64,000 nt of DNA, taken from assembly GCA_016223085.1 (NCBI GenBank), contig JACRPS010000015.1, positions 62,001 through 126,000 on the forward strand, in the 5' to 3' direction. Origin of the DNA: Chloroflexota bacterium (GTDB taxonomy: Bacteria > Chloroflexota > Anaerolineae > Aggregatilineales > Phototrophicaceae). Under the pieces are notes generated by a model. It was not told the origin of the DNA, ran no database searches, and worked only from the letters and a program-made list of their open reading frames with translations. Positions within the stretch are counted from its first letter, which is position 1. Each line of letters starts with the position of its first letter. Of this stretch, positions 1 to 64,000 are shown one piece after another. Both the position numbers and the translations under genes were made by a program.

Positions 1-1128
1 AATGGCCTTGATACGGCTGGTTTTACACCGTCGCAGTGGTCGAGCGTCATCATCCAGTTTGACCGGCTGGCAAGCGCCCTGGGGCGTGACGTGCTGCCCA
101 TGCACCGGCTGCTGGACCAGCTTCAGGAAGTCGGCGCGGTTATCTCCCGCCCGCGCGGCGAAGACCTGATCTCGCAGGCGATTTCGCTGGGCATCCTCAA
201 GCCGGTGAACGCCAGCGGCGATCTGACGCTGAACGCGATGCACCCGATTGTCGAAAAGACGCGGCTCATCCGCGACCGGATTGTGATGCGGGTGCTGAAT
301 ACGCTGACGGTGCGCGGCTGGGAGTACGTTAACTACGGCTTCCTGCTGAAAGGGCTGGCGATGGACCGGGAACTGGATCGCCCCGGCTGCAATTACAGTG
401 ACCAGTGGCGCTCGGAGTGGATTGACTGCCTGGTGCGGGAGCGTGTGCTGGTGCGGGAACTGCTGCCGCACCGCCATAACCCGGAAGACCTGGTGCCAGT
501 CATCAAGCTGCAAAAAGACATCCCGCTCCCGCCGACCACAACGCCGTTCTCCCCGCAGCGCATGGACGATGAACAGCAGGCCGGCCCGAACTGGGCGGGC
601 ATCGCGCTGACCGATCTTGACCAGTTGAACCCGGACACGGGCAGCATGGTGCGGCGCATCGTCGTCAGCGTGGAGCAGTTTACCAGCTTCCGCAACTTCA
701 CCTGGTGTCCGCTGGGCAGCCTGCACCGGCGGCTGCGCCCATTTGATACCGGTATGGCCTTCCAGCGCGCGGTCGAATACCTGAAGGAAAATGACGCGGC
801 GGAGATTGCGGAGTATCCGAATCCGCAGAGCGATTTTATGACCAAAGGGATTTCGCTCGACCTGAACTCGGAAATCTGCCGGGGGATACTGGAACAGCGC
901 GACGCTTTCGTGCGGATTCTGCTGGCACTGTACGAGCGCAACATCCTGATTTCGGAACAGAGCGTCCGCGCGATGGACCCCGGGACGGACTGGAATCTCG
1001 ACCTGTGGTTTTCGATCATGGAAACGGAAAACGTGCTGAATGCGGTGCCGGGGCGTCCGGGGCAGTACAGCCTGTTCCGCACCCACCACACGGTGAACCT
1101 GGTGGCCGACGCGCAGCGGACGGAGTGA
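1..1128 (+). CDS. C-terminal part of an unrecognised protein, truncated by the window edge
   Basis: The reading frame is open from base 1, so the gene starts upstream; an internal ATG at 91 is not the start. About 375 residues are visible. They are rich in helices and aromatic residues and seem to consist of several roughly 80-residue winged-helix-like modules: one before residue 85, one around 95-160, one around 215-275 and one near the C-terminus. There is no signal peptide or membrane segment. I do not recognise the family. An OST-HTH/LOTUS-type regulatory protein is one possibility, but I see no diagnostic motif and the N-terminal part that would decide is missing. It ends with TGA 12 bases before a GTAGGGAC palindrome, and rpsO follows with its own promoter. 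Confidence 0.6.
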
Positions 1129-1140
1129 TTTTTTACCGTC

Positions 1141-1168
1141 GTAGGGACATGGCCCGCCATGTCCCTAC
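1141..1168. repeat. Family A palindrome (GTAGGGAC type)
   Basis: Arms GTAGGGACATGGC and GCCATGTCCCTAC flank a 2-base centre. The element lies just after the first gene and upstream of the rpsO promoter. It belongs to a family found at about ten places in the window. No T-run follows, so a terminator role is doubtful. Confidence 0.85.
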
Positions 1169-1182
1169 CATGTTTTTGAGGA

Positions 1183-1211
1183 TTGGCAGAGGAATGTCAC
1201 CCTGCTATAAT
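1183..1211 (+). promoter_or_regulatory. Sigma-70-type promoter of rpsO-pnp
   Basis: TTGGCA at 1183-1188, a 17-base spacer and TATAAT at 1206-1211. It lies 69 bases before the rpsO start codon and is well placed for rpsO and pnp. Confidence 0.7.
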
Positions 1212-1224
1212 GCTCATCATCATT

Positions 1225-1254
1225 AGACCGGCGGGCCAACTGTCCGGCCCGTCT
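1225..1254 (+). promoter_or_regulatory. Leader hairpin upstream of rpsO
   Basis: The rpsO 5' leader can form a stem: AGAC at 1225-1228 plus GGGCC at 1233-1237 pair with GGCCCGTCT at 1246-1254, with a four-base bulge. S15 is known to repress its own mRNA through leader structure in several bacteria. Whether this hairpin does so here is inference. Confidence 0.4.
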
Positions 1255-1279
1255 GGATATAACACCAGAGGACGGTACG

Positions 1280-1549
1280 ATGCCAATCTCAAAAGTTGAG
1301 AAAGAAATGCTCATTCGGGAACATGCCCGGCACGATAGTGATACGGGGTCGCCCGAAGTCCAGATTGCCCTGCTGACGAACCGGATTAACCAGTTGACCG
1401 AGCATTTAAAAGCGCACAGCCACGACGAACACTCGCGGCGCGGCCTGTTGAAACTGGTCGGCCAGCGGCGGCGTCATCTACGCTATCTGAGCCAGACAAA
1501 GCCCGATGTTTACCGCGAACTCATTCAAAAGCTGGGGTTGCGCCGTTAG
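1280..1549 (+). CDS. rpsO: 30S ribosomal protein S15
   Basis: S15 is a primary binder of the 16S rRNA central domain and helps form an intersubunit bridge. The 89-residue product has the usual length. It shows the family features: N-terminal basic start, the [19 protein letters not shown] segment near residues 17-35, the [22 protein letters not shown] segment (shortened here to its core [17 protein letters not shown]), and a C-terminal LGLRR. The ATG at 1280 follows an AGAGGACGG ribosome binding site. The gene is followed by pnp 156 bases downstream, the same rpsO-pnp arrangement known from Enterobacteria, and it has its own promoter at 1183-1211. Identity is secure. Confidence 0.97.
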
Positions 1550-1561
1550 TACAGTTGAAAC

Positions 1562-1585
1562 CAGGATGTCCAACCGGGCATCCTG
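1562..1585 (+). terminator. Hairpin after rpsO
   Basis: CAGGATG (1562-1568) pairs with CATCCTG (1579-1585) around a 10-base loop, and an ATTTTTAT stretch follows at 1591. This is a weak intrinsic terminator, or the 3' stabilising hairpin of the rpsO message. Confidence 0.45.
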
Positions 1586-1601
1586 TTGCCATTTTTATCG
1601 C

Positions 1602-1690
1602 AGCCTGGCAGGGCAGGAATTGGAATGTGAGGCTAAACCGCGATGGTTAGCAGCACCTTCCAGTCCCTGGCTGCCAGGCTTTTCCTTTTA
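1602..1690 (+). promoter_or_regulatory. Long-range stem-loop with T-rich tail in the pnp leader
   Basis: AGCCTGGCAG (1602-1611) and CTGCCAGGCT (1671-1680) form a perfect 10-bp stem closing a 59-base loop. TTTTCCTTTTA follows directly and the pnp ribosome binding site comes next. It could be an attenuator or, as in E. coli pnp, a processing and autoregulation structure. The base pairing is seen; the function is inference. Confidence 0.5.
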
Positions 1691-1705
1691 GAGGAGACAG
1701 ACACA

Positions 1706-4078
1706 ATGACGGATAATGGAATGGGCGTGAATCACCGTTATACGGCCCGGTTGGGCGGCAGCGAACTGGTGATTGAGACAGGCCGGCTGGCCGAACAGGC
1801 CGGCGGCGCGGTGACGGTGATGGAAGGTGACACGATGGTGTTTGCCACCGCCACCATGAGCAAAAAGCCGCGTGAGGGGATTGATTTCTTCCCCCTGAGC
1901 GTGGACTACGAAGAAAAACTGTATGCTGCCGGGCGGATTCCTGGCAGCTTCTTCCGGCGCGAGGGCAAACCGTCTGACCAGGCAATTCTGGTCGGGCGCG
2001 TGGTGGACCGCCCGCTGCGCCCGCTGTTCCCGAAGGACCTGCGCAATGAAGTGCAGGTGATTCTGACGGCTTTCAGCCACGACCAGGAGCATCACGTGGA
2101 TATGCTGGGCATTATCGCGGCCAGCACCGCCCTGATGATCTCCGACATCCCCTGGGATGGACCGGTTGGCGCGGCACGCGTCGGTCTGATTGACGGCGAA
2201 CTGGTGGTGAACCCGACCATCTCCGAGATGGAAAATAGCAGTCTCGATCTGCGCGTGGCCGGTACGGCGGACGCCATCAACATGGTGGAATGCGGCGCGA
2301 CCGAAGTGGACGAGGAAACGATGCTGCGGGCGCTGAAGCTGGCACACGAGGCGATCCAGGACGTGATCGCCGTGCAGAAGCGGATGCGGGAGGAGATTGG
2401 CAAGCCGAAGTCCGAATACACCAGCTTCAAGCTGGACGAAAGCCTCCAGGCGGAAGTCGCCGGCAAGGTGCGCGACCGTGTGCGCCAGATCATAACTGAG
2501 AAAACTGACCGCGATGGCCGTAACGAAGCGCTGGACGCGCTGCGCGACGAACTGGTGGCCGAATACGAAGCCCGCAATAAGACGATTGAAGACCCTGAGC
2601 AGCAGGTGTCTACCAAAGCGGTGGCGGAGGCACTGGACACTGTACTGAAGGAAGAAGTCCGCCGCCGCATTGTGGAAGACGGCGTGCGCCCGGATGGCCG
2701 TGATTACCGCACGATTCGCCCGCTGGCGGCGGAGGTGCGGGTTATCCCGCGTGTACATGGCTCCGGGCTGTTCAAGCGCGGCCAGACGCAGGTGCTGACA
2801 GTGGCGACGCTGGGTACACCTGGCGATGCGCAGGAACTGGACGGCCTCAGCCCGGAAGACGCCAAGCGTTACCTGCATCACTACAACTTCCCGCCCTATT
2901 CAACCGGCGAAACGTCACCGCTGCGCGGCCCCAAGCGCCGCGAGATCGGGCATGGCGCGCTGGCAGAAGCGGCGCTGCGGCCCATGATTCCGCCGGAGGA
3001 TGAATTCCCGTACACCATCCGGCTGGTCAGCGAAGTGCTGAGTTCCAACGGCAGCACGTCCATGGGCAGCGTGTGCGCCAGCACTCTGTCCCTGATGGAC
3101 GCGGGCGTGCCGCTGATTCGCCCGGTGGCCGGCATTGCGATGGGGCTGATTAAGGAAGGCGATCAGGTCGCTGTGCTGACGGACATTCAGGGGTTGGAAG
3201 ACCACCTGGGGGATATGGACTTCAAGGTGGCGGGCACGGAACGCGGCATCACCGCGCTGCAAATGGACATCAAGATCAAGGGCGTGACCGACGAGATCAT
3301 GCGGCAGGCGCTGGCGCAGGCGCGGGAAGCGCGGCTGCAAATCCTCGACCTGATTCTAAGCGTCATCCCGGCCCCGCGTCCTGAACTGAGCGAATACGCG
3401 CCGCGCATCACGACGGTAAAGATCAACCCCGAAAAGATCGGCGCGCTGATCGGCCCCGGCGGCAAGACCGTGCGCGCGATTCAGGAACGTTCTGGCGCGA
3501 AGATTGACATCCAGGAAGACGGCACGGTGTTTGTCTCCAGCGTGAACGCCGCAGCCGCGCAGCAGGCCGTTGACGAGATTCGCGGCCTGACGGAAGACGC
3601 GGAGATCGGGCGTATCTATACCGGGCGCGTCACCCGCATCGAGCCGTATGGCGCGTTTGTGGAATTCCTGCCCGGCAAGGAAGGCATGGTGCATATCTCG
3701 CAGCTGGCCGATTACCGCGTGGAGTCGGTTGAGAGCGAAGTAGCGCTGGGCGACGAGATCATGGTGATGGTCACGGACGTGGACGACGGCGGCAAGGTGC
3801 GCCTCAGCCGGCAGGCGGTGCTGGAAGGCTGGACGGCAGAAGAAGCCCGCGCCCGCGACTCGCGGCGGGGCGGCGGTGGCCGTTCCGGCGGCGGTGATCG
3901 CGGCGGCGAGCGGCGGGGTGGCGGTGATCGTGGTGGCGACCGGGGCGGCTATCGTGGCGGTGGAGAGCGTGGCGGCGACCGGGGCGGCTATCGCGGCGGT
4001 GATCGCGGTGGCGACCGGGGCGGCTATCGTGGCAACCGGGGCGGCAATGGTGGCGACCGGGGTGGTGACCGCTCCTAA
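1706..4078 (+). CDS. pnp: Polyribonucleotide nucleotidyltransferase (PNPase) with an RGG-rich tail
   Basis: PNPase degrades RNA 3' to 5' by phosphorolysis and can add tails in reverse. The 790-residue chain has two RNase PH cores (about 10-230 and 320-550) separated by the all-helical domain. The second core carries the conserved active-site [19 protein letters not shown] region and the acidic residues of [20 protein letters not shown] domain ([19 protein letters not shown]) and an S1 domain ([18 protein letters not shown]) follow. The last ~65 residues are an unusual tail of RGG, DRGG and YRGG repeats. The ATG at 1706 is chosen because GAGGAGAC lies just upstream; a frame extension to 1643 runs through the leader stem. 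rpsO precedes it. Confidence 0.97.
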
Positions 4079-4116
4079 ATACGCCGGACGACTAAACCAC
4101 CTTCTGATTATGAACT

Positions 4117-4139
4117 GAGGCGACTGCACAGGTCGCCTC
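4117..4139 (+). terminator. Hairpin after pnp
   Basis: GAGGCGAC (4117-4124) and GTCGCCTC (4132-4139) form a perfect 8-bp stem with a 7-base loop 38 bases after the pnp stop. The downstream GCTGTTTA is only weakly T-rich. The rest of the gap to 4295 holds no clear element apart from an AT-rich stretch at 4210-4235. Confidence 0.55.
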
Positions 4140-4295
4140 GGCTGTTTACCCGGCTCAATCAAATGTCCCTCAAATTTGGGTGGTTTTTCCGATAGCCCTC
4201 ACGTAAGAGAAGTGTTAAAATCTCAATAAATAAAGCAACCTCTAACTGTCTTCAGTGTATAGGTAGCATAGACAGCTATCAGGAAAACAACCACT

Positions 4296-5843
4296 GTGAA
4301 CCCCCCGCCTGTCACTTCCCCCGCCTGGACCGGGCGTACCAAGCGGTACGTCGCCATGTTTGTTGTCGTCATTATCGGGCTGGCGCTGCTGCGGTTCAGC
4401 GAAACCATCCCGATTGTGATCGTGGCAGTGATTCTGGCCTATCTGCTGACGCCGCTGGCACAGTGGATTGATTCGCGCGTGCTGGCGTTTGGCCCGTTTA
4501 AGGGGCGCGATCATCGTGGCCTGTCGGTGCTGCTGACGTTTGTGCTGGTGATCGCGGTCATTATTGTGGTGATTCTGGTGGTGATACCCGGTATCGTCAA
4601 CCAGTTTGAGGAATTTGGCAGCCGCATCCCGCCGCTGCTGGAAAGCCTGGGGCGGACGCTGGAGCGCAGTTTAAGCCACCCGATTACAATTGGCGGCGAA
4701 CCGATCACGATCAACGGCGAACCAATTATCCCACTGGAACAACTGCGGGAGATCACCGGCACGCCGGGCAATCAGGAAGTGCTGCGGTTGCAGGATTTGA
4801 ATCTGGTGGATGCAACGCGCTCGTTTATCAGCACGCTGACGCTGCCGGCGTTCAGCTTCCTGGGCGGGGCGCTGACGGCCATCATCAACATCATTTTCCT
4901 GCTGTCCATGATGTTTTACCTCATCCGCGACGGCTCGATCTTCGCCGAGAAACTGATCGAAGCGACGCCGCGTACCTATCGCAGCGACCTGCGCCGCATC
5001 CTGTACGAACTGGGGCAGGTGTGGAACGCTTACCTGCGTGGCCAGCTTACGCTGAGTCTGGTGATGGGTACGACGGTGTTTGTCGTCGCCACGTTGCTAG
5101 GCGTGCCAAACCCGCTGATTCTGGGGCTGATCTCCGGCCTGCTGGAGTTCATCCCCAGCATTGGCTCCGGGTTGGCGATTTTCCCGGCGGCGCTGCTGGC
5201 GCTGTCGTCGCGTTCTACTACCCTGCCGTTTCTGGAAGGCACGGCCTTCGCCGTTGTGGTGGTTATCGTGTGGGCGATTTTGCAGAACATCGAGGCGATT
5301 GTGCTGGTGCCGCGCATCATGGGCGGCAGCCTGAATCTGCACCCGTTTGTGGTCATTGTGGCGGTGATTATCGGCGCCAGTCTGGCCGGGGCGCTGGGGG
5401 TGATCCTGGCGGCGCCGGCGGTTGCCAGCCTGCGGGTTCTGGGGCAATATATTTATGGGAAGCTGCTGGATCAGGACCCGTTCCCACCGCCGCGACCGCG
5501 CCGCTACCAGCCGCTAACGGCGATCAGTATCGTGCAGCGGGTGTGGGAGTTTGACAAACAGTTAGTGCGTGGCGCAGCAGCCGACGCCCGGCGGGCGTGG
5601 CAGAGCGAACGGGCGCGGGCATGGCGGGCGCGGGTCAGCCGGACGCTGCGGAACGAGCGCATCCGGCGTGTCTTCCAGAATGAGCGCGTGTGGCAGTTCA
5701 GCGCCTGGCTGCGCCGGCGGCTGCCGCTGGTACAGGCGCGTCAGTCCGCGGAGCAGGTGCGGGCCTGGCTGCGCCGCGAGTCGGTCCGCAGTTTTGGGAC
5801 GCAAATCCGCAACCTGGTGAGGAGGAACGAAGACCATGCCTAA
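4296..5843 (+). CDS. AI-2E family (UPF0118) membrane permease with a long basic C-terminal tail
   Basis: This is a polytopic inner-membrane protein of the AI-2 exporter/PerM family. That family moves small molecules or ions; the substrate here cannot be told. It starts with two hydrophobic segments (about 20-50 and 75-105), then a soluble region, then the family core around residues 185-385 with segments such as SFLGGALTAIINIIFLL and PLILGLISGLLEFIPSIGSG. Family members usually have 350-400 residues; this one has 515. The extra ~115 residues (400-515) are strongly Arg/Trp-rich, with imperfect repeats of the type NERIRRVFQNERVW. The GTG start at 4296 is the first suitable codon; no strong ribosome binding site is seen. 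Its stop overlaps the start of the next gene, so the two are probably translated together. Confidence 0.88.
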   Translation: MNPPPVTSPAWTGRTKRYVAMFVVVIIGLALLRFSETIPIVIVAVILAYLLTPLAQWIDSRVLAFGPFKGRDHRGLSVLLTFVLVIAVIIVVILVVIPGIVNQFEEFGSRIPPLLESLGRTLERSLSHPITIGGEPITINGEPIIPLEQLREITGTPGNQEVLRLQDLNLVDATRSFISTLTLPAFSFLGGALTAIINIIFLLSMMFYLIRDGSIFAEKLIEATPRTYRSDLRRILYELGQVWNAYLRGQLTLSLVMGTTVFVVATLLGVPNPLILGLISGLLEFIPSIGSGLAIFPAALLALSSRSTTLPFLEGTAFAVVVVIVWAILQNIEAIVLVPRIMGGSLNLHPFVVIVAVIIGASLAGALGVILAAPAVASLRVLGQYIYGKLLDQDPFPPPRPRRYQPLTAISIVQRVWEFDKQLVRGAAADARRAWQSERARAWRARVSRTLRNERIRRVFQNERVWQFSAWLRRRLPLVQARQSAEQVRAWLRRESVRSFGTQIRNLVRRNEDHA

Positions 5844-6189
5844 CGACGTGCAGACCGAAGAACTGGTCGCCTCGGAGAATTATATCATCTGGATTTCGCA
5901 CGAGCCGGATGGCGAGATCGGCTATCACATGGAACTGGGGCAGGTGACGGTGCATCTGTTCCAGGAGGAGTGGACGGAACTGCTGGAACTGATGCAGAAA
6001 GTGCCCGGCAGCAGCGACGACCTGATTACCACGGAGGATTTTGCGGTTTCGATTTCGCGCGAGCCGGGTGAAGAAACCTTGTATTATCTGGAACTGACAC
6101 AGGCTACGATTCACTTTTTCCAGGACGATTGGGACGAACTGACCGATTTGATTGAAGCCGCGCGCGAGGAAATCGCCAAGCGCCAATGA
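5836..6189 (+). CDS. Small acidic protein made of two copies of one ~45-residue module
   Basis: I do not recognise a named family. The 117 residues consist of an internal duplication: residues ~14-55 (ENYIIWISHEPDGEIGYHME and onward) align with ~68-110 (EDFAVSISREPGEETLYYLE and onward). Each copy has a beta-hairpin-like SxEP turn, a Y-x-LE/ME strand, a VTVHLFQEEW or ATIHFFQDDW segment and an acidic helix ending ELxxLI/LM. There are no membrane segments. The ATG at 5836 has GAGGAACGAAG upstream and overlaps the permease stop. The gene end overlaps the next start by ATGA, so the three genes look translationally coupled. Function unknown; a binding or adaptor role is only a guess. Confidence 0.8.
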   Translation: MPNDVQTEELVASENYIIWISHEPDGEIGYHMELGQVTVHLFQEEWTELLELMQKVPGSSDDLITTEDFAVSISREPGEETLYYLELTQATIHFFQDDWDELTDLIEAAREEIAKRQ

Positions 6190-6995
6190 CCAGCCTGCAC
6201 AGCCTGCTGATTGAAGCGGCGGCGCGGCATCTGCCCCCCAGTGGGGCAGCCCTGCGCCTGCTGGACGTGGGCGGCAAGGCCGGGACGGTGCTGGCGGCGC
6301 TGCGCGACGATCTGGAAATCCTGCCGGTGGGCAAACCCGGTGGCTGGTCAGTGAGCGCCGACACAGCAGATGCGGTTGTCGCCTACGACGTGCCGCCGGA
6401 CGTGGCGCTGCTGCGAACGGCGCTGGACGCGCTGCGCCCCGGCGGGCGGCTGATCGTCATCAGCCCGACCGGCGAACCGCGCGACCTGTATGTTCGGCTG
6501 CTGGAAGGCGCCGGATACACCCGGATTCTGGTGGAGAATGCCATCGAGTGCCCGTCGCCCGTGGGTGTGTTGATGCGCGGCGAAAAGCCGCACACCGAGG
6601 AACGCACCGTTGACCGTGTACGCCAGGTGGCCGCGCGTGATGAGATGCCACGTCCGGGACGGTACGTTTATATCCTCGTGAACCAGTTGCCGAACAAACC
6701 GGCGTGGATGCTGCAACCGGATGAACGGCTGGAATGGGGCGCCGTCGCTGTATCTGGTGATGATGAAACGGTGCTGCTGGCCTTCAGCAGTTTGCCAAAA
6801 GCGGTCGCCTTCATGCAGCCGGCGGTTCTCAACAAGCGGATTGAGGGCGTGAACAAAATCGCCAAATATCGCTGGGATGTGGTACACGGCTGGCCGAACC
6901 CGGTCATGCTGAATCCCACCGACGATATTCTGGAAACCAACGCCGTCGTGCTGCTGCCGGTTGACCCCGCCAGCGCCGAAATACCTGATGAATAA
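6186..6995 (+). CDS. Degenerate class I methyltransferase-like protein
   Basis: The first ~150 residues have the order of a Rossmann methyltransferase: strand 1 LLDVGGKAGTVLAAL in the position of the SAM-binding DxGxGxG motif, then VVAYDVPPD, then LDALRPGGRLIVISP. The distance from motif I to LRPGG is short and the SAM-contacting acidic position after strand 2 is not evident, so activity is doubtful. The last ~110 residues form a separate region with no recognised motif. The ATG start overlaps the stop of the preceding small gene (ATGA), and a Family B inverted repeat follows the stop. It is probably co-expressed with the permease and the duplicated small protein; its role is unknown. Confidence 0.65.
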   Translation: MTSLHSLLIEAAARHLPPSGAALRLLDVGGKAGTVLAALRDDLEILPVGKPGGWSVSADTADAVVAYDVPPDVALLRTALDALRPGGRLIVISPTGEPRDLYVRLLEGAGYTRILVENAIECPSPVGVLMRGEKPHTEERTVDRVRQVAARDEMPRPGRYVYILVNQLPNKPAWMLQPDERLEWGAVAVSGDDETVLLAFSSLPKAVAFMQPAVLNKRIEGVNKIAKYRWDVVHGWPNPVMLNPTDDILETNAVVLLPVDPASAEIPDE

Positions 6996-6998
6996 AAT

Positions 6999-7060
6999 AA
7001 CCGCCAGGAGCGCCAGGAATAAATTCTCAAAATCCTGGCGTCCTTCGCGTCCTGGCGGTT
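6999..7060. repeat. Family B inverted repeat (AACCGCC...GGCGGTT)
   Basis: It begins AACCGCCAGGAGCGCCAGGA, has an AT-rich centre, and ends CCTGGCGTCCTTCGCGTCCT followed by GGCGGTT. The arms of about 25 bases pair imperfectly. It fills the gap between two genes and is one of five copies in the window. Confidence 0.85.
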
Positions 7061-7072
7061 TAATCGCTTTTT

Positions 7073-8323
7073 ATGGCTCTCACCCTCAATGACATCACCT
7101 TCCTGGCCTCTCCCTCCGGCGAAACGCTGCTGGAACGGCTCGCCGGTGAAGACCTGTCAGACGCGAATACGCTCAAGCTCGTTACCCAACTGCGAAAAGG
7201 TTATACGCCGGAACAGGTGCGCGCCGCGCTGGAAATGGCGCGGTTGCGGCTGAAAGCGGTGGATAAGTTTGGTGATGCTGCGCGCCGGATGTTTTTCACG
7301 CGTGAGGCGCTGGAACAGGCCAGCGACCCGCAGGTGCGGCAGTACCGCGCGCGGCGGTTGGCGGCTTATGCTGCCAGCGTGGTAGACGCGGGCTGCGGCA
7401 TCGGGGCGGACTCGCTGGCGTTTGCCTCCATCGGGATGTCGGTACTGGGGCTGGATATAGACCCGGTCCGAGTGGAGATCGCCCGATACAATGCTGCGGC
7501 GCTGGGACTGGTTGCACGCTTCGCGGTGGCCGATGTGCGCGCCGGGCTGCCGGAGGCCGACACCGTGTTTTTTGACCCGGCGCGGCGCGACGAACGGGGC
7601 AACCGGCTTCATGATGTGGAACGTTATATCCCGTCGCTGTCGCTCATTCGCGGTTGGTCACACCCCGTCATGGTGGTGAAGCTGTCGCCCGGTGTGGAAC
7701 TGGCACAGGTGGAGGGTTATGGGGGGCAGGTCGAGTTTATCTCGTCGGAGGGTGATTTAAAAGAAGCGGTGCTGTGGCGCGGCGCGGACTTTGCCGGGCT
7801 GCGGGCGACGCTGCTGGCGGACGGCGAGGAATATTATTGGGATAACAACGAATATCCGGGTAGGGGCGAACCGCCGGTACGCCCCTACAACCCCAATGAA
7901 ACGGGTTTATCCACTCCCCGCGGGTGGCTGGTAGAACCCGACCCGGCGCTCATTCGCGCGGGACTGGTGCGGGATGCTGCCGCACGCTACCAGGGTTATC
8001 TGCTGGACGAAACAATTGCTTATTTTACCACCGATGTTTATCCCGATTCGCCCTGGCTGCGCGCCTGGAAAATCCTTGACTGGATGCCGTTTAACCTCAA
8101 AAAGCTGCGGGCCTATCTGCACCAGCGTGGGGTAGGGAACGTGACCGTCAAAAAGCGCGGTACGGCGGTGACGCCGGACGACCTCATCCCAAAGCTGAAA
8201 CTGGCGGGGGACGAGGCGCGCACGCTGGTGCTGACGCGCTGCCGGGGGCAGCAGATCGTGATGGTGTGTGAGGTGATGCCGGGAGAATCCCAACAACAGC
8301 GCGAGCGGGCAGGGGGAGTCTAG
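7073..8323 (+). CDS. Class I SAM-dependent methyltransferase with C-terminal THUMP-like domain
   Basis: The product is 416 residues. The methyltransferase core lies about 85-260: motif I VVDAGCGIGADSLAFA, motif II VLGLDIDPVRVEIARYNA, and motif IV VFFDPARRD. The last ~80 residues (KKLRAYLHQRGVGNVTVKKR, then a segment ending VLTRCRG) match the THUMP-like domain found at the end of a family of bacterial methyltransferases suspected of modifying RNA. The FDPARR motif is typical of this group. The substrate is unknown. The ATG at 7073 follows the Family B repeat with no strong ribosome binding site. A direct paralogue relation to the preceding degenerate methyltransferase is not evident. Confidence 0.85.
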   Translation: MALTLNDITFLASPSGETLLERLAGEDLSDANTLKLVTQLRKGYTPEQVRAALEMARLRLKAVDKFGDAARRMFFTREALEQASDPQVRQYRARRLAAYAASVVDAGCGIGADSLAFASIGMSVLGLDIDPVRVEIARYNAAALGLVARFAVADVRAGLPEADTVFFDPARRDERGNRLHDVERYIPSLSLIRGWSHPVMVVKLSPGVELAQVEGYGGQVEFISSEGDLKEAVLWRGADFAGLRATLLADGEEYYWDNNEYPGRGEPPVRPYNPNETGLSTPRGWLVEPDPALIRAGLVRDAAARYQGYLLDETIAYFTTDVYPDSPWLRAWKILDWMPFNLKKLRAYLHQRGVGNVTVKKRGTAVTPDDLIPKLKLAGDEARTLVLTRCRGQQIVMVCEVMPGESQQQRERAGGV

Positions 8324-8357
8324 TGCGTGTTTGCCCTGGTCGGGCAACCGGCGATCA

Positions 8358-8693
8358 TCAGGCGGCCTGCACCTGGCGACAGTACGGGCAGGAGGTGACC
8401 TGATGCCGGCAATACTTCGACTTTTTGATGTCCTCGTGAAAAGCCTCGCCGTTACGATACACCGTAATCACAAACTGGCCGCAGCGGCACAGCACCACCG
8501 TTGTGCCCGCCAGCCGGCTGAGCCGATTATTGGCGGGGACATACCTGGGCATATATTTGTCCCACATCTGGCAGAAAATCACGCCGGCATTGCGCCGCTG
8601 CTTGCCATACCGACAGACGAACTCCACGTCTGCGTAGGACAGGTTGCGCTGCGCACAGCGCCATTCCGCATGGTCGCTGAACATCAGGTTCAC
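8358..8693 (-). CDS. DUF4258-like small protein with two CxxC-like pairs
   Basis: The 111-residue protein starts with a GTG after GAGGAGATAACC. The N-terminal half, LMFSDHAEWRCAQRNLSYAD, followed by VITVYRN near residue 75, has the layout of DUF4258 proteins, a RelE-related fold in which an H...R pair near the N-terminus and a TVY strand are typical. The C-terminus adds YCRHQVTSCPYCRQ, a possible metal-binding knuckle with CRCG upstream. DUF4258 proteins are sometimes toxin-like, but no antitoxin partner lies next to it. It is oriented against both neighbours. Confidence 0.65.
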   Translation of the reverse strand: MNLMFSDHAEWRCAQRNLSYADVEFVCRYGKQRRNAGVIFCQMWDKYMPRYVPANNRLSRLAGTTVVLCRCGQFVITVYRNGEAFHEDIKKSKYCRHQVTSCPYCRQVQAA

Positions 8694-8873
8694 GACTGGT
8701 TATCTCCTCACTCAAGATAACCCACTCGCACTGTTGTTAGGAAACTCCATTACAGGCGATGCAGCTAACAGGGAACTAAAATTTGCTGGCGGTGCGTTAG
8801 GTTAGGCAGTGGGCACAAAAGCTGAAGGCTTTGCCGGGCGGCATGGTACAATAGGCGCATCGAATGTTCGCGG

Positions 8874-8902
8874 GTAGGGGAGGGTCTTAGACCCTCCCCT
8901 AC
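8874..8902. repeat. GTAGGGG palindrome upstream of the P5C dehydrogenase gene
   Basis: GTAGGGGAGGGTC and GACCCTCCCCTAC form a perfect 13-bp stem around TTA. It is a relative of the Family A palindromes (same GTAGGG/CCCTAC ends) and lies 38 bases before the next start. A TACAAT at 8847-8852 could be a -10 box, but I find no matching -35. Confidence 0.8.
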
Positions 8903-8939
8903 AGCCTCAGTTTTTTGTTAATAGAGGAGCTTTTCGCAA

Positions 8940-10499
8940 ATGCTGCCTGATTTTCGTAACGAACCCCTGACCGACTTCTCGAAAGTGGAGAATGTAGAAG
9001 CCTTCCGCGCCGCGCTCAACCAGGTGAAGGCTGAAATCGGCCAGTCGTACCCGCTGGTGATCGGCGGCCAGCGCATCCATGCCGACAGCACGTTTACATC
9101 CATCAACCCCTCGCGCCCGGCGGAAGTGCTGGGCCACTTTGTCAGCGGCAGTAAGGAGCAGGCCGATATGGCGCTGGCCGCTGCCGAAGAAGCGTTCCGA
9201 AGCTGGCAGTACGTACCGGCGGCAGAACGTGCCCGGACGCTGCTGCGCGCGGCGGCGGAAATGCGCCGGCGCAAGCACGAGTTCAGCGCCACAATGGTGC
9301 TGGAGGTGGGCAAAAGCTGGGCGGAAGCCGACGCTGACACCGCTGAAGCGATTGACTTCCTTGATTATTACGCGCGGCAGGCGGTGCGGATTGCCGACGT
9401 CAGCCACATGCTGGCGCCCTACGCGCCGGAGCAGCTATCGCTAACGAACATCCCGCTTGGCGTAGGGGTTATCATCCCACCGTGGAACTTCGCGCTGGCA
9501 ATCCCGACCGGCATGGTGTCGGCGGCGATTGTCTCCGGCAACGCGGTCATCTTCAAGCCGGCCAGCCAGAGTCCCTGGATTGCCTACAAGCTGGCGGAAC
9601 TGCTGTGGCAGTCCGGCGTACCCGGCGGCGTGCTGAACTACCTGACCGGACCGGGTTCAACCACCGGTGGCTATCTGGTGACTCACCCGCGCATCCGGTT
9701 TATCGGCTTCACCGGCTCGAAGGAAGTGGGCATCTGGATTCACGAAAACGCGGCGAAGGTGCAGCCGGGGCAAATCTGGCTCAAGCGTACTATCCTGGAG
9801 ATGGGTGGCAAGGATGCGATTGTGGTGGACGAAACCGCCAATCTGGAACAGGCGGCGCAGGGGCTGCTGGTCAGTGCCTTCGGCTACCAGGGGCAAAAAT
9901 GCTCGGCGGCCTCGCGCGCGATCATCGTGGATGATGTGTACGACCACGTGACCAACCGCGTCGTCGAACTGGCAGAGCAGATCACGGTCGGCGCGCCGGA
10001 CTACGGACCGGAAGTATGGATGGGGCCGGTGATTGATAACAAAGCTCTCAAGACAATGATGGACTATATCGAGGTAGGCACACAGGAAGGCAAACTGCTG
10101 ACCGGCGGCCAGCCGATTGAAACGCCGGAAGGTGGCTACTTCCTCCAGCCGACGATCTTTGGCGACGTGCCGCCAAACGGACGTCTGGCACAGGAGGAAA
10201 TCTTCGGGCCGGTGCTATCCGTCATCCGCGCGGTGGATTACGACCACGCGCTGGACATTGCCAACGGCACGGAATTCGGCCTGACCGGCGCGGTCTACAG
10301 CAACGACCGGTTGCGGCTGGAACAGGCGCGGCGGGAGTTCCACGTCGGCAACCTGTACTTCAACCGTAAATGCACCGGCGCGCTGGTGGGCGTGCATCCC
10401 TTTGGCGGCTTTAACATGAGCGGTACGGACAGCAAGGCCGGCGGCCCGGATTACCTGCTGCTGTTTACGCAGCAAAAAACGGTCGCGGAACGGCTGTAA
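8940..10499 (+). CDS. 1-pyrroline-5-carboxylate (L-glutamate gamma-semialdehyde) dehydrogenase
   Basis: This aldehyde dehydrogenase oxidises glutamate semialdehyde to glutamate with NAD+, the second step of proline catabolism. The 519 residues match the free-standing P5CDH (RocA/PruA-type) length. Seen are the cofactor-binding region GVGVIIPPWNFALAIPTGM, IFKPASQSPWIAYKLAELLW, the FTGSKEVG loop, the catalytic Glu in LEMGGKDAIVVD, and the nucleophile Cys in GYQGQKCSAASRAII. The C-terminal PFGGFNMSGTDSKAGGPDYL is typical of P5CDH rather than general ALDHs. TAGAGGAGC lies 8 bases before the ATG. No proline dehydrogenase is adjacent. Assignment to P5CDH within the ALDH superfamily is strong. Confidence 0.93.
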   Translation: MLPDFRNEPLTDFSKVENVEAFRAALNQVKAEIGQSYPLVIGGQRIHADSTFTSINPSRPAEVLGHFVSGSKEQADMALAAAEEAFRSWQYVPAAERARTLLRAAAEMRRRKHEFSATMVLEVGKSWAEADADTAEAIDFLDYYARQAVRIADVSHMLAPYAPEQLSLTNIPLGVGVIIPPWNFALAIPTGMVSAAIVSGNAVIFKPASQSPWIAYKLAELLWQSGVPGGVLNYLTGPGSTTGGYLVTHPRIRFIGFTGSKEVGIWIHENAAKVQPGQIWLKRTILEMGGKDAIVVDETANLEQAAQGLLVSAFGYQGQKCSAASRAIIVDDVYDHVTNRVVELAEQITVGAPDYGPEVWMGPVIDNKALKTMMDYIEVGTQEGKLLTGGQPIETPEGGYFLQPTIFGDVPPNGRLAQEEIFGPVLSVIRAVDYDHALDIANGTEFGLTGAVYSNDRLRLEQARREFHVGNLYFNRKCTGALVGVHPFGGFNMSGTDSKAGGPDYLLLFTQQKTVAERL

Positions 10500-10523
10500 C
10501 CATCTAGCGCGAAGCGGTAAACA

Positions 10524-10553
10524 CGCAGGGGTGCAGCATGCTGCGCCCCTGCG
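10524..10553. repeat. Palindrome after the P5C dehydrogenase gene
   Basis: CGCAGGGG and CCCCTGCG form the outer stem and GCAG/CTGC the inner stem, closed by a short loop. It lies 25 bases after the stop and may help terminate transcription, but only ATTTC follows. Confidence 0.65.
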
Positions 10554-10602
10554 ATTTCGATAACCATGCATATCAGGAGATAAACAACCGCGTCCCGGTT
10601 TT

Positions 10603-10630
10603 TTGTATCTTACAGTTTGTGCGTTAATAT
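10603..10630 (+). promoter_or_regulatory. Possible promoter of the phosphoribosyltransferase gene
   Basis: TTGTAT at 10603-10608, 16 bases, TAATAT at 10625-10630, about 40 bases upstream of the start codon. A moderate match only. Confidence 0.4.
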
Positions 10631-10668
10631 TATCGGTCTGGTTTGGTACGGAGTGGAAAGGGGGGTGA

Positions 10669-11193
10669 ATGGTCAGCGCGAAAGGTCCGATCAAACATGA
10701 GGTTCTCACCTGGGCCGATGTAGATCGCCTGATTGACGTGCTGCTGCCGCCGCTGCGGATTGTCGGCTCGTTTGATGCGATGGTTCTGATTACACGCGGC
10801 GGGATTGTGCCGGGCGGGCTGCTGGCGGAGGCGCTCGACATCCGCCACGTGCTGACGGCGGCGGTGGATTTTCCGGCGACCGAATCGGCAGGATTGATGG
10901 CCTGGCCGTCGTTCTTGCAGTTCCCGGAAGACGAGTTAATCGCGGAACGGCGCACGCTGGTCGTGGATGACGTGTGGGGCAGCGGACGCACCGCAACGGC
11001 GGTGAAAGGCCGGGTGCAGGTAGCGGGTGGGATTCCCTACACCTGCGTGCTGCATTACAACCCCTACCGGTCGCTGTTTGATAAGGCGGAGCCGGACTTT
11101 TACGGTGCGATCACCGATGCGTTTATTGTGTATCCCTGGGAACTGGATCGGGGACTAAAAGGTGTGCGAATGTCGGCGCCTGATGTAAACTAA
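10669..11193 (+). CDS. Phosphoribosyltransferase family protein
   Basis: A type I PRTase of 174 residues. The PRPP-binding loop LVVDDVWGSGRTATAV near residues 99-114 is the family signature (two acidic residues, then a G-S/T-G-R-T turn). An early ITRGGIVPGGLLAEAL segment matches the flexible region before the active site. The product resembles hypoxanthine/xanthine-type PRTases in size, and the LITRGG...L start also fits the GPT-like group. The base substrate cannot be told from sequence. The ATG at 10669 follows GGAAAGGGGGGTG. It stands alone, with a putative promoter upstream. Confidence 0.82.
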   Translation: MVSAKGPIKHEVLTWADVDRLIDVLLPPLRIVGSFDAMVLITRGGIVPGGLLAEALDIRHVLTAAVDFPATESAGLMAWPSFLQFPEDELIAERRTLVVDDVWGSGRTATAVKGRVQVAGGIPYTCVLHYNPYRSLFDKAEPDFYGAITDAFIVYPWELDRGLKGVRMSAPDVN

Positions 11194-11227
11194 TGAATTT
11201 CTCTATACCCAGTCTTTAATTTTCTGC

Positions 11228-11233
11228 TATAAT
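11228..11233 (+). promoter_or_regulatory. Possible -10 box upstream of the PadR gene
   Basis: TATAAT in the context TGCTATAAT, which resembles an extended -10; no good -35 hexamer is visible. The dyad at 11253-11279 lies just downstream. Confidence 0.45.
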
Positions 11234-11252
11234 CACGAATGTGGTTAGTAAT

Positions 11253-11279
11253 TTATAACGGCGCGGCAGTTCGTTATAA
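11253..11279 (+). promoter_or_regulatory. Dyad TTATAACG-N11-CGTTATAA, possible operator
   Basis: Perfect 8-bp inverted repeat, arms 11253-11260 and 11272-11279, in the leader just downstream of a TATAAT. Its size and position suit an operator for the adjacent PadR-type repressor. Operator function is inference; PadR operators in other bacteria are dyads of comparable size. Confidence 0.45.
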
Positions 11280-11376
11280 GATTCATACCACGTCACAACC
11301 AACCTATATCTTGTTCGGGCATATCTCGTAAGGATATACTCGTTTCCTTAACGTTGTTCATAATATCCTGCGATTT

Positions 11377-11871
11377 ATGCTACACCGATACCTGATTCTG
11401 GGGTTGTTGATGGGTGGCCCGATGTCCGGTTATGACATCAAAAAGCAGGTGAACGCGGCGCTGGCCATCGTTACCAATGCCAGCTACGGAATGCTCTACC
11501 CGACACTGCACAGGCTGCTGGCGGCGGAGGCAGTTCACAGGCACATGATTTCCTGGACCGGACGGCCAGCGAAGCAAGTCTACCAGATCACGAACGGGGC
11601 AGCAGGAATTTCTGGATTGGCTGAAGCGTCCGGCGTCATCTGACCAGGTACACCGGGAGTTTTTACTCAAGCTGTATCTGGCCGAAGCCTCTCCGCTGAA
11701 GAAGTGTACGGGCTGCTGGGGATGCGGCGAGACGGGCTGGAGCGGCTGAAGCAGACGCTCCAGACGGATAAGGGTGAGGTGACTCGCCCACAGGAAAAAC
11801 GGGTGGTGGATTACGCCCTGGCGATGTGCAACGCGGAAGCCGAGTGGCTAACGCAGCTTGAAGCCGACTAA
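11377..11871 (+). pseudogene. PadR-family transcriptional regulator with two compensating frameshifts
   Basis: PadR regulators are winged-helix repressors with a C-terminal dimerisation helix. Residues 1-74 are in frame: LILGLLMGGPMSGYDIKKQV, then ASYGMLYPTLHRL, a classic PadR helix-turn-helix. After the GGGG run at 11596-11599 the expected sequence continues in another frame (GQQEFLDWLKRPASSDQVHR, then EFLLKLYLAEAS). Around 11692 a second indel restores the original frame, giving EEVYGLLGMRRDGLERLKQT and a plausible C-terminal helix to the TAA at 11869-11871. In the annotated frame a TGA stops translation at 11641-11643. One extra and one missing base explain this. It may be a decaying gene or two sequencing errors. 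Confidence 0.8.
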
Positions 11872-11997
11872 CCTTCGGTCGAAATGGGCGAGCATCTGCC
11901 AGAGATCATCAAGCAGCCAACTGCTTAAATCAGGTGAAGGCAACATGGGTTTGGGTATTCCCGCGCAAAATACCACACACTACAGCAGGAGAATTGG

Positions 11998-13287
11998 ATG
12001 AGTTTGTCTACGAATAACAGCCAACCCGAACCATCAGAGTTTCAGCGTTTATTGGAATCGTCTGAATTCTCGTATACGCCACCCCGCCGGGGTGAAATTC
12101 GCAACGCGATCATCCTTCAGATTGATGAGCGCGAAATCATTGTGGACATGGGGGCGAAGCAGGATGGCATCGTCCCGGCGCAGGACCTGGAACGGCTGGA
12201 CCCGGAAGTCCGCAACAGTCTGAAGATCGGCGCGGAAGTGCCGGTGTATGTCTTAAACCCGCGCGACCAGGATGATAACCTGATCGTCTCCATTAACATG
12301 GGCTTGCAGCAGTACGACTGGGAAAAGGCGCGCCAACTGCTGAAGTCGGAAGAAGTAGTCGAAGTGACGGTAACCGGCCACAACCGGGGCGGTATCCTCG
12401 TGCGCTGGAACCGGCTGGAAGGCTTTATCCCCAGTTCGCACCTGGTTTCGATCAATATGTCGAACGAACGCCGTGACCTGTGGAACGAGGTCATGGACAA
12501 AAAGCTGGGCGTGAAGGTGATCGAGGTAGACCAGGACCGCCGCCGTCTGATCTTCAGCGAACGCGAGGCGCAGAAGGAATGGCGCGCGCACCAGAAGGCG
12601 CGTCTGCTGGCTGAACTCAAGGAAGGCGATGTCGTCAAGGGCACGGTTACGGGTCTGCGTGACTTCGGCGCGTTTGTGAACCTGGGCGGCGCGGACGGCC
12701 TGATTCACGTCAGCGAACTGGCGTGGCATCGGGTTGACCACCCGCGCGATGTGCTGAAGGTCGGCGACGAGATTGACGTGTACGTGCTGAATCTCGACCG
12801 CGACTCGAACCGGATTGCGCTCAGCCGCAAGCGCCTGCTGAACGACCCCTGGGAAGACGCCGACAAGCGTTACCATGAGGGCCAGCTGGTCGAAGGCACG
12901 GTTACAAACGTGGTGGACTTCGGCGCGTTTATCGCGCTGGATGACGGCCTGGAAGGGCTGCTGCACCTGAGCGAGATGGGCGATGGCTCGCTGAAAGAGC
13001 CGTACAGCTATGTGAAGAAGGGCGACCGCCTGAGCCTGCGCATCAGCCACCTGGAGCCGGAGAAACGCCGCGTGGGATTCACCCAGCGGTGGGGCACAGA
13101 TGTGGGTGCTGAAGGGGGCGAGGGAGTGAGCGCGGAAGCGCCACCGGCGGAAGCCACGCCAACGCCGGAGGAGCTACCGGCAGCGGAGGCGCCCGCCGAG
13201 GATGTACCAGCAGCAGAAGCGTCTGCTCCGCCGGAAGCGGCAACGCCGGAAGAACAGCCGGAGAACGAAGGCGAAAACAACGTTTAA
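11998..13287 (+). CDS. rpsA: S1 RNA-binding domain protein (ribosomal protein S1-like), first of two paralogues
   Basis: The 429 residues contain four S1 (OB-fold) domains: about 28-100, 113-180, 200-270 and 287-355. The third is the most typical (GDVVKGTVTGLRDFGAFVNL, then GADGLIHVSELAWHRVDHP). Bacterial S1 helps the 30S subunit bind mRNA; four-domain forms occur outside the Proteobacteria. The C-terminus (about 365-429) is a Glu/Ala/Pro-rich disordered tail. The ATG follows GCAGGAGAATTGG. A terminator follows at 13293, and a second paralogue starts 270 bases downstream with its own promoter. Assignment as the ribosomal S1 equivalent is likely but could apply to either copy. Confidence 0.88.
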   Translation: MSLSTNNSQPEPSEFQRLLESSEFSYTPPRRGEIRNAIILQIDEREIIVDMGAKQDGIVPAQDLERLDPEVRNSLKIGAEVPVYVLNPRDQDDNLIVSINMGLQQYDWEKARQLLKSEEVVEVTVTGHNRGGILVRWNRLEGFIPSSHLVSINMSNERRDLWNEVMDKKLGVKVIEVDQDRRRLIFSEREAQKEWRAHQKARLLAELKEGDVVKGTVTGLRDFGAFVNLGGADGLIHVSELAWHRVDHPRDVLKVGDEIDVYVLNLDRDSNRIALSRKRLLNDPWEDADKRYHEGQLVEGTVTNVVDFGAFIALDDGLEGLLHLSEMGDGSLKEPYSYVKKGDRLSLRISHLEPEKRRVGFTQRWGTDVGAEGGEGVSAEAPPAEATPTPEELPAAEAPAEDVPAAEASAPPEAATPEEQPENEGENNV

Positions 13288-13292
13288 CCTCC

Positions 13293-13323
13293 TGCCCGCT
13301 GTGATGAAAGCAGCGGGCATTTT
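13293..13323 (+). terminator. Intrinsic terminator after the first S1 gene
   Basis: TGCCCGCTG (13293-13301) and CAGCGGGCA (13311-13319) form a 9-bp stem followed by TTTT. Confidence 0.85.
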
Positions 13324-13352
13324 CCCCTCTTAAGGTTGAGTTCGCAGGATTA

Positions 13353-13381
13353 TTGACAAACGATATTCCAATTTGTATAAT
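13353..13381 (+). promoter_or_regulatory. Consensus sigma-70 promoter of the second S1 gene
   Basis: TTGACA (13353-13358), a 17-base spacer and TATAAT (13376-13381): both hexamers match the consensus exactly. It is the strongest promoter by sequence in this window and gives a leader of about 170 bases before the start codon. Confidence 0.9.
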
Positions 13382-13486
13382 CTGCAACTGGTCTTTAGGG
13401 AAGGGTAGCGCCCACCAACCGGCGCTTGCGCTGCGACTGGACCCGCGCTCTTTTTCAGCTCATAGCTTCCATGCTCGGTCGTCATG

Positions 13487-13506
13487 CCCGGCGCGCCGGG
13501 TTTTTT
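13487..13506 (+). terminator. Intrinsic terminator inside the leader of the second S1 gene (possible attenuator)
   Basis: CCCGGCGCGCCGGG (13487-13500) folds as a 5-bp stem with a CGCG loop, or dimeric palindrome, followed by six Ts. It lies about 100 bases downstream of the expected transcription start and 50 bases before the start codon, so it should stop transcription unless it is overridden. Confidence 0.7.
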
Positions 13507-13557
13507 CGCGCCCATTTCCAGAGGCCAACACAAAAAACTCTTTGGGGGATGAACTCA

Positions 13558-14796
13558 ATGCAATCCAATACTTCAACTCCGGTGGACGTCATGGATTTTG
13601 CGGCGCTGCTGGAAGCGTCGTTTGTCGAAGAGCCGGAGCGCGGTGACATTGTTACCGGCACCATTCTAGCGGTGGATAACCAGGGCTTGATCGTTGACGT
13701 TGGAGCGATGAAGCGCGACGGTATCGTGCCGCGCAAGGACATCGAGCGGTTGGGACTGGATACCAGTGCTTACCATGTGGGCGACGAGGTGGAAGTCATC
13801 GTGCTGCGCCCGGAAGACGACGATGGCAACCTGATTCTGTCGGTCTCGCAGGCGCAGCAGAGCGAGGACTGGAAGCGGGCCGAAAACCTGATGGCGAATG
13901 ACGAAGTGTTTGAAGGCGCCGTCGCCGATGTCAACCGGGGTGGTTTGATTATCCCCTTCGGCAACCTGCGCGGGTTTGTCCCGGCCAGCCACGTAGTAGA
14001 CCTGCCGCGTGGCATCAACGAGGACGAACGCAAAGACCACATGATGAAGCTGCTCGGCAAAAAGGTCACGGTGAAGGTGATCGAAGTGAACCGCAAGCGC
14101 CGCCGCCTGGTCTTCAGCCAGCGCGATGCCCAGCGGGGCCGCCGTGAAGCCCGCAAGGAACTGCTGCTGGACGAACTGAAGGAAGGCGAGGTTCGTAAGG
14201 GCGTGGTCAGCGGCCTGCGCGATTTTGGCGCGTTTGTTGACCTGGGCGGAGCTGACGGTCTGATCCACATCTCCGAACTGGCCTGGCACCGGGTGAAGCA
14301 CCCGCGCGAAGTATTAAATGTTGGCGATGAAGTAGAGGTGTACGTGCTGCGGCTGGACGCTGAAGGCAAGCGGATTGGCCTAAGCCTGAAGCGGATGCAG
14401 AAGAACCCGTGGGCGGCAGCGGAAGAAATGTACCATGTTGGTCAACTGGTCGAGGGTGTGGTCTCCCGCGTGGCGCAGTTTGGCGCGTTTATCAGCCTGG
14501 ACCCCGGCATTGAAGCCCTGCTGCACGCCAGCCAGGTGGCAGACCCCGCGCCGGCAGACCCCAGCGTAATGCTGTACGAAGGGCAAAGGCTGCTGCTGCG
14601 GGTCATCAGCATTGAACCCGACCGCCAGCGGCTGGGACTGAGCCTGAAAGACGTGACGGACGAAGAAAAGGAACGCTGGCAGGAACGCCAGCAGGTTGCT
14701 GAACTGCCAGCCGCCGAAGAAGAATCCACCGAAAGTAACGATGGCGGAAACGCGGCTGATCCGGTAGAATTGGAAACAGATCAAGCAACGGTTTAA
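13558..14796 (+). CDS. S1 RNA-binding domain protein, second paralogue
   Basis: The 412 residues contain four S1 domains that are collinear with those of the preceding gene. Shared stretches include GLRDFGAFVDLGGADGLIHI and SELAWHRVKHPREVLNVGDE. The C-terminal tail is shorter and acidic. The two genes are clearly a tandem duplication, though too diverged to be recent. The start is set at ATG 13558, nine bases after GGGGG (13544-13548); ATG 13549 is too close to that site, and a frame extension to 13426 runs through the terminator hairpin. It sits behind the consensus promoter and leader terminator described above. Which paralogue serves as ribosomal S1 is not decidable here. Confidence 0.87.
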   Translation: MQSNTSTPVDVMDFAALLEASFVEEPERGDIVTGTILAVDNQGLIVDVGAMKRDGIVPRKDIERLGLDTSAYHVGDEVEVIVLRPEDDDGNLILSVSQAQQSEDWKRAENLMANDEVFEGAVADVNRGGLIIPFGNLRGFVPASHVVDLPRGINEDERKDHMMKLLGKKVTVKVIEVNRKRRRLVFSQRDAQRGRREARKELLLDELKEGEVRKGVVSGLRDFGAFVDLGGADGLIHISELAWHRVKHPREVLNVGDEVEVYVLRLDAEGKRIGLSLKRMQKNPWAAAEEMYHVGQLVEGVVSRVAQFGAFISLDPGIEALLHASQVADPAPADPSVMLYEGQRLLLRVISIEPDRQRLGLSLKDVTDEEKERWQERQQVAELPAAEEESTESNDGGNAADPVELETDQATV

Positions 14797-14806
14797 TCGC
14801 ACGCAC

Positions 14807-14840
14807 AGCGGCGGGGCGCAATAAATCGCGCCCCGCCGCT
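14807..14840 (+). terminator. Strong hairpin after the second S1 gene
   Basis: AGCGGCGGGGCGC (14807-14819) and GCGCCCCGCCGCT (14828-14840) form a perfect 13-bp stem with an 8-base loop. There is no T-run (CCCTGTCTG follows), so it may be Rho-assisted or an mRNA 3' stabiliser. Confidence 0.6.
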
Positions 14841-14896
14841 CCCTGTCTGTGTTACCCGAACTGAGTTTTTGAGAAAGGAGGGTGCTGCAAAATCAT

Positions 14897-15097
14897 ATGG
14901 CCTTTGTGTCGCTGAAGCCGAACGAATCGCAGGAATCATTGCTGCGGCGTTTCCGCAAGCGCGTAACCAATAGCGGTGTTCTAAGCACGGTGCGCCGGAA
15001 GCGTTGGCATATTTCGAAAAGCGAACTGCGCCGGATTGAAAAGAAGAAAGCGATCCGCCGCGCGCGCCGCCGTCAACGCAAGACCTACGGGCGCTAG
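14897..15097 (+). CDS. rpsU: 30S ribosomal protein S21
   Basis: S21 binds late at the 30S platform near the anti-Shine-Dalgarno end of 16S rRNA. The 66-residue product has the family start MAFVSLKPNESQESLLRRFR and a highly basic C-terminal half (KKKAIRRARRRQRKTYGR). The ATG at 14897 gives the canonical N-terminus. The AAGGAGG at 14875-14881 is about 15 bases upstream, a long spacing. The alternative GTG at 14882 directly abuts that site and is unlikely. infA follows after a hairpin, giving an S21-infA pair unlike the usual placement of infA in the large ribosomal protein cluster. Confidence 0.92.
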   Translation: MAFVSLKPNESQESLLRRFRKRVTNSGVLSTVRRKRWHISKSELRRIEKKKAIRRARRRQRKTYGR

Positions 15098-15133
15098 ACA
15101 ATATGGTAAGCTGATCGAATAACCGTGTGAAAA

Positions 15134-15166
15134 CCGCTGCCGTTACCAGGCAGCGGGTTGTTCTAT
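15134..15166 (+). terminator. Hairpin between rpsU and infA
   Basis: CCGCTGCC (15134-15141) and GGCAGCGG (15149-15156) form an 8-bp stem with a 7-base loop, followed by GTTGTTCTATTT. It ends about ten bases before the infA ribosome binding site, so it could also act as an attenuator. Confidence 0.7.
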
Positions 15167-15180
15167 TTATGTGGAGGACT

Positions 15181-15444
15181 ATGGCGAAAAAAGACGATAA
15201 GGTCGAGGTCGAAGGGACGGTGGTTGAAGCCCTGCCCAATACCCAGTTTCTGGTAGAACTGGACAACGGCCACCGGATTCTGGCGTATCTGTCCGGCAAG
15301 ATGCGGAAGTATTACATCCGGATTCTGCTGGGCGACCGGGTGAAGGTGGAGATGAGCATGTACGACCCGAAGCGCGGTCGCATCATCTACCGGCACAAGG
15401 ACAGCGGTCGCGGCGCTGGCTTCGAAGAAGAAAGCGAAATGTAG
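15181..15444 (+). CDS. infA: Translation initiation factor IF-1 with an acidic C-terminal extension
   Basis: IF-1 is an OB-fold protein that occupies the 30S A site during initiation. The core (about 1-72) has the family signatures [34 protein letters not shown], the [16 protein letters not shown] segment and [11 protein letters not shown]. Typical IF-1 ends there at 71-73 residues; this one continues to 87 with [14 protein letters not shown]. The ATG at 15181 follows TGGAGGACT. A reading-frame extension to 15127 runs through the upstream hairpin and is rejected. Two terminators follow the stop. Confidence 0.95.
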
Positions 15445-15447
15445 GCG

Positions 15448-15472
15448 GGCGCGTCGAGCGCCGGTGTTTTTT
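15448..15472 (+). terminator. Intrinsic terminator after infA (first of two)
   Basis: GGCGC (15448-15452) and GCGCC (15458-15462) with loop GTCGA, then GGTGTTTTTT. Confidence 0.75.
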
Positions 15473-15477
15473 CAGGA

Positions 15478-15502
15478 AGCTCGCGGGTATTGCGGGCTTT
15501 TT
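15478..15502 (+). terminator. Intrinsic terminator after infA (second of two)
   Basis: AGCTCGC (15478-15484) and GCGGGCT (15492-15498) pair over 7 bp with one T-G pair, followed by TTTTTC. Confidence 0.7.
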
Positions 15503-15519
15503 CATTTTTACAGGGGTTT

Positions 15520-16962
15520 ATGCGCTATCTGGTTATCCTGGTTCTGGTCCTGTGGGCGACGCGGCTGCCCGCGCTGGAAGTGCTGCCGCTGCACAACGAC
15601 GAAGGGCTGCACCTGACGCGCGCGGTCGAGGTGTGGCGCGGCCATCCCTTCTGGGCGATCAGCGACGGCAAGATCATCAACCACTGGCCAATCGCCGCTT
15701 TTTATCCCCGGAATGCGCCGGTGTTTGTGGCACGAATCGCTACAGTTCTGGTCAGTGTGCCAGGTCTGGCCGCCGGGCTGGCGCTGGCGCGGCGCTTCAG
15801 CGGCGAACCGGGGATGCTGCTGGCCGGGGCGCTGTGGATTGGTTCGCCCTATCTGTTCTTTTACGAACGGTTGGCCTTCAGCGACGCCGAGGCGGGCGCG
15901 CTGGTGGTCGTGGCGGTATGGCTGGCAGTGCGGCTGGCGGACAGCGGCGGCGGGCGCGACGCGGTACTGACCGGCCTGGCGCTCGCGGCGGCCATGCTGA
16001 TGAAGTTCACTGCCGCGCCGTTCGCACTGGCGGTGGCGCTGGTGGTGCTGGCGAACAGCCGCTATCCGCTGTCGCGGCGCATCGTCGCTCTTATGCCGGT
16101 CGCGGGCGTGGTCGTGGCCGGCTTTGTTATCCCGCTGGGCTACCTGCTGCTGCGCGGCGGAGATGTGTTCAGCATCGCCTTTGGCTGGCTTGGCGGCTCA
16201 TCCGGGCAGGGCGGGCTGGCGCTGGCGGGCAATATGCAAAGATTGTGGGCGCAGTTGACGGGATTCGGCACGATCAGTTGGGTCGCGCTGCTGGTCTTCG
16301 GGCTGGCGCTGCTGGCCGTCCGGCGTGGGCGAAGCATTGTGGTGGCGTGGGCGCTGCCGCTGCTGCTGATGATGATCTTCGGGCGAGAGGTGCTGTCGCG
16401 GCATTACGTCGTGGCGCTGCCGCTGGCGCTGGTGTTGGCCGGCGCAGGACTGGCGCTCGGCATGCGGCGCTTCAAACGCCCGGCCTCGCGGCAGGTGGCG
16501 GTGTATGCCGCACTGGTGGCGCTGGCGCTGGGAGTTGTGCCGTTTGCGCTGACGGCTTATGCCGACCCCGCCGCACTGCCGCTGCCTGCCGAAGTGCGCT
16601 ACGAGCATGTCACCTCGCACAGTTCCGGCTATGGACTGAGCGAAGCGGTTGCATCTTTCCCCGATACTCTTGAACGTACAGAATTACCCGTGATCGGCAG
16701 CATGTTTCCCGATAGCTGCCGACGCGCCAATTTTTATGCAGTAGACGGACGAACGATGATCTGTACCGATGCGCCCGGTGTGCCTGCAATTAAACAGGCG
16801 CTTGCCGAACATGGCGCGGTCTACGTGCTGGCGGACAATACGCCGCTGATTGGCGTTGACGTGAACACGCTGGACGCTGAGGCCGTGCGCCTAGCCGGCT
16901 ATCCGCGCCCCGGCGAAACTGAGGCTAATGCTTCGTTGGTGCTATGGCTGGTGGAAAGGTAG
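15520..16962 (+). CDS. Polytopic glycosyltransferase of the GT39/ArnT (GT-C) type
   Basis: A 480-residue inner-membrane protein with about ten hydrophobic segments. The first extracytoplasmic loop carries LHNDEGLHLTRAVEVWRGHP, where the Asp-Glu pair after the first membrane segment is the expected metal/lipid-sugar binding motif of GT-C enzymes. A second loop has FYPRNAPVFVARI. Such enzymes transfer sugars from polyprenyl phosphate donors to proteins or lipids; donor and acceptor are unknown. The ATG at 15520 follows ACAGGGGTTT. The last ~110 residues form a soluble domain. The TAG stop is part of an AGTGCTG heptad repeat. It reads out of the infA region behind two terminators, so it probably has its own promoter, not identified. 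Confidence 0.82.
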   Translation: MRYLVILVLVLWATRLPALEVLPLHNDEGLHLTRAVEVWRGHPFWAISDGKIINHWPIAAFYPRNAPVFVARIATVLVSVPGLAAGLALARRFSGEPGMLLAGALWIGSPYLFFYERLAFSDAEAGALVVVAVWLAVRLADSGGGRDAVLTGLALAAAMLMKFTAAPFALAVALVVLANSRYPLSRRIVALMPVAGVVVAGFVIPLGYLLLRGGDVFSIAFGWLGGSSGQGGLALAGNMQRLWAQLTGFGTISWVALLVFGLALLAVRRGRSIVVAWALPLLLMMIFGREVLSRHYVVALPLALVLAGAGLALGMRRFKRPASRQVAVYAALVALALGVVPFALTAYADPAALPLPAEVRYEHVTSHSSGYGLSEAVASFPDTLERTELPVIGSMFPDSCRRANFYAVDGRTMICTDAPGVPAIKQALAEHGAVYVLADNTPLIGVDVNTLDAEAVRLAGYPRPGETEANASLVLWLVER

Positions 16963-16995
16963 TGCTGAGTACTGAGTACTGAGTGCTGAGTCAAG
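16961..16995. repeat. Heptad repeat (AGTGCTG/AGTACTG) between convergent genes
   Basis: Five 7-base units: AGTGCTG, AGTACTG, AGTACTG, AGTGCTG, AGTCAAG. It fills the entire gap between two convergent genes and supplies both stop codons (TAG at 16960-16962 and, on the other strand, TGA at 16993-16991). Confidence 0.85.
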
Positions 16996-17437
16996 ACAGG
17001 TCAAGCTCTGTCTTGTAGCCGAATGTCACGCCGTTATCCAGCCAGCGAATCCATTGCGGCTTCAGCACGTATAGCGTTGTCGCCGCGATGATCGCATCAA
17101 ACGAAGACGGCAGCAGGAACTTCGCCAAATAACCTTGCAGCATCCGTTCGCGTATTCGCTCGTCACGCACGGCCTGCGCCTCGCCTTCGATCTGCACGCC
17201 GCGAATGTCGTTCCAGTTCCAGGCGGTCGGGTAAACTGTCGCGGCCACAGCCGGACGCGTCGTCAGATTGACGCTGTGGCGGCTGGTTTCCGACGACAGC
17301 CAGTACAGATCAAGCGCCTCGTCGGACACATAAAACACCGGCGCGACTTCAGCCTGTCCCGCCGCGTTCACCGTCGCCAGCGCCAGCGTGGATTGGCTGT
17401 CGAGAAATGCTCGAATGATCTCGCGTGTGTCGCTCAT
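16991..17437 (-). CDS. Pyridoxamine 5'-phosphate oxidase-fold (flavin-binding split barrel) protein
   Basis: A 148-residue protein of the PPOX/FMN-binding split-barrel superfamily, which also includes F420- and haem-binding reductases. Seen are the N-terminal helix (REIIRAFLDSQSTLALATVN), strands AEVAPVFYVSDEALDLYWLS, the SxxSRHSVNL segment near the flavin phosphate site, and AATVYPTAWNW. The substrate is unknown. I chose the internal ATG at 17437 because the upstream extension lies in a Family B repeat. It is the last gene of the quinone cluster strand, but a functional link is not proven. Confidence 0.78.
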   Translation of the reverse strand: MSDTREIIRAFLDSQSTLALATVNAAGQAEVAPVFYVSDEALDLYWLSSETSRHSVNLTTRPAVAATVYPTAWNWNDIRGVQIEGEAQAVRDERIRERMLQGYLAKFLLPSSFDAIIAATTLYVLKPQWIRWLDNGVTFGYKTELDLS

Positions 17438-17455
17438 TCCACCATAATACAATCG

Positions 17456-17524
17456 AACCGCCAAGTCGCCAAGAACGCCAAGAAAACAATATAAATCTTG
17501 GTGCACTCGGCGTTCTTGGCGGTT
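17456..17524. repeat. Family B inverted repeat
   Basis: Starts AACCGCCAAGTCGCCAAGAA and ends CGGCGTTCTTGGCGGTT, with an AT-rich centre. It lies between the PPOX-like gene and ubiX. Confidence 0.85.
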
Positions 17525-17525
17525 A

Positions 17526-18122
17526 TTATTCTTCTAATGGCGGATTTGCCCTGCCGTTCATGCCAAGCCATTGAAAGTAGAGATCATTTTTGATGCCGAT
17601 GCGCGCCAGCGCCCGGCCAACGGTGCCGTTTACCAGATCGTCCACCGTTTGCGGATTGCCATAAAACGCCGGCACGGGCGGCATGATGATTGCGCCATTT
17701 TCGGCGGCCTGCGTCATCAGCCGCAGGTGACCGATGTGCAGCGGCGTTTCCCGCACCAGCAGCAGCACCGGACGACCTTCCTTCAACTGCACGTCGGCGG
17801 CGCGGGACATCAAATCCGCCGTATAACTGTTGGCGATGGCCGACAGCGTTTTGATGCTGCACGGCGCGACAATCATGCCCATCGTCTCAAACGAACCGCT
17901 GGCGATGCTCGCGCCGATGTCACCGGGTTTATGCACCACATCGGCCAACGCTTCCACCTCGCGCACCGGCCAGTGTGTTTCCTGCGTGATCGTGGCGCGC
18001 GCCGCCGGACTGAGCACCAGATGCGTTTCAATCGTCTTGTCCTGTGCCAGCGTTTCCAGCAGGCGGATGCCATAAATGACGCCGGACGCGCCGGAGATGC
18101 CGATGATGAGGCGAGTAGTCAT
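17526..18122 (-). CDS. ubiX: UbiX-type flavin prenyltransferase
   Basis: It attaches a dimethylallyl group to FMN to make the prenylated FMN cofactor needed by UbiD decarboxylases. The 198 residues have the usual length. Seen are IIGISGASGVIYGIRLLETL (FMN phosphate loop), VLSPAA, GSFETMGMIVAPCSIKTLSA (family signature with the catalytic Ser/Cys region), and RETPLHIGHLRLMTQAAENG (isoprenoid phosphate-binding RETPL motif). The start codon lies within a 7-base tandem repeat and no Shine-Dalgarno is present, an unusual leader. Its partner ubiD is in the same cluster, 3.5 kb upstream on the same strand. Confidence 0.95.
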   Translation of the reverse strand: MTTRLIIGISGASGVIYGIRLLETLAQDKTIETHLVLSPAARATITQETHWPVREVEALADVVHKPGDIGASIASGSFETMGMIVAPCSIKTLSAIANSYTADLMSRAADVQLKEGRPVLLLVRETPLHIGHLRLMTQAAENGAIIMPPVPAFYGNPQTVDDLVNGTVGRALARIGIKNDLYFQWLGMNGRANPPLEE

Positions 18123-18207
18123 TAGTCGTTAGTCGCTAGTCTATAGTCTTCAGTCAACAGTCATCAGTCAATAGTTGTCAGTTATCAGTTATCAGTTTTC
18201 AGTCAAT
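18117..18207. repeat. Thirteen-unit heptad tandem repeat (AGTCNNN)
   Basis: Thirteen consecutive 7-base units, for example AGTCATT, AGTCGTT, AGTCGCT, AGTCTAT, AGTCTTC, AGTCAAC, then AGTTATC twice, AGTTTTC and AGTCAAT. The phase is strict over 91 bases. It overlaps the ubiX start codon (18122-18120) and forms the whole ubiX leader. Confidence 0.92.
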
Positions 18208-18228
18208 ACAAAAGGCAGAATGCGACGG

Positions 18229-18546
18229 TTATGTGTTAAAGCGTGGGCGGAAATCGGCGTCGCGGCCATCAATGTACAGCAGAAAGTCGGCGGTGCTGGC
18301 GCTGTCCGACAGGCGAACCAGTTGCAGCCCCAACTGCCGGACGCGCTCGTTCCAGGCCTGCCAGCGTTCGGCATCTTCGCCGGTGCGAATCGCCGCGCCT
18401 TCCGCGAACAGCGCGCGATGTGGGTCAAAGGCGGGTTTTGGTTCAAACAGCGCCGAATACCAGCCCACATCTTCATCGTAGACTGTCAGCCTGCCGATGA
18501 CGGTTTCGCCCTGCCGCAGTTCCCAGATTCCGGTTGATTCGCTCAT
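18229..18546 (-). CDS. Small protein of unknown function in the quinone cluster
   Basis: A 105-residue soluble protein that I do not recognise. It begins MSESTGIWELRQGETVIGRL, which looks like a beta sandwich or PH-like strand pattern, and continues with an acidic-aromatic region (YDEDVGWYSALFEPKPAF) and a helical end (DAERWQAWNERVRQLGLQLV). No cysteine pairs or membrane segments. It lies between ubiE and ubiX on the same strand, separated by a palindrome on one side and the heptad repeat on the other. Its length and reading frame look real, but nothing indicates a role in quinone metabolism. Confidence 0.65.
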   Translation of the reverse strand: MSESTGIWELRQGETVIGRLTVYDEDVGWYSALFEPKPAFDPHRALFAEGAAIRTGEDAERWQAWNERVRQLGLQLVRLSDSASTADFLLYIDGRDADFRPRFNT

Positions 18547-18581
18547 TACTCGCGCCTTCGCTTTACGTTACGAGATTTTCA

Positions 18582-18611
18582 GGACGGACACGGCACGCCG
18601 TGTCCCTACGG
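18582..18611. repeat. Family A palindrome (GGACACGGC type)
   Basis: GGACACGGC (18587-18595) and GCCGTGTCC (18598-18606), followed by CTAC; the leading GTAGG is partly degraded. It lies between ubiE and the 105-residue gene. Confidence 0.75.
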
Positions 18612-18695
18612 AATCCTCGCGCTAAAGATGGGTGTTTGTCGAAAACTCACCTCTGCGTCTTCCTCAACTCGGAACTCAGCACTCGGAAGTTGGAA

Positions 18696-19403
18696 CTACT
18701 TCTCCCCCCAATGCACGGCCATCGTGCCGAACATAAACGTCCGGTACTGCACGCTGCGAACGCCCGCCTGCCGCATCAGCGCGGCCAGTTCGTCCGGTGT
18801 CTTAAATGCCTGCGTCGAACTCGGCAAATACTGGTAAGCGTCCGCGCCGTTTTTGCCGGCGACGATTCGCCCTAACAAGGGGATAATATACCGCAGATGA
18901 ATTTCGATGAACGGGCGCAGCAGGTTGTCTTTCGGCGGCGAACTGTCCAGCACGACAATGCGCCCGCCGGGCTTCAACACGCGAAGCTGCTCCGCGAAGC
19001 AGCGCGGGATGTCAATCACGTTGCGAATGAGATAGCCGGAGGTCACGGCGTCAAAGGTGTTGTCAGGGAAGGGCAGGTTAAGGGCGTCCGCGCCCGTCCA
19101 GCCAACACGATCCCCCAACGGCAGCGATTGGCCGACACGCATCATCGGCAGTGAAAAATCCCCGCCAACGGCCTGAATCCCCGGCACAGCCTTCAGCGCC
19201 TCAAAGGCAATATCGCCCGTGCCGGTCGCCAGATCAAGCAGCTTATCGCCGGGCTTCAACCGCGCCTGCTGCACGACAAAGCGCCGCCAGCGAACATCCT
19301 GCCAGCCGGTCATCAGCCGGTTCATCAGGTTGTAGCGCCCGGCAATCCGCCCGAACATATCCCGAACGTAGGTCGCGCGCGCTTCTCCGGTGAGGTGTGC
19401 CAT
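18696..19403 (-). CDS. ubiE: Demethylmenaquinone/ubiquinone C-methyltransferase
   Basis: UbiE/MenG methylates the prenylated quinone ring using SAM, the last step of menaquinone synthesis. The 235 residues have the family marks: YVRDMFGRIAGRYNLMNRLM near the start, motif I KLLDLATGTGDIAFEAL, the GADALNLPFPDNTFDAVTSGYLIRN region (motif NNPFPD-like) and LRVLKPGGRIVVLD. The ATG at 19403 is preferred to 19427 because CAGGGAATT precedes it and the longer start lies in a Family B repeat. UbiA-, UbiD- and UbiX-like genes surround it on the same strand. Confidence 0.93.
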   Translation of the reverse strand: MAHLTGEARATYVRDMFGRIAGRYNLMNRLMTGWQDVRWRRFVVQQARLKPGDKLLDLATGTGDIAFEALKAVPGIQAVGGDFSLPMMRVGQSLPLGDRVGWTGADALNLPFPDNTFDAVTSGYLIRNVIDIPRCFAEQLRVLKPGGRIVVLDSSPPKDNLLRPFIEIHLRYIIPLLGRIVAGKNGADAYQYLPSSTQAFKTPDELAALMRQAGVRSVQYRTFMFGTMAVHWGEK

Positions 19404-19418
19404 AATTCCCTGAAAGTT

Positions 19419-19477
19419 AACCGCCATGACGCCAAGATTTAAGAATTTTTCTTGGCGTCCTCTGTGTCTTGGCGGTT
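19419..19477. repeat. Family B inverted repeat
   Basis: Starts AACCGCCATGACGCCAAGA and ends TCTTGGCGGTT. It separates ubiE from ubiA. The last base of the arm is also the last base of the ubiA stop codon on the minus strand. Confidence 0.85.
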
Positions 19478-20388
19478 CAAATTAATAATGCTAAAAATGT
19501 CCCAACGAACAGTGTCACGGCAATATACGAGTTGACGTTAAAAAAGGCGACGTTGATGCGCGACAGATCGTCCGGCTTGACAATGCTGTTTTCGTAGGCC
19601 AGCAACCCGGCGGCGATCACCAGCCCGACCCAGAACGGCCAAGCCAGCCCTTGCACTAGACCCAGCAGCGCGAACAGCAGCACCGTCAGCACGTGGTTGA
19701 TCTTCGCCACGTTGAGCGCGCTGGCGATGCCGAAGCGCGCCGGGAACGAAAATAAGCCTTCGCGGCGGTCGTGTTCCACGTCCTGGCAGGCGTAAATCAG
19801 ATCGAAGCCGGCAATCCAGAAGGTGACGGCAAACGTCAGGAGGTAGGCGGGCAGGTCGTCCGCCGTGAAAATGTTGCCGCGCACGGCAATCCAGCCGCCC
19901 GCCGCCGCCAGCCCATCGGTAAAGCCCAATACCCAGTGGCACAGCACGGTAAACCGTTTGGTGTACGAATAGCCGATCAGGAACAGCAGCGCGATGGGAA
20001 AAAGCGCCAGCGCCAGCGGATTGAGCAGGGCCGCCGCCAGCGCCAGCAGCGCCAGCGCCAGCACGGCAAACGCGATCATCATCTGCGGGCTGATCGCGCC
20101 TGTCACCGAAGGACGCTTCGCGGTGCGCGGGTTGGTGGCGTCGTAGCGACGATCTACCAGCCGGTTGATGGCAAACGCCAGCGTGCGCGCCGCCGCCATC
20201 GCCACCGTCACCCACACAAACTGGTGCAGCGTCGGTAGCCCGCCCGCCGCCAGGGTCATACCCAGATAGGCGAACGGCAGCGCAAATATCGTATGCTCGA
20301 ACTTAATCAGTTCGAGGAACAGCCGGATTTTATGCGCCAGCGTTTCAGCCTGCGGCGTAGATGGAGAGGTTACGTTTGCCATCATCAT
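19477..20388 (-). CDS. UbiA-family prenyltransferase, probably MqnP-like
   Basis: An integral-membrane aromatic prenyltransferase of 303 residues with about nine hydrophobic segments. The two Asp-rich motifs that bind the Mg-pyrophosphate are clear: NRLVDRRYDATNPRT near residue 70 and YACQDVEHDRREGLFSFPAR near 200. The latter matches the 4-hydroxybenzoate polyprenyltransferase/MqnP branch rather than MenA. With UbiD and UbiX beside it and UbiE downstream, the substrate may be 1,4-dihydroxy-6-naphthoate (futalosine route to menaquinone), but a 4-hydroxybenzoate substrate cannot be excluded. The ATG triplet at 20388-20380 was chosen as start; the longer frame runs through a palindrome. Confidence 0.88.
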   Translation of the reverse strand: MMMANVTSPSTPQAETLAHKIRLFLELIKFEHTIFALPFAYLGMTLAAGGLPTLHQFVWVTVAMAAARTLAFAINRLVDRRYDATNPRTAKRPSVTGAISPQMMIAFAVLALALLALAAALLNPLALALFPIALLFLIGYSYTKRFTVLCHWVLGFTDGLAAAGGWIAVRGNIFTADDLPAYLLTFAVTFWIAGFDLIYACQDVEHDRREGLFSFPARFGIASALNVAKINHVLTVLLFALLGLVQGLAWPFWVGLVIAAGLLAYENSIVKPDDLSRINVAFFNVNSYIAVTLFVGTFLALLI

Positions 20389-20403
20389 TTCTACCGTGTT
20401 CTT

Positions 20404-20432
20404 GCAGGGGCGGGTTTCTAAACCGCCCCTAC
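20404..20432. repeat. Family A-like palindrome (AGGGGCGG...CCGCCCCT)
   Basis: AGGGGCGGGTTT (20406-20417) and AAACCGCCCCT (20420-20430) pair with one bulge. It fills the gap between ubiA and the pseudo-M48 gene. Confidence 0.75.
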
Positions 20433-20435
20433 CGC

Positions 20436-21662
20436 CTAATCCCCCGGCAGCATCACCCACGTTTCCGTTTTGCCGATGTTACAATGCACCGCGCGAGACA
20501 GGAAACTGAGGCACGCCCACGACAGGTACAGCGCCATGCGCGCGCCGTGCCACGCGCCGATGCTGGCGCCGCGCACGTGCTTGCGCGAGAGTTTGAGTAA
20601 CCGGTTGTTCACTGACGGAACGGGGTGGAAGATCGTTTCAATCGCACGATTCCGCACCGGCTCGTCATCCTGTAATTTGTCGAGTGCCTCAATCGTCTGG
20701 CCGAGGAGGTCTTCCGGCACGCCGTGTTCGCGGGCGAAGCGGTCTACTTCATACACGCCGGGGCGGCTGAGCGATGGCAGTACCAGCAGCCCCAGGAAGG
20801 CCCACAGATTGAAGTACAGGATCGTCTCAAACAGGCCGCGCGCGCTGCTGACACCCGCCGTGCCGCCCGCCAGCGACGCCGCAATCCAGAAGCCGGCGAA
20901 GTTCCAGATCAGCGCCAGCCACACACCGCGCGCCCGGCTCTCCCGCTGCAACGCGCCGATGCGCCGCGCGAGCTGCGCCGCGAGCTGCTCCGGCGTCAGT
21001 TCGGTCAGCCACCTGGCCGGGAGCACCAGCTTTTCCATACCGGTTGGCCCGGCCAGCGCGCCGGTGAAGGAAGAGTCAGTGTGGGCGTAAACCACCGTGT
21101 TTTCCGGCAGTTCCAGCCCCCAGCGTTTCAGAATGCTGGCGTAGGGGGTCAGGTCTATTGTCAGCCGTTTAAAGCCGCTGACCAACCGCGCGAACCAGTC
21201 CTGCGCCGCCAGCAGCACGGCCATGACGATGCCAACCAACACCACGACCAGAAACACGCTGCGCGACTGTCGCCCGGCTGTGACCAGCAGCATCCCTGTG
21301 AGGTACATGACCACACCCTGCACCAGCACGCCGCGCAGCCATTTGAGCAGGTATTCGGGTGCGGTCTGGATGCTGCGGTGATAGCGGCGCGGCAGGACGT
21401 GGCCGCCGATAAAATCAAACGGCAGGCTGAGGAGGATGTAGCCCAGGACGATGAGCGCCAGCCGCGAGGAGGTTTCGTTCGGGTCGGCGTCCAACGTTGG
21501 GAACAGCCGATCCGGTAGCGATACCAGCAGCCCAATGACCGACACCAGCACCCAGAAGCCGATGTTGGCGATGCCGAGGTACAGCCGCGCGCGGGCGTAG
21601 CTTAAACCGGCAGGCGGTTGGTACGATTCGTAATTTCCTTCCGTGAACTCACGCGAAACCAT
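20436..21662 (-). CDS. Pseudo-M48 membrane protein (zinc-peptidase-like, HExxH lost)
   Basis: A 408-residue membrane protein with hydrophobic segments around 30-50, 68-90, 110-130, 133-155, 250-272 and 285-305. The cytoplasmic part matches the layout of M48 (HtpX/Ste24) peptidases: VLPARWLTELTPEQLAAQLA stands where these enzymes have the strand and helix leading into HExxH, and YEVDRFAREHG resembles their ExDRxA motif, which carries the third zinc ligand. The active motif itself reads ARRIGAL, so both His and the catalytic Glu are absent. Family membership is inferred from spacing, not proved. Its start overlaps the ubiD stop by 14 bases, so it is co-translated with a quinone decarboxylase gene. 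Confidence 0.7.
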   Translation of the reverse strand: MVSREFTEGNYESYQPPAGLSYARARLYLGIANIGFWVLVSVIGLLVSLPDRLFPTLDADPNETSSRLALIVLGYILLSLPFDFIGGHVLPRRYHRSIQTAPEYLLKWLRGVLVQGVVMYLTGMLLVTAGRQSRSVFLVVVLVGIVMAVLLAAQDWFARLVSGFKRLTIDLTPYASILKRWGLELPENTVVYAHTDSSFTGALAGPTGMEKLVLPARWLTELTPEQLAAQLARRIGALQRESRARGVWLALIWNFAGFWIAASLAGGTAGVSSARGLFETILYFNLWAFLGLLVLPSLSRPGVYEVDRFAREHGVPEDLLGQTIEALDKLQDDEPVRNRAIETIFHPVPSVNNRLLKLSRKHVRGASIGAWHGARMALYLSWACLSFLSRAVHCNIGKTETWVMLPGD

Positions 21663-23466
21663 AATCTCCCCACCTTCGATTCACCCGTTCGACAATCTCC
21701 GGCGACATGACGATTTCCTCCGGCCAGCCGCGTGGATGTCCATCTGCCGCGCCCTTGCTGGTGGCGGCAATGCCAATCGGGCTACGCGGCCTGTCGCTTG
21801 TGTCATAAGGGTCTATTGGCCCGCCGGGTATCACGATGTCGCGCCGCCAGTCCACGTTGCCAAGCGCCCGCCACGCCACGTCAGACAGATTGTGAACGTC
21901 CACGTCGCCGTCTACGATGATGATATTATAGCCCGGCGCGGCCTTCCATACAGCCTTCATCGCCTCTTGTGGGGAGCATTTCGTTTTGTCCACCCCGGCG
22001 ATTAGCACGGCGTTGTTCCAGACATACCAATTGCTGCCGATGTTCGCCGCCGCAACCGCTTCGGCATTAACCGGCGCGTTTACGGGATAGGTGACACGCG
22101 CTGGCTTGCGAGTCGCGTCTACTCCGATTTTGCCGCCGTAAGAGTCCACAATAGCGGAGTGGTCAAGCTGGTCAACCGCGCCATCCACGATAGTAATATC
22201 GCGCCGCCAGTCCACCGTTTCCAGGACCCGCGCGGTGACTTCGGCCACATTCTGCACGTTCACGTCGGCGTCCACGACGATGATTCCCTTCGCCAGCATC
22301 ATCAGCCCCAACCCCCACAGGCCGTACATTACCTTTTGCGCGTGGCCGGGGTATTTGTGTTTGATGCTGACGATGACGAGGTTGTGGAACACCCCCTCCG
22401 GCGGCATGTTCACGTCCACGATTTCGCCCATAAACAGCTTCATCAGCGGCAGGAACAGCCGTTCCGTTGCCTTGCCCATCCACACATCTTCCATCGGCGG
22501 TTTGCCCACGATGGTGGTGGGGTAAATCGCGTCGGCACGATGGGTGATGGCCGTGACGTGCATCACCGGGAACAGATCAGGCGGGGTGTAAAAGCCGGTG
22601 TGGTCGCCAAACGGGCCTTCCATCCGGTGCTCATTGGGGTCGAACCAGCCTTCGATCACAAATTCGGCGTCGGCGGGCACTTCCAAATCCTGCGTCACGC
22701 ACTTCACAAATTCAACCGGCCTGCCGCGCAGCCAGCCCGCCAGCAGATATTCATCCATATTGGGGGGCAGGGGGGCGCTGCCACTCCAGATTGCCGCCGG
22801 GTCGCCGCCCAGCACGACCGCGACCGGGATTTTTTGCTGCTGCTGGTCGCGCCCGGCATCCTGGTGCTCCTTGCCGCCCTTGTGGCGCTGCCAGTGCAGG
22901 CCGAGCGTTTGCCCGTCGTAAACCTGCACGCGATACATGCCTACATTGCGGATGCCGGTGGCAGGGTCGCGGGTGATGACCGATGTGAGCGTGATGTATT
23001 TGCCACCGTCGTGCGGCCAGCACTTGAGGATGGGCATGATGCTCACGTCCGGGTTGTCGGTGATAACCACTTCCTGCACGGGCGCTTTGCGGGTCATGCT
23101 TGGCCCCAGACCAACACTGCGCAGCGCGCCCAGCATTTCGCCGGCGCGGGCGATGATGGCGTTCATGCCTCTGGGCAGTTTGGGGTCTATCAGCTTGCCC
23201 AACCGGGTGTTTAGCTCGTCCAGGTCGTCCACGCCCAACGCCCAGGCAGCGCGGCGTGGATTGCCAAACAGGTTGATGACCAGCGGGAACGCGCTGCCTT
23301 CGACCTGCTCAAACAGCAGCGCCTTGTTCCGGTCGTGCGGCAGCTTGGAAATCCGGTCGGTGATTTCGGTGATTTCCAGTTCTGCGCTGACCGGCGTTGA
23401 AATCCGCACCAGTTCACCGGCAGCCTCGAGGCGATCAAGAAAATCCGTTAAGCGTTTGTAGGCCAT
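21649..23466 (-). CDS. ubiD: UbiD-family prenyl-FMN-dependent decarboxylase
   Basis: UbiD enzymes decarboxylate aromatic or alpha,beta-unsaturated acids using prenyl-FMN made by UbiX. The 605 residues are longer than E. coli UbiD (about 497), as is common in menaquinone-related (MqnL-like) homologues. Seen: RDPATGIRNVGMYRVQVYDG, MHWQRHKGG-like HWQRHKGGKEH, VEFVKCVTQDLEVPADAEFV, the EGPFGDHTGFYTP cofactor/active-site segment (with its conserved Glu and Arg neighbourhood), and HKYPGHAQKVMYGLWG. Near the C-terminus there is an apparently duplicated short segment around VAWRALGNVDWRRDIVIPGG and VTARVLETVDWRRDITIVDG. A minus-strand TATAAT lies at 23511-23506. It is the first gene of the cluster. 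Confidence 0.94.
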   Translation of the reverse strand: MAYKRLTDFLDRLEAAGELVRISTPVSAELEITEITDRISKLPHDRNKALLFEQVEGSAFPLVINLFGNPRRAAWALGVDDLDELNTRLGKLIDPKLPRGMNAIIARAGEMLGALRSVGLGPSMTRKAPVQEVVITDNPDVSIMPILKCWPHDGGKYITLTSVITRDPATGIRNVGMYRVQVYDGQTLGLHWQRHKGGKEHQDAGRDQQQQKIPVAVVLGGDPAAIWSGSAPLPPNMDEYLLAGWLRGRPVEFVKCVTQDLEVPADAEFVIEGWFDPNEHRMEGPFGDHTGFYTPPDLFPVMHVTAITHRADAIYPTTIVGKPPMEDVWMGKATERLFLPLMKLFMGEIVDVNMPPEGVFHNLVIVSIKHKYPGHAQKVMYGLWGLGLMMLAKGIIVVDADVNVQNVAEVTARVLETVDWRRDITIVDGAVDQLDHSAIVDSYGGKIGVDATRKPARVTYPVNAPVNAEAVAAANIGSNWYVWNNAVLIAGVDKTKCSPQEAMKAVWKAAPGYNIIIVDGDVDVHNLSDVAWRALGNVDWRRDIVIPGGPIDPYDTSDRPRSPIGIAATSKGAADGHPRGWPEEIVMSPEIVERVNRRWGDYGFA

Positions 23467-23505
23467 CGTTTATAACATTCAGTTTGTTCTGAAAGGTACG
23501 AAGTC

Positions 23506-23535
23506 ATTATAACGAATCTGCAACTTCCGGTGCAA
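23506..23535 (-). promoter_or_regulatory. Probable promoter of the ubiD cluster
   Basis: On the minus strand TTGCAC (23535-23530), 18 bases, TATAAT (23511-23506), 40 bases before the ubiD start. Confidence 0.55.
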
Positions 23536-23551
23536 CCATTCTTCACTGAGC

Positions 23552-23557
23552 TATAAT
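23552..23557 (+). promoter_or_regulatory. Possible -10 box of the Uma2 gene
   Basis: TATAAT in the context GCTATAAT, 31 bases upstream of the start codon; no convincing -35 hexamer. Confidence 0.4.
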
Positions 23558-23588
23558 CTTAACACAGGTATGAGTGAGGACTGGAATT

Positions 23589-24218
23589 ATGGCGCAGAAC
23601 AAAATCGCGCAGGAGCAGGTCATCGCGCGGAATGTGACGTTTGACGACTGGATGAAACACTATGCCGAAGACCATACCGAATGGGTAGAGGGGACGGTGA
23701 TTAAATTGTCGCCTGTGACCGAAGACCACGACTCGCTTGACGGGTTTCTGTTCGTCCTTCTGAAGTTTTATTTAGAGGAGACGGACGAAGCAGTAATCCG
23801 CCGCCATCCGTTTGTGATGCGGATAAAACCGGGTTCGCCGGGGCGCGAGCCGGACATACACATCGTCCTGAAAGAACGGGCGCATATCCTTCAGCGCACG
23901 TTGACGGCGGGACCAGCCGACATCGTGATCGAGATTGTGTCCGAAGAAAGTGTTGAGCGCGACACGGAAACTAAATTCGAGGAATACCAGGCGGGCGGTG
24001 TGCGCGAGTACTGGCTGTTTAACCCGATAGATAAAACCACCAAATTCTATCTGCTGGAAGGTGGCAAATATCGCCTGGTTGAACTGCAAGATGGCGTGTT
24101 CCAATCCACCGTTTTAAGCCGCTTTCGCCTGGACACACGCCGGCTGTGGCGCGCCCCACTGCCGACCAACCGCGAAATTCTGGCGCTGGTCGAAGCCATG
24201 TTGAAAGAGGCTGATTGA
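23589..24218 (+). CDS. Uma2 family (DUF820) endonuclease-fold protein
   Basis: Uma2 proteins share the PD-(D/E)XK nuclease fold and are abundant in Cyanobacteria and Chloroflexota; their role is unproven. The 209 residues show the family order: WVEGTVIKLSPVTEDHDSLD (E...SP...H), then RIKPGSPGREPDIHIV (the PD pair), ADIVIEIVSEESVERDTETK (the E-x-V core), and YQAGGVREYWLFNP. The acidic residues of the fold (E, D, E and K) are all present, so it may be active. The start at 23589 follows GAGGACTGGA; an earlier GTG at 23574 sits on that site. It stands apart as the first gene of a short plus-strand run and may be a mobile accessory gene. Confidence 0.9.
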   Translation: MAQNKIAQEQVIARNVTFDDWMKHYAEDHTEWVEGTVIKLSPVTEDHDSLDGFLFVLLKFYLEETDEAVIRRHPFVMRIKPGSPGREPDIHIVLKERAHILQRTLTAGPADIVIEIVSEESVERDTETKFEEYQAGGVREYWLFNPIDKTTKFYLLEGGKYRLVELQDGVFQSTVLSRFRLDTRRLWRAPLPTNREILALVEAMLKEAD

Positions 24219-24970
24219 TGTTCAGCGTGAACCTGACCGGCAGAGTTGCCCTCGTAACCGGCGCGGGGCAGGGAATTGGCAGGGCCATCGCTCAGGGGTT
24301 GGCCGACGCCGGCGCGCGAGTGGCCGTTAACGACATTAACCCGCAGACAGCGGCGCTGACCGCCGAAATGCTGCCGGGGGAAGCGAACGCCTATATCTCG
24401 GACGTGGGCGACCCACAGGCCGTTCAGCAGATGGTGAATCAGGTTGTGGCCGATTTTGGACGGCTGGATGTTCTGATCAACAACGCCGGCATCGAACCAA
24501 AAGTTTCTGTTCTTGACATGGCGGTGGACGACTGGCGGCGGGTGCTGGAAGTCAACCTGAGCGCGGCCTTTTACACCAGCCAGGCGGCGGGACGGGTGAT
24601 GCGCGCGGCAGGGGGCGGCGTTATCATCAACATCGCTTCGATTGCCGGGCATAATATTCCATTAAAAGACCGGGCCGCTTATGTTGCCAGCAAGGCGGGT
24701 ATGATTGGATTCACACGGGAGTGCGCGCGCGAGTTTGCCGCTTATGGCATCCGCGTCAATGCCGTTTGTCCGGGGGTGATCGAAACGGAGATGACGGCCC
24801 ATTCCCGCGCCAATCCGGCGCAGATGGCGAAGTGGCTGGAGGACATCCCGCTGAAACGCCTGGGTATTCCCGAAGATGTGGTGGGACTGGTGCTGTTTTT
24901 GTGTTCGGACGCGGCCCGTTACCTGACCGGACAGGCAATCAACGTAGACGGTGGAAAGGTGATGCTGTGA
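24218..24970 (+). CDS. Short-chain dehydrogenase/reductase (FabG-like)
   Basis: A classical SDR of 250 residues. Cofactor motif VTGAGQGIGRAIAQ near residue 13, NNAGIE near 88, the catalytic Ser in INIASIAGHN near 140, and YVASKAGM (Tyr and Lys) near 153. The C-terminal IRVNAVCPGVIETEM and GQAINVDGGKVML are typical. The acidic residue after strand 2 (VNDINPQTA) suggests NAD(H) rather than NADP(H), since NADP enzymes usually have a basic residue there. It is probably an oxidoreductase of unknown substrate; FabG itself is less likely. The ATG at 24218 overlaps the Uma2 stop, so the two are translationally linked. The next gene also overlaps. Confidence 0.9.
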   Translation: MFSVNLTGRVALVTGAGQGIGRAIAQGLADAGARVAVNDINPQTAALTAEMLPGEANAYISDVGDPQAVQQMVNQVVADFGRLDVLINNAGIEPKVSVLDMAVDDWRRVLEVNLSAAFYTSQAAGRVMRAAGGGVIINIASIAGHNIPLKDRAAYVASKAGMIGFTRECAREFAAYGIRVNAVCPGVIETEMTAHSRANPAQMAKWLEDIPLKRLGIPEDVVGLVLFLCSDAARYLTGQAINVDGGKVML

Positions 24971-25725
24971 CAGACCGAGAACGGTTGTTAAAGCGGTTGG
25001 ATGACATCGGCCAGTCGCTGGCACGGACGGAGAAAGGGCTGGCGTTGATCGGGCTGGGATCCGTTGGCGCGGAACTCGACCGGCTGGATGAATTCTCCGA
25101 TCTCGATTTTTTTGCCATCGTTCAACTGGGTTACAAGCAGGAATTTATCCATAACCTTGATTGGCTGAATACGGTCTGCCCGATTGTTTATTCATTTCAA
25201 AATACACCAGACGGCCACAAAATATTATTTGAAGATGGTATTTTTTGCGAATTTGCCGTGTTTGAACCGGAAGAACTGCGCCGCATCCCGTTCAGTGCCG
25301 GACGTTTTATCTGGCGCGACCCGGCCTTTGACGAACGCCTGGCCGTGCCACCGCATCGTACGCTGCGACGGCATCCGGTCGAGTGGCAGGTGGGCGAGGC
25401 GCTGACCAACCTGTACGTCGGCCTCAGCCGCTATCGCCGGGGCGAAAAACTGTCGGCAGCGCGGTTTATTCAGGGGTTTGCAGTTGACCGGATTGTGGAA
25501 CTATCAGCCATGATCGAGGCGGAACATCGGGCGCATCGTGACGTGTTCGCGCCGGACCGCCGCTACGAGCAGCGTTTCCCCGGCATTTCGGCACATCTGC
25601 CCGAATTTATCCAGGGGTACGAGCGCAGCATCGAATCGGCACGGGCGATTCTGGCATTCCTGGACGAACATTTTGATGTCAACCCAGCCATGAAACAGGC
25701 CATACTGGAGTTGTGCGATTTGTAG
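24967..25725 (+). CDS. Nucleotidyltransferase-domain protein (Pol beta superfamily)
   Basis: The 252 residues begin MTDRERLLKRLDDIGQSLAR, and an early motif GLGSVGAELDRLDEFSDLDF carries the Pol beta/MNT signature G-S-x(n)-S-D-L-D that holds the two metal-binding Asp residues. A later EFAVFEPEELRRIPFSAGRF and a helical C-terminal domain suggest an aminoglycoside-adenylyltransferase-like architecture. The substrate is unknown. The GTG start overlaps the SDR stop, so it is coupled to that gene. The stop codon TAG at 25723-25725 lies in the GTAGGGA end of a Family A palindrome: the repeat forms the gene end. Confidence 0.78.
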   Translation: MTDRERLLKRLDDIGQSLARTEKGLALIGLGSVGAELDRLDEFSDLDFFAIVQLGYKQEFIHNLDWLNTVCPIVYSFQNTPDGHKILFEDGIFCEFAVFEPEELRRIPFSAGRFIWRDPAFDERLAVPPHRTLRRHPVEWQVGEALTNLYVGLSRYRRGEKLSAARFIQGFAVDRIVELSAMIEAEHRAHRDVFAPDRRYEQRFPGISAHLPEFIQGYERSIESARAILAFLDEHFDVNPAMKQAILELCDL

Positions 25726-25772
25726 GGATATGGCGGTGCCATGTCCCAGACACGCAGCGCCGTGTCTCTACG
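25722..25772. repeat. Composite Family A palindrome
   Basis: GTAGGGATATGGC with GCCATGTCCC, followed by a second half CACGCAGCGCCGTGTCTCTAC. It looks like two Family A palindromes fused. It contains the stop of the preceding gene and precedes the next start by 20 bases. Confidence 0.8.
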
Positions 25773-25792
25773 GGTTTTCAGGGGGAGTCAGG

Positions 25793-26536
25793 ATGTCATT
25801 GCAATACCACGAAATTTCAGAAGCCCGGCATCGCATTCTCGACCCATTCACCGACGATAAGCTGATGCTGCTGGGCGAGGTGTGCCGGCTGCGGATGGGT
25901 ATGACTATGCTCGACCTGGCCTGTGGCAAGGGCGAAACGTTGTGTCGCTGGGCGCAGAAATGGGGCATTACCGGCGTCGGCGTGGACATCAGCAAGGTGT
26001 TTATCCCGGCGGCGCGGGCGCGGGCGCAGGAACTGGGCGTTGCCAACCGGGTGAAGTTCGTCGAGGGCGATGCCAGCCAGTATCCGCAGGAGCAGCACGA
26101 GTTTGACATCGTAAGCTGCCTGGGTGCAACCTGGATTGGCGGCGGACTGGTGGGCACGCTGGAACTGATGAAAAAGGCGGTTAAAGGGGGCGACAGCCTG
26201 ATCCTGGTGGGCGAACCATACTGGATTGAGCCACCCCCACCCGAAGCCGCTGATGCATTGGGCGTGGCGGACGAGGACTATACCTCGCTGATCGGCACGC
26301 TTGACCGGATTGAGTCGGTGGGGCTGGAACTGATCGAAATGGTGCTGGCCGACCCGGACTCGTGGGATCGTTACGAAGCGGGACAGTGGCAGACGATTTC
26401 CGACTGGCTGCGCGAAAACCCGGAACACCATCTCGCGCCGGAGATGCGCGCGGGGCTTGCTGCCAACCAGCGCGCCTATTTGCAGTACGGGCGGCGCTAT
26501 TTTGGCTGGGGCGTGTTTGTCACGCGGCCTGTGTAA
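25793..26536 (+). CDS. Class I SAM-dependent methyltransferase
   Basis: A 247-residue Rossmann methyltransferase. Motif I TMLDLACGKGETLCRWA, motif II VGVDISKVFIPAARARA, a VEGDASQY segment and VSCLGATWIGGG with LMKKAVKGGDSLILVGEPYW. This layout is that of small-molecule methyltransferases of the Methyltransf_11/25 type. The substrate is not identifiable. The ATG at 25793 has GGGGGAGTCAGG upstream; a frame extension to 25730 is encoded by the palindrome and is rejected. It ends inside another Family A palindrome shared with the convergent Mut7-C gene. Confidence 0.85.
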   Translation: MSLQYHEISEARHRILDPFTDDKLMLLGEVCRLRMGMTMLDLACGKGETLCRWAQKWGITGVGVDISKVFIPAARARAQELGVANRVKFVEGDASQYPQEQHEFDIVSCLGATWIGGGLVGTLELMKKAVKGGDSLILVGEPYWIEPPPPEAADALGVADEDYTSLIGTLDRIESVGLELIEMVLADPDSWDRYEAGQWQTISDWLRENPEHHLAPEMRAGLAANQRAYLQYGRRYFGWGVFVTRPV

Positions 26537-26542
26537 CGGTAC

Positions 26543-26567
26543 GGACATGGCGCCGCCATGTCCCTAC
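26543..26567. repeat. Family A palindrome between convergent genes
   Basis: GGACATGGC (26543-26551) and GCCATGTCC (26555-26563), then CTAC, which contains the minus-strand TAG stop of the next gene (26566-26564). Confidence 0.8.
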
Positions 26568-27310
26568 GGTTTGTCGAACAGCACCTGCTCCACCAACTGC
26601 TGCATCTTCTGGAAGTGCGGCCCTTTCCAGTAAATTCGCTGGCATGATTGGCAGCGGTGGAATTCATCGTAATACTGCGCTGTGCCGTCGGGCAGGCGGT
26701 CGAGGATGGCGGCTTTCGCCACCGGGTCGAGCAGGCCGTTACATTTCATACAGTGTTTGAAGGGCGCGGCGGCAGCCGGCAGATTAAATCGCCGCGTGAT
26801 TTCCACAAGTTGCTGTTCGCGATGGGTGGCACGCACGTAGTAGCCATAAATGACCAGGCTGCGCTTGAGCAATCCTACGTCCCGTGTCAGCAGCACGCGG
26901 TTTTCATCGTGTGAAATCCGCGCCAGTTCTTCATCGTGGTAATCGTTGCGATACAGTGTGTCGAAGCCCATCATGCGTAAATAGGCTGCGAGCCGTCCCA
27001 AATGCTGGTCGAGCACAAAGGCGGGCGCGGCGGGCAGGGGCGGGCGCAGCCGGATTTTGTCACACATATCTACCGTGTCATACTGTGAATACACGTCAAT
27101 TTGGTCATCCGGCAGTACCACATAACTAAAATCTACCGCGTTCCCATTAACGACAATTAACTCCACTTCGGCGTGGGGAACACCCAGCGACTCAATCATG
27201 TCTTTTACCGACGCGCGCCAGTCAAAAGCGTGTTCAATCGTGCCATGTTTGTGGCGGCGCGGCAGGAAAAAGTTCAGTTCGTCATGGAAATGGAAGATGG
27301 CGTGGCTCAT
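26564..27310 (-). CDS. Mut7-C RNase domain protein with N-terminal ubiquitin-like domain
   Basis: Mut7-C proteins carry a PIN-like RNase domain related to the C-terminus of C. elegans Mut-7. In bacteria they often have a ThiS/MoaD-like ubiquitin fold at the N-terminus. Residues ~1-80 match the latter (HFHDELNFFLPRRHKHGTIE, then ELIVVNGNAVDFSYVVLPDD). The PIN-like part contains FVLDQHLGRLAAYLRMMGFD and VLLTRDVGLLKRS with the expected Asp residues. Near the C-terminus, CMKCNG and CQSC form a zinc ribbon. The ATG at 27310 gives 248 residues; a longer frame starts in a repeat. No antitoxin is adjacent. Confidence 0.85.
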   Translation of the reverse strand: MSHAIFHFHDELNFFLPRRHKHGTIEHAFDWRASVKDMIESLGVPHAEVELIVVNGNAVDFSYVVLPDDQIDVYSQYDTVDMCDKIRLRPPLPAAPAFVLDQHLGRLAAYLRMMGFDTLYRNDYHDEELARISHDENRVLLTRDVGLLKRSLVIYGYYVRATHREQQLVEITRRFNLPAAAAPFKHCMKCNGLLDPVAKAAILDRLPDGTAQYYDEFHRCQSCQRIYWKGPHFQKMQQLVEQVLFDKP

Positions 27311-27328
27311 GGTAGAAGCATACAAGTG

Positions 27329-27402
27329 AACCGCCAAGAACGCCAAGCGCGCCAAGAAAAGATAGAGATTAATATCTTGGCGTTCTTGGCGATATGGCGG
27401 TT
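27329..27402. repeat. Family B inverted repeat
   Basis: Starts AACCGCCAAGAACGCCAAG and ends CTTGGCGATATGGCGGTT. It separates the Mut7-C gene from prmA. Confidence 0.85.
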
Positions 27403-27406
27403 CATC

Positions 27407-28321
27407 TTAGTTATATGGCCGCCGCGCTTCGATCAGCACCCAGTCGCCCTGCTGGCGGCGGGCGATCGGTTCAAGGCCGGTCTTGCGGAGCGCGGCTTCC
27501 ACGTCGTCGGCCTGATCGTCAATAATGCCGCTGAACAGCGCCCACCCGCCGGGGCGTACCACGTCGCCTAAATGCTGGTCGCACATGGCGATGATAATTT
27601 TGGCGAGGATGTTGACGACGATCCCATCAAAGCGCCGCGCCGAGGTAACGAGGCTGTCTAGGCTGCCCTGCTGCACGGTGATGGTGTCCGCCACGCCATT
27701 TTGCGTGACGTTTTCCTGGCCGATGGTGACGGCAACCGGGTCAATGTCCAGCGCCAGCACGAAAGCCGCGCCCAGTTTAGCGGCGGCAATCGCCAGGATG
27801 CCCGACCCGCTGCCTAAATCCAGCACCTTCAGGCCGGGCTGCATCCGGTCTTCCAGCGCCTCCAGGCATAATTGGGTCGTCGGATGCGTTCCCGTGCCAA
27901 AGGCCATGCCGGGGTCGAGCGCGATTTCCACATCACCCGGCGTCAGGTCGGCCTGCGCCCACAGCGGGCGAATCAGCAGCCGCCGTCCAATGCGTACCGG
28001 GTGATAGTGCGCCTTCCAGGCTTCCGCCCAGTCTTCGTCCCTGACGGTGCGGTAAACCGGCTGCGGCATGGGGTACATCATGTTCAGGTAGCCGAGGCCC
28101 TGTTCCAGTTCCAGCCGTGACTGCTCGGCGCGGTCATCCGCCGGGAAGTAGGCGCGCACGGTGAGTCGCTGCGCGGGCTGCGCCTCGCCGTCGTCCCACA
28201 GGTCAGGCGGGATGCCTTCCTGTTCGACGGAAACGCCCTGGTGGCCGTATCGCTGCAACAGGTCGGCCACCGCTTCGGCGGCCTCGCCATCTACGCTGAG
28301 GGAAACTTCAATCCAGTCCAT
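27407..28321 (-). CDS. prmA: Ribosomal protein L11 methyltransferase
   Basis: PrmA trimethylates amino groups of ribosomal protein L11. The 304 residues have the N-terminal L11-recognition domain (about 1-90, VSLSVDGEAAEAVADLLQRY) and a methyltransferase core: motif I LDLGSGSGILAIAAAKLG, ALDIDPVAVTIGQENV, and DGIVVNILAKIII in the position of the catalytic N-x-L/P-Y loop. The IALDPGMAFGTGTHPTTQLC segment is the PrmA signature and makes the assignment firm. The ATG is preceded only by a heptad repeat (no Shine-Dalgarno). It closes the heat-shock strand after dnaJ. Confidence 0.95.
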   Translation of the reverse strand: MDWIEVSLSVDGEAAEAVADLLQRYGHQGVSVEQEGIPPDLWDDGEAQPAQRLTVRAYFPADDRAEQSRLELEQGLGYLNMMYPMPQPVYRTVRDEDWAEAWKAHYHPVRIGRRLLIRPLWAQADLTPGDVEIALDPGMAFGTGTHPTTQLCLEALEDRMQPGLKVLDLGSGSGILAIAAAKLGAAFVLALDIDPVAVTIGQENVTQNGVADTITVQQGSLDSLVTSARRFDGIVVNILAKIIIAMCDQHLGDVVRPGGWALFSGIIDDQADDVEAALRKTGLEPIARRQQGDWVLIEARRPYN

Positions 28322-28328
28322 GAGGAAT

Positions 28329-28394
28329 AGTGCTGAGTACTGAGTGCTGAGTGCTGAGCTAAAACTCAGTCCTCAGTCCTCATCCCTCAGTCCT
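28329..28394. repeat. Heptad repeats between dnaJ and prmA
   Basis: AGTGCTG, AGTACTG, AGTGCTG, AGTGCTG at 28329-28356, a short spacer, then CAGTCCT, CAGTCCT, CATCCCT, CAGTCCT at 28367-28394. It forms the prmA leader and touches the dnaJ stop codon at 28394-28396. Confidence 0.88.
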
Positions 28395-29542
28395 TATGAG
28401 TTTTCGCCGGCGAAGAAGTCCATCACGCGGTCAAAGAAGCCGCGCCCATTCTGCTGCGGCTGGATGTCGCGCCCGAAGGTCTTGCCCAGCTTTTCAAACA
28501 GCTCGCGCTGCTCGGCGGTCAGAGTGGTAGGCACGGCTACCTGGATGTAGACCAACTGGTCGCCCCGGCCCGACGTTGTGCCATCGCTGCGCAGGCGCGG
28601 CACACCCTTGCCACGCAGCCGGAAAACCTTGCCGGTCTGCGTCCCGGCAGGGATGGTCAGTTCTACGTCGCCATCCACCGTCGGCACGACGACTTTATCC
28701 CCCAGCGCCGCCTGTGCCACATTGATGTTGATGTCCAGGATGATGTCGTTATCCTTGCGCTTGAAGAACTCGTGTTCCTTCACCTGGATGACGACGTACA
28801 GGTTGCCGTTCGGCCCACCCAGTTCCCCGGCATCGCCTTCGCCGCGAATCTGGATTTGCAGCCCTTCGCGCACGCCGGGCGGAATCTGCACGTTGAGGAC
28901 GGCATGGCGGCGCAGCAGGCCGCTGCCGGTGCAGGTATGGCAGGGCGTGGGGTTGACCTCGCCGCGCCCGCCGCAGCGCGGGCACACGCTGGTTCGCACC
29001 ATCGCGCCCAGGAAGGTTTGCTGCACCTGGCGAATTTCACCCGTACCTTTACAATCCGGGCAGCGCATCGGGGACGTGCCCGGCTCTGCGCCGCTGCCCT
29101 GGCACGTTTCGCACGTCTCCAGCCGGTCGAACTCGACCTCGTGTTCCGTGCCGAAGATCGCCTCTTCAAACGAGATAGTCACGCTCACGCGGCGGTCTTC
29201 GCCCTGACGCGGACCGCGCCGGCGTGTTCCTGAGCGGCCAGCGCCAAAGCCGCTGAAGAACTCCTCGAAGATTTCCTCAAATGGGCTATAACCCATCCCG
29301 CCGACACCGCCAAAACCGTTGCCCGCCACACCCGCTTCACCAAAGCGGTCATACCGGGCGCGTTTGTCGTCGTCCGACAGCACTTCGTAAGCCTCGTTGA
29401 TCTCTTTGAAACGGGCTTCGGCGTCGGCGTGTTTGCTCACGTCAGGATGGTATTCACGGGCAAGTTTGCGGAACGCCCGTTTTACGTCGTCTTTGCTGGC
29501 GTCACGGGGGACGCCCAGAATATCATAATAGTCTCGCGCCAT
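28394..29542 (-). CDS. dnaJ: Chaperone protein DnaJ (Hsp40)
   Basis: DnaJ delivers substrates to DnaK and stimulates its ATPase. The 382 residues contain the J domain ([20 protein letters not shown] and [10 protein letters not shown] with the HPD motif), a short Gly/Phe region, and four CxxCxGxG zinc motifs: [24 protein letters not shown] and CHTCTGSG. The C-terminal substrate domains and [13 protein letters not shown] end follow. The ATG at 29542 follows a run with GGGG on the minus strand (GGCCAGGGGATT). It lies in the hrcA-grpE-dnaK-dnaJ-prmA block, separated from dnaK by a Family B repeat. Confidence 0.97.
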
Positions 29543-29691
29543 AAACAGGTGCTAATCCCCTGGCCTCACATATCCCCATTAGTATACAGCGTTTGTGCCG
29601 CCGTTGATATGCGCAAGTTTTCGGACATGCCAAGAGCAAAACGGGCAGAGAAACGGCGTCTCCCTACCCGGTCTTTAGTCTGATGGAATTG

Positions 29692-29761
29692 AACCGCCAA
29701 GACGCAAGGAACACCAAGAAATTCGTGAATAAAATCCTGGCGAACCGGCGTCTTGGTGGTT
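29692..29761. repeat. Family B inverted repeat between dnaK and dnaJ
   Basis: Starts AACCGCCAAGACGCAAGGAA and ends GGCGTCTTGGTGGTT. It fills most of the dnaK-dnaJ gap; the rest (29543-29690) contains a possible minus-strand TATACT and nothing else recognised. Confidence 0.85.
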
Positions 29762-29766
29762 AATCT

Positions 29767-31671
29767 CTACGCCTCGGTGAAGTCGGCGTCTACCACGTCT
29801 TCTTCCGGCCCCTTACGCTGCTCCTGACCATCCGGGCCGGCGCTGCCATCCGTGCCGGGGGTACCGGCCTGCTGGTACATGCTGCCGCCCAGCATCTGCA
29901 CCTGCTGATTCAGCGCGTCGGTGGCAGATCGCATCTGGTTAATATCGCCTGATTCAACCGCCTTGCGGGCGGCGTCAATCTTCTCCTGCGTCTGGCGCTT
30001 GGCGTCGTCCGGCAGCCGATCGGCAAAGTCGCGCAGCACCTTTTCGGCAGCGAAGATGGCGCTGTCGGCGTTGTTTTTCACCTCGGCGGCTTCCTTGCGT
30101 TTGGAGTCTTCCGAGGCGAATTTCTCGGCTTCCTTCACCATGCGCTCGATTTCGCTTTCGCTCAAACCGCTGCTGGCGGTGATGGTGATCTTCTGCTGGC
30201 GTCCGGTCGCCTTGTCCTGAGCGCTGACGTTCAGGATGCCGTTGGCGTCAATATCGAACGTCACCTCGATCTGCGGCACGCCGCGCGGCGCGGGCGGAAT
30301 CCCGTCCAGAATGAAGCGGCCAAGTGACTTGTTATCCGCCGCCATCGGACGTTCGCCCTGCACGACATGGATTTCCACCTGGGTCTGGCCGTCAGTCGCG
30401 GTGGAATAGACCTGGCTCTTTTTGGTGGGAATGGTGGTGTTACGCGGGATCATCGGCGTCGCTACGCCGCCCAGCGTTTCCACGCTCAGGGTCAGCGGCG
30501 TCACGTCCAGCAGCAGGATGTCCTTGACCTCGCCACCCAGCACGCCAGCCTGAATCGCCGCGCCCAGCGCCACAACTTCGTCCGGATTCACACCCTTGTA
30601 TGGCTCTTTGCCGAAGAAGTTGCGCACCGCGTCCACGACCGCCGGCATACGGGTCATCCCGCCGACCAGGATGATCGAGTTCACGTCACTCTTGCTGATA
30701 CCCGCGTCCTTGATCGCCTGTTCGCACGGGCCGATGGAGCGCTTAATCAGGTGGTCAATCATGCTTTCCAGCTTGGCGCGGGTCAGCGTCATGTTCAGGT
30801 GTTTCGGCCCGCTGGCGTCCGCCGTGATAAACGGCAGGTTGATTTCGGTTGAAAGGGTGGTCGAAAGTTCGATTTTGGCTTTCTCAGCCGCTTCCTTCAA
30901 CCGCTGGAGCGCCTGCCGGTCGCCGCGCAGGTCAATACCGTTGTCTTTCTTAAACTCACTGGCGATCCAGTCAATAATCACCTCGTCGAAGTTGTCGCCG
31001 CCGAGGTAGGTGTCGCCGTTGGTGCTGCGGACTTCAAACACGCCGTCGCCCACTTCGAGGATCGAAATATCGAACGTGCCACCGCCGAGGTCATAGACGG
31101 CGATGACTTCGTTTTTCTTCTCGCCCAGGCCGTAAGCAAGACTGGAAGCCGTTGGCTCGTTGATGATGCGCATAACTTCCAAACCGGCAATCCGCCCGGC
31201 GTCCTTGGTGGCGTTGCGCTGCGCGTCGTTGAAGTACGCTGGTACGGTAATCACGGCGCGGTCAACCGTTTCACCCAGATAGGCTTCCGCATCGGCCTTG
31301 ATCTTTTGCAGAATCATGGCGGAGATTTCCGGCGGGCTGTATTCCTTGCCGCCCATGTGCACACGAATGTCGCCATTAGGCGCGGCGCTTACCTTGTAGG
31401 GAATTCGCTTCATGGTTTCCTGCACCTGCGGGTCGCTGAATTTGCGCCCCATGAAGCGTTTCACTGAGAAAATGGTGTTTTCCGGGTTGATAACGGCCTG
31501 ATTGCGGGCGACCTTGCCCACCAGCCGTTCGCCGGTCTTGGGGTTAATGGCAACGACAGAAGGGACGAGGTTGCCGCCTTCCGCCGAGGGAATAACGACC
31601 GGCTGCCCGCCTTCCATCACGGCACAGACCGAGTTGGTCGTGCCCAGATCAATACCGATGATTCTGCCCAT
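29767..31671 (-). CDS. dnaK: Chaperone protein DnaK (Hsp70)
   Basis: Hsp70 with the normal bacterial length of 634 residues. The actin-like ATPase has [17 protein letters not shown] at the start, [40 protein letters not shown] and [20 protein letters not shown]. The interdomain [17 protein letters not shown] linker is intact. The substrate-binding part has [20 protein letters not shown]. It ends with a Gly/Gln-rich tail and the acidic [11 protein letters not shown] motif that replaces the EEVD of eukaryotes. The ATG follows GGAGAATAACAAGTTC. It belongs to the CIRCE-controlled operon with grpE upstream. Confidence 0.98.
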
Positions 31672-31737
31672 GAACTTGTTATTCTCCTATCCTTGCAGGT
31701 GTGTCTCGTCCCCGGCAAACGATGAATAATGAGATGA

Positions 31738-32283
31738 TTACCTGGCGACCCGTACCATTGCCGGTCGCAATACCCGGTCGCCGTAAGCATAACCTTTTTG
31801 CAGCGTGGCGATCACCTGACCGCTGTTACCATCGGCGCTGTCTTCGACGCTGACGGCCTCGTGCCGGGTGGGGTCAAACGGCTGTCCCACCGGGTCAATC
31901 GCTTCCACGCCCGCTTCCTCCAGGATTTTCTGGAATTTGCGGTGAATCAGCATCACGCCGTTCAGCCAGGCCTGGTCGGCCAGTTCTGCCGGCGCGGTTG
32001 CCATCGCGCGTTCAAAGTCGTCAATGATCGGCAGAAATTTCTTTAACACGTCAAGCGCAGCGTTCTGGTAGCTGTCCTTAAGCTGGTTATCCACCCGTTT
32101 GCGGTAGTTGGTGAATTCGGCGCGTTCCCGCTGCCAGCCTTCCAGGTATTCCTGCGCCTGCTGTCTGGCTTTGGTGAGTTCCTCATTCTGGGCTGAATCC
32201 CGGACCGTTTCAGCCGCAGCCGACGGCGTTTCTGCCTGGTTGTCCTTTTCGTTGATGTTCGTTGTTGTCTCCTCTTGACTCAC
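31738..32283 (-). CDS. grpE: GrpE nucleotide exchange factor
   Basis: GrpE releases ADP from DnaK. The 181 residues show the long N-terminal coiled coil (about 25-85, with QAQEYLEGWQRERAEFTNYR and KRVDNQLKDSYQNAALDVLK) and the C-terminal beta domain ending EKGYAYGDRVLRPAMV-like (here LQKGYAYGDRVLRPAMVRVA). GVEAIDPVGQPFDPTRHEAV is the second family signature. The CIRCE element lies about 85 bases upstream, between hrcA and grpE. It is translated ahead of dnaK, with 66 bases between them. Confidence 0.95.
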   Translation of the reverse strand: MSQEETTTNINEKDNQAETPSAAAETVRDSAQNEELTKARQQAQEYLEGWQRERAEFTNYRKRVDNQLKDSYQNAALDVLKKFLPIIDDFERAMATAPAELADQAWLNGVMLIHRKFQKILEEAGVEAIDPVGQPFDPTRHEAVSVEDSADGNSGQVIATLQKGYAYGDRVLRPAMVRVAR

Positions 32284-32367
32284 TGAGTATCCTCCCCTTA
32301 ACAGGCAACATAAAATGACCCGGCCAGCAGGTCTGCTTCAGTGTACCGAAAACGCATAAGAATAACG

Positions 32368-32394
32368 TTAGCAATTTGTGCGCTGGAGTGCTAA
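32368..32394 (-). promoter_or_regulatory. CIRCE element (HrcA operator) upstream of grpE-dnaK-dnaJ
   Basis: TTAGCAATT (32368-32376), 9 bases, GAGTGCTAA (32386-32394). The consensus is TTAGCACTC-N9-GAGTGCTAA: the right arm is exact and the left arm differs at two positions. It sits 85 bases before grpE and downstream of hrcA, so HrcA should repress grpE-dnaK-dnaJ directly, while hrcA has a separate start. Confidence 0.9.
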
Positions 32395-32439
32395 CGAAGT
32401 TGACTGCAAGCTGAGAATTGCTTTATCTTTGGCGGCTGC

Positions 32440-33579
32440 CTATGATCGTTTTTCCTCGTCTGTATCCGGGGTTCTCACTTTTCCCTGCGGTAGCCGGATG
32501 GTATCGCCATCGGCGGGGTGGTCGGCAAGATCGCCGCTTTCATACAAGGATACCAGCATGTCGGTCATGAGGTGCGACACGTAGCGCACGGCGCTGATGG
32601 CGCGGCCATAATCCAGCCGCGTTGGCCCCAACACGCCCACTGCGCCACTCATCTGGCCGGGAATACCGTAGCGGCTGAACACCATGCTCAGGTGGCGCAT
32701 TTCTTCCCAGCGGCCTTCGCCGGCAATGACCACCTGCACGTGGTTAACCAGCGGCGTCAGGATTTCGTTCAAAATGGTATTGAGGAAGGCACGTTCCTCA
32801 AACACGCGCACGGCCTGCTGCGCGCCCTCACTGTTGTCAAACGTGCTGATAACTTCGCTCAGGCCATCGCGGTAAACCAATTGCATGTGGTTGGCGTCGG
32901 ATTTTTCGATGAGATCGGCAGCCAGGTCAATGATTTCCCGTTCCAGCACTGGCATCGAAACGGCTTTAAGCCGCACGTCGTTGGCAGTGAGGCCCTGGCA
33001 CAACGTGTTGATCTGGTTGGCAACCTCGCTGAGACGGCTTTGCCCTACGGCTTCGGCCAGCGTCAGCATCTGCTGATGTACCGCGCCGCCGTGCAGCACC
33101 AGTACCATCAGCACCAGCCGCCCCTGAATCGAAATCAGTTCCAGATGCTTGAAGCGGTTGGTTTCCGCCATCGGCGCGGTAACGAGGGCCGCCGTCCGCG
33201 CCGTGCGCGCCAGCGTGGTGGCGGTCGCGCGCATCCATTGCTCAGTGGCCGGCGCCGCGCCCTGGAAGCGCTCGGAGATGCGCGCCTGTTCACTGGGCGA
33301 GAGTTCGCCGTTGTCCAGCAGGCGCTTGACGAAATAGCGATAGCCGCTTTCGGTAGGAATGCGTCCCGCGGAAGTGTGCGGCGCGACAACATAGCCCAGG
33401 TCTTCCAGTACGGCCATTTCGTTGCGGATGGTGGCCGAACTGACATTCAGACCGCAGTTCTCCGCCAGATATTTTGAGCTGACCGGCTCCGGCGACTGGG
33501 TATAGGTGCGGACGATCAGCGATAGAATCTCCTCCTGCCGCCGCGTAAGTTCAGGTAGCTGCGTATCGTCTAGAGTCAT
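32440..33579 (-). CDS. hrcA: Heat-inducible transcription repressor HrcA
   Basis: HrcA is the CIRCE-binding repressor whose activity depends on GroEL. The 379 residues begin with a winged helix (about 8-85): LTRRQEEILSLIVRTYTQSP, EPVSSKYLAENCGLNVSSAT and ATIRNEMAVLEDLGYVVAPH, then TSAGRIPTESGYRYFV, the family signature. The C-terminal domain (about 110-370) has the GAF-like IGP region with GVLGPTRLDYGRAISAVRYV. I see no CIRCE upstream of hrcA itself. A thioredoxin gene is transcribed divergently from the intergenic region at 33580-33699. Confidence 0.96.
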   Translation of the reverse strand: MTLDDTQLPELTRRQEEILSLIVRTYTQSPEPVSSKYLAENCGLNVSSATIRNEMAVLEDLGYVVAPHTSAGRIPTESGYRYFVKRLLDNGELSPSEQARISERFQGAAPATEQWMRATATTLARTARTAALVTAPMAETNRFKHLELISIQGRLVLMVLVLHGGAVHQQMLTLAEAVGQSRLSEVANQINTLCQGLTANDVRLKAVSMPVLEREIIDLAADLIEKSDANHMQLVYRDGLSEVISTFDNSEGAQQAVRVFEERAFLNTILNEILTPLVNHVQVVIAGEGRWEEMRHLSMVFSRYGIPGQMSGAVGVLGPTRLDYGRAISAVRYVSHLMTDMLVSLYESGDLADHPADGDTIRLPQGKVRTPDTDEEKRS

Positions 33580-33652
33580 AGCCTTACAACACTGTCTCCG
33601 TTCTTACATTTATTTTAGCAAAAATAACGTCCATTTTGTAGCCGGGACTGGT

Positions 33653-33658
33653 TATAAT
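33653..33658 (+). promoter_or_regulatory. Possible -10 box of the thioredoxin gene
   Basis: TATAAT in the context TGGTTATAAT, 41 bases before the start; no good -35 is seen. Confidence 0.45.
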
Positions 33659-33699
33659 AGGCGGCACGACCGCAGGAAACACACAGGAGAGCTGATAGA

Positions 33700-34029
33700 A
33701 TGGGTTCGATGACATTTGAAGTGACCGAAGCCACGTTTGATACGGACGTGCTGCAATCGCCGCAGCCGGTGCTGATTGATTTCTGGGCGGAATGGTGCGG
33801 GCCGTGCAAGATGATCGCCCCGATTGTTGACCAGATCGCGGAGGAATATGCCGGCCAGCTTCGCGTTGGCAAGCTCGACGCCGACGCCAACCAGGACATC
33901 CTGATGCGCTACGGCGTGATGGGCATCCCGACGCTGCTGCTATTTAAGGGCGGCGAACTGGTGGAGCGCATCACCGGCTACCAGCCGAAGGACAAGATTA
34001 CGAACAAGCTGCTGCCGCATCTGGGGTAG
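33700..34029 (+). CDS. trxA: Thioredoxin
   Basis: A small cytosolic disulfide reductase of 109 residues. The active site [15 protein letters not shown] (Cys33 and Cys36) is intact and the cis-Pro loop [12 protein letters not shown] is present near residue 76. The C-terminus [16 protein letters not shown] ends normally. CACAGGAGAGCTG precedes the ATG. It is monocistronic: a 10-bp terminator hairpin at 34088-34115 follows, framed by heptad repeats. Confidence 0.96.
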
Positions 34030-34034
34030 TGGAT

Positions 34035-34176
34035 AGTCTACAGTCAACAGTCTTCAGTCTACAGTCACAAGACAAAAGACGAAAACAAACGCCCGCGTGA
34101 ACGTGCGCGGGCGTTGTGTTTACTGACGACTACGGACTAAAGACTACAGACTATAGACTAACGACTGTAAACTATT
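34035..34176. repeat. Heptad repeats flanking the thioredoxin terminator
   Basis: AGTCTAC, AGTCAAC, AGTCTTC, AGTCTAC, AGTCACA at 34035-34069, then the hairpin, then inverted-sense heptads GACTACG, GACTAAA, GACTACA, GACTATA, GACTAAC, GACTGTA, AACTATT at 34128-34176. The two arrays can pair over the terminator. The stop codon of the histidine kinase (34174-34172) is inside the second array. Confidence 0.9.
34088..34118 (+). terminator. Terminator after thioredoxin (bidirectional hairpin)
   Basis: AACGCCCGCG (34088-34097) and CGCGGGCGTT (34106-34115) form a 10-bp stem with an 8-base loop; GTGTTT follows. It can also serve the convergent kinase gene. Confidence 0.75.
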
Positions 34177-37100
34177 TCCCCACCGGCTGCGTATCGGCCA
34201 GCACGTCTTCCGGCGCTTCTGCTTCCGGCGCGACCGGCACGGTGAAGAAGAAGGTCGTGCCTTTGCCAGCTTCGCTTTCGACCCAGATTTTGCCGCCGTG
34301 CCGCTGCACAATCCCCTGCGTGATCGTCAGGCCAAGTCCTGTGCCGGGCTGTTCCCGTGCCAGCGGGTTGGCGCTGCGGAAGTAGGGCGTAAACAGCTTC
34401 GCCAGGTCTTCCTCGCTCATGCCGATGCCCGTGTCCCGTACACTGACCTGCAAAAACGCACCCACGTCGCGGCCTTTGGCATCATAGACGTGCTCCAGCA
34501 CTTCCGCCCTGATCGTAATGGTGCCATCCGGCGGTGTGTACTTGTGGGCGTTGCTGACGAGGTTCGTCAGCACCTGAATCAGCCGGTTCTGGTCGACGTG
34601 GATGTGCGGCAGATGGCGCGGGGTTTCCACCACCAACTGCTGGTGTTTGTCCTCAAGCTGCCTGTGGAGGGGACGCAGCGTTTCCGTGATGACATTGCGG
34701 AAGTCCACCGCCGAAAACTCCATTTGCAGATTGTTGGTTTGCAGCTTGGTCACGTCGTTCAGGTCGCTGACCAGCGTAATCATGCGGTCAACGTTCGAGC
34801 GGACGATACTCAGAAACGTCTGCTGCTGGTCGCTCATGCTACCGGTCACGCCGCTGAGCAGGAGTTCGGTATAACCTTTGATCGAGGTCATTGGCGTTTT
34901 GAGTTCGTGCGCCACAAAGCTGACAAACTCACTCTTGGACTGGTTGGCGCGGGTGAGTTCGTCGTAGAACTGGGCGTTGGTGATGGCGACGATGGCATGT
35001 TCTGCCAACCGCTGGGCAAACCCCAGGTCAAGCAGGTTCAGGCGCGGTTCGGTGTCTTTTTCCAGCACCAGCAGCGCGTGGATTTCGCCCGCCGAGAGCA
35101 TGGGAATGGTCAACTGGCTTTTGGCGTCGCGCAGGCTGGGGATGTAATCCGGGTCAATCCGCACGTCGGGCACCAGGTCAGCCTGCCGGGTGCGCATCAC
35201 CCGGCGGACTATGCCTTTGTCCAGCGGCCACAGCCTGCCTTCCGCGCCATCAGGATAATCGTCAGTCTGGTAGCCGTAGCTGGACACGATGTGCAGCAGC
35301 GGCGGTTCGCCGTGCAGCACCAGACCGAGAACACCTGCCGTCGCGCCGGTGTTGGCAATTGCCCAGCGCATGGTCACGTCCGCGACTTTCTTCAGGTCGA
35401 GCGAACGGTTCAGCTCAACGTCAATACGCTCCATCGCTTCGAGTTCTTTCACGCGCTGGCCGAGCTGTAGGTCAGTCATTTCAAACAGCCGCGCGTTCTC
35501 GATAGCGACCGCTGCCTGACCGGCGAAGGTGTACAACAGGTCAAGGTCTTCCTTGACATAGATGCTGCCGTCTTTTTTGTTCAGGACTTCCAGCACGCCG
35601 ATGACGCGGTTCTGCACCACCAGCGGCACGGCCAGCACCGCGCTGGTGCTGAAGCTGCCCTTCGCCACTTCGCCACCCCAGCGGGGGTCGTTGGCCGTGT
35701 CGTTCACGATAACCGCCTTGCCGGTGCTGGCGACTTCGCCCACGAGGCCGCGTTTGGCCGGGAAACGCTGGCCTACCAATTCCTGCCCGCTGGCGCCAAC
35801 CGCAACCTTAAACTCCAGATCGCCCGTGCCGTCGTCCAGCGTCAGCAGCAGCGAACCAGCCTCGGCGTTGAGGATGTCCACCGCGCTTTCGGTAATCAGT
35901 TGCAGCAGGCTTTCGACGTGCAGTTCCGACGCCAGCTTACGGCTGATGTCGTTCAGCACGGACAACTGCCGCGCGCGCAGATTGGTTTCGTTAAACAGGC
36001 GCGCTTTTTCAATCGAGGTCGCGGCCAGCGCGCCGATGTCGCCGAAGATGCGAAGTTGATCGTCGGTATACGGTTTATTCGCTTCCGGCGTGCCAATCGC
36101 CAGCAGGCCGACGGTCGTCGGCCCGACGATCATCGGTACACCCATCCACGCCTTCAGGTTCGGGTCTTCGTCGGTGATCGCCGCGCCACGCTGGTTCATC
36201 ACCACGCCATAATCGTCCACTCGCATAGCCTGTCCGGTGCGGATAACCTCGCTGAACAGATCGCGTCCCATCGGCCAGCGGCGGGTTTCGCGGTCGCGGT
36301 AGCGTTCGTAATGCTCGGAGAAAAAGGCGAAGTAGGCCCGGTCGGTTGCTCCATCACGCAGGACGATGTAAAAATGCGGCGAGTCAATCAGCTTGCCGGT
36401 CTGCGCGCTGATGAGTTCCAGCAGGTCATCGTAATCAATCGTGTAGTTCACCGCCTGACCGACCTGGCTGAGCACGTCCAGTTCGCGCACGCGGCGCTCC
36501 AGCGACTCGATCACCTGGGCGCGTTCAACGGCGATGGCAATCTGGCTGGTGATGTTTTCGATAAAACGAAGCTGCTCAAAATCATAGGTAGGAGCGCCGG
36601 ACAGCGGCGGGCCGATGCAGACGAAGCCAATCAACTGCTTGCGTCCACGCAACCGGGCGATCACGACGGCGCGCAGGATACCCAGCCGGGCGCGTTCGCC
36701 GCGGAGTTCGGGCGGCCAGGGGCGCGCCGGTTCGAGATGAATCAGGTCCGGCTTGTCCGGATCGTTCAGCAGGGCGACCATTTCGCTGTCACTTGTGAAG
36801 CGGATGTCGGTTTCGCCGCGCCCGCTTTTCGCCGCCTGATAATCGCCGGTCTGGCGGTTGGGCAGGAAGATAAAGGCGCTGGATGGGGCAATCGCTTCGT
36901 CAAGCTGCTGGTGGAACGCCTGCATTATCTGGTTGATGTCTACCAGCGTCGTCAGGGTGCGGCCAAAGGCTTCCACCCGTTCCTGATAGTTGGTGCGGGT
37001 ACGGTAGTAGATGCGGTCAATCTGCCGCTGGAGGTAGGTACGGATGGGCAGGAACAGCACCGCCATCAGGAAAACCGTCAGCGCGATCAGCAGCGGGTCG

Positions 37101-38410
37101 CCGGCGCGGCTTTGCAGCGCCTCGCGGGTTATCAGGCTGCTGCCAAACACCACCAGAAAGTAGCTCGTAACCAGCGCCACCAGCAGCACCGCGTAGGTGA
37201 TGCCCCGGCTGATGACCTTGTCCGTATCAAACGAGCGATACTGGAGGATAGCATAAGCGAAGCTGATGGGTGGCATGACAAAAAACGGCATGATTGCCGA
37301 GGTGTTCAGCGTAATCAGCACGTCGCCGGTCAGGGACTGCGTCAGGGTGTTGATCATCCAGAAGATGATCGGCCCCAGCGTCAGCGCGACACCGATCAAC
37401 ACCGTATTCGTCTGGTCGCGGATGGCGACTGATGTTGCCAAACGCCGCCGGCGCACCAGGTTGACAATGAGAAAAATCGTTGCCAGCGAGGCGGTGATGA
37501 TGCCGGTCTGCCATGTCAGCGGGAAGGAACGCGGCGTGGGCGGGTAGAAGTATATCCACAACAGCACGGCAACAATCGCCGCGTTGACCACCAGCGGCAG
37601 GTACTGCAAATACGGTCGTTTATACAAAATCGTCAGCTTAACCGGGAACACCAGCGCCAGCGTTGCCGTGATACCGGCGATGAAGTTGACCGCCACCAGC
37701 CACAGCGGAAGGAGTTGGTAAGTATTGTTGACGTTATAACCGCCGCCCATGAAGATGGCAAACACCAGGCAGAACAGCGTAATCAGCCGCGCGGTCGGCT
37801 GGTTCGGGCGTAGCGCCAGTACCACCACGCCGATCACGAGACTGAGCGTGCCCATGATAAACGGCACCACGAAATACGCCAGGAAGTCGTTGCTCGGCAG
37901 GTCGGTTAGCCAGTAGCTGACGCGGCAGCGCAGCAGGTCGTTACCCGCTTCCATACACTCCACCGAAGTGACGTCCGGCTGGCTGGCGGCGGGGCGCTCG
38001 AACTCCACTTCGATGCGGTCGCCGGGTTCGAGGCCGGACAGGATGTTCAGGAATTTCTGGCGCGCGCCAGCATAATCGCCGGGGGTGGCAAACAGGGGTT
38101 CGTCGTTGACGGCGATGAGCTGGTCGCGCCACTGGAGGCCAGCGTTTAACCCTGACCAGGGACGAGTATTGACCGATACGCTGCCGTCCACGACCATGTT
38201 CGGCGTCAGCATCGCGCCGAAGAAGGGGCGGCTGCGCGACTCCAGCGCCGCCGACAGGTAAACGACAAACGCGATCACCGTCACCACTGCTGCCAGCAGG
38301 GCGAATACAAAGCCAGGGCGCTGGTCGGGCGTGACCGCCAGCGCCAGCCGCCGGGGCTGCCGTACCGTCACTGTGCTGGCCGGAGTTGTCGTATCAGATA
38401 GGGCGCTCAT
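34172..38410 (-). CDS. Large membrane histidine kinase: PDZ-like loop, polytopic sensor, four GAF domains
   Basis: The 1412-residue sensor kinase has, in order: a first membrane segment (~32-58); a ~110-residue extracytoplasmic loop with PDZ-like features (GLNAGLQWRDQLIAVNDEPL, then LEPGDRIEVEFERP); about nine more membrane segments (180-480); four GAF domains (~510-640, 665-830, 845-1010, 1035-1150); a HisKA domain with VSFVAHELKTPMTSI (His1168); and HATPase_c (NLVSNAHKYTPPDGT, DTGIGMSEEDL, GTGLGLTITQG). It ends without a receiver. The topology, one PDZ-like loop between the first two membrane segments then a polytopic sensor, resembles ComP-type pheromone kinases. No cognate response regulator is adjacent. 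Confidence 0.88.
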   Translation of the reverse strand: MSALSDTTTPASTVTVRQPRRLALAVTPDQRPGFVFALLAAVVTVIAFVVYLSAALESRSRPFFGAMLTPNMVVDGSVSVNTRPWSGLNAGLQWRDQLIAVNDEPLFATPGDYAGARQKFLNILSGLEPGDRIEVEFERPAASQPDVTSVECMEAGNDLLRCRVSYWLTDLPSNDFLAYFVVPFIMGTLSLVIGVVVLALRPNQPTARLITLFCLVFAIFMGGGYNVNNTYQLLPLWLVAVNFIAGITATLALVFPVKLTILYKRPYLQYLPLVVNAAIVAVLLWIYFYPPTPRSFPLTWQTGIITASLATIFLIVNLVRRRRLATSVAIRDQTNTVLIGVALTLGPIIFWMINTLTQSLTGDVLITLNTSAIMPFFVMPPISFAYAILQYRSFDTDKVISRGITYAVLLVALVTSYFLVVFGSSLITREALQSRAGDPLLIALTVFLMAVLFLPIRTYLQRQIDRIYYRTRTNYQERVEAFGRTLTTLVDINQIMQAFHQQLDEAIAPSSAFIFLPNRQTGDYQAAKSGRGETDIRFTSDSEMVALLNDPDKPDLIHLEPARPWPPELRGERARLGILRAVVIARLRGRKQLIGFVCIGPPLSGAPTYDFEQLRFIENITSQIAIAVERAQVIESLERRVRELDVLSQVGQAVNYTIDYDDLLELISAQTGKLIDSPHFYIVLRDGATDRAYFAFFSEHYERYRDRETRRWPMGRDLFSEVIRTGQAMRVDDYGVVMNQRGAAITDEDPNLKAWMGVPMIVGPTTVGLLAIGTPEANKPYTDDQLRIFGDIGALAATSIEKARLFNETNLRARQLSVLNDISRKLASELHVESLLQLITESAVDILNAEAGSLLLTLDDGTGDLEFKVAVGASGQELVGQRFPAKRGLVGEVASTGKAVIVNDTANDPRWGGEVAKGSFSTSAVLAVPLVVQNRVIGVLEVLNKKDGSIYVKEDLDLLYTFAGQAAVAIENARLFEMTDLQLGQRVKELEAMERIDVELNRSLDLKKVADVTMRWAIANTGATAGVLGLVLHGEPPLLHIVSSYGYQTDDYPDGAEGRLWPLDKGIVRRVMRTRQADLVPDVRIDPDYIPSLRDAKSQLTIPMLSAGEIHALLVLEKDTEPRLNLLDLGFAQRLAEHAIVAITNAQFYDELTRANQSKSEFVSFVAHELKTPMTSIKGYTELLLSGVTGSMSDQQQTFLSIVRSNVDRMITLVSDLNDVTKLQTNNLQMEFSAVDFRNVITETLRPLHRQLEDKHQQLVVETPRHLPHIHVDQNRLIQVLTNLVSNAHKYTPPDGTITIRAEVLEHVYDAKGRDVGAFLQVSVRDTGIGMSEEDLAKLFTPYFRSANPLAREQPGTGLGLTITQGIVQRHGGKIWVESEAGKGTTFFFTVPVAPEAEAPEDVLADTQPVGK

Positions 38411-38516
38411 AACGCGAACGTGTCCTCCACCGCCTCACCCTTTCATTCTAGCACAGGTTGAAAATCGCAAACATTGGGTTTGCTAGGTGTAATGTTTGAT
38501 TCCGGTTTCGGTCTGT

Positions 38517-38544
38517 TGGGGGGTGGGGGGCTTTCTGCTATAAT
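38517..38544 (+). promoter_or_regulatory. Promoter of the B12-mutase subunit/meaB genes
   Basis: TTGGGG (38517-38522), 16 bases, TATAAT (38539-38544) in the context TGCTATAAT. The next feature downstream is a perfect Family A palindrome, which lies in the 5' leader. Confidence 0.5.
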
Positions 38545-38561
38545 CGGGGTAGATCAAGGCA

Positions 38562-38589
38562 GTAGGGACACGATATATCGTGTCCCTAC
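38562..38589. repeat. Perfect Family A palindrome in a 5' leader
   Basis: Half-sites GTAGGGACACGATA and TATCGTGTCCCTAC, a perfect 28-base palindrome. It lies between the -10 box and the ribosome binding site of the B12-binding gene. Confidence 0.9.
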
Positions 38590-38610
38590 CGGAAATTACC
38601 AGGACAAGTC

Positions 38611-39030
38611 ATGACGACCGAGCAACCGATTCGTGTACTCATCGCCAAGCCCGGCCTGGACGGCCACGACCGGGGCGCGAAAGTGATTGCCCGCGCACTG
38701 CGAGACGCGGGTATGGAAGTGATTTATACCGGCCTGCGCCAGACGCCGGAAATGGTGGCGGAAGCCGCCCTGCAGGAAGACGTGGACGTGGTGGGCCTCA
38801 GCATCCTCAGCGGGGCGCACCTGGCGCTGGTGCCGCGCGTGCGCGAACTGATGGACGACAACGGCCTGCAGGACGTGGCGCTGCTGGTCGGCGGCATTAT
38901 TCCGGACGAGGACGTGCCGGCGCTGAAGGCGCAGGGCGTGTCTGGCGTGTTTGGGCCGGGGACGAGCACGGAGGACATTATCAATCACATCCGTCAGGTG
39001 GTGGCGTCCAGGAGTGGAAACAACGGCTGA
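38611..39030 (+). CDS. Cobalamin-binding subunit of methylmalonyl-CoA-type mutase
   Basis: The 139 residues are a free-standing B12-binding domain: [20 protein letters not shown] carries the DxHxxG motif whose His coordinates cobalt, followed by [20 protein letters not shown] and [11 protein letters not shown]. This is the C-terminal half of methylmalonyl-CoA mutase, which converts methylmalonyl-CoA to succinyl-CoA, here as a separate small subunit. The matching catalytic (large) subunit is not in this window. The stop overlaps the start of meaB, so they are co-translated. Its precise substrate (methylmalonyl-, isobutyryl- or ethylmalonyl-CoA) cannot be told from this domain. Confidence 0.92.
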
Positions 39031-40028
39031 TGGTTGATCTGGTTCAGGCCACGCTCCACGGCGACCGCCGGGCGCTGGCTCGTCTGTTAACTTATGTCGA
39101 AAACGAACGCGAGGGAGTGGAACAATCCCTCGCGGCGCTTTTTCCCCATACCGGGCACGCCTGGGTGATCGGCGTAACCGGCGCGCCGGGCACGGGCAAA
39201 AGCTCGCTGGTCAATGCGCTGGCGAAAGCGTTTCGCAGGCGCGGCCAGACGGTCGCCATCGTGGCAGTAGACCCCACCAGCCCATTTTCCGGCGGCGCGA
39301 TTATGGGCGACCGTATCCGGATGCGCGACCTCGCTGGTGACAAAGGGGTGTTCATCCGCAGCATGGCAACGCGTGGCAGCCTGGGCGGACTGGCGCGCGC
39401 CACTCGTGACGTGATTCGCGTGCTGGACGCGGCAGGTTTCGACGTGATTTTTGTTGAAACGGTTGGCGCGGGGCAGAGCGAAGTGGACATCGTGCGGACG
39501 GCGCAGACCACGATTGTGGTCGAAGCACCCGGCTTCGGCGACGACGTGCAGGCGATCAAGGCCGGCATCCTCGAAATTGCCGACGTGCTGGTGGTCAACA
39601 AGGCTGACCGCCCCGGCGCGGAGAATACCGTGCGCGCCCTGAAGGCGATGCTCGAAATGGGACACCCGGCAGCGCGGGAGCAGCTCACGCGGCATCATGG
39701 GCAGTTGGTGTCGGTGGAACTTTCCAGCAACGGTGGCGAGCTGTGGATTCCGCCGGTGGTGAAGACGGTCGCGCCGGAAGACCAGGGCATAGACGACCTG
39801 GTAGCGGCGCTGGAGTCCCACCGCCACCACCTGATTGAAGCCCGCGCGCTGACTGGGCTGGAACGCCAGCACATCGAGATCGAACTGTATGACCGGCTGG
39901 AAGCGGCGCTGATGGCGCGGCTGCTGAAAGCCATTCCCGGCGACGTTTTGTCGGACGTTATCCGCCGCATTCAGGCGCGCGAACTCGACCCCCAATCGGC
40001 GGTGAACACGATACTGGAACAGGCGTGA
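39030..40028 (+). CDS. meaB: Methylmalonyl-CoA mutase-associated GTPase MeaB/ArgK
   Basis: MeaB is a G3E-family GTPase that protects and reloads B12 in acyl-CoA mutases. The 332 residues include the P-loop GVTGAPGTGKSSLVNALAK, the switch region VDPTSPFSGGAIMGDRIRMR, FVETVGAGQSEVDIV, and the NKAD base-recognition motif in VLVVNKADRPGAENT. The ATG at 39030 overlaps the mutase subunit stop (TGATG), so a longer frame to 38580 is not used. The position next to the B12-binding subunit supports the MeaB role over an older ArgK label. prs follows 47 bases downstream. Confidence 0.94.
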   Translation: MVDLVQATLHGDRRALARLLTYVENEREGVEQSLAALFPHTGHAWVIGVTGAPGTGKSSLVNALAKAFRRRGQTVAIVAVDPTSPFSGGAIMGDRIRMRDLAGDKGVFIRSMATRGSLGGLARATRDVIRVLDAAGFDVIFVETVGAGQSEVDIVRTAQTTIVVEAPGFGDDVQAIKAGILEIADVLVVNKADRPGAENTVRALKAMLEMGHPAAREQLTRHHGQLVSVELSSNGGELWIPPVVKTVAPEDQGIDDLVAALESHRHHLIEARALTGLERQHIEIELYDRLEAALMARLLKAIPGDVLSDVIRRIQARELDPQSAVNTILEQA

Positions 40029-40075
40029 GAACTGGCCGGTGCTTCCGTCCGGCCATCAGAGAGAGGGAGGGACGA

Positions 40076-41101
40076 ATGGACAGCACGTTGGTACGAGTGC
40101 CGGGAACAAAACTCATCCGCGAGACAAGGACACATTCTGGAAGGCTAACTGTGGGTCAATACGGACAGATCATGCTGTTTGCGGGGTCGGCCTCGCAGGC
40201 ACTATGCAAGGAAATCGGCGCCTACCTCGGCATTGAACTGGGTGAGTCCGAACGGATCGTCTTCCCGAACGAAAACATCTTTATCCAGTTGAAGGAAAGC
40301 GTACGCGGTCAGGATGTGTATATCGTACAAACGATGTCGCACCCGCTGCACGATAACTTCATGGAACTGCTGATTATGGTGGACGCCGTCAAGCGCGACT
40401 CCGCCGGGCGTATCAACGTCGTGATTCCGTATATGTCATATACCCGTTCCGACAAAAAGGACCAGCCGCGCGTGCCGATTACAGCCCGGCTGGTCGCCAA
40501 CATGATCGAAACGGCGGGCGCTGACCGCTACATCACGATTGACCTGCACACCGGGCAGATTCAGGGTTTCTTTAACATCCCCGGCGATGCACTGACCGCT
40601 TTCCACCTGATGAGCGATTATGTTAAGGAAAAGCATATCGAAAACCTGACGGTAGTGTCCGCCGACCTGGGTTTCGCCAAGAAGGCACGCAACTGGGCGG
40701 AAAAGCTGGGCACGCCGCTGGCGGTGGTGGAAAAGCGCCGCCTGTTTAACACCGGCCAATCGGAGGCGTTGACGCTGATCGGTGACGTGCGCGGCAGACA
40801 TGTGTTGATCGTGGACCACGAAGTGCTGACCGGCGGCACAATCGCCAACGTAGTGGACACAGTGCGGCAGGAAGGCGCGTGTGATATCTACCTGGCTTTC
40901 ACCCATGCCATCATCGCGGCCAAGGGGGTGGAACGGCTGCGCGGGCTGGACATCAAGGAGATCATCACCACCAACACCGTGCCACTGCCCGCCGAGCGCA
41001 CCCTGCCAAATATGAAGATTCTCTCGGTCGCGCCGCTGCTGGGCGAAGTGATTCTACGGGCGCACGAAGGCCGCAGTGTAGGCGAGCTGTTTAACGAGTG
41101 A
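40076..41101 (+). CDS. prs: Ribose-phosphate pyrophosphokinase with an altered PRPP loop
   Basis: Prs makes PRPP from ribose 5-phosphate and ATP. The 341 residues align through most family landmarks: IMLFAGSASQALCKEI, ENIFIQLKESVRGQDVYIVQ, YSRQDKKD-like YTRSDKKDQPRVPITARLVA, and AGADRYITIDLHTGQIQGFF. The PRPP-binding loop, normally VVDDMVDTGGT-like, reads LIVDHEVLTGGTIANVVDTV, so two acidic positions have become His and Leu. The start at 40076 follows GAGAGGGAGGGACG. Overall it is a PRPP synthase by descent; the loop changes may alter catalysis or indicate a lineage-specific variant or regulator-like paralogue. Confidence 0.85.
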   Translation: MDSTLVRVPGTKLIRETRTHSGRLTVGQYGQIMLFAGSASQALCKEIGAYLGIELGESERIVFPNENIFIQLKESVRGQDVYIVQTMSHPLHDNFMELLIMVDAVKRDSAGRINVVIPYMSYTRSDKKDQPRVPITARLVANMIETAGADRYITIDLHTGQIQGFFNIPGDALTAFHLMSDYVKEKHIENLTVVSADLGFAKKARNWAEKLGTPLAVVEKRRLFNTGQSEALTLIGDVRGRHVLIVDHEVLTGGTIANVVDTVRQEGACDIYLAFTHAIIAAKGVERLRGLDIKEIITTNTVPLPAERTLPNMKILSVAPLLGEVILRAHEGRSVGELFNE

Positions 41102-41116
41102 CGAGGGATGAGCTAT

Positions 41117-41161
41117 GAGTGATGAGTTCAGACGCCTGAGCGAGGTTTTAACTCATCACTC
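41117..41161. repeat. Inverted repeat GAGTGATGAGTT...AACTCATCACTC
   Basis: Perfect 12-bp arms at 41117-41128 and 41150-41161 around a 21-base spacer, just after prs. It may act as a transcript 3' hairpin. The rest of the gap to 41336 shows no other element; a 64-codon plus-strand frame there is not convincing. Confidence 0.75.
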
Positions 41162-41336
41162 GTTCCCCGTGACTGAAACTATCCCTCGCGCTGTGACCTG
41201 TGCCACTGAACCGAAACCTGCGTACCGGCATCCGGTTGGCTGCTGACGGCACGTGCAGACTGGATACTGTCCGCACGTTCGCGCTGTGGGTTCAGGTCAG
41301 CAGCAGGCGGTTAATGCAAACGCTGCTGGCAAATCG

Positions 41337-42737
41337 TTATGAAATAGCCGAAAGCTCGACTTTGCTTATCCCAGGAAGCCGGCCTCCTTCGTAAGAAATT
41401 GCCAGCCATTTACCATCAGGACTGAAAGCTACGTCCAGCACAGGATAATCAAACGACAGGTGATGTAAAAGCCGGCCAGTGGATATGTCAAGCAGTCCTA
41501 CTCCGAGAAAGCCAACGACTGCGATCAGACTGCCATCCGGGCTGAATGAAAACCGACCTAAACTGCCATTTTCCTCAAGCTGCCACTGACTGTCTAGCCT
41601 GCGGTGCGCCAGATTGATGAAATACATCGTCCATTCGTAATCCTGCCAACCTCGATCCAGGACATGGGGTACCGCCACCGTATGATCGCCTGGCACAAAT
41701 GCAATCGGCGTATTTTGACCACTAATCCAGGGGTTTTGCCGGGGAAGATCGAACACAGCAAGCTGCTGGCCGTTTTGCGCATCCCAGAGGCGAAAAGAGC
41801 TGTCTGGCGGGCCACTTTCGCTGACGTAATGATAACCGCCATCGGAAGCCAGTATCGAACCATCCGGGCTGAAAGCCAGTGCCCCGACAATGGTATGACC
41901 GTTCATTTCCGCCAGTAGTTGGCCTGTGTCCACGCTCCACAGCCGGACTGATCCGTCACCATAAGCGGTTGCCCATCTGGATAGATCAGGGCTGATGGCA
42001 GCGGTGTGGGTATAATAGGCTGGTGAAGCAATATTTATGATGCGAAAAGTGCCGTCGTTCAGATTCCAGAGTGTTAAATCACCGTCAGGTGTGCCCGTGA
42101 CTGCCAGCACATTACCATTAAACTGTACTGCCCCATAACCGCTACCCAGAGGTGTAATAAAAGTTGGTTGAGCCATCAATACCGCTACGCCTTTCGGCGT
42201 ATGGAGGTCATGAACCCAGACACCACCCAACATGTTAATCGCCAGATACCGGCTGTCGGGAGACCAGATCAAATCAACCGGCCACGCATATTCAACGGCT
42301 CCGACAGGCTGAAGCCGGTTGAGGTTCGTTGGCGTGATGGTGTCAGTTGGTGAAGGAACATCGAAAGTCTGCGGCACAGGCTGTAACGGAAATTCCCATC
42401 GTTTGTCATTGGGCGTACCGGATGGGACTGCTGTTACCCATCCCCAGGCAAACTCACCGCTGGTTCCACCGGGAAAAGCAATCTGCCGCTGGATAAGGCC
42501 ATCCTGACATTGCGGATTATTGATGACATGAACCAGCGTTCCCGTTTCCAGTTGTATTGTTAAAATACTGCTGCCTGTTTCCATCAAAGCAGTTAATGGT
42601 CTGGTGGTGACAGCCAAAATGCCGGCGGGTAAGGGCTTCACCGTCTGGTCACAGGCAGACGGCATTTGTAGGGCCTGTACGCGAGTAACGATTGCCAGCA
42701 GTAGTATAAGGCCGGTGAGCAGTTGTTTAGGATACAT
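41337..42737 (-). CDS. Secreted WD40-repeat (beta-propeller) protein
   Basis: The 466 residues start with a signal peptide (KQLLTGLILLLAIVTRVQAL) and carry about seven WD40-like blades. Typical blades include YAWPVDLIWSPDSRYLAINM, ISPDLSRWATAYGDGSVRLW and ALAFSPDGSILASDGGYHYV. Near the C-terminus are GRFSFSPDGSLIAVVGFLGV and LDVAFSPDGKWLAISYEGGR. It probably forms a secreted or surface propeller that mediates protein contacts; no enzymatic motif is seen. Base composition appears less GC-rich and codon use less biased than in the neighbours, so it may have been acquired. A minus-strand TATAAT is at 42778-42773. Confidence 0.85.
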   Translation of the reverse strand: MYPKQLLTGLILLLAIVTRVQALQMPSACDQTVKPLPAGILAVTTRPLTALMETGSSILTIQLETGTLVHVINNPQCQDGLIQRQIAFPGGTSGEFAWGWVTAVPSGTPNDKRWEFPLQPVPQTFDVPSPTDTITPTNLNRLQPVGAVEYAWPVDLIWSPDSRYLAINMLGGVWVHDLHTPKGVAVLMAQPTFITPLGSGYGAVQFNGNVLAVTGTPDGDLTLWNLNDGTFRIINIASPAYYTHTAAISPDLSRWATAYGDGSVRLWSVDTGQLLAEMNGHTIVGALAFSPDGSILASDGGYHYVSESGPPDSSFRLWDAQNGQQLAVFDLPRQNPWISGQNTPIAFVPGDHTVAVPHVLDRGWQDYEWTMYFINLAHRRLDSQWQLEENGSLGRFSFSPDGSLIAVVGFLGVGLLDISTGRLLHHLSFDYPVLDVAFSPDGKWLAISYEGGRLPGISKVELSAIS

Positions 42738-42772
42738 TCCCGCATCCCGGTTGACCCATTTTTATCCATCTC

Positions 42773-42778
42773 ATTATA
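42773..42778 (-). promoter_or_regulatory. Possible -10 box of the WD40 gene
   Basis: TATAAT on the minus strand, preceded by TGCT, about 36 bases before the start codon; the -35 is poor. Confidence 0.4.
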
Positions 42779-42862
42779 AGCATGGTAAGTAGAAGTTGCT
42801 TCAGGATGGGGCACAGTCCTCCCAAAAATCCTGCTCTTTCTAAGCTGGGGCTTATGGGGTTA

Positions 42863-42871
42863 TGATATAAT
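42863..42871 (+). promoter_or_regulatory. Extended -10 promoter of secA
   Basis: TGATATAAT, a perfect extended -10 (TGnTATAAT) 57 bases upstream of the secA start; no consensus -35 is needed for this type. Confidence 0.6.
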
Positions 42872-42927
42872 GCCGATTTGCAACACCCTGTTTATCCACC
42901 GGCGACCGGCTGGAAATCGAGGCGTAG

Positions 42928-45729
42928 ATGTTTAAGAGTATTGTCAAGAAGGTTGTGGGCGATCCGGTTGAACGGGCGCTGACCAAATATCGTGAAGTGG
43001 TTGAGAAAATCAACGCGCTGGAACCGGCCATGCAGCGGTGCAGCGATGCCGAACTGCGCGCCAAGACAGACGAGTTCAGACGCCGTCTGGCCGCCGGGGA
43101 AACGCTGGATGACATCCTGGTAGAAGCGTATGCCGTCGTCCGCGAAGCATCGGTGCGGACGATTGGCCTGCGCCATTACGACGAGCAAATGATTGGCGGT
43201 ATCGTGCTGCATCAGGGGCGCATCGCCGAGATGAAAACGGGCGAAGGCAAAACGCTGGTCGCCACGCTGCCGCTGTATCTGAACGCGCTTCAGGGCAAGG
43301 GCGCGCATCTGGTCACGCCGAACGATTACCTGAGCAAGGTCGGCGTCCAGACGATGGGGCCGATCTATCACCTGCTGGGGCTGACGGTAGGGGTCATCCA
43401 GAGCAAGGGTGACAGTCCTGACCCTGACGCGGGGTCGTTTATTTTTGACCCGGCCTACCCGTCCGACGATGCCCGCTACCAGAACCTGCGCCCCGCCAAA
43501 CGGCGCGAGGTGTACGAAGCCGACATCACCTACGGCACGAATAACGAGTTTGGCTTTGACTACCTGCGTGATAACATGGTGTACGACCCATCGCAGCTTG
43601 CCCAGCACGACCTGAACTATGCCATCGTAGACGAGGTAGACAATATTCTGATTGACGAGGCGCGGACGCCGTTGATTATCTCCGGCCCGTCGGATGAGCC
43701 ATCGAATTACTACAAGGTGTTCGCGGATGTTGTCAAACGGCTGAAGCCCAGCACCAACGGCGACCAGAAGGACGAGGAGCCGGACGGCGATTACGTGGTG
43801 GACATCAAGGACCGCGTGGTGTACCTGACGGAGCAGGGCGTCGAAAAAGTGGAACGGATGCTGGGCATTGACCAGCTTTACCACCCCAGTAATTCCGAGA
43901 TGATCCCGTATCTGGATAATTCGCTGCGGGCGATGGCGCTATACCACCGCGACAAGGAGTATATCGTCCAGACCGGGCGCGAAGGCCCGGAAGTGATCAT
44001 CGTGGACGAGTTCACCGGTCGCCTGATGTATGGCCGCCGCTTCTCGGAAGGGCTGCATCAGGCGATTGAGGCGAAGGAAGGCGTCAAAATCCGCAAGGAG
44101 AACATGACGCTGGCGACGATCACGTTCCAGAACTTCTTCCGCATGTACAAAAAGCTGGCCGGCATGACCGGTACAGCCATGACCGAGCAGGAAGAATTTG
44201 AGAAGATTTACAATCTGGAAGTGGTAGCGATCCCCACGCACATGCCGGTCATCCGTAAGGATCATGAAGACCTGATCTTCATGACCGAAAAAGCCAAGTT
44301 CGATGCGGTGGTGCAGGAGATCAAGGAGCGCAAGCAGCGCGGCCAGCCGGTGCTGGTCGGTACGGTGGCGGTGGAAACATCGGAACGGCTGAGCAAGGCG
44401 CTCGACCGCGCCGGCGTGAAAGACCACGAAGTGCTGAACGCCAAGCAGCACGAGCGTGAAGCCGGCATCATCGCGCAGGCCGGTAGGCCCGGAGCAGTGA
44501 CGATTGCAACCAACATGGCCGGTCGTGGCGTGGACATTCTGCTGGGCGGCAACCCGGAAGGCCTGGCGCGTGAAAAACTGCGCAAGCAGGGCATCGAAGT
44601 GACGCAGGCCACACCAGAGCAGTGGCAGCAGGCGCTGGCGGAAGCGCGGGCGCAGGTTGAGCAGGACCGAAAGAAAGTGCTGGAAGCGGGCGGCCTGTTT
44701 GTGCTGGGCACGGAACGGCACGAGGCGCGGCGCATTGACAACCAGCTTCGTGGTCGTGCTGGCCGCCAGGGCGACCCCGGCGAAACGCGCTTTTACCTGA
44801 GCCTGGAAGACGACCTGATGAAACGCTTCGGCGGCGACCGGGTGAAAGGTTTTATGTCGTGGGCGAACATCCCGGAAAACGAGCCAATTGAACACGGGAT
44901 GATTTCCAAGTCCATCGCGCAGGCGCAGGTGCGGGTTGAAGGATATAACTTTGACATTCGCAAGCGCGTGGTCGAATACGACGACGTGGTGAACAAACAG
45001 CGCGAAGTGGTTTATGCCATGCGCCGCGATATCGTGTTTAAGGACAGCCTGCGCGACGATTACCTGAAAATTCTGGAGGACGCGGTGGTGGATGTGCTGG
45101 ACGAGCATATCCCGGAAAACACCGCGCCGGAACTGTGGGACATCGAAGGGCTGTACCGCGATCTGCTGCGGGTGTTCCCGGTGCCAGAGCATATCACGCC
45201 GGAAACGATGGAAGGCAAGAGCCTCGACGAACTGGAAGACATGCTGGTCGCCGCCGTGCGCGAGGCGTATGATAAGAAGGAAGCCGAACTGGGTGTGGAC
45301 ATGATGCGCCGCCTGGAAAAGTGGATGATGCTGCGCGTGATTGACCAGCACTGGCAGCGCCACCTGACCGACCTGGACATCCTGCGTGAAGGTATCGGCC
45401 TGATGTCGGTGGCGCAGCGCGACCCGTTGGTGGAATACAAGCGGCAGGCGTTTGGTATGTGGCAGGGGATGATGGATGAAATCCGCACCCAGGCCGCCTA
45501 CCAACTGCTGACAACCCAGGTGCAGCAGCGCCCAACGCAGCCGGTGCGCCGGATGCAGTTACAGGCGCAGCCGCAAACCGCGCGGGCGGGCGGCGCCGCG
45601 GAGTCCAAGCCGGAGCCGGTACGGGCGCAGCACAAGCTGGGGCGCAATGACCCGTGCTGGTGTGGCAGCGGCAAGAAGTACAAAAACTGTCATCTGAAGC
45701 AGGAACGCGGCGGGCAGGTCGCGTCCTAG
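42928..45729 (+). CDS. secA: Protein translocase ATPase SecA
   Basis: SecA is the motor that drives unfolded preproteins through SecYEG. The 933 residues carry the N-terminal SecA DEAD motor: VGTVA-type and the Walker A region EMKTGEGKTLVATLPLYLNA, Walker B/DEAD-like YAIVDEVDNILIDEARTPLI, then TFQNFFRMYKKLAGMTGTAM and TNMAGRGVDILLGGNPEGLA. The helical wing and scaffold domains follow. It ends with a zinc-binding motif CWCGSGKKYKNCH that binds SecB/lipids in other bacteria. The ATG has GAGGCGTAG upstream. A Family A palindrome follows the stop. Confidence 0.97.
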   Translation: MFKSIVKKVVGDPVERALTKYREVVEKINALEPAMQRCSDAELRAKTDEFRRRLAAGETLDDILVEAYAVVREASVRTIGLRHYDEQMIGGIVLHQGRIAEMKTGEGKTLVATLPLYLNALQGKGAHLVTPNDYLSKVGVQTMGPIYHLLGLTVGVIQSKGDSPDPDAGSFIFDPAYPSDDARYQNLRPAKRREVYEADITYGTNNEFGFDYLRDNMVYDPSQLAQHDLNYAIVDEVDNILIDEARTPLIISGPSDEPSNYYKVFADVVKRLKPSTNGDQKDEEPDGDYVVDIKDRVVYLTEQGVEKVERMLGIDQLYHPSNSEMIPYLDNSLRAMALYHRDKEYIVQTGREGPEVIIVDEFTGRLMYGRRFSEGLHQAIEAKEGVKIRKENMTLATITFQNFFRMYKKLAGMTGTAMTEQEEFEKIYNLEVVAIPTHMPVIRKDHEDLIFMTEKAKFDAVVQEIKERKQRGQPVLVGTVAVETSERLSKALDRAGVKDHEVLNAKQHEREAGIIAQAGRPGAVTIATNMAGRGVDILLGGNPEGLAREKLRKQGIEVTQATPEQWQQALAEARAQVEQDRKKVLEAGGLFVLGTERHEARRIDNQLRGRAGRQGDPGETRFYLSLEDDLMKRFGGDRVKGFMSWANIPENEPIEHGMISKSIAQAQVRVEGYNFDIRKRVVEYDDVVNKQREVVYAMRRDIVFKDSLRDDYLKILEDAVVDVLDEHIPENTAPELWDIEGLYRDLLRVFPVPEHITPETMEGKSLDELEDMLVAAVREAYDKKEAELGVDMMRRLEKWMMLRVIDQHWQRHLTDLDILREGIGLMSVAQRDPLVEYKRQAFGMWQGMMDEIRTQAAYQLLTTQVQQRPTQPVRRMQLQAQPQTARAGGAAESKPEPVRAQHKLGRNDPCWCGSGKKYKNCHLKQERGGQVAS

Positions 45730-45744
45730 CTGCATAATGGATTG

Positions 45745-45772
45745 GTAGGGATGCGGGATGTCGTGTCCCTAC
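45745..45772. repeat. Family A palindrome after secA
   Basis: GTAGGGATGCGGGATG with TCGTGTCCCTAC; the outer arms pair and the centre is degenerate. Confidence 0.75.
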
Positions 45773-45827
45773 ACAGCAACATCGTCGCTGACTCGTGTCA
45801 AGCTGTGAGTCTGGATAGAGGAACGTC

Positions 45828-46199
45828 ATGGTTCAGCATTCTGTATCGCGGGTGACGATGGACGACATTGCCCCGCATTTGCTCCGTTTCCTGCGGGACA
45901 AGGTAAACTCCTTCGTCAAGTGGGACCTGGTTCGTTTTTTCCACGACAACCCCCATGCTGCCGACACCGCCGAGAACATCGCGCGGTATACCGGGCGTGA
46001 CGTGCGGACAATTGCCGACGAACTGAAAGGGCTGGTGGAGGCCGGCGTGCTGGAGCAAAACGAAGTCTCCGGTCTGACGATTTACAGCCTGGCATCAGAC
46101 GAAACCATGCGCGGTCTGATTCGGGAATTTGTGCGGGCGTGTGACGACCGCCAGTTCCGGGTCAAGGCGATTTACCACGTGATTCGCGGGATGCGCTGA
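45828..46199 (+). CDS. Small winged-helix DNA-binding protein
   Basis: The 123 residues look like an ArsR/MarR-type winged helix: KWDLVRFFHDNPHAADTAEN, IARYTGRDVRTIADELKGLV and EAGVLEQNEVSGLTIYSLAS form the helix-turn-helix and wing, with ETMRGLIREFVRACDDRQFR as a C-terminal helix. No metal-binding cysteines are present. The ATG at 45828 follows GAGGAACGTC. Two small membrane proteins follow with short gaps, suggesting an operon of regulator plus membrane components. The target is unknown. Confidence 0.75.
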   Translation: MVQHSVSRVTMDDIAPHLLRFLRDKVNSFVKWDLVRFFHDNPHAADTAENIARYTGRDVRTIADELKGLVEAGVLEQNEVSGLTIYSLASDETMRGLIREFVRACDDRQFRVKAIYHVIRGMR

Positions 46200-46213
46200 A
46201 CAGGCAGCGGCAG

Positions 46214-46507
46214 GTGGGCGCGGTATCGGTCAGCCAATTTCTGACGCTTTACGTCTGGTTTCCACTGGCGATTCTGCTGGTTTTCCTGCTGCTGATTGCC
46301 CGTTTTTACCAGAAGTTTGCCAGCGAGCCGACGTACTTCCGGCTGTTTGGCGTACCGATTGTGCTGTTCGGGGCGGCAACGCTGCGTTACAGCAGCCTGG
46401 ACCAGATTGGTGGCGACGTGCTGGCCGATCTGCTGCTGGCCGCTGGTGGCGTTATCCTGATCGGGCTAAGTTTGTTCCTGTACCGGCTGATGATGCGCAA
46501 TCGCTGA
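46214..46507 (+). CDS. Small membrane protein with three transmembrane segments
   Basis: The 97 residues have three hydrophobic segments: YVWFPLAILLVFLLLIARFY, a middle PIVLFGAATL segment, and LLLAAGGVILIGLSLFLYRL. The start is GTG at 46214, 15 bases after the winged-helix stop, with a weak GGCAGCGGCAG ribosome site. No known family. It forms a pair with the next gene, which has the same size class and topology, so they may act together. Confidence 0.7.
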   Translation: MGAVSVSQFLTLYVWFPLAILLVFLLLIARFYQKFASEPTYFRLFGVPIVLFGAATLRYSSLDQIGGDVLADLLLAAGGVILIGLSLFLYRLMMRNR

Positions 46508-46516
46508 AGGGGGAGC

Positions 46517-46840
46517 ATGACCCTGAACTGGACAGGAGTGCTGGGGCTGCTGGGGCCGCTGTCTATCGTGGTGGCACTGGTGGTTCTGGCGCTGTTGAGC
46601 CGTCGGTTGGGCAGCGTGACGCGGATGCCCCGTTACTACCTCGGCCTGTTCCTGTCCGCTGGACTAATGCTCGTCAGCATTGTGGCGCGGCTGGTGAGCC
46701 TGGGACGCCCCGCCACAACCGGGCTTCACCACGATCCGCTGGTGGTGTTCCTGTACGTCGGCCTGCCGGCAATTGCGCTGACGATCGCCATCGTGGTTGC
46801 CTGGCGCTACTGGAGCTGGCTGCTGGCGGAGCGAGGCTAA
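46517..46840 (+). CDS. Small membrane protein with three transmembrane segments, partner of the preceding gene
   Basis: The 107 residues contain three predicted membrane helices: VLGLLGPLSIVVALVVLALL, LGLFLSAGLMLVSIVARLVS and VFLYVGLPAIALTIAIVVAW. AAGGGGGAGC precedes the ATG. It follows the previous 97-residue membrane protein after 9 bases. The function is unknown; a two-subunit membrane complex controlled by the upstream winged-helix regulator is a plausible reading only. Confidence 0.72.
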   Translation: MTLNWTGVLGLLGPLSIVVALVVLALLSRRLGSVTRMPRYYLGLFLSAGLMLVSIVARLVSLGRPATTGLHHDPLVVFLYVGLPAIALTIAIVVAWRYWSWLLAERG

Positions 46841-46920
46841 ACGCAAATTTTCGCAATTCCAGCTACAATAAGATAGGGGTGAGCGGTCCAACCGGACTTC
46901 CTCCATGTGTACGGACGGTA

Positions 46921-47985
46921 ATGGCTGAGACTGAAGGGGGAAGCGTGCTGGACGCCGACCTGTGGAATCGAATCTGCGCGATGCCCAAAATCGAACTGCA
47001 CCGCCATCTGGAAGGCGCGGTGCGGCTGGAAACGCTGGTGGACATTGCCCAGGAATACGGCATCGAAATGCCGGAGTATGACGTAGAAACGCTGCGCCCC
47101 TTCGTGCAGATTATGCCGGGGGAAACCCGTAACCATCAGCACTTCCTGGGCAAGTTTGTGACGCTGCGGCAGTTCTTCCGGTCGCCGGAGGTGATTCGCC
47201 GCGTGACACGCGAAGCGGTAGCGGACGCCGCCGCCGACAACGTGAAGTACCTCGAACTGCGCTTCACCCCGCCTGCGCTCAGCAACATCCTCAAATGCGC
47301 GTATGAAGACGTGATCGCCTGGGTATGCGAGTCGGCCAAAGAGGCGGCCCGCGCCCATCACATTCAGGTTAGCCTTATCATCTCCATGAACCGCCACGAA
47401 GGACCGGAGGTGGGCGAACGGGTGCTGCAGGCGGCGCTGAATTTTGTCGGCGACGGAGTGGCCGCGCTCGATCTGGCGGGCAACGAACGGCAGTTCCCGG
47501 CGCATCCGTTTTACGACGTGTTTGAGCAGGCGAAAGCCGCCGGGCTGGGCGTGACCATCCATGCCGGCGAATGGTCGGGGCCGGAGAGCGTACGCGAGGC
47601 GATCAGCCGGCTGCATGCCGACCGCATCGGGCATGGCGTGCGTTCAATTGAAGATGAAACGGTGCTGGATGCCCTGCGCCAGCAGGGGACGGTGCTGGAA
47701 GTCTGCCCGTCCAGCAATTACGACAGCGGCGTGGTGGAAGACTGGCGGCTGCATCCACTGGCCGAACTGCACCGTTTGGGGGTGAATACCAGCATCAACA
47801 CCGACGACCCGCTGATTAGTGGTATTACCCTTAGCGACGAAATCGCCCGCGCGGTGACACACCTGACGCTGACGCTGGATGACGTGAAGCGCCAGACGCT
47901 GAACGCAGCCCGCGCCGCTTTTCTGCCGCCGGACAACCGCGCCGCGCTGGTGCGCCAGTTTGAAGGCTGGCTCAACGGCGCATGA
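46921..47985 (+). CDS. Adenosine deaminase family protein
   Basis: A zinc amidohydrolase converting adenosine (or a related purine) to inosine. The 354-residue chain has the metal ligands in MPKIELHRHLEGAVRLETLV (HxH), the HAGEWSGPESVREAI region, and TLTLDDVKRQTLNAA. The catalytic segments are VEVCPSSNYDSG (substrate Glu/His region) and NTSINTDDPLISGITLSDEI (Asp ligand). It is close in length to bacterial Add. Two starts are possible: ATG 46921, or GTG 46945, which has AAGGGGGAAGC just upstream. I give the longer one. A TACAAT at 46864 might be a weak -10. Confidence 0.9.
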   Translation: MAETEGGSVLDADLWNRICAMPKIELHRHLEGAVRLETLVDIAQEYGIEMPEYDVETLRPFVQIMPGETRNHQHFLGKFVTLRQFFRSPEVIRRVTREAVADAAADNVKYLELRFTPPALSNILKCAYEDVIAWVCESAKEAARAHHIQVSLIISMNRHEGPEVGERVLQAALNFVGDGVAALDLAGNERQFPAHPFYDVFEQAKAAGLGVTIHAGEWSGPESVREAISRLHADRIGHGVRSIEDETVLDALRQQGTVLEVCPSSNYDSGVVEDWRLHPLAELHRLGVNTSINTDDPLISGITLSDEIARAVTHLTLTLDDVKRQTLNAARAAFLPPDNRAALVRQFEGWLNGA

Positions 47986-48061
47986 TCGGGCTTCTGCAAG
48001 CACGTTAGAGAAGCGTTATTGGGATTACTGGCGGAGCGATACTGGCAACTGGGAACTTCTC

Positions 48062-48922
48062 ATGCTCCAAATTGGTGACATCCGTATCCACCTGATTAAC
48101 GACTGCCGCATCAAGGTTGACCCCGGCGGGGCATTTGGCCTCGTGCCGCGCGCGCTGTGGTCAACGCACATGCCGCCCGATGAAAACCTGCTCGTGCCGA
48201 TGAATCAACACTGTCTGCTGGTGCAGGTGGCCGGCAAAAACATCGTAGTGGATGTGGGCTACGGCGACAAACTGCCGGAGAAGCAGAAGGCGCTGTTGCA
48301 ACTGGAACGGCCAACCGGCAGCCTGCTGGACGCGCTGGCGCGGCTGGGACTCGCACCTGGTGACATCCATCTGGTGATTAACACGCACCTGCACGCCGAC
48401 CACGCCAGCGGCAACACCCGCTACGGTGACGGCGGCGTAATTGAAGCGACCTTTCCCAACGCTGAATATGTGGTGCAGCGGCGCGAATACGAGGACGCGA
48501 TGCAGCCCAACGAGCGCACGCGGGCGACATATTTCCCGATCAATTATCAGCCATTGGTGGAATCCGGCCAGATGCGCCTGCTGGATGGGGACTGCGAACT
48601 CGCGCCGGGGGTGTTTGGCGTGGTCACGCCCGGTCATACGCCCGGCCATATGAGTGTACGCTTCGAGAGCAACGGGCAGCACGCCGCGTTTGTGTGCGAT
48701 CTGGCAAGCTACGCAATTCACTTCGAGCGGTTGGGCTGGATGACAGCCTATGACGTGGAGCCGCTGGTGACGCTGGAAACCAAACGCCGCTGGCAAAAAT
48801 GGGCCGCCGACACCAACGCTATCCTGATTTTCCCGCACGACCCGCTGCGCCCGGTGGGGCGCTACGGATATATGGAACATAACTACTACGGTGTGTTTCC
48901 GATAGGCGTTCCATTCGTGTAG
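48062..48922 (+). CDS. Metallo-beta-lactamase-fold hydrolase
   Basis: A 286-residue MBL-fold metallohydrolase. The zinc motif INTHLHADHASGN (HxHxDH) is intact, VVTPGHTPGHMSVRF provides the third His, AFVCDLASYAIHFERL carries the bridging Asp, and FPHDPLRPVGRYGY has the last His. The lactonase/N-acyl-homoserine-lactonase-like clade is possible (PGHTPGHM) but substrate use is unproven. The ATG at 48062 is the first good start; the longer frame to 47960 overlaps the deaminase gene and its C-terminus. It ends 22 bases before a pair of palindromes. Confidence 0.88.
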   Translation: MLQIGDIRIHLINDCRIKVDPGGAFGLVPRALWSTHMPPDENLLVPMNQHCLLVQVAGKNIVVDVGYGDKLPEKQKALLQLERPTGSLLDALARLGLAPGDIHLVINTHLHADHASGNTRYGDGGVIEATFPNAEYVVQRREYEDAMQPNERTRATYFPINYQPLVESGQMRLLDGDCELAPGVFGVVTPGHTPGHMSVRFESNGQHAAFVCDLASYAIHFERLGWMTAYDVEPLVTLETKRRWQKWAADTNAILIFPHDPLRPVGRYGYMEHNYYGVFPIGVPFV

Positions 48923-48944
48923 TCGTAACAGAAAATAACAGGTT

Positions 48945-48972
48945 GTAGGGACACGATCTATCGTGTCCCTAC
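48945..48972. repeat. Family A palindrome
   Basis: GTAGGGACACGATC and TATCGTGTCCCTAC, a nearly perfect 28-base palindrome after the MBL-fold gene. Confidence 0.88.
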
Positions 48973-48992
48973 AGAGGTGATCAAGACGAATC

Positions 48993-49022
48993 GTAGGGAC
49001 GGCCACACCGGGCCGCCCCGAC
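48993..49022. repeat. Family A-like palindrome
   Basis: GTAGGGACGGCC and GGGCCGCCCCGAC; a more diverged copy immediately after the previous one and before the protease stop. Confidence 0.6.
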
Positions 49023-49032
49023 ACGTCTGACG

Positions 49033-50559
49033 CTATTGTGTCGCCGCGTGGAAGGCGATGATGTAGTCGCCAAAGGTGCTCTGCTGGTAGCTGGTCATCA
49101 GGAAGGTCAGCGCGAAAAATTCCGACGGGCTGACCTCAAAGTCGCTGATCGGGATTTGCAGCATGGCGTCATACGGGCCGCCCGGCAGCAGCCGCCCGCT
49201 AATCATCGGCACATAGGTATCGGACAGGTCAACCGAATCGCCCCAGCACTGGTCGGTGCCGGCGTCGTCGCAGAACAACTGCGTGCCATCGTCGAAGGTG
49301 AACACGTCGTTGTTTTCGTCCGCCAGGTACATCAGCGGGTCAAACTCATTGGTCTTGGAGATCATGTAGACCGTCAGCGGGACACCGGAAGCCACCATAC
49401 CGGGCGTCAGCCGCACGGAGAAGGGGTCGCCCAGACCGTCGGCCTGCGTCGCGGCCATACCTTCCAGAATCAGGATAAATTCCCCGGCGGCGTTGTCAAA
49501 CCCGCCGACCACCAGCGACACATCGGCCATGCCGCGCCCGCTGGCCTGCGAGAACTGCACCTGCGAGCTGGTCGGAGAAGCATCCACCACACCGGCGCTG
49601 GGCAGGCCGGCTTCAAACCTGGCGGCATCATCGGCATCATCAGCGCATAGTCCCTGGCCAGTTTCGGTATCCAGTACCGCCAGCACCGGGTCAAAGCCGT
49701 TCAGCCCGATGGCGGTTGCCGTGTAGGTGAAGCCGGATCGCATCTGCCGGATGATGATTTCCACGCCGTTATCAAAGCTGACACTGCTGCCACAGTCCAC
49801 ATGCACGCCGCCGGTTGTAACCGTGGTGGTCTTCGTCGGCTGACTCTCCGTCACCAGCGCGTCACGGGATTGCAGCAGCGCTGCGACGGCGGTCATCGGC
49901 AGGATACCGCCCAGCCGCCCCAGCGTTCGTTCTTCCGACTGAACCGCTGTCGGAATACCGATAAATTCGCCGGCGTCGTTTACCACCAGTCCGCCGCTAT
50001 TTCCAGGGGAGATTTCTGCGTCAGTCTGGTACCAGACCGGCAGCCGTGTATCGCTGATTGTGCCATTCTCAATCGTCGTTATCGTGCCCTGCGTGAGCAC
50101 CAGATAACCGTCGCCGATACCGGGAAAGCCGAAGATATATACCCGGTCGCCATGTGCCACTTCCGACTTGCTGATCGGCACCGTCGGCAGCTTCAGCCGG
50201 TCGGTGTTAATCGCGCGCCCGTTTTCATCCCGGTCAATTTGCAGAACAGCAAAATCCACGTCCGGCGAGAAGCCGACCAGGCTGGCATAATAGCGCAGCA
50301 CCGGCATCTCGCGCATGTCGTCAATGAGCAGAATACCAAAATCGTCCGCGCTATCCACCACGTGCTGGTTGGTATAAATCACGCCGGTGGCATCAACAAT
50401 CGTGCCCGACCCGGTGGAAAGCGGTTCGCCGTTGGCAAAAGCAACAATCTGAACGACGCTGGTTGCAATCCGGTCAATCTGATCGCGGCTCAAACCCTGC
50501 GCCAGCGCCGGGCCGGAAACGACGAACAGAATCACCATCACGGCAAGGAACTTCTTCAC
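49033..50559 (-). CDS. Secreted trypsin-like serine protease with C-terminal beta domains
   Basis: The 508-residue protein starts with a signal peptide (VKKFLAVMVILFVVSGPALA, cleavage after AQ). The S1C-type protease domain (about 30-240) has the triad His in YTNQHVVDSA, Asp in FSPDVDFAVLQID and Ser in DAEISPGNSGGLVV. No PDZ domain follows; instead two ~110-residue beta-rich modules (about 260-375 and 385-508) carry PPC-like features such as FDPVLAVLDTETGQG and FDPLMYLADENNDV. The start is placed at GTG 50559 because the frame's ATG at 50601 overlaps a TATAAT and would lie upstream of the transcript. It is probably an extracytoplasmic quality-control or nutrient protease. Confidence 0.85.
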   Translation of the reverse strand: MKKFLAVMVILFVVSGPALAQGLSRDQIDRIATSVVQIVAFANGEPLSTGSGTIVDATGVIYTNQHVVDSADDFGILLIDDMREMPVLRYYASLVGFSPDVDFAVLQIDRDENGRAINTDRLKLPTVPISKSEVAHGDRVYIFGFPGIGDGYLVLTQGTITTIENGTISDTRLPVWYQTDAEISPGNSGGLVVNDAGEFIGIPTAVQSEERTLGRLGGILPMTAVAALLQSRDALVTESQPTKTTTVTTGGVHVDCGSSVSFDNGVEIIIRQMRSGFTYTATAIGLNGFDPVLAVLDTETGQGLCADDADDAARFEAGLPSAGVVDASPTSSQVQFSQASGRGMADVSLVVGGFDNAAGEFILILEGMAATQADGLGDPFSVRLTPGMVASGVPLTVYMISKTNEFDPLMYLADENNDVFTFDDGTQLFCDDAGTDQCWGDSVDLSDTYVPMISGRLLPGGPYDAMLQIPISDFEVSPSEFFALTFLMTSYQQSTFGDYIIAFHAATQ

Positions 50560-50599
50560 ACGCACCCCCGATTCTCTGATGCTGTACTGGTTACGATTC

Positions 50600-50605
50600 A
50601 TTATA
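50600..50605 (-). promoter_or_regulatory. Possible -10 box of the protease gene
   Basis: TATAAT on the minus strand overlapping the upstream in-frame ATG; a -35-like CTTTCC lies 17 bases further up. If real, it excludes the ATG at 50601 as a start. Confidence 0.45.
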
Positions 50606-50758
50606 GTACGAGTCCTGCACAGGGAAAGTTAACCTCTGGCAGCTATAGAATACTGAATTTTCGGTAGCGGAGGTGTCAGGCGAATCGGCGAAATTATGCT
50701 CCGACTTTCGGCGGAGGTGAAGGGAGGAAGCGTGCCTCGCCCCTACGAGATAGTGACC

Positions 50759-51682
50759 CTAGTGCCGGTCCTGCCACTCCTGAATCGTAGTTTGCAACAG
50801 GCTGCGTACCTCGGTGTCCGTCACGTCGCCAACGGCGTCAAAGAACTGACCGTCCACTTCGATGCTGACGCCGCCATCCGGCGCTGGGTAGATGTGGATG
50901 CTGCGCCCATTGTAGTCCGGCAGGAAGGTCAGCTTGTGCTGGAGATAGGCTTCGATAGCGGCGGCAATATTAATCTCAGGCACTGGCTTTAGCTCACGTT
51001 TCTGGCCGCGTGTCGGTTTGATCGGCCCCTGGTCTTCCAGCCGGAACGTCGGCAAATCGCCCGGCAGGGTGCCGGTCGGAGGCGGCGGTGGTGCCGCCGG
51101 TCGGGGCGCTGATGGCGAGGCAGCCTGCGGCGGGGCGAGGGGCGTTTCAGCCGGTGGTTCTGGTGCGGATTCCAGCGGCGGTTGGTCGGCAGGCTGTCCG
51201 AGCGGCCTGGCCACCTGCGCCAGTTCCCGCATCAGCCGCGTGAAACGGTCCTTAAACTCGGTATCGCTATTGATGTTCCGGTAAACCCTGTCGCCCATCT
51301 GAACGATCAAGCGGCCATCTACCACGTCGCGCAGGACGGTCATCACTTCCACCGCTTCGGCTGAGCCGCCGTCCTGAACCGTGACCGTGAAAGTGCCGGT
51401 CCGCGCCGGGCGGACAGGGGCGGCGCTCGGCGCAGCCACGCGGGCCGGTGCGGGGGACGCTGCCGGCGGCAGGTTGCTCACCAGCGTGTCAAGATCGGGC
51501 AAATCGGCGCTGTCAACCATCACCGGGTTGAAGTCCGGGGCAGCGCGGCGCTGCGCCTTGCGGCGGCGCACGTAGACCAGCGCGGCGATCACCGCCACCA
51601 GCAGAATCGTAAAAAAGCACAGCAGCGGCAGAATCGCGCTGACAAACGGCTGCTGCATAAACTGCGCGAAATCGCTCATCAT
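50759..51682 (-). CDS. Single-span membrane protein with a proline-rich linker
   Basis: The 307 residues begin with one membrane segment (SAILPLLCFFTILLVAVIAA) and a basic stop-transfer RRRKAQRRA. Then comes a Pro/Ala-rich stretch, a small beta domain (RTGTFTVTVQDGGSAEAVEV, then VVDGRLIVQMGDRVYRNI), a second proline-rich linker and a C-terminal domain ending HIYPAPDGGVSIEVDGQFFD. I do not recognise either domain. CGGAGGCTTAA precedes the double ATG, which follows the mutM stop directly, so it is co-expressed with mutM. Role unknown. Confidence 0.75.
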   Translation of the reverse strand: MMSDFAQFMQQPFVSAILPLLCFFTILLVAVIAALVYVRRRKAQRRAAPDFNPVMVDSADLPDLDTLVSNLPPAASPAPARVAAPSAAPVRPARTGTFTVTVQDGGSAEAVEVMTVLRDVVDGRLIVQMGDRVYRNINSDTEFKDRFTRLMRELAQVARPLGQPADQPPLESAPEPPAETPLAPPQAASPSAPRPAAPPPPPTGTLPGDLPTFRLEDQGPIKPTRGQKRELKPVPEINIAAAIEAYLQHKLTFLPDYNGRSIHIYPAPDGGVSIEVDGQFFDAVGDVTDTEVRSLLQTTIQEWQDRH

Positions 51683-52498
51683 TTAAGCCTCCGGCTGGCA
51701 GTTCGGACAGTAATGGGTGCCGCGCTGCGACACCCGTATTTTTACGATCAGTTGGCCGCAGCGGGCGCACGGCTGGCCTTCCCGGTGGTAGACGAAGAAA
51801 TGCTCCTGTGATTTCCCCGCTGTACCGTCCGGTTTACGATACCAGTTGATGCTGGCGCCTTCGTAGTCAATCCCGGCGGCCAGCGCTGCCCGGATGGTTT
51901 CGTAAAGTCGCTGAATCTCGGCTTCGGTCAGGTTACTGGCGCGGCGCAGCGGGTGAATCCCGGCGCGGAACAGGGCCTCGTCGGCGTAGATATTGCCGAC
52001 GCCAGCGATAAACGACTGGTCAAGCAGAAGCGCCTTGATATTGCGCTGGCGTTTCCCCAGCCGTTCGCGCAGCACTTCTACCGTGAAACTGTCTTCAAGC
52101 GGTTCCGGCCCCAGATTGGGCGCAAACTCCTCCAGCCGCATGCCCAGGAACACCCGGCCAAAGCGGCGCGCGTCGGAAAAATGCAGGTACTGGCCGTTGT
52201 CGAGCGCCAACCGGAAGTGCACCCAACGGTCTGCCGCCTCCGGCGCTTCTGATACATACAGCCGTCCGGTCATCTTGAGGTGGATAGCCAGGATGTCGTG
52301 GTCAAGCTGGCACAGGATGTACTTGGCGCGGCGATTGATGGCGCGGAAGGTCTGGCCGACCACGCGGGCGGCAAACTCCTCCGGCGGGTAGGGACGTATC
52401 ACCTTCGGCCAGTCGGTCCAGACGCCGGTGATGGTTCGACCGATAAGCGGCGCGCGCAGCCCGCGCACGACGGTTTCAACTTCGGGTAATTCGGGCAT
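51683..52498 (-). CDS. mutM: Formamidopyrimidine-DNA glycosylase
   Basis: MutM removes oxidised purines such as 8-oxoguanine and cuts the abasic strand by beta/delta elimination. The 271 residues start PELPEVETVVRGLRAPLIGR with the catalytic Pro1 and Glu2. The conserved Lys region and helix-two-turn-helix ALLLDQSFIAGVGNIYADEA follow. The C-terminal zinc finger CARCGQLIVKIRVSQRGTHY plus CPNC is complete. The ATG lies in GGGCATGAAACC on the complementary strand. A small gap separates it from the receiver gene upstream. Confidence 0.96.
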   Translation of the reverse strand: MPELPEVETVVRGLRAPLIGRTITGVWTDWPKVIRPYPPEEFAARVVGQTFRAINRRAKYILCQLDHDILAIHLKMTGRLYVSEAPEAADRWVHFRLALDNGQYLHFSDARRFGRVFLGMRLEEFAPNLGPEPLEDSFTVEVLRERLGKRQRNIKALLLDQSFIAGVGNIYADEALFRAGIHPLRRASNLTEAEIQRLYETIRAALAAGIDYEGASINWYRKPDGTAGKSQEHFFVYHREGQPCARCGQLIVKIRVSQRGTHYCPNCQPEA

Positions 52499-52578
52499 GA
52501 AACCAGTATAAGCCAGAAACTGGACGCTGCGAATTAAGTTTAGGCGCGTTCGACCGAAGTTGCAAAAGGGCGTTTGTC

Positions 52579-52953
52579 CTAGTTGGGCTGACTGACGCCG
52601 GGTACCAGACGTGGCAGAATATCCTGAATCTGCTCCATACTGACTGGCTTCAAAAACACCACATCAGCGTCGACGCGGGCGCGCTCCGCCTGAAGCGCAT
52701 CGGCGGTGATGACCAGGACGCGGGTGTCCGCCAGCCGGCAGTCATGACGGATTTGATCGAGCAGGTGGCCGCCGGAGATAAAGGGGATGTGCATATCCAG
52801 CAGCACCACGTCCGGTACGGTGGCGGCCAGTTTTTCGGTGGCGATGCGGCCATCACCGGCAATATCGGCGTGGATATTCATCATCGTCAGGATGTCAGCC
52901 AGCAGTCCGCTGAGTTCGGCGTTGTCTTCAACGATCAGTGCATGGGGTGTCAC
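52579..52953 (-). CDS. Stand-alone response regulator receiver domain
   Basis: The 124-residue CheY-like receiver has the acidic pocket (VEDN near residue 9), phospho-acceptor Asp53 in VVLLDMHIPFISGGHLLDQI, Thr83 in VLVITADALQA, and Lys102 in VVFLKPVSMEQI. There is no output domain, so it acts through partners. Its start overlaps the stop of the histidine kinase upstream, making them a cognate pair. It lacks the DNA-binding part typical of gene regulators. A phospho-relay or direct kinase feedback is possible. Confidence 0.9.
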   Translation of the reverse strand: MTPHALIVEDNAELSGLLADILTMMNIHADIAGDGRIATEKLAATVPDVVLLDMHIPFISGGHLLDQIRHDCRLADTRVLVITADALQAERARVDADVVFLKPVSMEQIQDILPRLVPGVSQPN

Positions 52954-54866
52954 GATGGTGTAACCTCGGCGGTAAATAAGGGAAGGGTAATGGTAAACGT
53001 GCTGCCCTGTCCAATCTGGCTGCGAACGCTGGTTTGCCCGCCCATCAAGGTGGCAAGCTGGCGAACGATGGACAAGCCCAGGCCAACGCCCTGGTTGACT
53101 TCACGGGTAATCGAACCGTCCACCTGCCAGAAGGCTTCAAAGATGTGTGACTGCGCCTCTACCGGGATGCCGCAGCCGGTGTCGGTGACTTCCAGCGCCC
53201 AGTGCTGGGGATCAGCTTTAAACAGACGAACCCGGACCGATCCCTGGTTGGTGAACTTGATCGCGTTTTCGACCAGATTAGTCAGGATTTGCCCCAGCTT
53301 CTCCGGGTCGCCCCGCAGCAGGGGCGGCAGATCGGGGCTGATCTCGGTCGTTAGATACAGGCCTTTCCGTTCCGCCAGCGGACACATCGCAGCATTCACG
53401 TTCTGCAGCAGATCGATTGGCGAGAACGGCACATTCTTCAGCTTCAGTCTGGCCGCCTTCATCTGCGCTTCGTTCAGCAGGTTATTAAAGAAAATAAGCA
53501 GTTGGCGGGCGTTCAACTGGATACTGTCGAGCATTTCCCGCTGCCGGTCATTCAGCGGGCCGTGATATTCCTTTTGCAGCATCTCGGTGCGCAGCATGAT
53601 GACGGTTAGCGGGGTGCGGGCGTCGTGGCTGATGTTTGCCAAAATCTGGGCCTTCAGGCGCAGCGCTTCCAATGCCTGATCGCGCGCCTGCACCAGTTCC
53701 ATCTGGGACTGTTCACGAACGACGATCTCCTGCTCCAGGCGGGCATTGGTCTGCATGAGTTCGGCAGTACGCTCCAGAACGCGGTTTTCCAGTTCCTGAT
53801 TGGCAATCTTTAACTCCTGCTGTGCTTTTGCCAGCGCGTCGAGCATCCCGTTCATGGCATGCGCCAGCCGCGCCAGTTCGTCCTGCCCCTCCATGAAGAT
53901 ACGTTCGTCGGGGTCAGCGCGGTTGCGGATGTGTGTAATCCGCTGGCTTAAATACGCCACAGGACGAAGAACGATGCCTTCCAGCAGGAGCGTGGTCATG
54001 ACCATGAAGACCAGACCGACAAACACCAGCGCCGCGAAGAAATACGATAGCGTGGCTCTTCCCTGGGCATAGATATCGCGGGACATGTTGACTCGCAGTA
54101 TCAGCGCTGGCTGGCCGTATGGGTCGCGCAGGATGGTATAGCCCTGCACCCATGACTCATCAGTGGCCCGGGTGACAATCACCGTATCATCGTGAATGCC
54201 GGCGGCAGCGTCCCGGTAGTCAGCCGGTAGCTGCGGGTCATCCAGCCGGTACAGTTTCACCTCGTCGCGCAGCGCATTTGACAGATGCTGGACGTAGCCA
54301 TCATCGAGATAACGACCAAAGATCAGCGTGCCGGTGGGCGGCCCCTGCTTATCGCTGGTCAGGATTGGCTTTGATGTCACCATCAGCGGCGTTTCGGCCA
54401 GCAGGAGAATCCCGTGAAAGCCGGTCGTATTACCGGGTGGCGGAATCAGAGGGCTGTCAGGGGTTAGATAGGCTTCCAATCCCCGTGGCAGTGGCTCGCT
54501 GCGCATTGTATCGAAGTTCACACTCTGCTCAAAGACCTTTTCGCCCTGCGGATTCAGCCAGACCATCACATTGATACCCAGATTTAGCAGACTGGCATCG
54601 GTGTACTGCGAAGCGTAGTTGGCGTTGTAGGTTTCGACGAAACTGTACGTATCATCCCAGAAGGCGTAGTCAGCGTTGGTCGAACTCAACTGGGTGAAAT
54701 CGTCGGAGACAATGTTTAACAGCCGTTCGACATTGCGTTTGGTCGCCTGCGTTTCAAGCTGGGTGAAGCTGTACAGCAACAGGGTGCGCAGCGTAAGGTA
54801 TAGAATCAGCACCAGCGCAATCAGAGTCACCACAACAACCAGTTGAGCTTTACGGCGCAAACTCAT
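52950..54866 (-). CDS. Sensor histidine kinase with CHASE4 and HAMP domains
   Basis: The 638-residue kinase has a membrane segment (8-33), a CHASE4-like extracytoplasmic sensor (about 40-265, ADYAFWDDTYSFVETYNANY is the family signature), a second segment (272-297), HAMP (298-350), a coiled coil (345-400), HisKA with ANISHDARTPLTVI (His414; the usual SHELRTP reads SHDARTP), and HATPase_c with NLVENAIKFTNQGS, DTGCGIPVEAQ and GVGLGLSIVRQLATL. It overlaps the downstream receiver gene, its probable partner. CHASE4 ligands are unknown. The upstream region to 55117 is AT-rich with a hairpin at 54928. Confidence 0.92.
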   Translation of the reverse strand: MSLRRKAQLVVVVTLIALVLILYLTLRTLLLYSFTQLETQATKRNVERLLNIVSDDFTQLSSTNADYAFWDDTYSFVETYNANYASQYTDASLLNLGINVMVWLNPQGEKVFEQSVNFDTMRSEPLPRGLEAYLTPDSPLIPPPGNTTGFHGILLLAETPLMVTSKPILTSDKQGPPTGTLIFGRYLDDGYVQHLSNALRDEVKLYRLDDPQLPADYRDAAAGIHDDTVIVTRATDESWVQGYTILRDPYGQPALILRVNMSRDIYAQGRATLSYFFAALVFVGLVFMVMTTLLLEGIVLRPVAYLSQRITHIRNRADPDERIFMEGQDELARLAHAMNGMLDALAKAQQELKIANQELENRVLERTAELMQTNARLEQEIVVREQSQMELVQARDQALEALRLKAQILANISHDARTPLTVIMLRTEMLQKEYHGPLNDRQREMLDSIQLNARQLLIFFNNLLNEAQMKAARLKLKNVPFSPIDLLQNVNAAMCPLAERKGLYLTTEISPDLPPLLRGDPEKLGQILTNLVENAIKFTNQGSVRVRLFKADPQHWALEVTDTGCGIPVEAQSHIFEAFWQVDGSITREVNQGVGLGLSIVRQLATLMGGQTSVRSQIGQGSTFTITLPLFTAEVTPS

Positions 54867-54927
54867 GGTTTTGCTCAGGAATAGGGGATCAACTATTAAC
54901 GATTATATAAGCTGCTTCGGGAATAAA

Positions 54928-54949
54928 GCATAAATCTTTATGCCTTTTT
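54928..54949 (+). terminator. Orphan hairpin with T-run
   Basis: GCATAA and TTATGC around ATCT (54928-54943), then CTTTTTC. On the plus strand no gene reads into it. It might be the leader hairpin of the kinase on the other strand. The rest of 54867-55117 is AT-rich with no further element except the dnaE -10. Confidence 0.4.
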
Positions 54950-55072
54950 CACTTTATTTCGGATTCTTTCACAAACCATTCATAGTTTGAGAAGCCGCCA
55001 AGGATTGAAAATAAAGTCTATGGCTCACGATAATTTGTTCTGTTCTTAGCCCCGCCTTGCCTCGTCCGGTGT

Positions 55073-55078
55073 TATAAT
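55073..55078 (+). promoter_or_regulatory. Possible -10 box of dnaE
   Basis: TATAAT 39 bases upstream of the dnaE start; the -35 is not convincing. Confidence 0.4.
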
Positions 55079-55117
55079 GGGCACGTCCTGCGCAACACGA
55101 TTGAGCCGATAATCATC

Positions 55118-58100
55118 ATGAGCTTTCAACATAATTTCGTGCATCTCCATGTCCACACCGAATATTCGCTGCTGGACGGATTAAGCCGGATTGACCATCT
55201 GGTTGAACGGGCAAAATCGCTGAACATGCCCGCGATTGCCATCACCGATCACGGCGCGATGTTCGGCGTGATTGACTTCTTCCGCGCCTGCAAGGCTGCC
55301 GAGATCAAGCCAATCATTGGAATGGAAGCCTATCTGGCGCGGCGGTCGCGCTTCGACAAGGACCCGAAGCTGGACAAACGCCCCTACCACATGCTGCTAC
55401 TGGCGCAAAACCAGACCGGCTACCTGAATCTGCTGAAACTCGCCAGTCTGGCGCAACTGGAAGGCTATTATTATCGCCCGCGGATTGACCGCGATCTGCT
55501 GGCGCAGCACGCCGAGGGCTTGATCGCCACGTCCGGTTGTCTGGCGGCGCAGATTCCAACGATGGTGATGGAAGGCCGCGACAACGAGGCGCGCGAACTG
55601 ATCGGTTGGTATCAGGACGTGTTTGGCGCGGACAACTTCTATCTTGAACTCCAGCAGCACGACATCCCCGAACTGGAAACGCTGAACCGGTGGCTGATCG
55701 AATACCGCAAAAGCGGCCACAGCACCGTGCCGCTGCTGGCGACCAACGACGTGCATTACGTCATGAAAGAGGATTACGACCCGCACGATACGCTGCTGTG
55801 CATCCAGACCGGCGCGCTTAAAAGCGAAACCGACCGGCTGCGGATGTCCGACCCCAGCTACCATCTGACGACGCCGGAGGAGATGTGGGGCTTCTTTGGC
55901 GATGCCGCGCCAGAAGCGATTCACAATACGCTGAAGGTAGCCGAAATGTGCGAGGTGAACCTCGACACAAAGGGCTATCACCTGCCGGTATTCCCCGTGC
56001 CAGAGGGTTACGACTCTACCAGCTATCTGCGCTACCTGTGTGAGAAGGGCTTGCGCTGGCGCTACGGCGCCGGGGCAGATGACCCGGAGGTGCGCGCCCG
56101 GCTCGACCGCGAACTGCAAATCATCGGCGACATGGGCTTTAACACCTACTTCCTGATCGTATGGGACTTGTGCCAGTACGCCCGCCATGCCGATATCTGG
56201 TGGAACGTCCGCGGCAGCGGCGCAGGCAGCGTGGCCGCCTATTCGCTTGGCATCACCAGCATTGACCCGATTCAGAACAATCTGCTGTTTGAACGCTTCC
56301 TCAATCCCGGGCGTGTCAGTATGCCGGACATTGATATGGACTTCCCCGACGACCGGCGCGAGGAGATGATTACTTACGCCGCCCGCAAATACGGGGAGGA
56401 CAAGGTGGCGGCGATCATCACCTTTGGGACGCTGGGGCCAAAAGCTGCCGTGCGCGACGTGGGCCGGGCGCTGGGCGTGCCACTGGAAGTGGTCAACCAG
56501 GCGGCGCGGCTGATTCCGCAGGAGCCAAAGCCGAAGCCGCTGATGGAGTATGTTGAAGGCAACCCCGAACTGAAAGAGCTGTATGAGAAACAGAGCGAGA
56601 TCAGGCAGATTGTAGACACTGCCGTGCATTTGCAGGGCGTTAACCGTCACGCTTCCACCCATGCGGCGGGTGTGATCGTGGCCGACAAACCGCTAGTAGA
56701 ATATCTACCGCTGCACAAGCTGACCAACGAAGATCAGGCGGAAACCAGCGCCCTGCGCGCCGTGACGCAGTTCCCGATGGAAACCTGCGAGTCCATTGGC
56801 CTGCTGAAGATTGATTTCCTCGGCCTGTCCACCCTGACGATCTTCCGCAAGGCGTGCGATTTGATCGCGCAGCATCATGGCATCAACTACAGTATGGACA
56901 ACGTTCCGTACCGTCCCAGCGGTGACCCCAAAACCGATGAGATGCTCAGGCAGGCATTTGAGATGATCGGGCGCGGCGAAACGGTGGGGGTGTTTCAGGT
57001 TGAAAGTACCGGGATGCAGCAGATGCTGCGCGACATGCGCCCGACGAAGTTTGAGCACATCATCGCGGCGGTGTCGCTCTATCGCCCCGGTCCGATGGAT
57101 TTTATCCCGCTGTATAACAAGCGCCTGCGCGGGGAGGAAGAAATCGAGTATCGCCATCCTCTATTAAAATCTATCCTAGAAGAAACCTACGGGATCATCA
57201 TTTATCAGGAACAACTGATGCAGATCGCAGGCAAATTGTTCGGCTACGAACTGGGTGAAGCCGACCTGATGCGCCGCGCGGTCTCGAAGAAGAAGGAAAA
57301 AGACCTCAAGAAACACCGGGATATTTTCCTGGAACGCGGCCCGGAACACGGCGTTGATGTCGAATCAGCCAACAAAATTTTTGACGACATCGAGTTTTTT
57401 GCCAACTACGGCTTCAACAAGTGTGTGGTGTATGATACCAAAATTGTGGATGCCGATACAGGCCGCCTTGTGAAGATTGGCGACCTCGCCACTGGCAAAG
57501 CACAGGTGCAGCATACGCTGACCTGCGACCTCGATATGCTGCGCCTCAAACCCGGCAAAATCACCGATGTGATGTTTAACGGCGTTAAGCCCGTTTACCG
57601 TCTGACCACACAATTAGGCCGCCAGATTGAAGCCACAGCCAACCATCCCTTCTATACGTTTGACGGCTGGCGGATGCTGGGCGAATTACGGGTGGGCGAT
57701 CAGATTGCTGTGATGCCGCCAGGGGCTGGAAGCCGCCCGGCTGAACAGGAAAGCCTCCTTCAGGAGGCTGAAAATTCAGGATATGCGGGTGGTATTCAGC
57801 CCTCTAAAGAGGGCTTCTGGCGTTCAGCCGTAGGCTTTGAGCCTGCGGCGGTTGCGGCGGATGAGTCCGGTCTTGCCTGGGACACTATCGCCTCCATCGA
57901 ATACATCGGCGAACAGCCCACCTATGATCTGACAGTTGAGGGTACACACAACTTTATTGCCAACGATATTCTGGTGCATAATTCACACGCCGCTGACTAC
58001 GCGGTGATTACCTGCCAGACAGCGTTCCTCAAGTGCCACTATCCCGCCGAGTACATGACGGCGCTGCTCTCGGTCCACCGCGACGACAGCGCGAAGGTCA

Positions 58101-59530
58101 GCCACTTCCTGGCGGAGTGCCGCCGCCTGAATATCCCGGTGCTGCCGCCAGATGTGAACTACAGCCAGATGGATTTTGACATTCAGCGCCAGCCGAACGG
58201 CACGCGCGGCATCCGGTTTGGGCTGGTTGCCATCAAAAACGCCGGCGAAGGACAGTTGCGGTATATCCTCGACGCGCGCGCCGATGGTGAGCCGTTCACC
58301 AGTCTGGAAGATTTCTGCCGCCGGGTGGATTTGCGACAGGTGGGCAAGCGCACGCTCGAAAGTCTGGTGAAAGTCGGCGCGCTGGATGCGCTCGCGCCCC
58401 GCGCCCAATTGTGTGGCGCGGCGGCGATTGACCGCATGATGAGCTTCAGCGCCGACTATCACAAGGCCAGAGAGATCGGCCAGATGAGCATGTTCGGCGG
58501 CGCAGATGGCATGACGGATACGCTCAAGCTGCCGCCGGCAGAGGACGTGACCGACCGCCAACTGCTGACCTGGGAAAAAGAACTCCTCGGCCTGTACGTT
58601 ACCGGTCGCCCGGTGGACAAAGCCCGCGAAGTGCTGCAATATTCCAACACGCTGGATGTAGCGCAGATGAAAGAAGATGCGGCGGCGATGGCCGGTAAAA
58701 CCGTCAAGCTGGCGGGCGAGGTGGCGGCGCTGCGAAAAATCGTCACCAAAAACGGCCAGATGATGGCGGTCATCCAACTGGAAGACTGGCACGACTCGGC
58801 AGCCTCGATTGAAGTGGTGCTGTTCCCGCGCACCTGGGATAAATTCCACGAGCAGGTTGCAGAAGGAAATGTGCTGGTTGTCACCGGCAAGGTAGACACG
58901 GGGCGCGGCGATGCGCAGATCGTTTGTGATGAAATTCGCCAGAATCCTGATGTTGTTGTGCCTGATGAGACGGCTTATACAGCCGTTTTGCCGCCGATGC
59001 CATACATGCCCCCGCCGCTGGACGAACCGCCACCCTGGGCGCTGGAGGAGCAGTACGACGAGGAAACCGGCGAACTGCCGCAGCCGCAGCATATCCCCGA
59101 ACCGGAACCGGCAGTGGTCGCGCCGGCGACCCAGGGTGCGCTGGCCGCGCCGGTGCCAACGCTGGAGCCGCAGTTTGCGCCGCAGCCCGCTGCGCCGGAA
59201 CCGGACTGGGAAACGGATATGCCGGACTTCCTGCTGGAACCCGAGTCGCAGCTGCCAGCGCAGCGGTGGGTGATGGTCTACTTCCAGCGTTCCGGCGACC
59301 CCGAAAAAGACCGCCGCAAGCTGCGCCGCCTGCACGGCATCCTCACCAAATATCCCGGCCAGGACCGCTTCAGTGTGGTGGTCGAGGGCAAAGGCCAGTC
59401 GTTTACGATGGAGTTCCCGAACCACACGACGGCTTACTGCGACGATCTACTGGCCGACCTGTACAGTATTGTTGGCGACCAGAACGTGGAAGTATTTGAG
59501 CGCCCGGTGACGCTGGTGTCGGAAAGCTGA
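55118..59530 (+). CDS. dnaE: DNA polymerase III alpha subunit containing an in-frame mini-intein
   Basis: The replicative polymerase chain. Of 1470 encoded residues, 187 form an intein (57422-57982), leaving about 1283. Domains: PHP (FVHLHVHTEYSLLDGLSRID with its metal-binding His), palm with the catalytic triad in PDIDMDFPDDRR, thumb/fingers with NRHASTHAAGVIVADKPL and YRPGPMDFIPLY, then the helix-hairpin region and an OB fold (KLAGEVAALRKIVTKNGQMM). The last ~200 residues add a Pro/Glu-rich linker and a C-terminal domain. The intein interrupts FANYGFNK/SHAADYAV. It lacks a clear Shine-Dalgarno. pfkA follows. Confidence 0.95.
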   Translation: MSFQHNFVHLHVHTEYSLLDGLSRIDHLVERAKSLNMPAIAITDHGAMFGVIDFFRACKAAEIKPIIGMEAYLARRSRFDKDPKLDKRPYHMLLLAQNQTGYLNLLKLASLAQLEGYYYRPRIDRDLLAQHAEGLIATSGCLAAQIPTMVMEGRDNEARELIGWYQDVFGADNFYLELQQHDIPELETLNRWLIEYRKSGHSTVPLLATNDVHYVMKEDYDPHDTLLCIQTGALKSETDRLRMSDPSYHLTTPEEMWGFFGDAAPEAIHNTLKVAEMCEVNLDTKGYHLPVFPVPEGYDSTSYLRYLCEKGLRWRYGAGADDPEVRARLDRELQIIGDMGFNTYFLIVWDLCQYARHADIWWNVRGSGAGSVAAYSLGITSIDPIQNNLLFERFLNPGRVSMPDIDMDFPDDRREEMITYAARKYGEDKVAAIITFGTLGPKAAVRDVGRALGVPLEVVNQAARLIPQEPKPKPLMEYVEGNPELKELYEKQSEIRQIVDTAVHLQGVNRHASTHAAGVIVADKPLVEYLPLHKLTNEDQAETSALRAVTQFPMETCESIGLLKIDFLGLSTLTIFRKACDLIAQHHGINYSMDNVPYRPSGDPKTDEMLRQAFEMIGRGETVGVFQVESTGMQQMLRDMRPTKFEHIIAAVSLYRPGPMDFIPLYNKRLRGEEEIEYRHPLLKSILEETYGIIIYQEQLMQIAGKLFGYELGEADLMRRAVSKKKEKDLKKHRDIFLERGPEHGVDVESANKIFDDIEFFANYGFNKCVVYDTKIVDADTGRLVKIGDLATGKAQVQHTLTCDLDMLRLKPGKITDVMFNGVKPVYRLTTQLGRQIEATANHPFYTFDGWRMLGELRVGDQIAVMPPGAGSRPAEQESLLQEAENSGYAGGIQPSKEGFWRSAVGFEPAAVAADESGLAWDTIASIEYIGEQPTYDLTVEGTHNFIANDILVHNSHAADYAVITCQTAFLKCHYPAEYMTALLSVHRDDSAKVSHFLAECRRLNIPVLPPDVNYSQMDFDIQRQPNGTRGIRFGLVAIKNAGEGQLRYILDARADGEPFTSLEDFCRRVDLRQVGKRTLESLVKVGALDALAPRAQLCGAAAIDRMMSFSADYHKAREIGQMSMFGGADGMTDTLKLPPAEDVTDRQLLTWEKELLGLYVTGRPVDKAREVLQYSNTLDVAQMKEDAAAMAGKTVKLAGEVAALRKIVTKNGQMMAVIQLEDWHDSAASIEVVLFPRTWDKFHEQVAEGNVLVVTGKVDTGRGDAQIVCDEIRQNPDVVVPDETAYTAVLPPMPYMPPPLDEPPPWALEEQYDEETGELPQPQHIPEPEPAVVAPATQGALAAPVPTLEPQFAPQPAAPEPDWETDMPDFLLEPESQLPAQRWVMVYFQRSGDPEKDRRKLRRLHGILTKYPGQDRFSVVVEGKGQSFTMEFPNHTTAYCDDLLADLYSIVGDQNVEVFERPVTLVSES
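57422..57982 (+). other. Mini-intein (187 residues) inside DnaE
   Basis: The protein-splicing element starts with Cys1 (CVVYDTKIVDADTG), has block B (ATANHPFYTFDGWRML, with the TxxH-like NH), and ends with blocks F and G (DTIASIEYIGEQPTYDLTVE, then NFIANDILVHN). The last residue is Asn and the +1 residue is Ser. The extein reads FANYGFNK then SHAADYAV, which restores a continuous DnaE sequence. There is no DOD homing endonuclease domain: the ~50 residues between the two splicing halves are encoded by palindromic DNA. The insertion is four residues downstream of the split DnaE intein site known in Cyanobacteria. Splicing is inferred from intact motifs. Confidence 0.93.
57752..57815. repeat. 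Palindromic repeats inside the intein
   Basis: AGCCTCCT/AGGAGGCT (57752-57769) and AGCCCTCT/AGAGGGCT (57798-57815) form two short hairpins; weaker AGCC/GGCT pairs flank them on both sides (57731-57742 and 57826-57835). All are translated in frame as the intein linker. Confidence 0.85.
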
Positions 59531-59632
59531 ATTTGCATACATTGGCAGCAGAAACGCGCGTTTACTGTTTGACCGGGGATGTCGTGATCTCCCCGCGCGG
59601 CTTACCCTTACTGTAACCGAGGATGGACAATT

Positions 59633-60601
59633 GTGAAACGAATCGCAGTGATGACCAGCGGCGGTGACTCGCCGGGCATGAACGCCGCGATCCGGGCGGT
59701 GGTGCGAACCGGCATCGAGTATGGTATTGAAACGTATGGCATTCAGCAGGGCTATCTGGGGCTGCTAAACGGCGATTTTCATCTGTTGACCAGCCGCGAG
59801 GTCAGCGGTATTTTGCAGCGTGGCGGGACGATCCTGCAAACGGCCCGTAACGAGGAATTTAAAACACCGCAGGGACAGTCCAAAGGGCTGCGACGGCTGA
59901 ACGAACGCGGAATGGAAGGGTTGGTCGTTATCGGCGGCGACGGCAGTCTGCGCGGGGCGCTGTCACTGCACCGGCTGGGCTTTCCGGTGGTGGGCGTGCC
60001 GGCCAGCATAGACAACGACATAGACGGCACGTACATGAGCATCGGCGTGGACACGGCGTTGAATACGATTATCGAGGCGCTCGACCGCATCCGCGATACG
60101 GCGTCGTCACATACGCGCGCCTTCATTATCGAGGTGATGGGGCGAAGTTGCGGCTATCTGGCGCTGATCGCCAGCATTCTGGGCGGCGCGGAAGTGGTGT
60201 CCACACCGGAGCGCGAAATCCCGATGGAGGAGATCGCCCGGATGCTGACTGATGCTTACGTGCGCGGCAAGTCTCATGCGATTGCCGTGATTGCCGAGGG
60301 GGTTTCGTATAGTGTCACCGAACTGGCCGATTATCTGAGCAAAAGCACCCGCGTTGGTTTTGACATCCGGCTCTCGATTCTCGGCCACATGCAGCGCGGT
60401 GGCAGCCCGTCGGCGTTTGATCGTCTGCTGGCGACACGCATGGGTGTGAAGGCGGTGGAGGTGCTGCGCGATGGACAGTCCGGCATGATGGTGGGTCTGG
60501 ATGGGCGCAACGTTATCCCCGTACTGATCGAAGAAGCGGTTAAACACACGCGCCCGATCAATCCGAATTATTACGAACTGGCGCGTATTCTGTCGCAGTA
60601 G
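59633..60601 (+). CDS. pfkA: ATP-dependent 6-phosphofructokinase
   Basis: PFK phosphorylates fructose 6-phosphate, the committed step of glycolysis. The 322 residues match PfkA: MTSGGDSPGMNAAIRAVVRT, ATP-site LVVIGGDGSLRGALSLHRLG (the Gly of GGDGS favours ATP over PPi), catalytic Asp in VVGVPASIDNDIDGTYMSIG, and ITELADYLSKSTRVGFD-type activator and FDIRLSILGHMQRGGSPSAF sections. PASIDND replaces the usual PGTIDND but keeps the key Asp. The GTG start follows ACCGAGGATGGAC. It is the last plus-strand gene before the convergent block. Confidence 0.94.
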   Translation: MKRIAVMTSGGDSPGMNAAIRAVVRTGIEYGIETYGIQQGYLGLLNGDFHLLTSREVSGILQRGGTILQTARNEEFKTPQGQSKGLRRLNERGMEGLVVIGGDGSLRGALSLHRLGFPVVGVPASIDNDIDGTYMSIGVDTALNTIIEALDRIRDTASSHTRAFIIEVMGRSCGYLALIASILGGAEVVSTPEREIPMEEIARMLTDAYVRGKSHAIAVIAEGVSYSVTELADYLSKSTRVGFDIRLSILGHMQRGGSPSAFDRLLATRMGVKAVEVLRDGQSGMMVGLDGRNVIPVLIEEAVKHTRPINPNYYELARILSQ

Positions 60602-60625
60602 CGGTTGGGGTAAAGTTGCGTTTTT

Positions 60626-61006
60626 CTATGTCCTGTTCTGGTGTCCCCGGTGCGGTTGGCGCGGCGAGCCGTCATAGTTACGCACGTACAGATCACCCAG
60701 GCGTTCGGCCAGCCAGGACTGGTAAACCTCGTTGCTGATGTCAAAGATAAAGCTGGTGTTTTTACCGCAGTTGGGACAGGCAGTTACCAGTTCGTTTAAA
60801 CCCTGAAACGAACGGTTAATCTGCGCGATTACAGTGAGGCGGCTGCCGCAGTGGACGCAGGCCTGTTCCTGCGCGTATTCGTACTGGCTGGCGATGTCAT
60901 GGGCGATAATGTAACCCTCACTGGTGCGCTGGTAGAGATCGGCGGTGCGGTTGGGGTTGAGGCCGGGGTCCACCGCCCTGTTTGAGGAACGCCGCCGGAA
61001 GGCCAT
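60626..61006 (-). CDS. Zinc-ribbon protein of unknown function
   Basis: The 126 residues have a CVHCGSRLTVIAQINRSFQG...CPNCGKNTSFIFDIS arrangement: two CxxC pairs spaced ~40 residues apart, a treble-clef or zinc-ribbon structure. A basic N-terminus (RRRSSNRAVDPGLN) and a C-terminal RGHQNRT tail frame it. The start ATG at 61006 was chosen over 61042 because it lies just downstream of the YbaK stop with an AAAGGTCACAGG site. Possible roles are nucleic-acid or protein binding; nothing decides. Confidence 0.7.
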   Translation of the reverse strand: MAFRRRSSNRAVDPGLNPNRTADLYQRTSEGYIIAHDIASQYEYAQEQACVHCGSRLTVIAQINRSFQGLNELVTACPNCGKNTSFIFDISNEVYQSWLAERLGDLYVRNYDGSPRQPHRGHQNRT

Positions 61007-61019
61007 GCCTGTGACCTTT

Positions 61020-61496
61020 CTACTCCGTACTGATGTCCGCAATCTTCGCGTTTAACACCCGCACCAGCGTCATTGTCGGCACGCGCAGGTCCATGCCGCG
61101 CTGGCCGGCGCTGACCAGAATGTGCTGGTGGGCAGTGGCGGGTTTGTCCAGGTAAACCGGCCAGTTTTTATGAGTCAGGGCTAAGGCGCTGATGCCGCCG
61201 ACTTTCAGGCCGGTCAGTTGTTCCGCATCTTTATGCGCGGCCATCACCACTTTTTTGTGCCCACTAATCGCCGCCAGTGTTTTGAGATCGAGCTTGCGGT
61301 GCGCAGCAATCATTGCCAGCAGGGGCTTGCCGCCCTCGGCGGGTTGCACCACCAGCGTTTTGTAAACCAGATACGGCGGCACGCCCAGCACTTCCGCGAT
61401 TTCCTCCGCGTCGCGCATCGTGTCCGGGAATTCGGTCACTTCATAAGGAATATCGTGTCTTTCAAGCAGGCGCATCGAGTTCAGTTTTTGGGACAT
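61020..61496 (-). CDS. ybaK: YbaK/EbsC-family aminoacyl-tRNA deacylase (Cys-tRNA(Pro) type)
   Basis: YbaK clears Cys mischarged on tRNA-Pro. The 158 residues follow the family: LERHDIPYEVTEFPDTMRDA, then EVLGVPPYLVYKTLVVQPAE with the invariant Lys, ALAAISGHKKVVMA (here TLAAISGHKKVVMAAHKDAE), and the GLKVGGISALALTHKNWPVY loop where the usual GGxSP reads GGISAL. The start is at 61496; its leader is made of a GGCAGTT heptad repeat without a Shine-Dalgarno. It is followed by the zinc-ribbon gene with 13 bases between them. Confidence 0.88.
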   Translation of the reverse strand: MSQKLNSMRLLERHDIPYEVTEFPDTMRDAEEIAEVLGVPPYLVYKTLVVQPAEGGKPLLAMIAAHRKLDLKTLAAISGHKKVVMAAHKDAEQLTGLKVGGISALALTHKNWPVYLDKPATAHQHILVSAGQRGMDLRVPTMTLVRVLNAKIADISTE

Positions 61497-61499
61497 GGT

Positions 61500-61720
61500 T
61501 TAGCGATTGGCAGTTGGCAGTTGGCTGTCACAAACGTATTGTATACGCATAACGAACCCAATTTCAACAAGGTCAAGGGGAAAAACGAGGACACGATCTA
61601 TCGTGTCCCTACAAAAAGTATCCTCACGATTTCCCACTCCCCAAGTCAATTGGAAGAAGGAGCGATGGGAGAAGGTACTGTCGGCAGCTCATCGCTAATT
61701 GCTAATCGCCAACTGCCTTT
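61500..61720. repeat. Heptad repeats and a Family A palindrome between ybaK and the dus gene
   Basis: GGCAGTT, GGCAGTT, GGCTGTC at the left end; a palindrome GGACACGAT/ATCGTGTCC at 61589-61608; and GCTCATC, GCTAATT, GCTAATC, GCCAACT near 61687-61714, which supplies the last codons (QLAISN) and TAG stop of dus. This explains the ~200-base gap; no gene is seen in it. Confidence 0.8.
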
Positions 61721-62726
61721 CCTCAGCCAATGGCAACAGGATATATTCGATGTCCGCCAGCGTTTCGGCGCGCACCAGTTGATTGCGTACGGCCACCGAC
61801 CCCGGCTCATCCAGCGCATACTTCGTGAGCTGGCCACGCAGTTCGCGGACAACCACCTGTTCCGGGCAGGTGGTCGCATCGGCGACGGTGCGGCGGGCGT
61901 GTTCCAGCGCAATCGCGGCGCGCTCGGCGCGCGTCGGTTCAGGCAGAGCTTCACCCGTTTGCAGTTCATACGCAATGTGGCGGAAAATCCAGGGCTGGCC
62001 GAGCGCTGCCCGCCCGATCATAAGGCCATCGCAGCCGGTCAGCCGCAGCAGCCGCGCTGCGCTATGGGTGTCGGTCACATCGCCGTTGCCGATCACGGGG
62101 ATGTTGACCATCGCTTTAATCTGCCGGATGATGTCCCAATCGGCGTCGCCCTGGAAGCCCTGCCTGGCGAAGCGGGCGTGAACCGCAATCGCCTGCACAC
62201 CGGCCTGCTCCGCCGCTCGCGCGAACGGAATCGCCGTCACGTCCCCCGGCTCCCAGCCGCTGCGAACCTTGACCGTCACTGGCACATCCACCGCTTTGAC
62301 AACGGCTTCGACGACTGCCGCCGCCGTACATACGTCTTTGAGCAGCCCCGCGCCGCCGCCCTTGTTGGCGATCTTCGGCACCCAGCAGCCCATGTTGATA
62401 TCCACGATGTCCGCGCCATGGTCCGCCACGATGCGCGCCGCCTCGGCCATGACTGCCGGGTCGTTGCCAAACAACTGCACCGCAAACGGATGCTCGTCAG
62501 GTGTCCAGTCGAACAGGTGCAGGCTGCGTTTGACACCGCTGTTTTTCAGGATGTTGCTGCTAATGAGTTCGCTGCATACCAGTCCACAGCCGCCGAGGTC
62601 GCGGCACAGGGTACGGAAGGCGTGGTTGGTGTGTCCGGCCATTGGGGCGAGTGTCAGCGGCGGGTCAATCGTGATGCCGCCGATGGCAAAGGGTTGGAGC
62701 AGGGGGGTTGGTAGGGTCGTCTGCAT
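61695..62726 (-). CDS. dus: tRNA-dihydrouridine synthase
   Basis: Dus enzymes reduce uridines in tRNA using FMN and NADPH. The 343 residues show the TIM-barrel landmarks: LTLAPMAGHTNHAFRTLCRD, ADIVDINMGCWVPKIANKGG (where the active-site Cys region is MGCWVPK), VKVRSGWEPGDVTAIPFARA, IAVHARFARQGFQGDADWDI and VPVIGNGDVTDTHSAARLLR. The DusB branch fits best but the paralogue is not certain. The ATG at 62726 follows GAGGAC; a longer frame would run through a palindrome and codes for nothing known. Its 3' end is made of a heptad repeat. Confidence 0.92.
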   Translation of the reverse strand: MQTTLPTPLLQPFAIGGITIDPPLTLAPMAGHTNHAFRTLCRDLGGCGLVCSELISSNILKNSGVKRSLHLFDWTPDEHPFAVQLFGNDPAVMAEAARIVADHGADIVDINMGCWVPKIANKGGGAGLLKDVCTAAAVVEAVVKAVDVPVTVKVRSGWEPGDVTAIPFARAAEQAGVQAIAVHARFARQGFQGDADWDIIRQIKAMVNIPVIGNGDVTDTHSAARLLRLTGCDGLMIGRAALGQPWIFRHIAYELQTGEALPEPTRAERAAIALEHARRTVADATTCPEQVVVRELRGQLTKYALDEPGSVAVRNQLVRAETLADIEYILLPLAEERQLAISN

Positions 62727-62744
62727 GTCCTCTGCATGTCCTAT

Positions 62745-62782
62745 GGGTGTTGTAGGGGTATGTTTCAAACCCGCCCCTACGA
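62745..62782. repeat. Family A-like palindrome upstream of dus
   Basis: GTAGGGGTATGTTT with AAACCCGCCCCTAC around a short centre. It separates dus from the membrane-protein gene. Confidence 0.65.
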
Positions 62783-62790
62783 ATATATGT

Positions 62791-63936
62791 TTACGGTTCT
62801 GGCGTGGGGGTTTTTTGCAGTTCCTCCACCAGCATCGTGGCAATGATCGCCGTGTTGCCCTTGAGGAACACGAAGTTCCAGTCATCGGTCACGGTTTTCA
62901 GGCCATCCGGCTGGTACAGCGGCGGCATACAGCCGTAATCCCACTCGCCATCCACGTAATGATACACACCCCGGCTGCCAAAGAAACCCTCAACTGTCGG
63001 CGTTTCCTGCCAGACCAGCACATAGAAGGCTTCACTCGGCACGCAGAAGCCGGTGACAACACGCTGCACGTTAGCGTCGGCTGGGAAGCCCAGATCGGCA
63101 GGGTCGTACTCGCGCGTTCCGGCAGCTTTAAGGCGGTCAAGCTGTGGCTCAAGCACGCGCAGGATGGGCTGCAAGTCCCGCTGGAGCAGCGCGGTTTCGG
63201 CCTGGCGGGTGGCGGCGTACTGGGTGGACCAGGCATCATTCCTGATGTCCTGGCGGGTGAACTCCAGCGGCAGCACCAGCAGGATGGACACGATCACCGC
63301 CGCGATTATGATGCCTCCCATGATCCAGGCAATCGTCCATGAGTCGTTGATAAAGCCGGATGGGATGCCCAACTGCGTCTGGAAGTGTTTGACCAGTTCC
63401 GCCGCTTCGTCCTCCTTGCCAAAAGGGATGGGCACCCGTTCCTCTTTTTTGTGCGCAAACGAGCCGTAGCGGGAATACTGCTTGTAGACGTAACGGAAGA
63501 CCAGTGTATCGGGCATGTGCTCCACTTCGATCAGCCCGCTCTTGAAATCGCGCAGTCGGCGGCGCTCCGGCCAGTAAACCCCAAGCGGGCCGAGGTACAC
63601 CTCGCTGCCATTGCGCGATTCAACCGGGTAGCGCCAGTGTGCCCAGTGATCGCCCGCCAGCACCCGCTGGATCCGCACGTAATTACGGCTGTAGATCGCC
63701 AGCAGCGCCAGTGGAATCGGCGCCAGCACCGCGACAAACATCAGCACGAGGCCGGCGGTGTAGCGGGTGTCAATTGAACCGGCAAACAGCGTCAGCCCCA
63801 GCAGCACGATCAGCGCGCCGCCGGCAATGGTGAACCCGCCGATGACAAACGGCGCAAATGGGTTGCCGGGTGTCAGGCCAAGTCCTTTCACCTCGGGCAT
63901 AGGCTTGCTGGCAGATGTCTGCAAAAAACCTTCCAC
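62791..63936 (-). CDS. Membrane protein of unknown function
   Basis: The 381 residues have two membrane segments near the N-terminus (about 30-53 and 64-88) and one more around 215-240. Between them lies a soluble region containing RIQRVLAGDHWAHWRYPVES, YLGPLGVYWPERRRLRDFKS and FRYVYKQYSRYGSFAHKKEE. A C-terminal domain with a possible Cys pair (VTGFCVPSEAFYVLVWQETP and YVDGEWDYGCMPPL) faces the other side. A GTG start at 63936 has AGCAGGGGGTTCAAC upstream. I recognise no family. A further minus-strand gene may begin beyond 64000. Confidence 0.75.
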   Translation of the reverse strand: MEGFLQTSASKPMPEVKGLGLTPGNPFAPFVIGGFTIAGGALIVLLGLTLFAGSIDTRYTAGLVLMFVAVLAPIPLALLAIYSRNYVRIQRVLAGDHWAHWRYPVESRNGSEVYLGPLGVYWPERRRLRDFKSGLIEVEHMPDTLVFRYVYKQYSRYGSFAHKKEERVPIPFGKEDEAAELVKHFQTQLGIPSGFINDSWTIAWIMGGIIIAAVIVSILLVLPLEFTRQDIRNDAWSTQYAATRQAETALLQRDLQPILRVLEPQLDRLKAAGTREYDPADLGFPADANVQRVVTGFCVPSEAFYVLVWQETPTVEGFFGSRGVYHYVDGEWDYGCMPPLYQPDGLKTVTDDWNFVFLKGNTAIIATMLVEELQKTPTPEP

Positions 63937-64000
63937 GTTGAACCCCCTGCTGGAAGTGAATATCAGAATGTCGGCACAAAGCAGGGCCTGTCAGCGCCAT

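Follow-up and report, generated by a model that had tools for sequence, protein, structure and literature searches.

A dispersed palindromic repeat at the homing-endonuclease position of a DnaE intein in a Chloroflexota bacterium

An intein without endonuclease in dnaE

The window, which here means the whole 64,000-nucleotide stretch of DNA that was analysed, belongs to a 6.03-Mb draft genome of 37 contigs and contains a dnaE gene interrupted by an intein that lacks a homing endonuclease (HEN). The gene, the two splicing parts of the intein and the hairpin-rich linker between them are laid out as follows (the repeat and its hairpins are given without a strand).

55118–59530, plus strand: dnaE, DNA polymerase III alpha subunit, intein host (1470-aa open frame, intein models)
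57422–57982, plus strand: DnaE intein, 187 aa, from Cys1 to His-Asn followed by Ser, without HEN (intein profiles, AlphaFold2/Foldseek)
57422–57712, plus strand: N-terminal splicing part, residues 1–97 (93% identity to the HEN-bearing L218 intein)
57713–57862, plus strand: replaced stretch, residues 98–147, predicted to be disordered; L218 has its residues 98–385 there
57863–57982, plus strand: C-terminal splicing part, residues 148–187 (73% identity to L218)
57714–57852: full-length copy of a dispersed four-hairpin repeat of ~140 bp (covariance model R1, minus-strand match of 87.0 bits)
57718–57741: outer hairpin 1, imperfect, counterpart of GCCGGACG..CGTCCGGC in other copies (by eye; helix counted in 21 other copies)
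57752–57769: inner hairpin 2, perfect 8-bp arms, 2-nt loop, AGCCTCCT/AGGAGGCT
57798–57815: inner hairpin 3, perfect 8-bp arms, 2-nt loop, AGCCCTCT/AGAGGGCT
57827–57849: outer hairpin 4, imperfect, ten pairs including one G-T (by eye; helix counted in 21 other copies)

Intein models matched both flanks of the linker region in profile searches, and the protein shows the hallmarks of a Hint domain: a splicing-domain profile, Cys1, a TxxH block, a C-terminal His-Asn and Ser at position +1. Residues C1, T72, N74, H75, H186 and N187, invariant across 44 intein sequences, are all retained. An AlphaFold2 model of the 187 residues gave pLDDT values of 96–98 for the blocks of the splicing fold and 43–62 for the blocks covering residues 101–150, and it matched solved mini-inteins with a best Foldseek E-value of 2.1e-14. 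With no endonuclease domain and 187 aa, as compared to 425 aa in L218, the intein can itself be classed as a mini-intein. Its intact motifs suggest that it still splices. The repeat-encoded peptide most likely forms a disordered loop where the HEN would be and would be removed along with the intein.

The first-pass annotation had described four hairpins in the linker, two of them with perfect 8-bp arms, and both the two exact inner hairpins and two imperfect outer ones were found. The linker also holds a perfect 9-bp long-range pair between CGGCTGAAC (57738–57746) and GTTCAGCCG (57822–57830). Codon-shuffled linkers led to an expectation of 0.03 hairpins compared to the two seen, and the predicted fold of positions 57714–57852 beat those of 200 out of 200 shuffles (RNA z −6.1, DNA z −3.9). 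Neither of the 18-mers forming the inner hairpins has a second place in the 64-kb window at up to three mismatches. A second type of palindrome, with perfect arms of 13–14 bp, lies elsewhere in the window at 1141–1168, 8874–8902, 38562–38589 and 48944–48973; it reads GTAGGGAC...GTCCCTAC or GTAGGGGA...TCCCCTAC and resembles the intein-linker palindromes of genomes G002 and G056 described below.

The linker is a copy of a dispersed repeat

The linker is homologous to a repeat family dispersed through the same genome. The covariance model R1, built from 21 copies of the family with the intein copy excluded, finds the intein copy over its full length (87.0 bits, E 6.7e-18; the plus-strand match, at 57715–57853, scores 73.8 bits). 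The borders proposed at first, 57722–57840, thus enclose the right region and are slightly narrow. At E ≤ 0.01 the model gave at least 136 matches in the genome, which correspond to at least 125 distinct places after removal of 11 opposite-strand duplicates; as 150 of 3413 first-look candidates were scored, the family size is a lower bound. Simpler searches yielded a similar picture. With the 161-bp linker stretch as query, BLAST found 50 matches in the genome at E ≤ 10 when the query itself is counted; the strongest of the rest reaches E 2e-8, and four others cover most of the stretch at 68–70% identity. The central 18-mer has 40 matches with up to three mismatches on both strands, again including itself, compared to two for the reversed control. 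The intein copy is diverged, with 70% identity to the best other match covering most of the linker, and its donor can therefore not be named.

The repeat is a near-palindrome of ~140 bp made of two inverted halves, and each half contains one outer and one inner hairpin. Over the 21 copies, 93.7% of the cells in the four helices are paired, and 19 double-sided changes were counted compared to 4.3 in shuffles, figures that are favoured by the structure having been drawn from the tested sequences and that related copies can push above shuffles. The four-helix structure also outscored the same structure slid by one to three columns. Inverted palindromes forming hairpins with compensatory changes are what characterizes REPINs, and the repeat resembles them in this respect. 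A fixed GTAG or CGTC tag, as in the REP superfamilies, was not found: several copies read CGTC before the first stem, which had suggested such a tag, and this idea was rejected when the four bases in front of the stem proved variable, with CGTC in 14 and CGCC in 16 of the 112 places (out of 125) scored by a simple pattern. Nor was a target-site signature found for the family, and a plasmid-origin search with one member gave no match. By eye, the flanks of loci L094, L100, L113 and others contain a further outer inverted repeat around the four-hairpin core, which reads roughly GCACCAAGATAACG at one end and the reverse complement at the other and is missing from the intein copy.

The family appears to have expanded in this species, and at the depth searched (150 of 1217–3413 first-look candidates scored per genome) 16 other genomes of the genus gave no match at E ≤ 1e-9. 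Within the genome, 39 of the 125 places overlap an open reading frame of at least 100 codons on either strand, including two, the intein and locus L190, where the coding sequence of a gene continues beyond both ends of the copy; Pfam tests of 10 of the other 37 revealed no domain spanning the copy. Separately, locus L104 (1445–2122) has a copy in the initial part of an open frame whose end encodes an SH3_3 domain, and the start codon of this frame may lie downstream of the copy.

What the repeat replaced

The closest intein found, L218, carries a HEN segment at the position of the linker, in agreement with the earlier statement that the linker sits where endonucleases usually reside. The similarity between the two inteins breaks off after residue 97 and resumes at residue 148, from where it extends over the last 40 residues, and the window intein has 50 residues where L218 has 288. 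BLASTP gave no alignment of residues 98–147 to L218, and the repeat copy covers nearly all of the 50 replaced residues. The suggestion that a palindromic repeat had been inserted in frame and kept as linker is supported by the in-frame position and the full-length family match.

In a tree of the splicing parts, L218 and L275, both 425 aa long, have the shortest paths to the window intein; L241 is drawn adjacent to the window on a very long branch, and its placement is unsure. As the nearest inteins are of this HEN-bearing length, the loss of the HEN and the filling of its slot look recent on the sequence comparison, with which the absence of the family from the 16 other genomes of the genus agrees. 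The possibility that relatives use the same element as linker was rejected, since R1 gave a best match of E 0.22 against 16 other intein loci; relatives have other palindromes or none. Looking for the same units beyond the intein, as the first-pass annotation had proposed, was thus rewarded in the genome and not in the homologous inteins, some of which hold palindromes of other kinds.

Palindromes in other DnaE inteins

Two further HEN-less inteins carry hairpins of different sequence in the same slot. The linker of the G002 intein has two GTAGGGAC... hairpins and that of the G056 intein has GTAGGGGC... hairpins, while the linker of the G010 intein was read without finding palindromes. Both linkers have counterparts elsewhere in the genome that carries them. 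For the G002 linker there are 39 others at E < 1e-5, of which 14 are identical over 27 nt; for the G056 linker there are eight others at E ≤ 5e-6. In SJ143 (L238, genome G061), the genome holds one further exact copy of a linker 29-mer, alongside six related sequences. GTAG stands at the start of the linker palindromes of G002, G056 and G061, and it is part of the stem in G061 and in one of those in G056. The first-pass annotation had named two results which together would count against an insertion: an unrelated linker of equal length in homologous inteins, and a lack of such repeats elsewhere. The first is approached by the inteins of G056 and G002, whose unrelated linkers, at 55 and 61 aa, are similarly long, but the repeats exist elsewhere, and the palindromes of these very linkers recur in the respective genomes.

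A survey was made of 87 inteins: 80 DnaE-site loci yielded 74, to which 13 from 396 more genomes and the window were added, and L232, whose end had been set wrongly inside the HEN, was left out of the hairpin count. Six of the 80 loci gave no complete intein by the patterns used, three having another N-junction sequence and three no C-end in frame; 45 further loci or stretches, with G408 and G420 left out, included 26 repeats of earlier inteins, five without intein and the window's own. Hairpins were defined by arms of at least 8 and loops of 2–10 nt, the expectation was taken from codon shuffles, and linkers below 235 aa were classed as having a lost or shortened HEN. The 22 inteins of this class, window included, contain 12 hairpins compared to 1.28 expected, as opposed to eight compared to 10.58 in the 65 HEN-sized inteins. 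Without the window, G002 and G056, which had raised the idea, seven hairpins remain compared to 1.22 in 19 inteins (P 0.00027), and with arms of at least 10 there are six compared to 0.08. The Poisson values given here assume independent hairpins, an assumption that fails where one linker contains several. For linkers of up to 110 aa without those three, the single hairpin in seven inteins compared to 0.15 expected is not significant (P 0.14).

Among the 22 inteins whose HEN is lost or shortened, eight bear hairpins and 14 have none at the threshold used. Recurrence of the palindromes in the own genome was examined for four of the eight (window, G002, G056 and SJ143) and found in each; the remaining hairpin-bearing inteins are L224, L237, L239 and L314. 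No such hairpin occurs in L228, L233, L241, L269, L287 and L294, all with linkers of up to 100 aa, and eight relatives have intermediate, shortened HENs with linkers of 112–209 aa. On a tree that took 52 of the 87 inteins, the distribution of the eight hairpin-bearing among 11 other HEN-less or shortened inteins requires seven label changes (gains or losses), at least four of which are forced by well-supported branches. Filling of the HEN slot with palindromes is common without being the rule. The 396 extra genomes contributed one further shortened intein (L314 of G021, the earlier L079, with one hairpin) and 12 HEN-sized inteins, all without hairpins, and this enlargement is no strong independent test of recurrence. 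In G012, two intein N-part matches within one open frame of 2124 codons (C21:88345–91098) suggest that its DnaE carries more than one intein.

A second in-frame copy in a membrane protein

The other copy inside a gene, at C27:65876–66013 (41.9 bits), is an in-frame part of a PTPS_related membrane protein (PF10131; locus L190). At E ≤ 0.001 each of the 16 other genomes of the genus has a match to this protein, with paralogues counted, and in the best loci of G005, G006, G007 and G016 the ~45-residue insert is simply missing. None of the 11 loci read in relatives holds the window's repeat family at this site; in G012 a perfect palindrome of another kind, with arms of 13 bp, stands there, and G003 has, by eye, GTAGGGGC...CACCCCTAC. 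The site is likely a tolerance hot spot for palindromic inserts. Viewed together, L190 (1–2343, C27:64676–67018), L299, L300 and L308 represent one PTPS_related site at which the inserts differ per genome: the window's family in its own genome (G000), a CCCCCTCTCC type in G012 and, partially and by eye, in G008, and a GTAGGGGC type, also by eye, in G003.

Transposase genes beside repeat copies

The genome has three matches to Y1_Tnp, and repeat copies lie beside two of them. One of these genes (C8:13469–13813) sits between copies at 13278–13407 (36.9 bits) and 13974–14120 (127 bits), and the other (C10:5821–6168) has a copy upstream at 5654–5794 (48.5 bits). Both gene products pass the NCBIfam cut-off for IS200, while they score 34.6 and 26.5 against a cut-off of 80 for REP-associated transposases (RAYT); the RAYT assignment considered from the Y1_Tnp matches was hence downgraded to IS200. 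At one place per 48 kb, copies beside two transposases are by our own estimate unlikely to arise by chance, though the surprise is only modest if copies favour intergenic DNA. An IS200/IS605-type transposase is the likely mover of the repeat, as judged from these two genes with adjacent copies. The third and weaker Y1_Tnp match (L063, C8:173134–173466) lies inside an open frame of 1043 codons, with no repeat match near it among the R1 matches listed.

Origin of the linker

The reading that we favour, with a probability of roughly 0.86, is that the HEN was lost and that its slot now contains an in-frame copy of a REPIN-like palindromic mini-element resident in this genome, as part of a process recurrent in Chloroflexota. 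The repeat family would have expanded in this species, moved by an IS200/IS605-type transposase. The DnaE intein would have lost its HEN, presumably before an in-frame copy came to occupy the slot between the halves of the splicing fold. The insertion would have survived because the slot is an intein loop: the ~46 encoded residues would be cut out, mature DnaE would never carry them, and their presence would probably be neutral. Palindromes of several families would settle in the same way in decaying or vacated HEN slots of Chloroflexota DnaE inteins, and palindromic repeats would also settle in at least one site of an ordinary membrane protein.

The alternative that survives best concerns the route of entry, namely that the repeat arrived by illegitimate recombination or template switching during HEN loss and not by transposition. 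The borders of the repeat lie close to those of the replaced segment, no more than a few residues off at one end and some ten bases off at the other, which together with the lack of a fixed tag speaks for such an event. Against it, the family occupies no fewer than 124 further places, IS200-type transposase genes adjoin some of them, and relatives show an empty and almost clean version of the membrane-protein site; we regard this route as unlikely, though a serious contender.

A bolder version of the favoured reading reverses cause and effect: the palindrome insertion itself would break the HEN and turn a homing intein into a non-homing one, with the linker being a splicing-sheltered niche that accumulates mobile palindromes repeatedly across Chloroflexota. 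We hold this version to be rather doubtful.

The hairpins could instead be kept for a job in mRNA or DNA, such as pausing, termination control or dnaE regulation, with the protein being incidental. The strong predicted RNA fold (z −6.1), the two perfect inner stems and the co-variation of stems across the family would all suit this, but the co-variation is that of the dispersed family as a whole and fits mobility equally well. Relatives also manage without a hairpin or with another palindrome, and the single Rfam match lies far below its gathering score, which makes a regulatory role improbable as the reason for the linker.

That the linker is a shrunken remnant of the HEN, with hairpins arising by chance or codon bias, could draw on the intermediate HENs of the eight relatives with linkers of 112–209 aa; it is very improbable given the full-length match to the dispersed family (E 6.7e-18), the failure of residues 98–147 to align by BLASTP with the HEN-bearing L218 and the two hairpins compared to 0.03 expected, and chance or codon bias is rejected by the repeats in the genome, the R1 match and the codon shuffles alike. 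Finally, a repeat wrongly joined into dnaE during assembly is conceivable in a draft of 37 contigs, where repeats can mislead assemblers, but it is extremely improbable in view of the divergence of the intein copy from the other copies found, a frame open over 1470 codons, the invariant residues retained in both splicing halves and linkers of the same kind in inteins of other species.

Relation to known palindromic elements

Capture of a mini-element, as favoured here, has its closest parallels in palindromic elements described from other bacteria. The Rickettsia palindromic elements (RPEs) are ~150 bp long and present in many copies, some of them in frame within unrelated proteins (PMC10969869). 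The repeat described here is likewise a many-copy palindrome found in frame in unrelated proteins; the likeness meant here is one of description. It differs in that nearly half of the RPEs lie inside open reading frames according to the same MITE review (PMC10969869), whereas two of 125 places were found inside genes here, for which reason the idea of many in-gene copies as in Rickettsia was rejected, and in that one of the two sites is an intein, from which the insert would leave the mature protein.

REPs have been reported inside open reading frames in several species, many in genes of DNA replication and repair, with one intragenic REP in dnaE of R. conorii, different REPs at about the same site in recB of two Xanthomonas species and GTAG repeats from Chloroflexi (PMC3733652); the word intein is missing from the main text of that article. 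Such GTAG- or CGTC-tagged REPs have a fixed tag, which the window's family lacks, while the linker palindromes of G002, G056 and G061 start with GTAG. The first-pass annotation had considered the origin of this protein sequence unusual, and so it is, though in the light of these two articles it has precedents.

REPINs consist of an inverted pair of palindromes forming hairpins with compensatory stem changes, some beside a Y1-type transposase gene (PMC3116915). The repeat shares the inverted hairpin palindromes, the compensatory changes and the location of some copies near Y1-type transposases, but it has four hairpins in place of two REPs and a spacer, and the neighbouring transposases are called as IS200 and not RAYT. 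With respect to a possible derivation from IS200/IS605 elements, copies flank the C8 tnpA on both sides and lie upstream of that of C10. HEN-less mini-inteins of solved structure (Ssp DnaB, Npu DnaB, Mtu RecA) have the same splicing fold with a linker in the HEN slot; the linker of the window intein differs in being a dispersed palindromic element. Among the titles and abstract openings of the open-access literature covered, no report was found of palindromes filling the HEN slot of inteins. In-frame palindromic elements in proteins are thus known, and what is new is the place: a REPIN-like element occupies the slot left by the HEN of an intein, as other palindromes do in other species.

Implications

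If the insertion does break the HEN, one selfish element would disarm another. In either case, protein sequence here derives from mobile palindromes that are mostly non-coding, and it does so where the least cost is to be expected, since a new peptide inside an intein would be spliced out. As different palindromes occupy the same slot in different species, a natural series is available, running from full HENs over shortened HENs to palindrome-filled and short linkers. Palindrome linkers mark insertion-tolerant positions for intein engineering, and the series lets one ask how HENs decay, what material the linkers of mini-inteins come from and which kinds of sequence are able to turn into protein.
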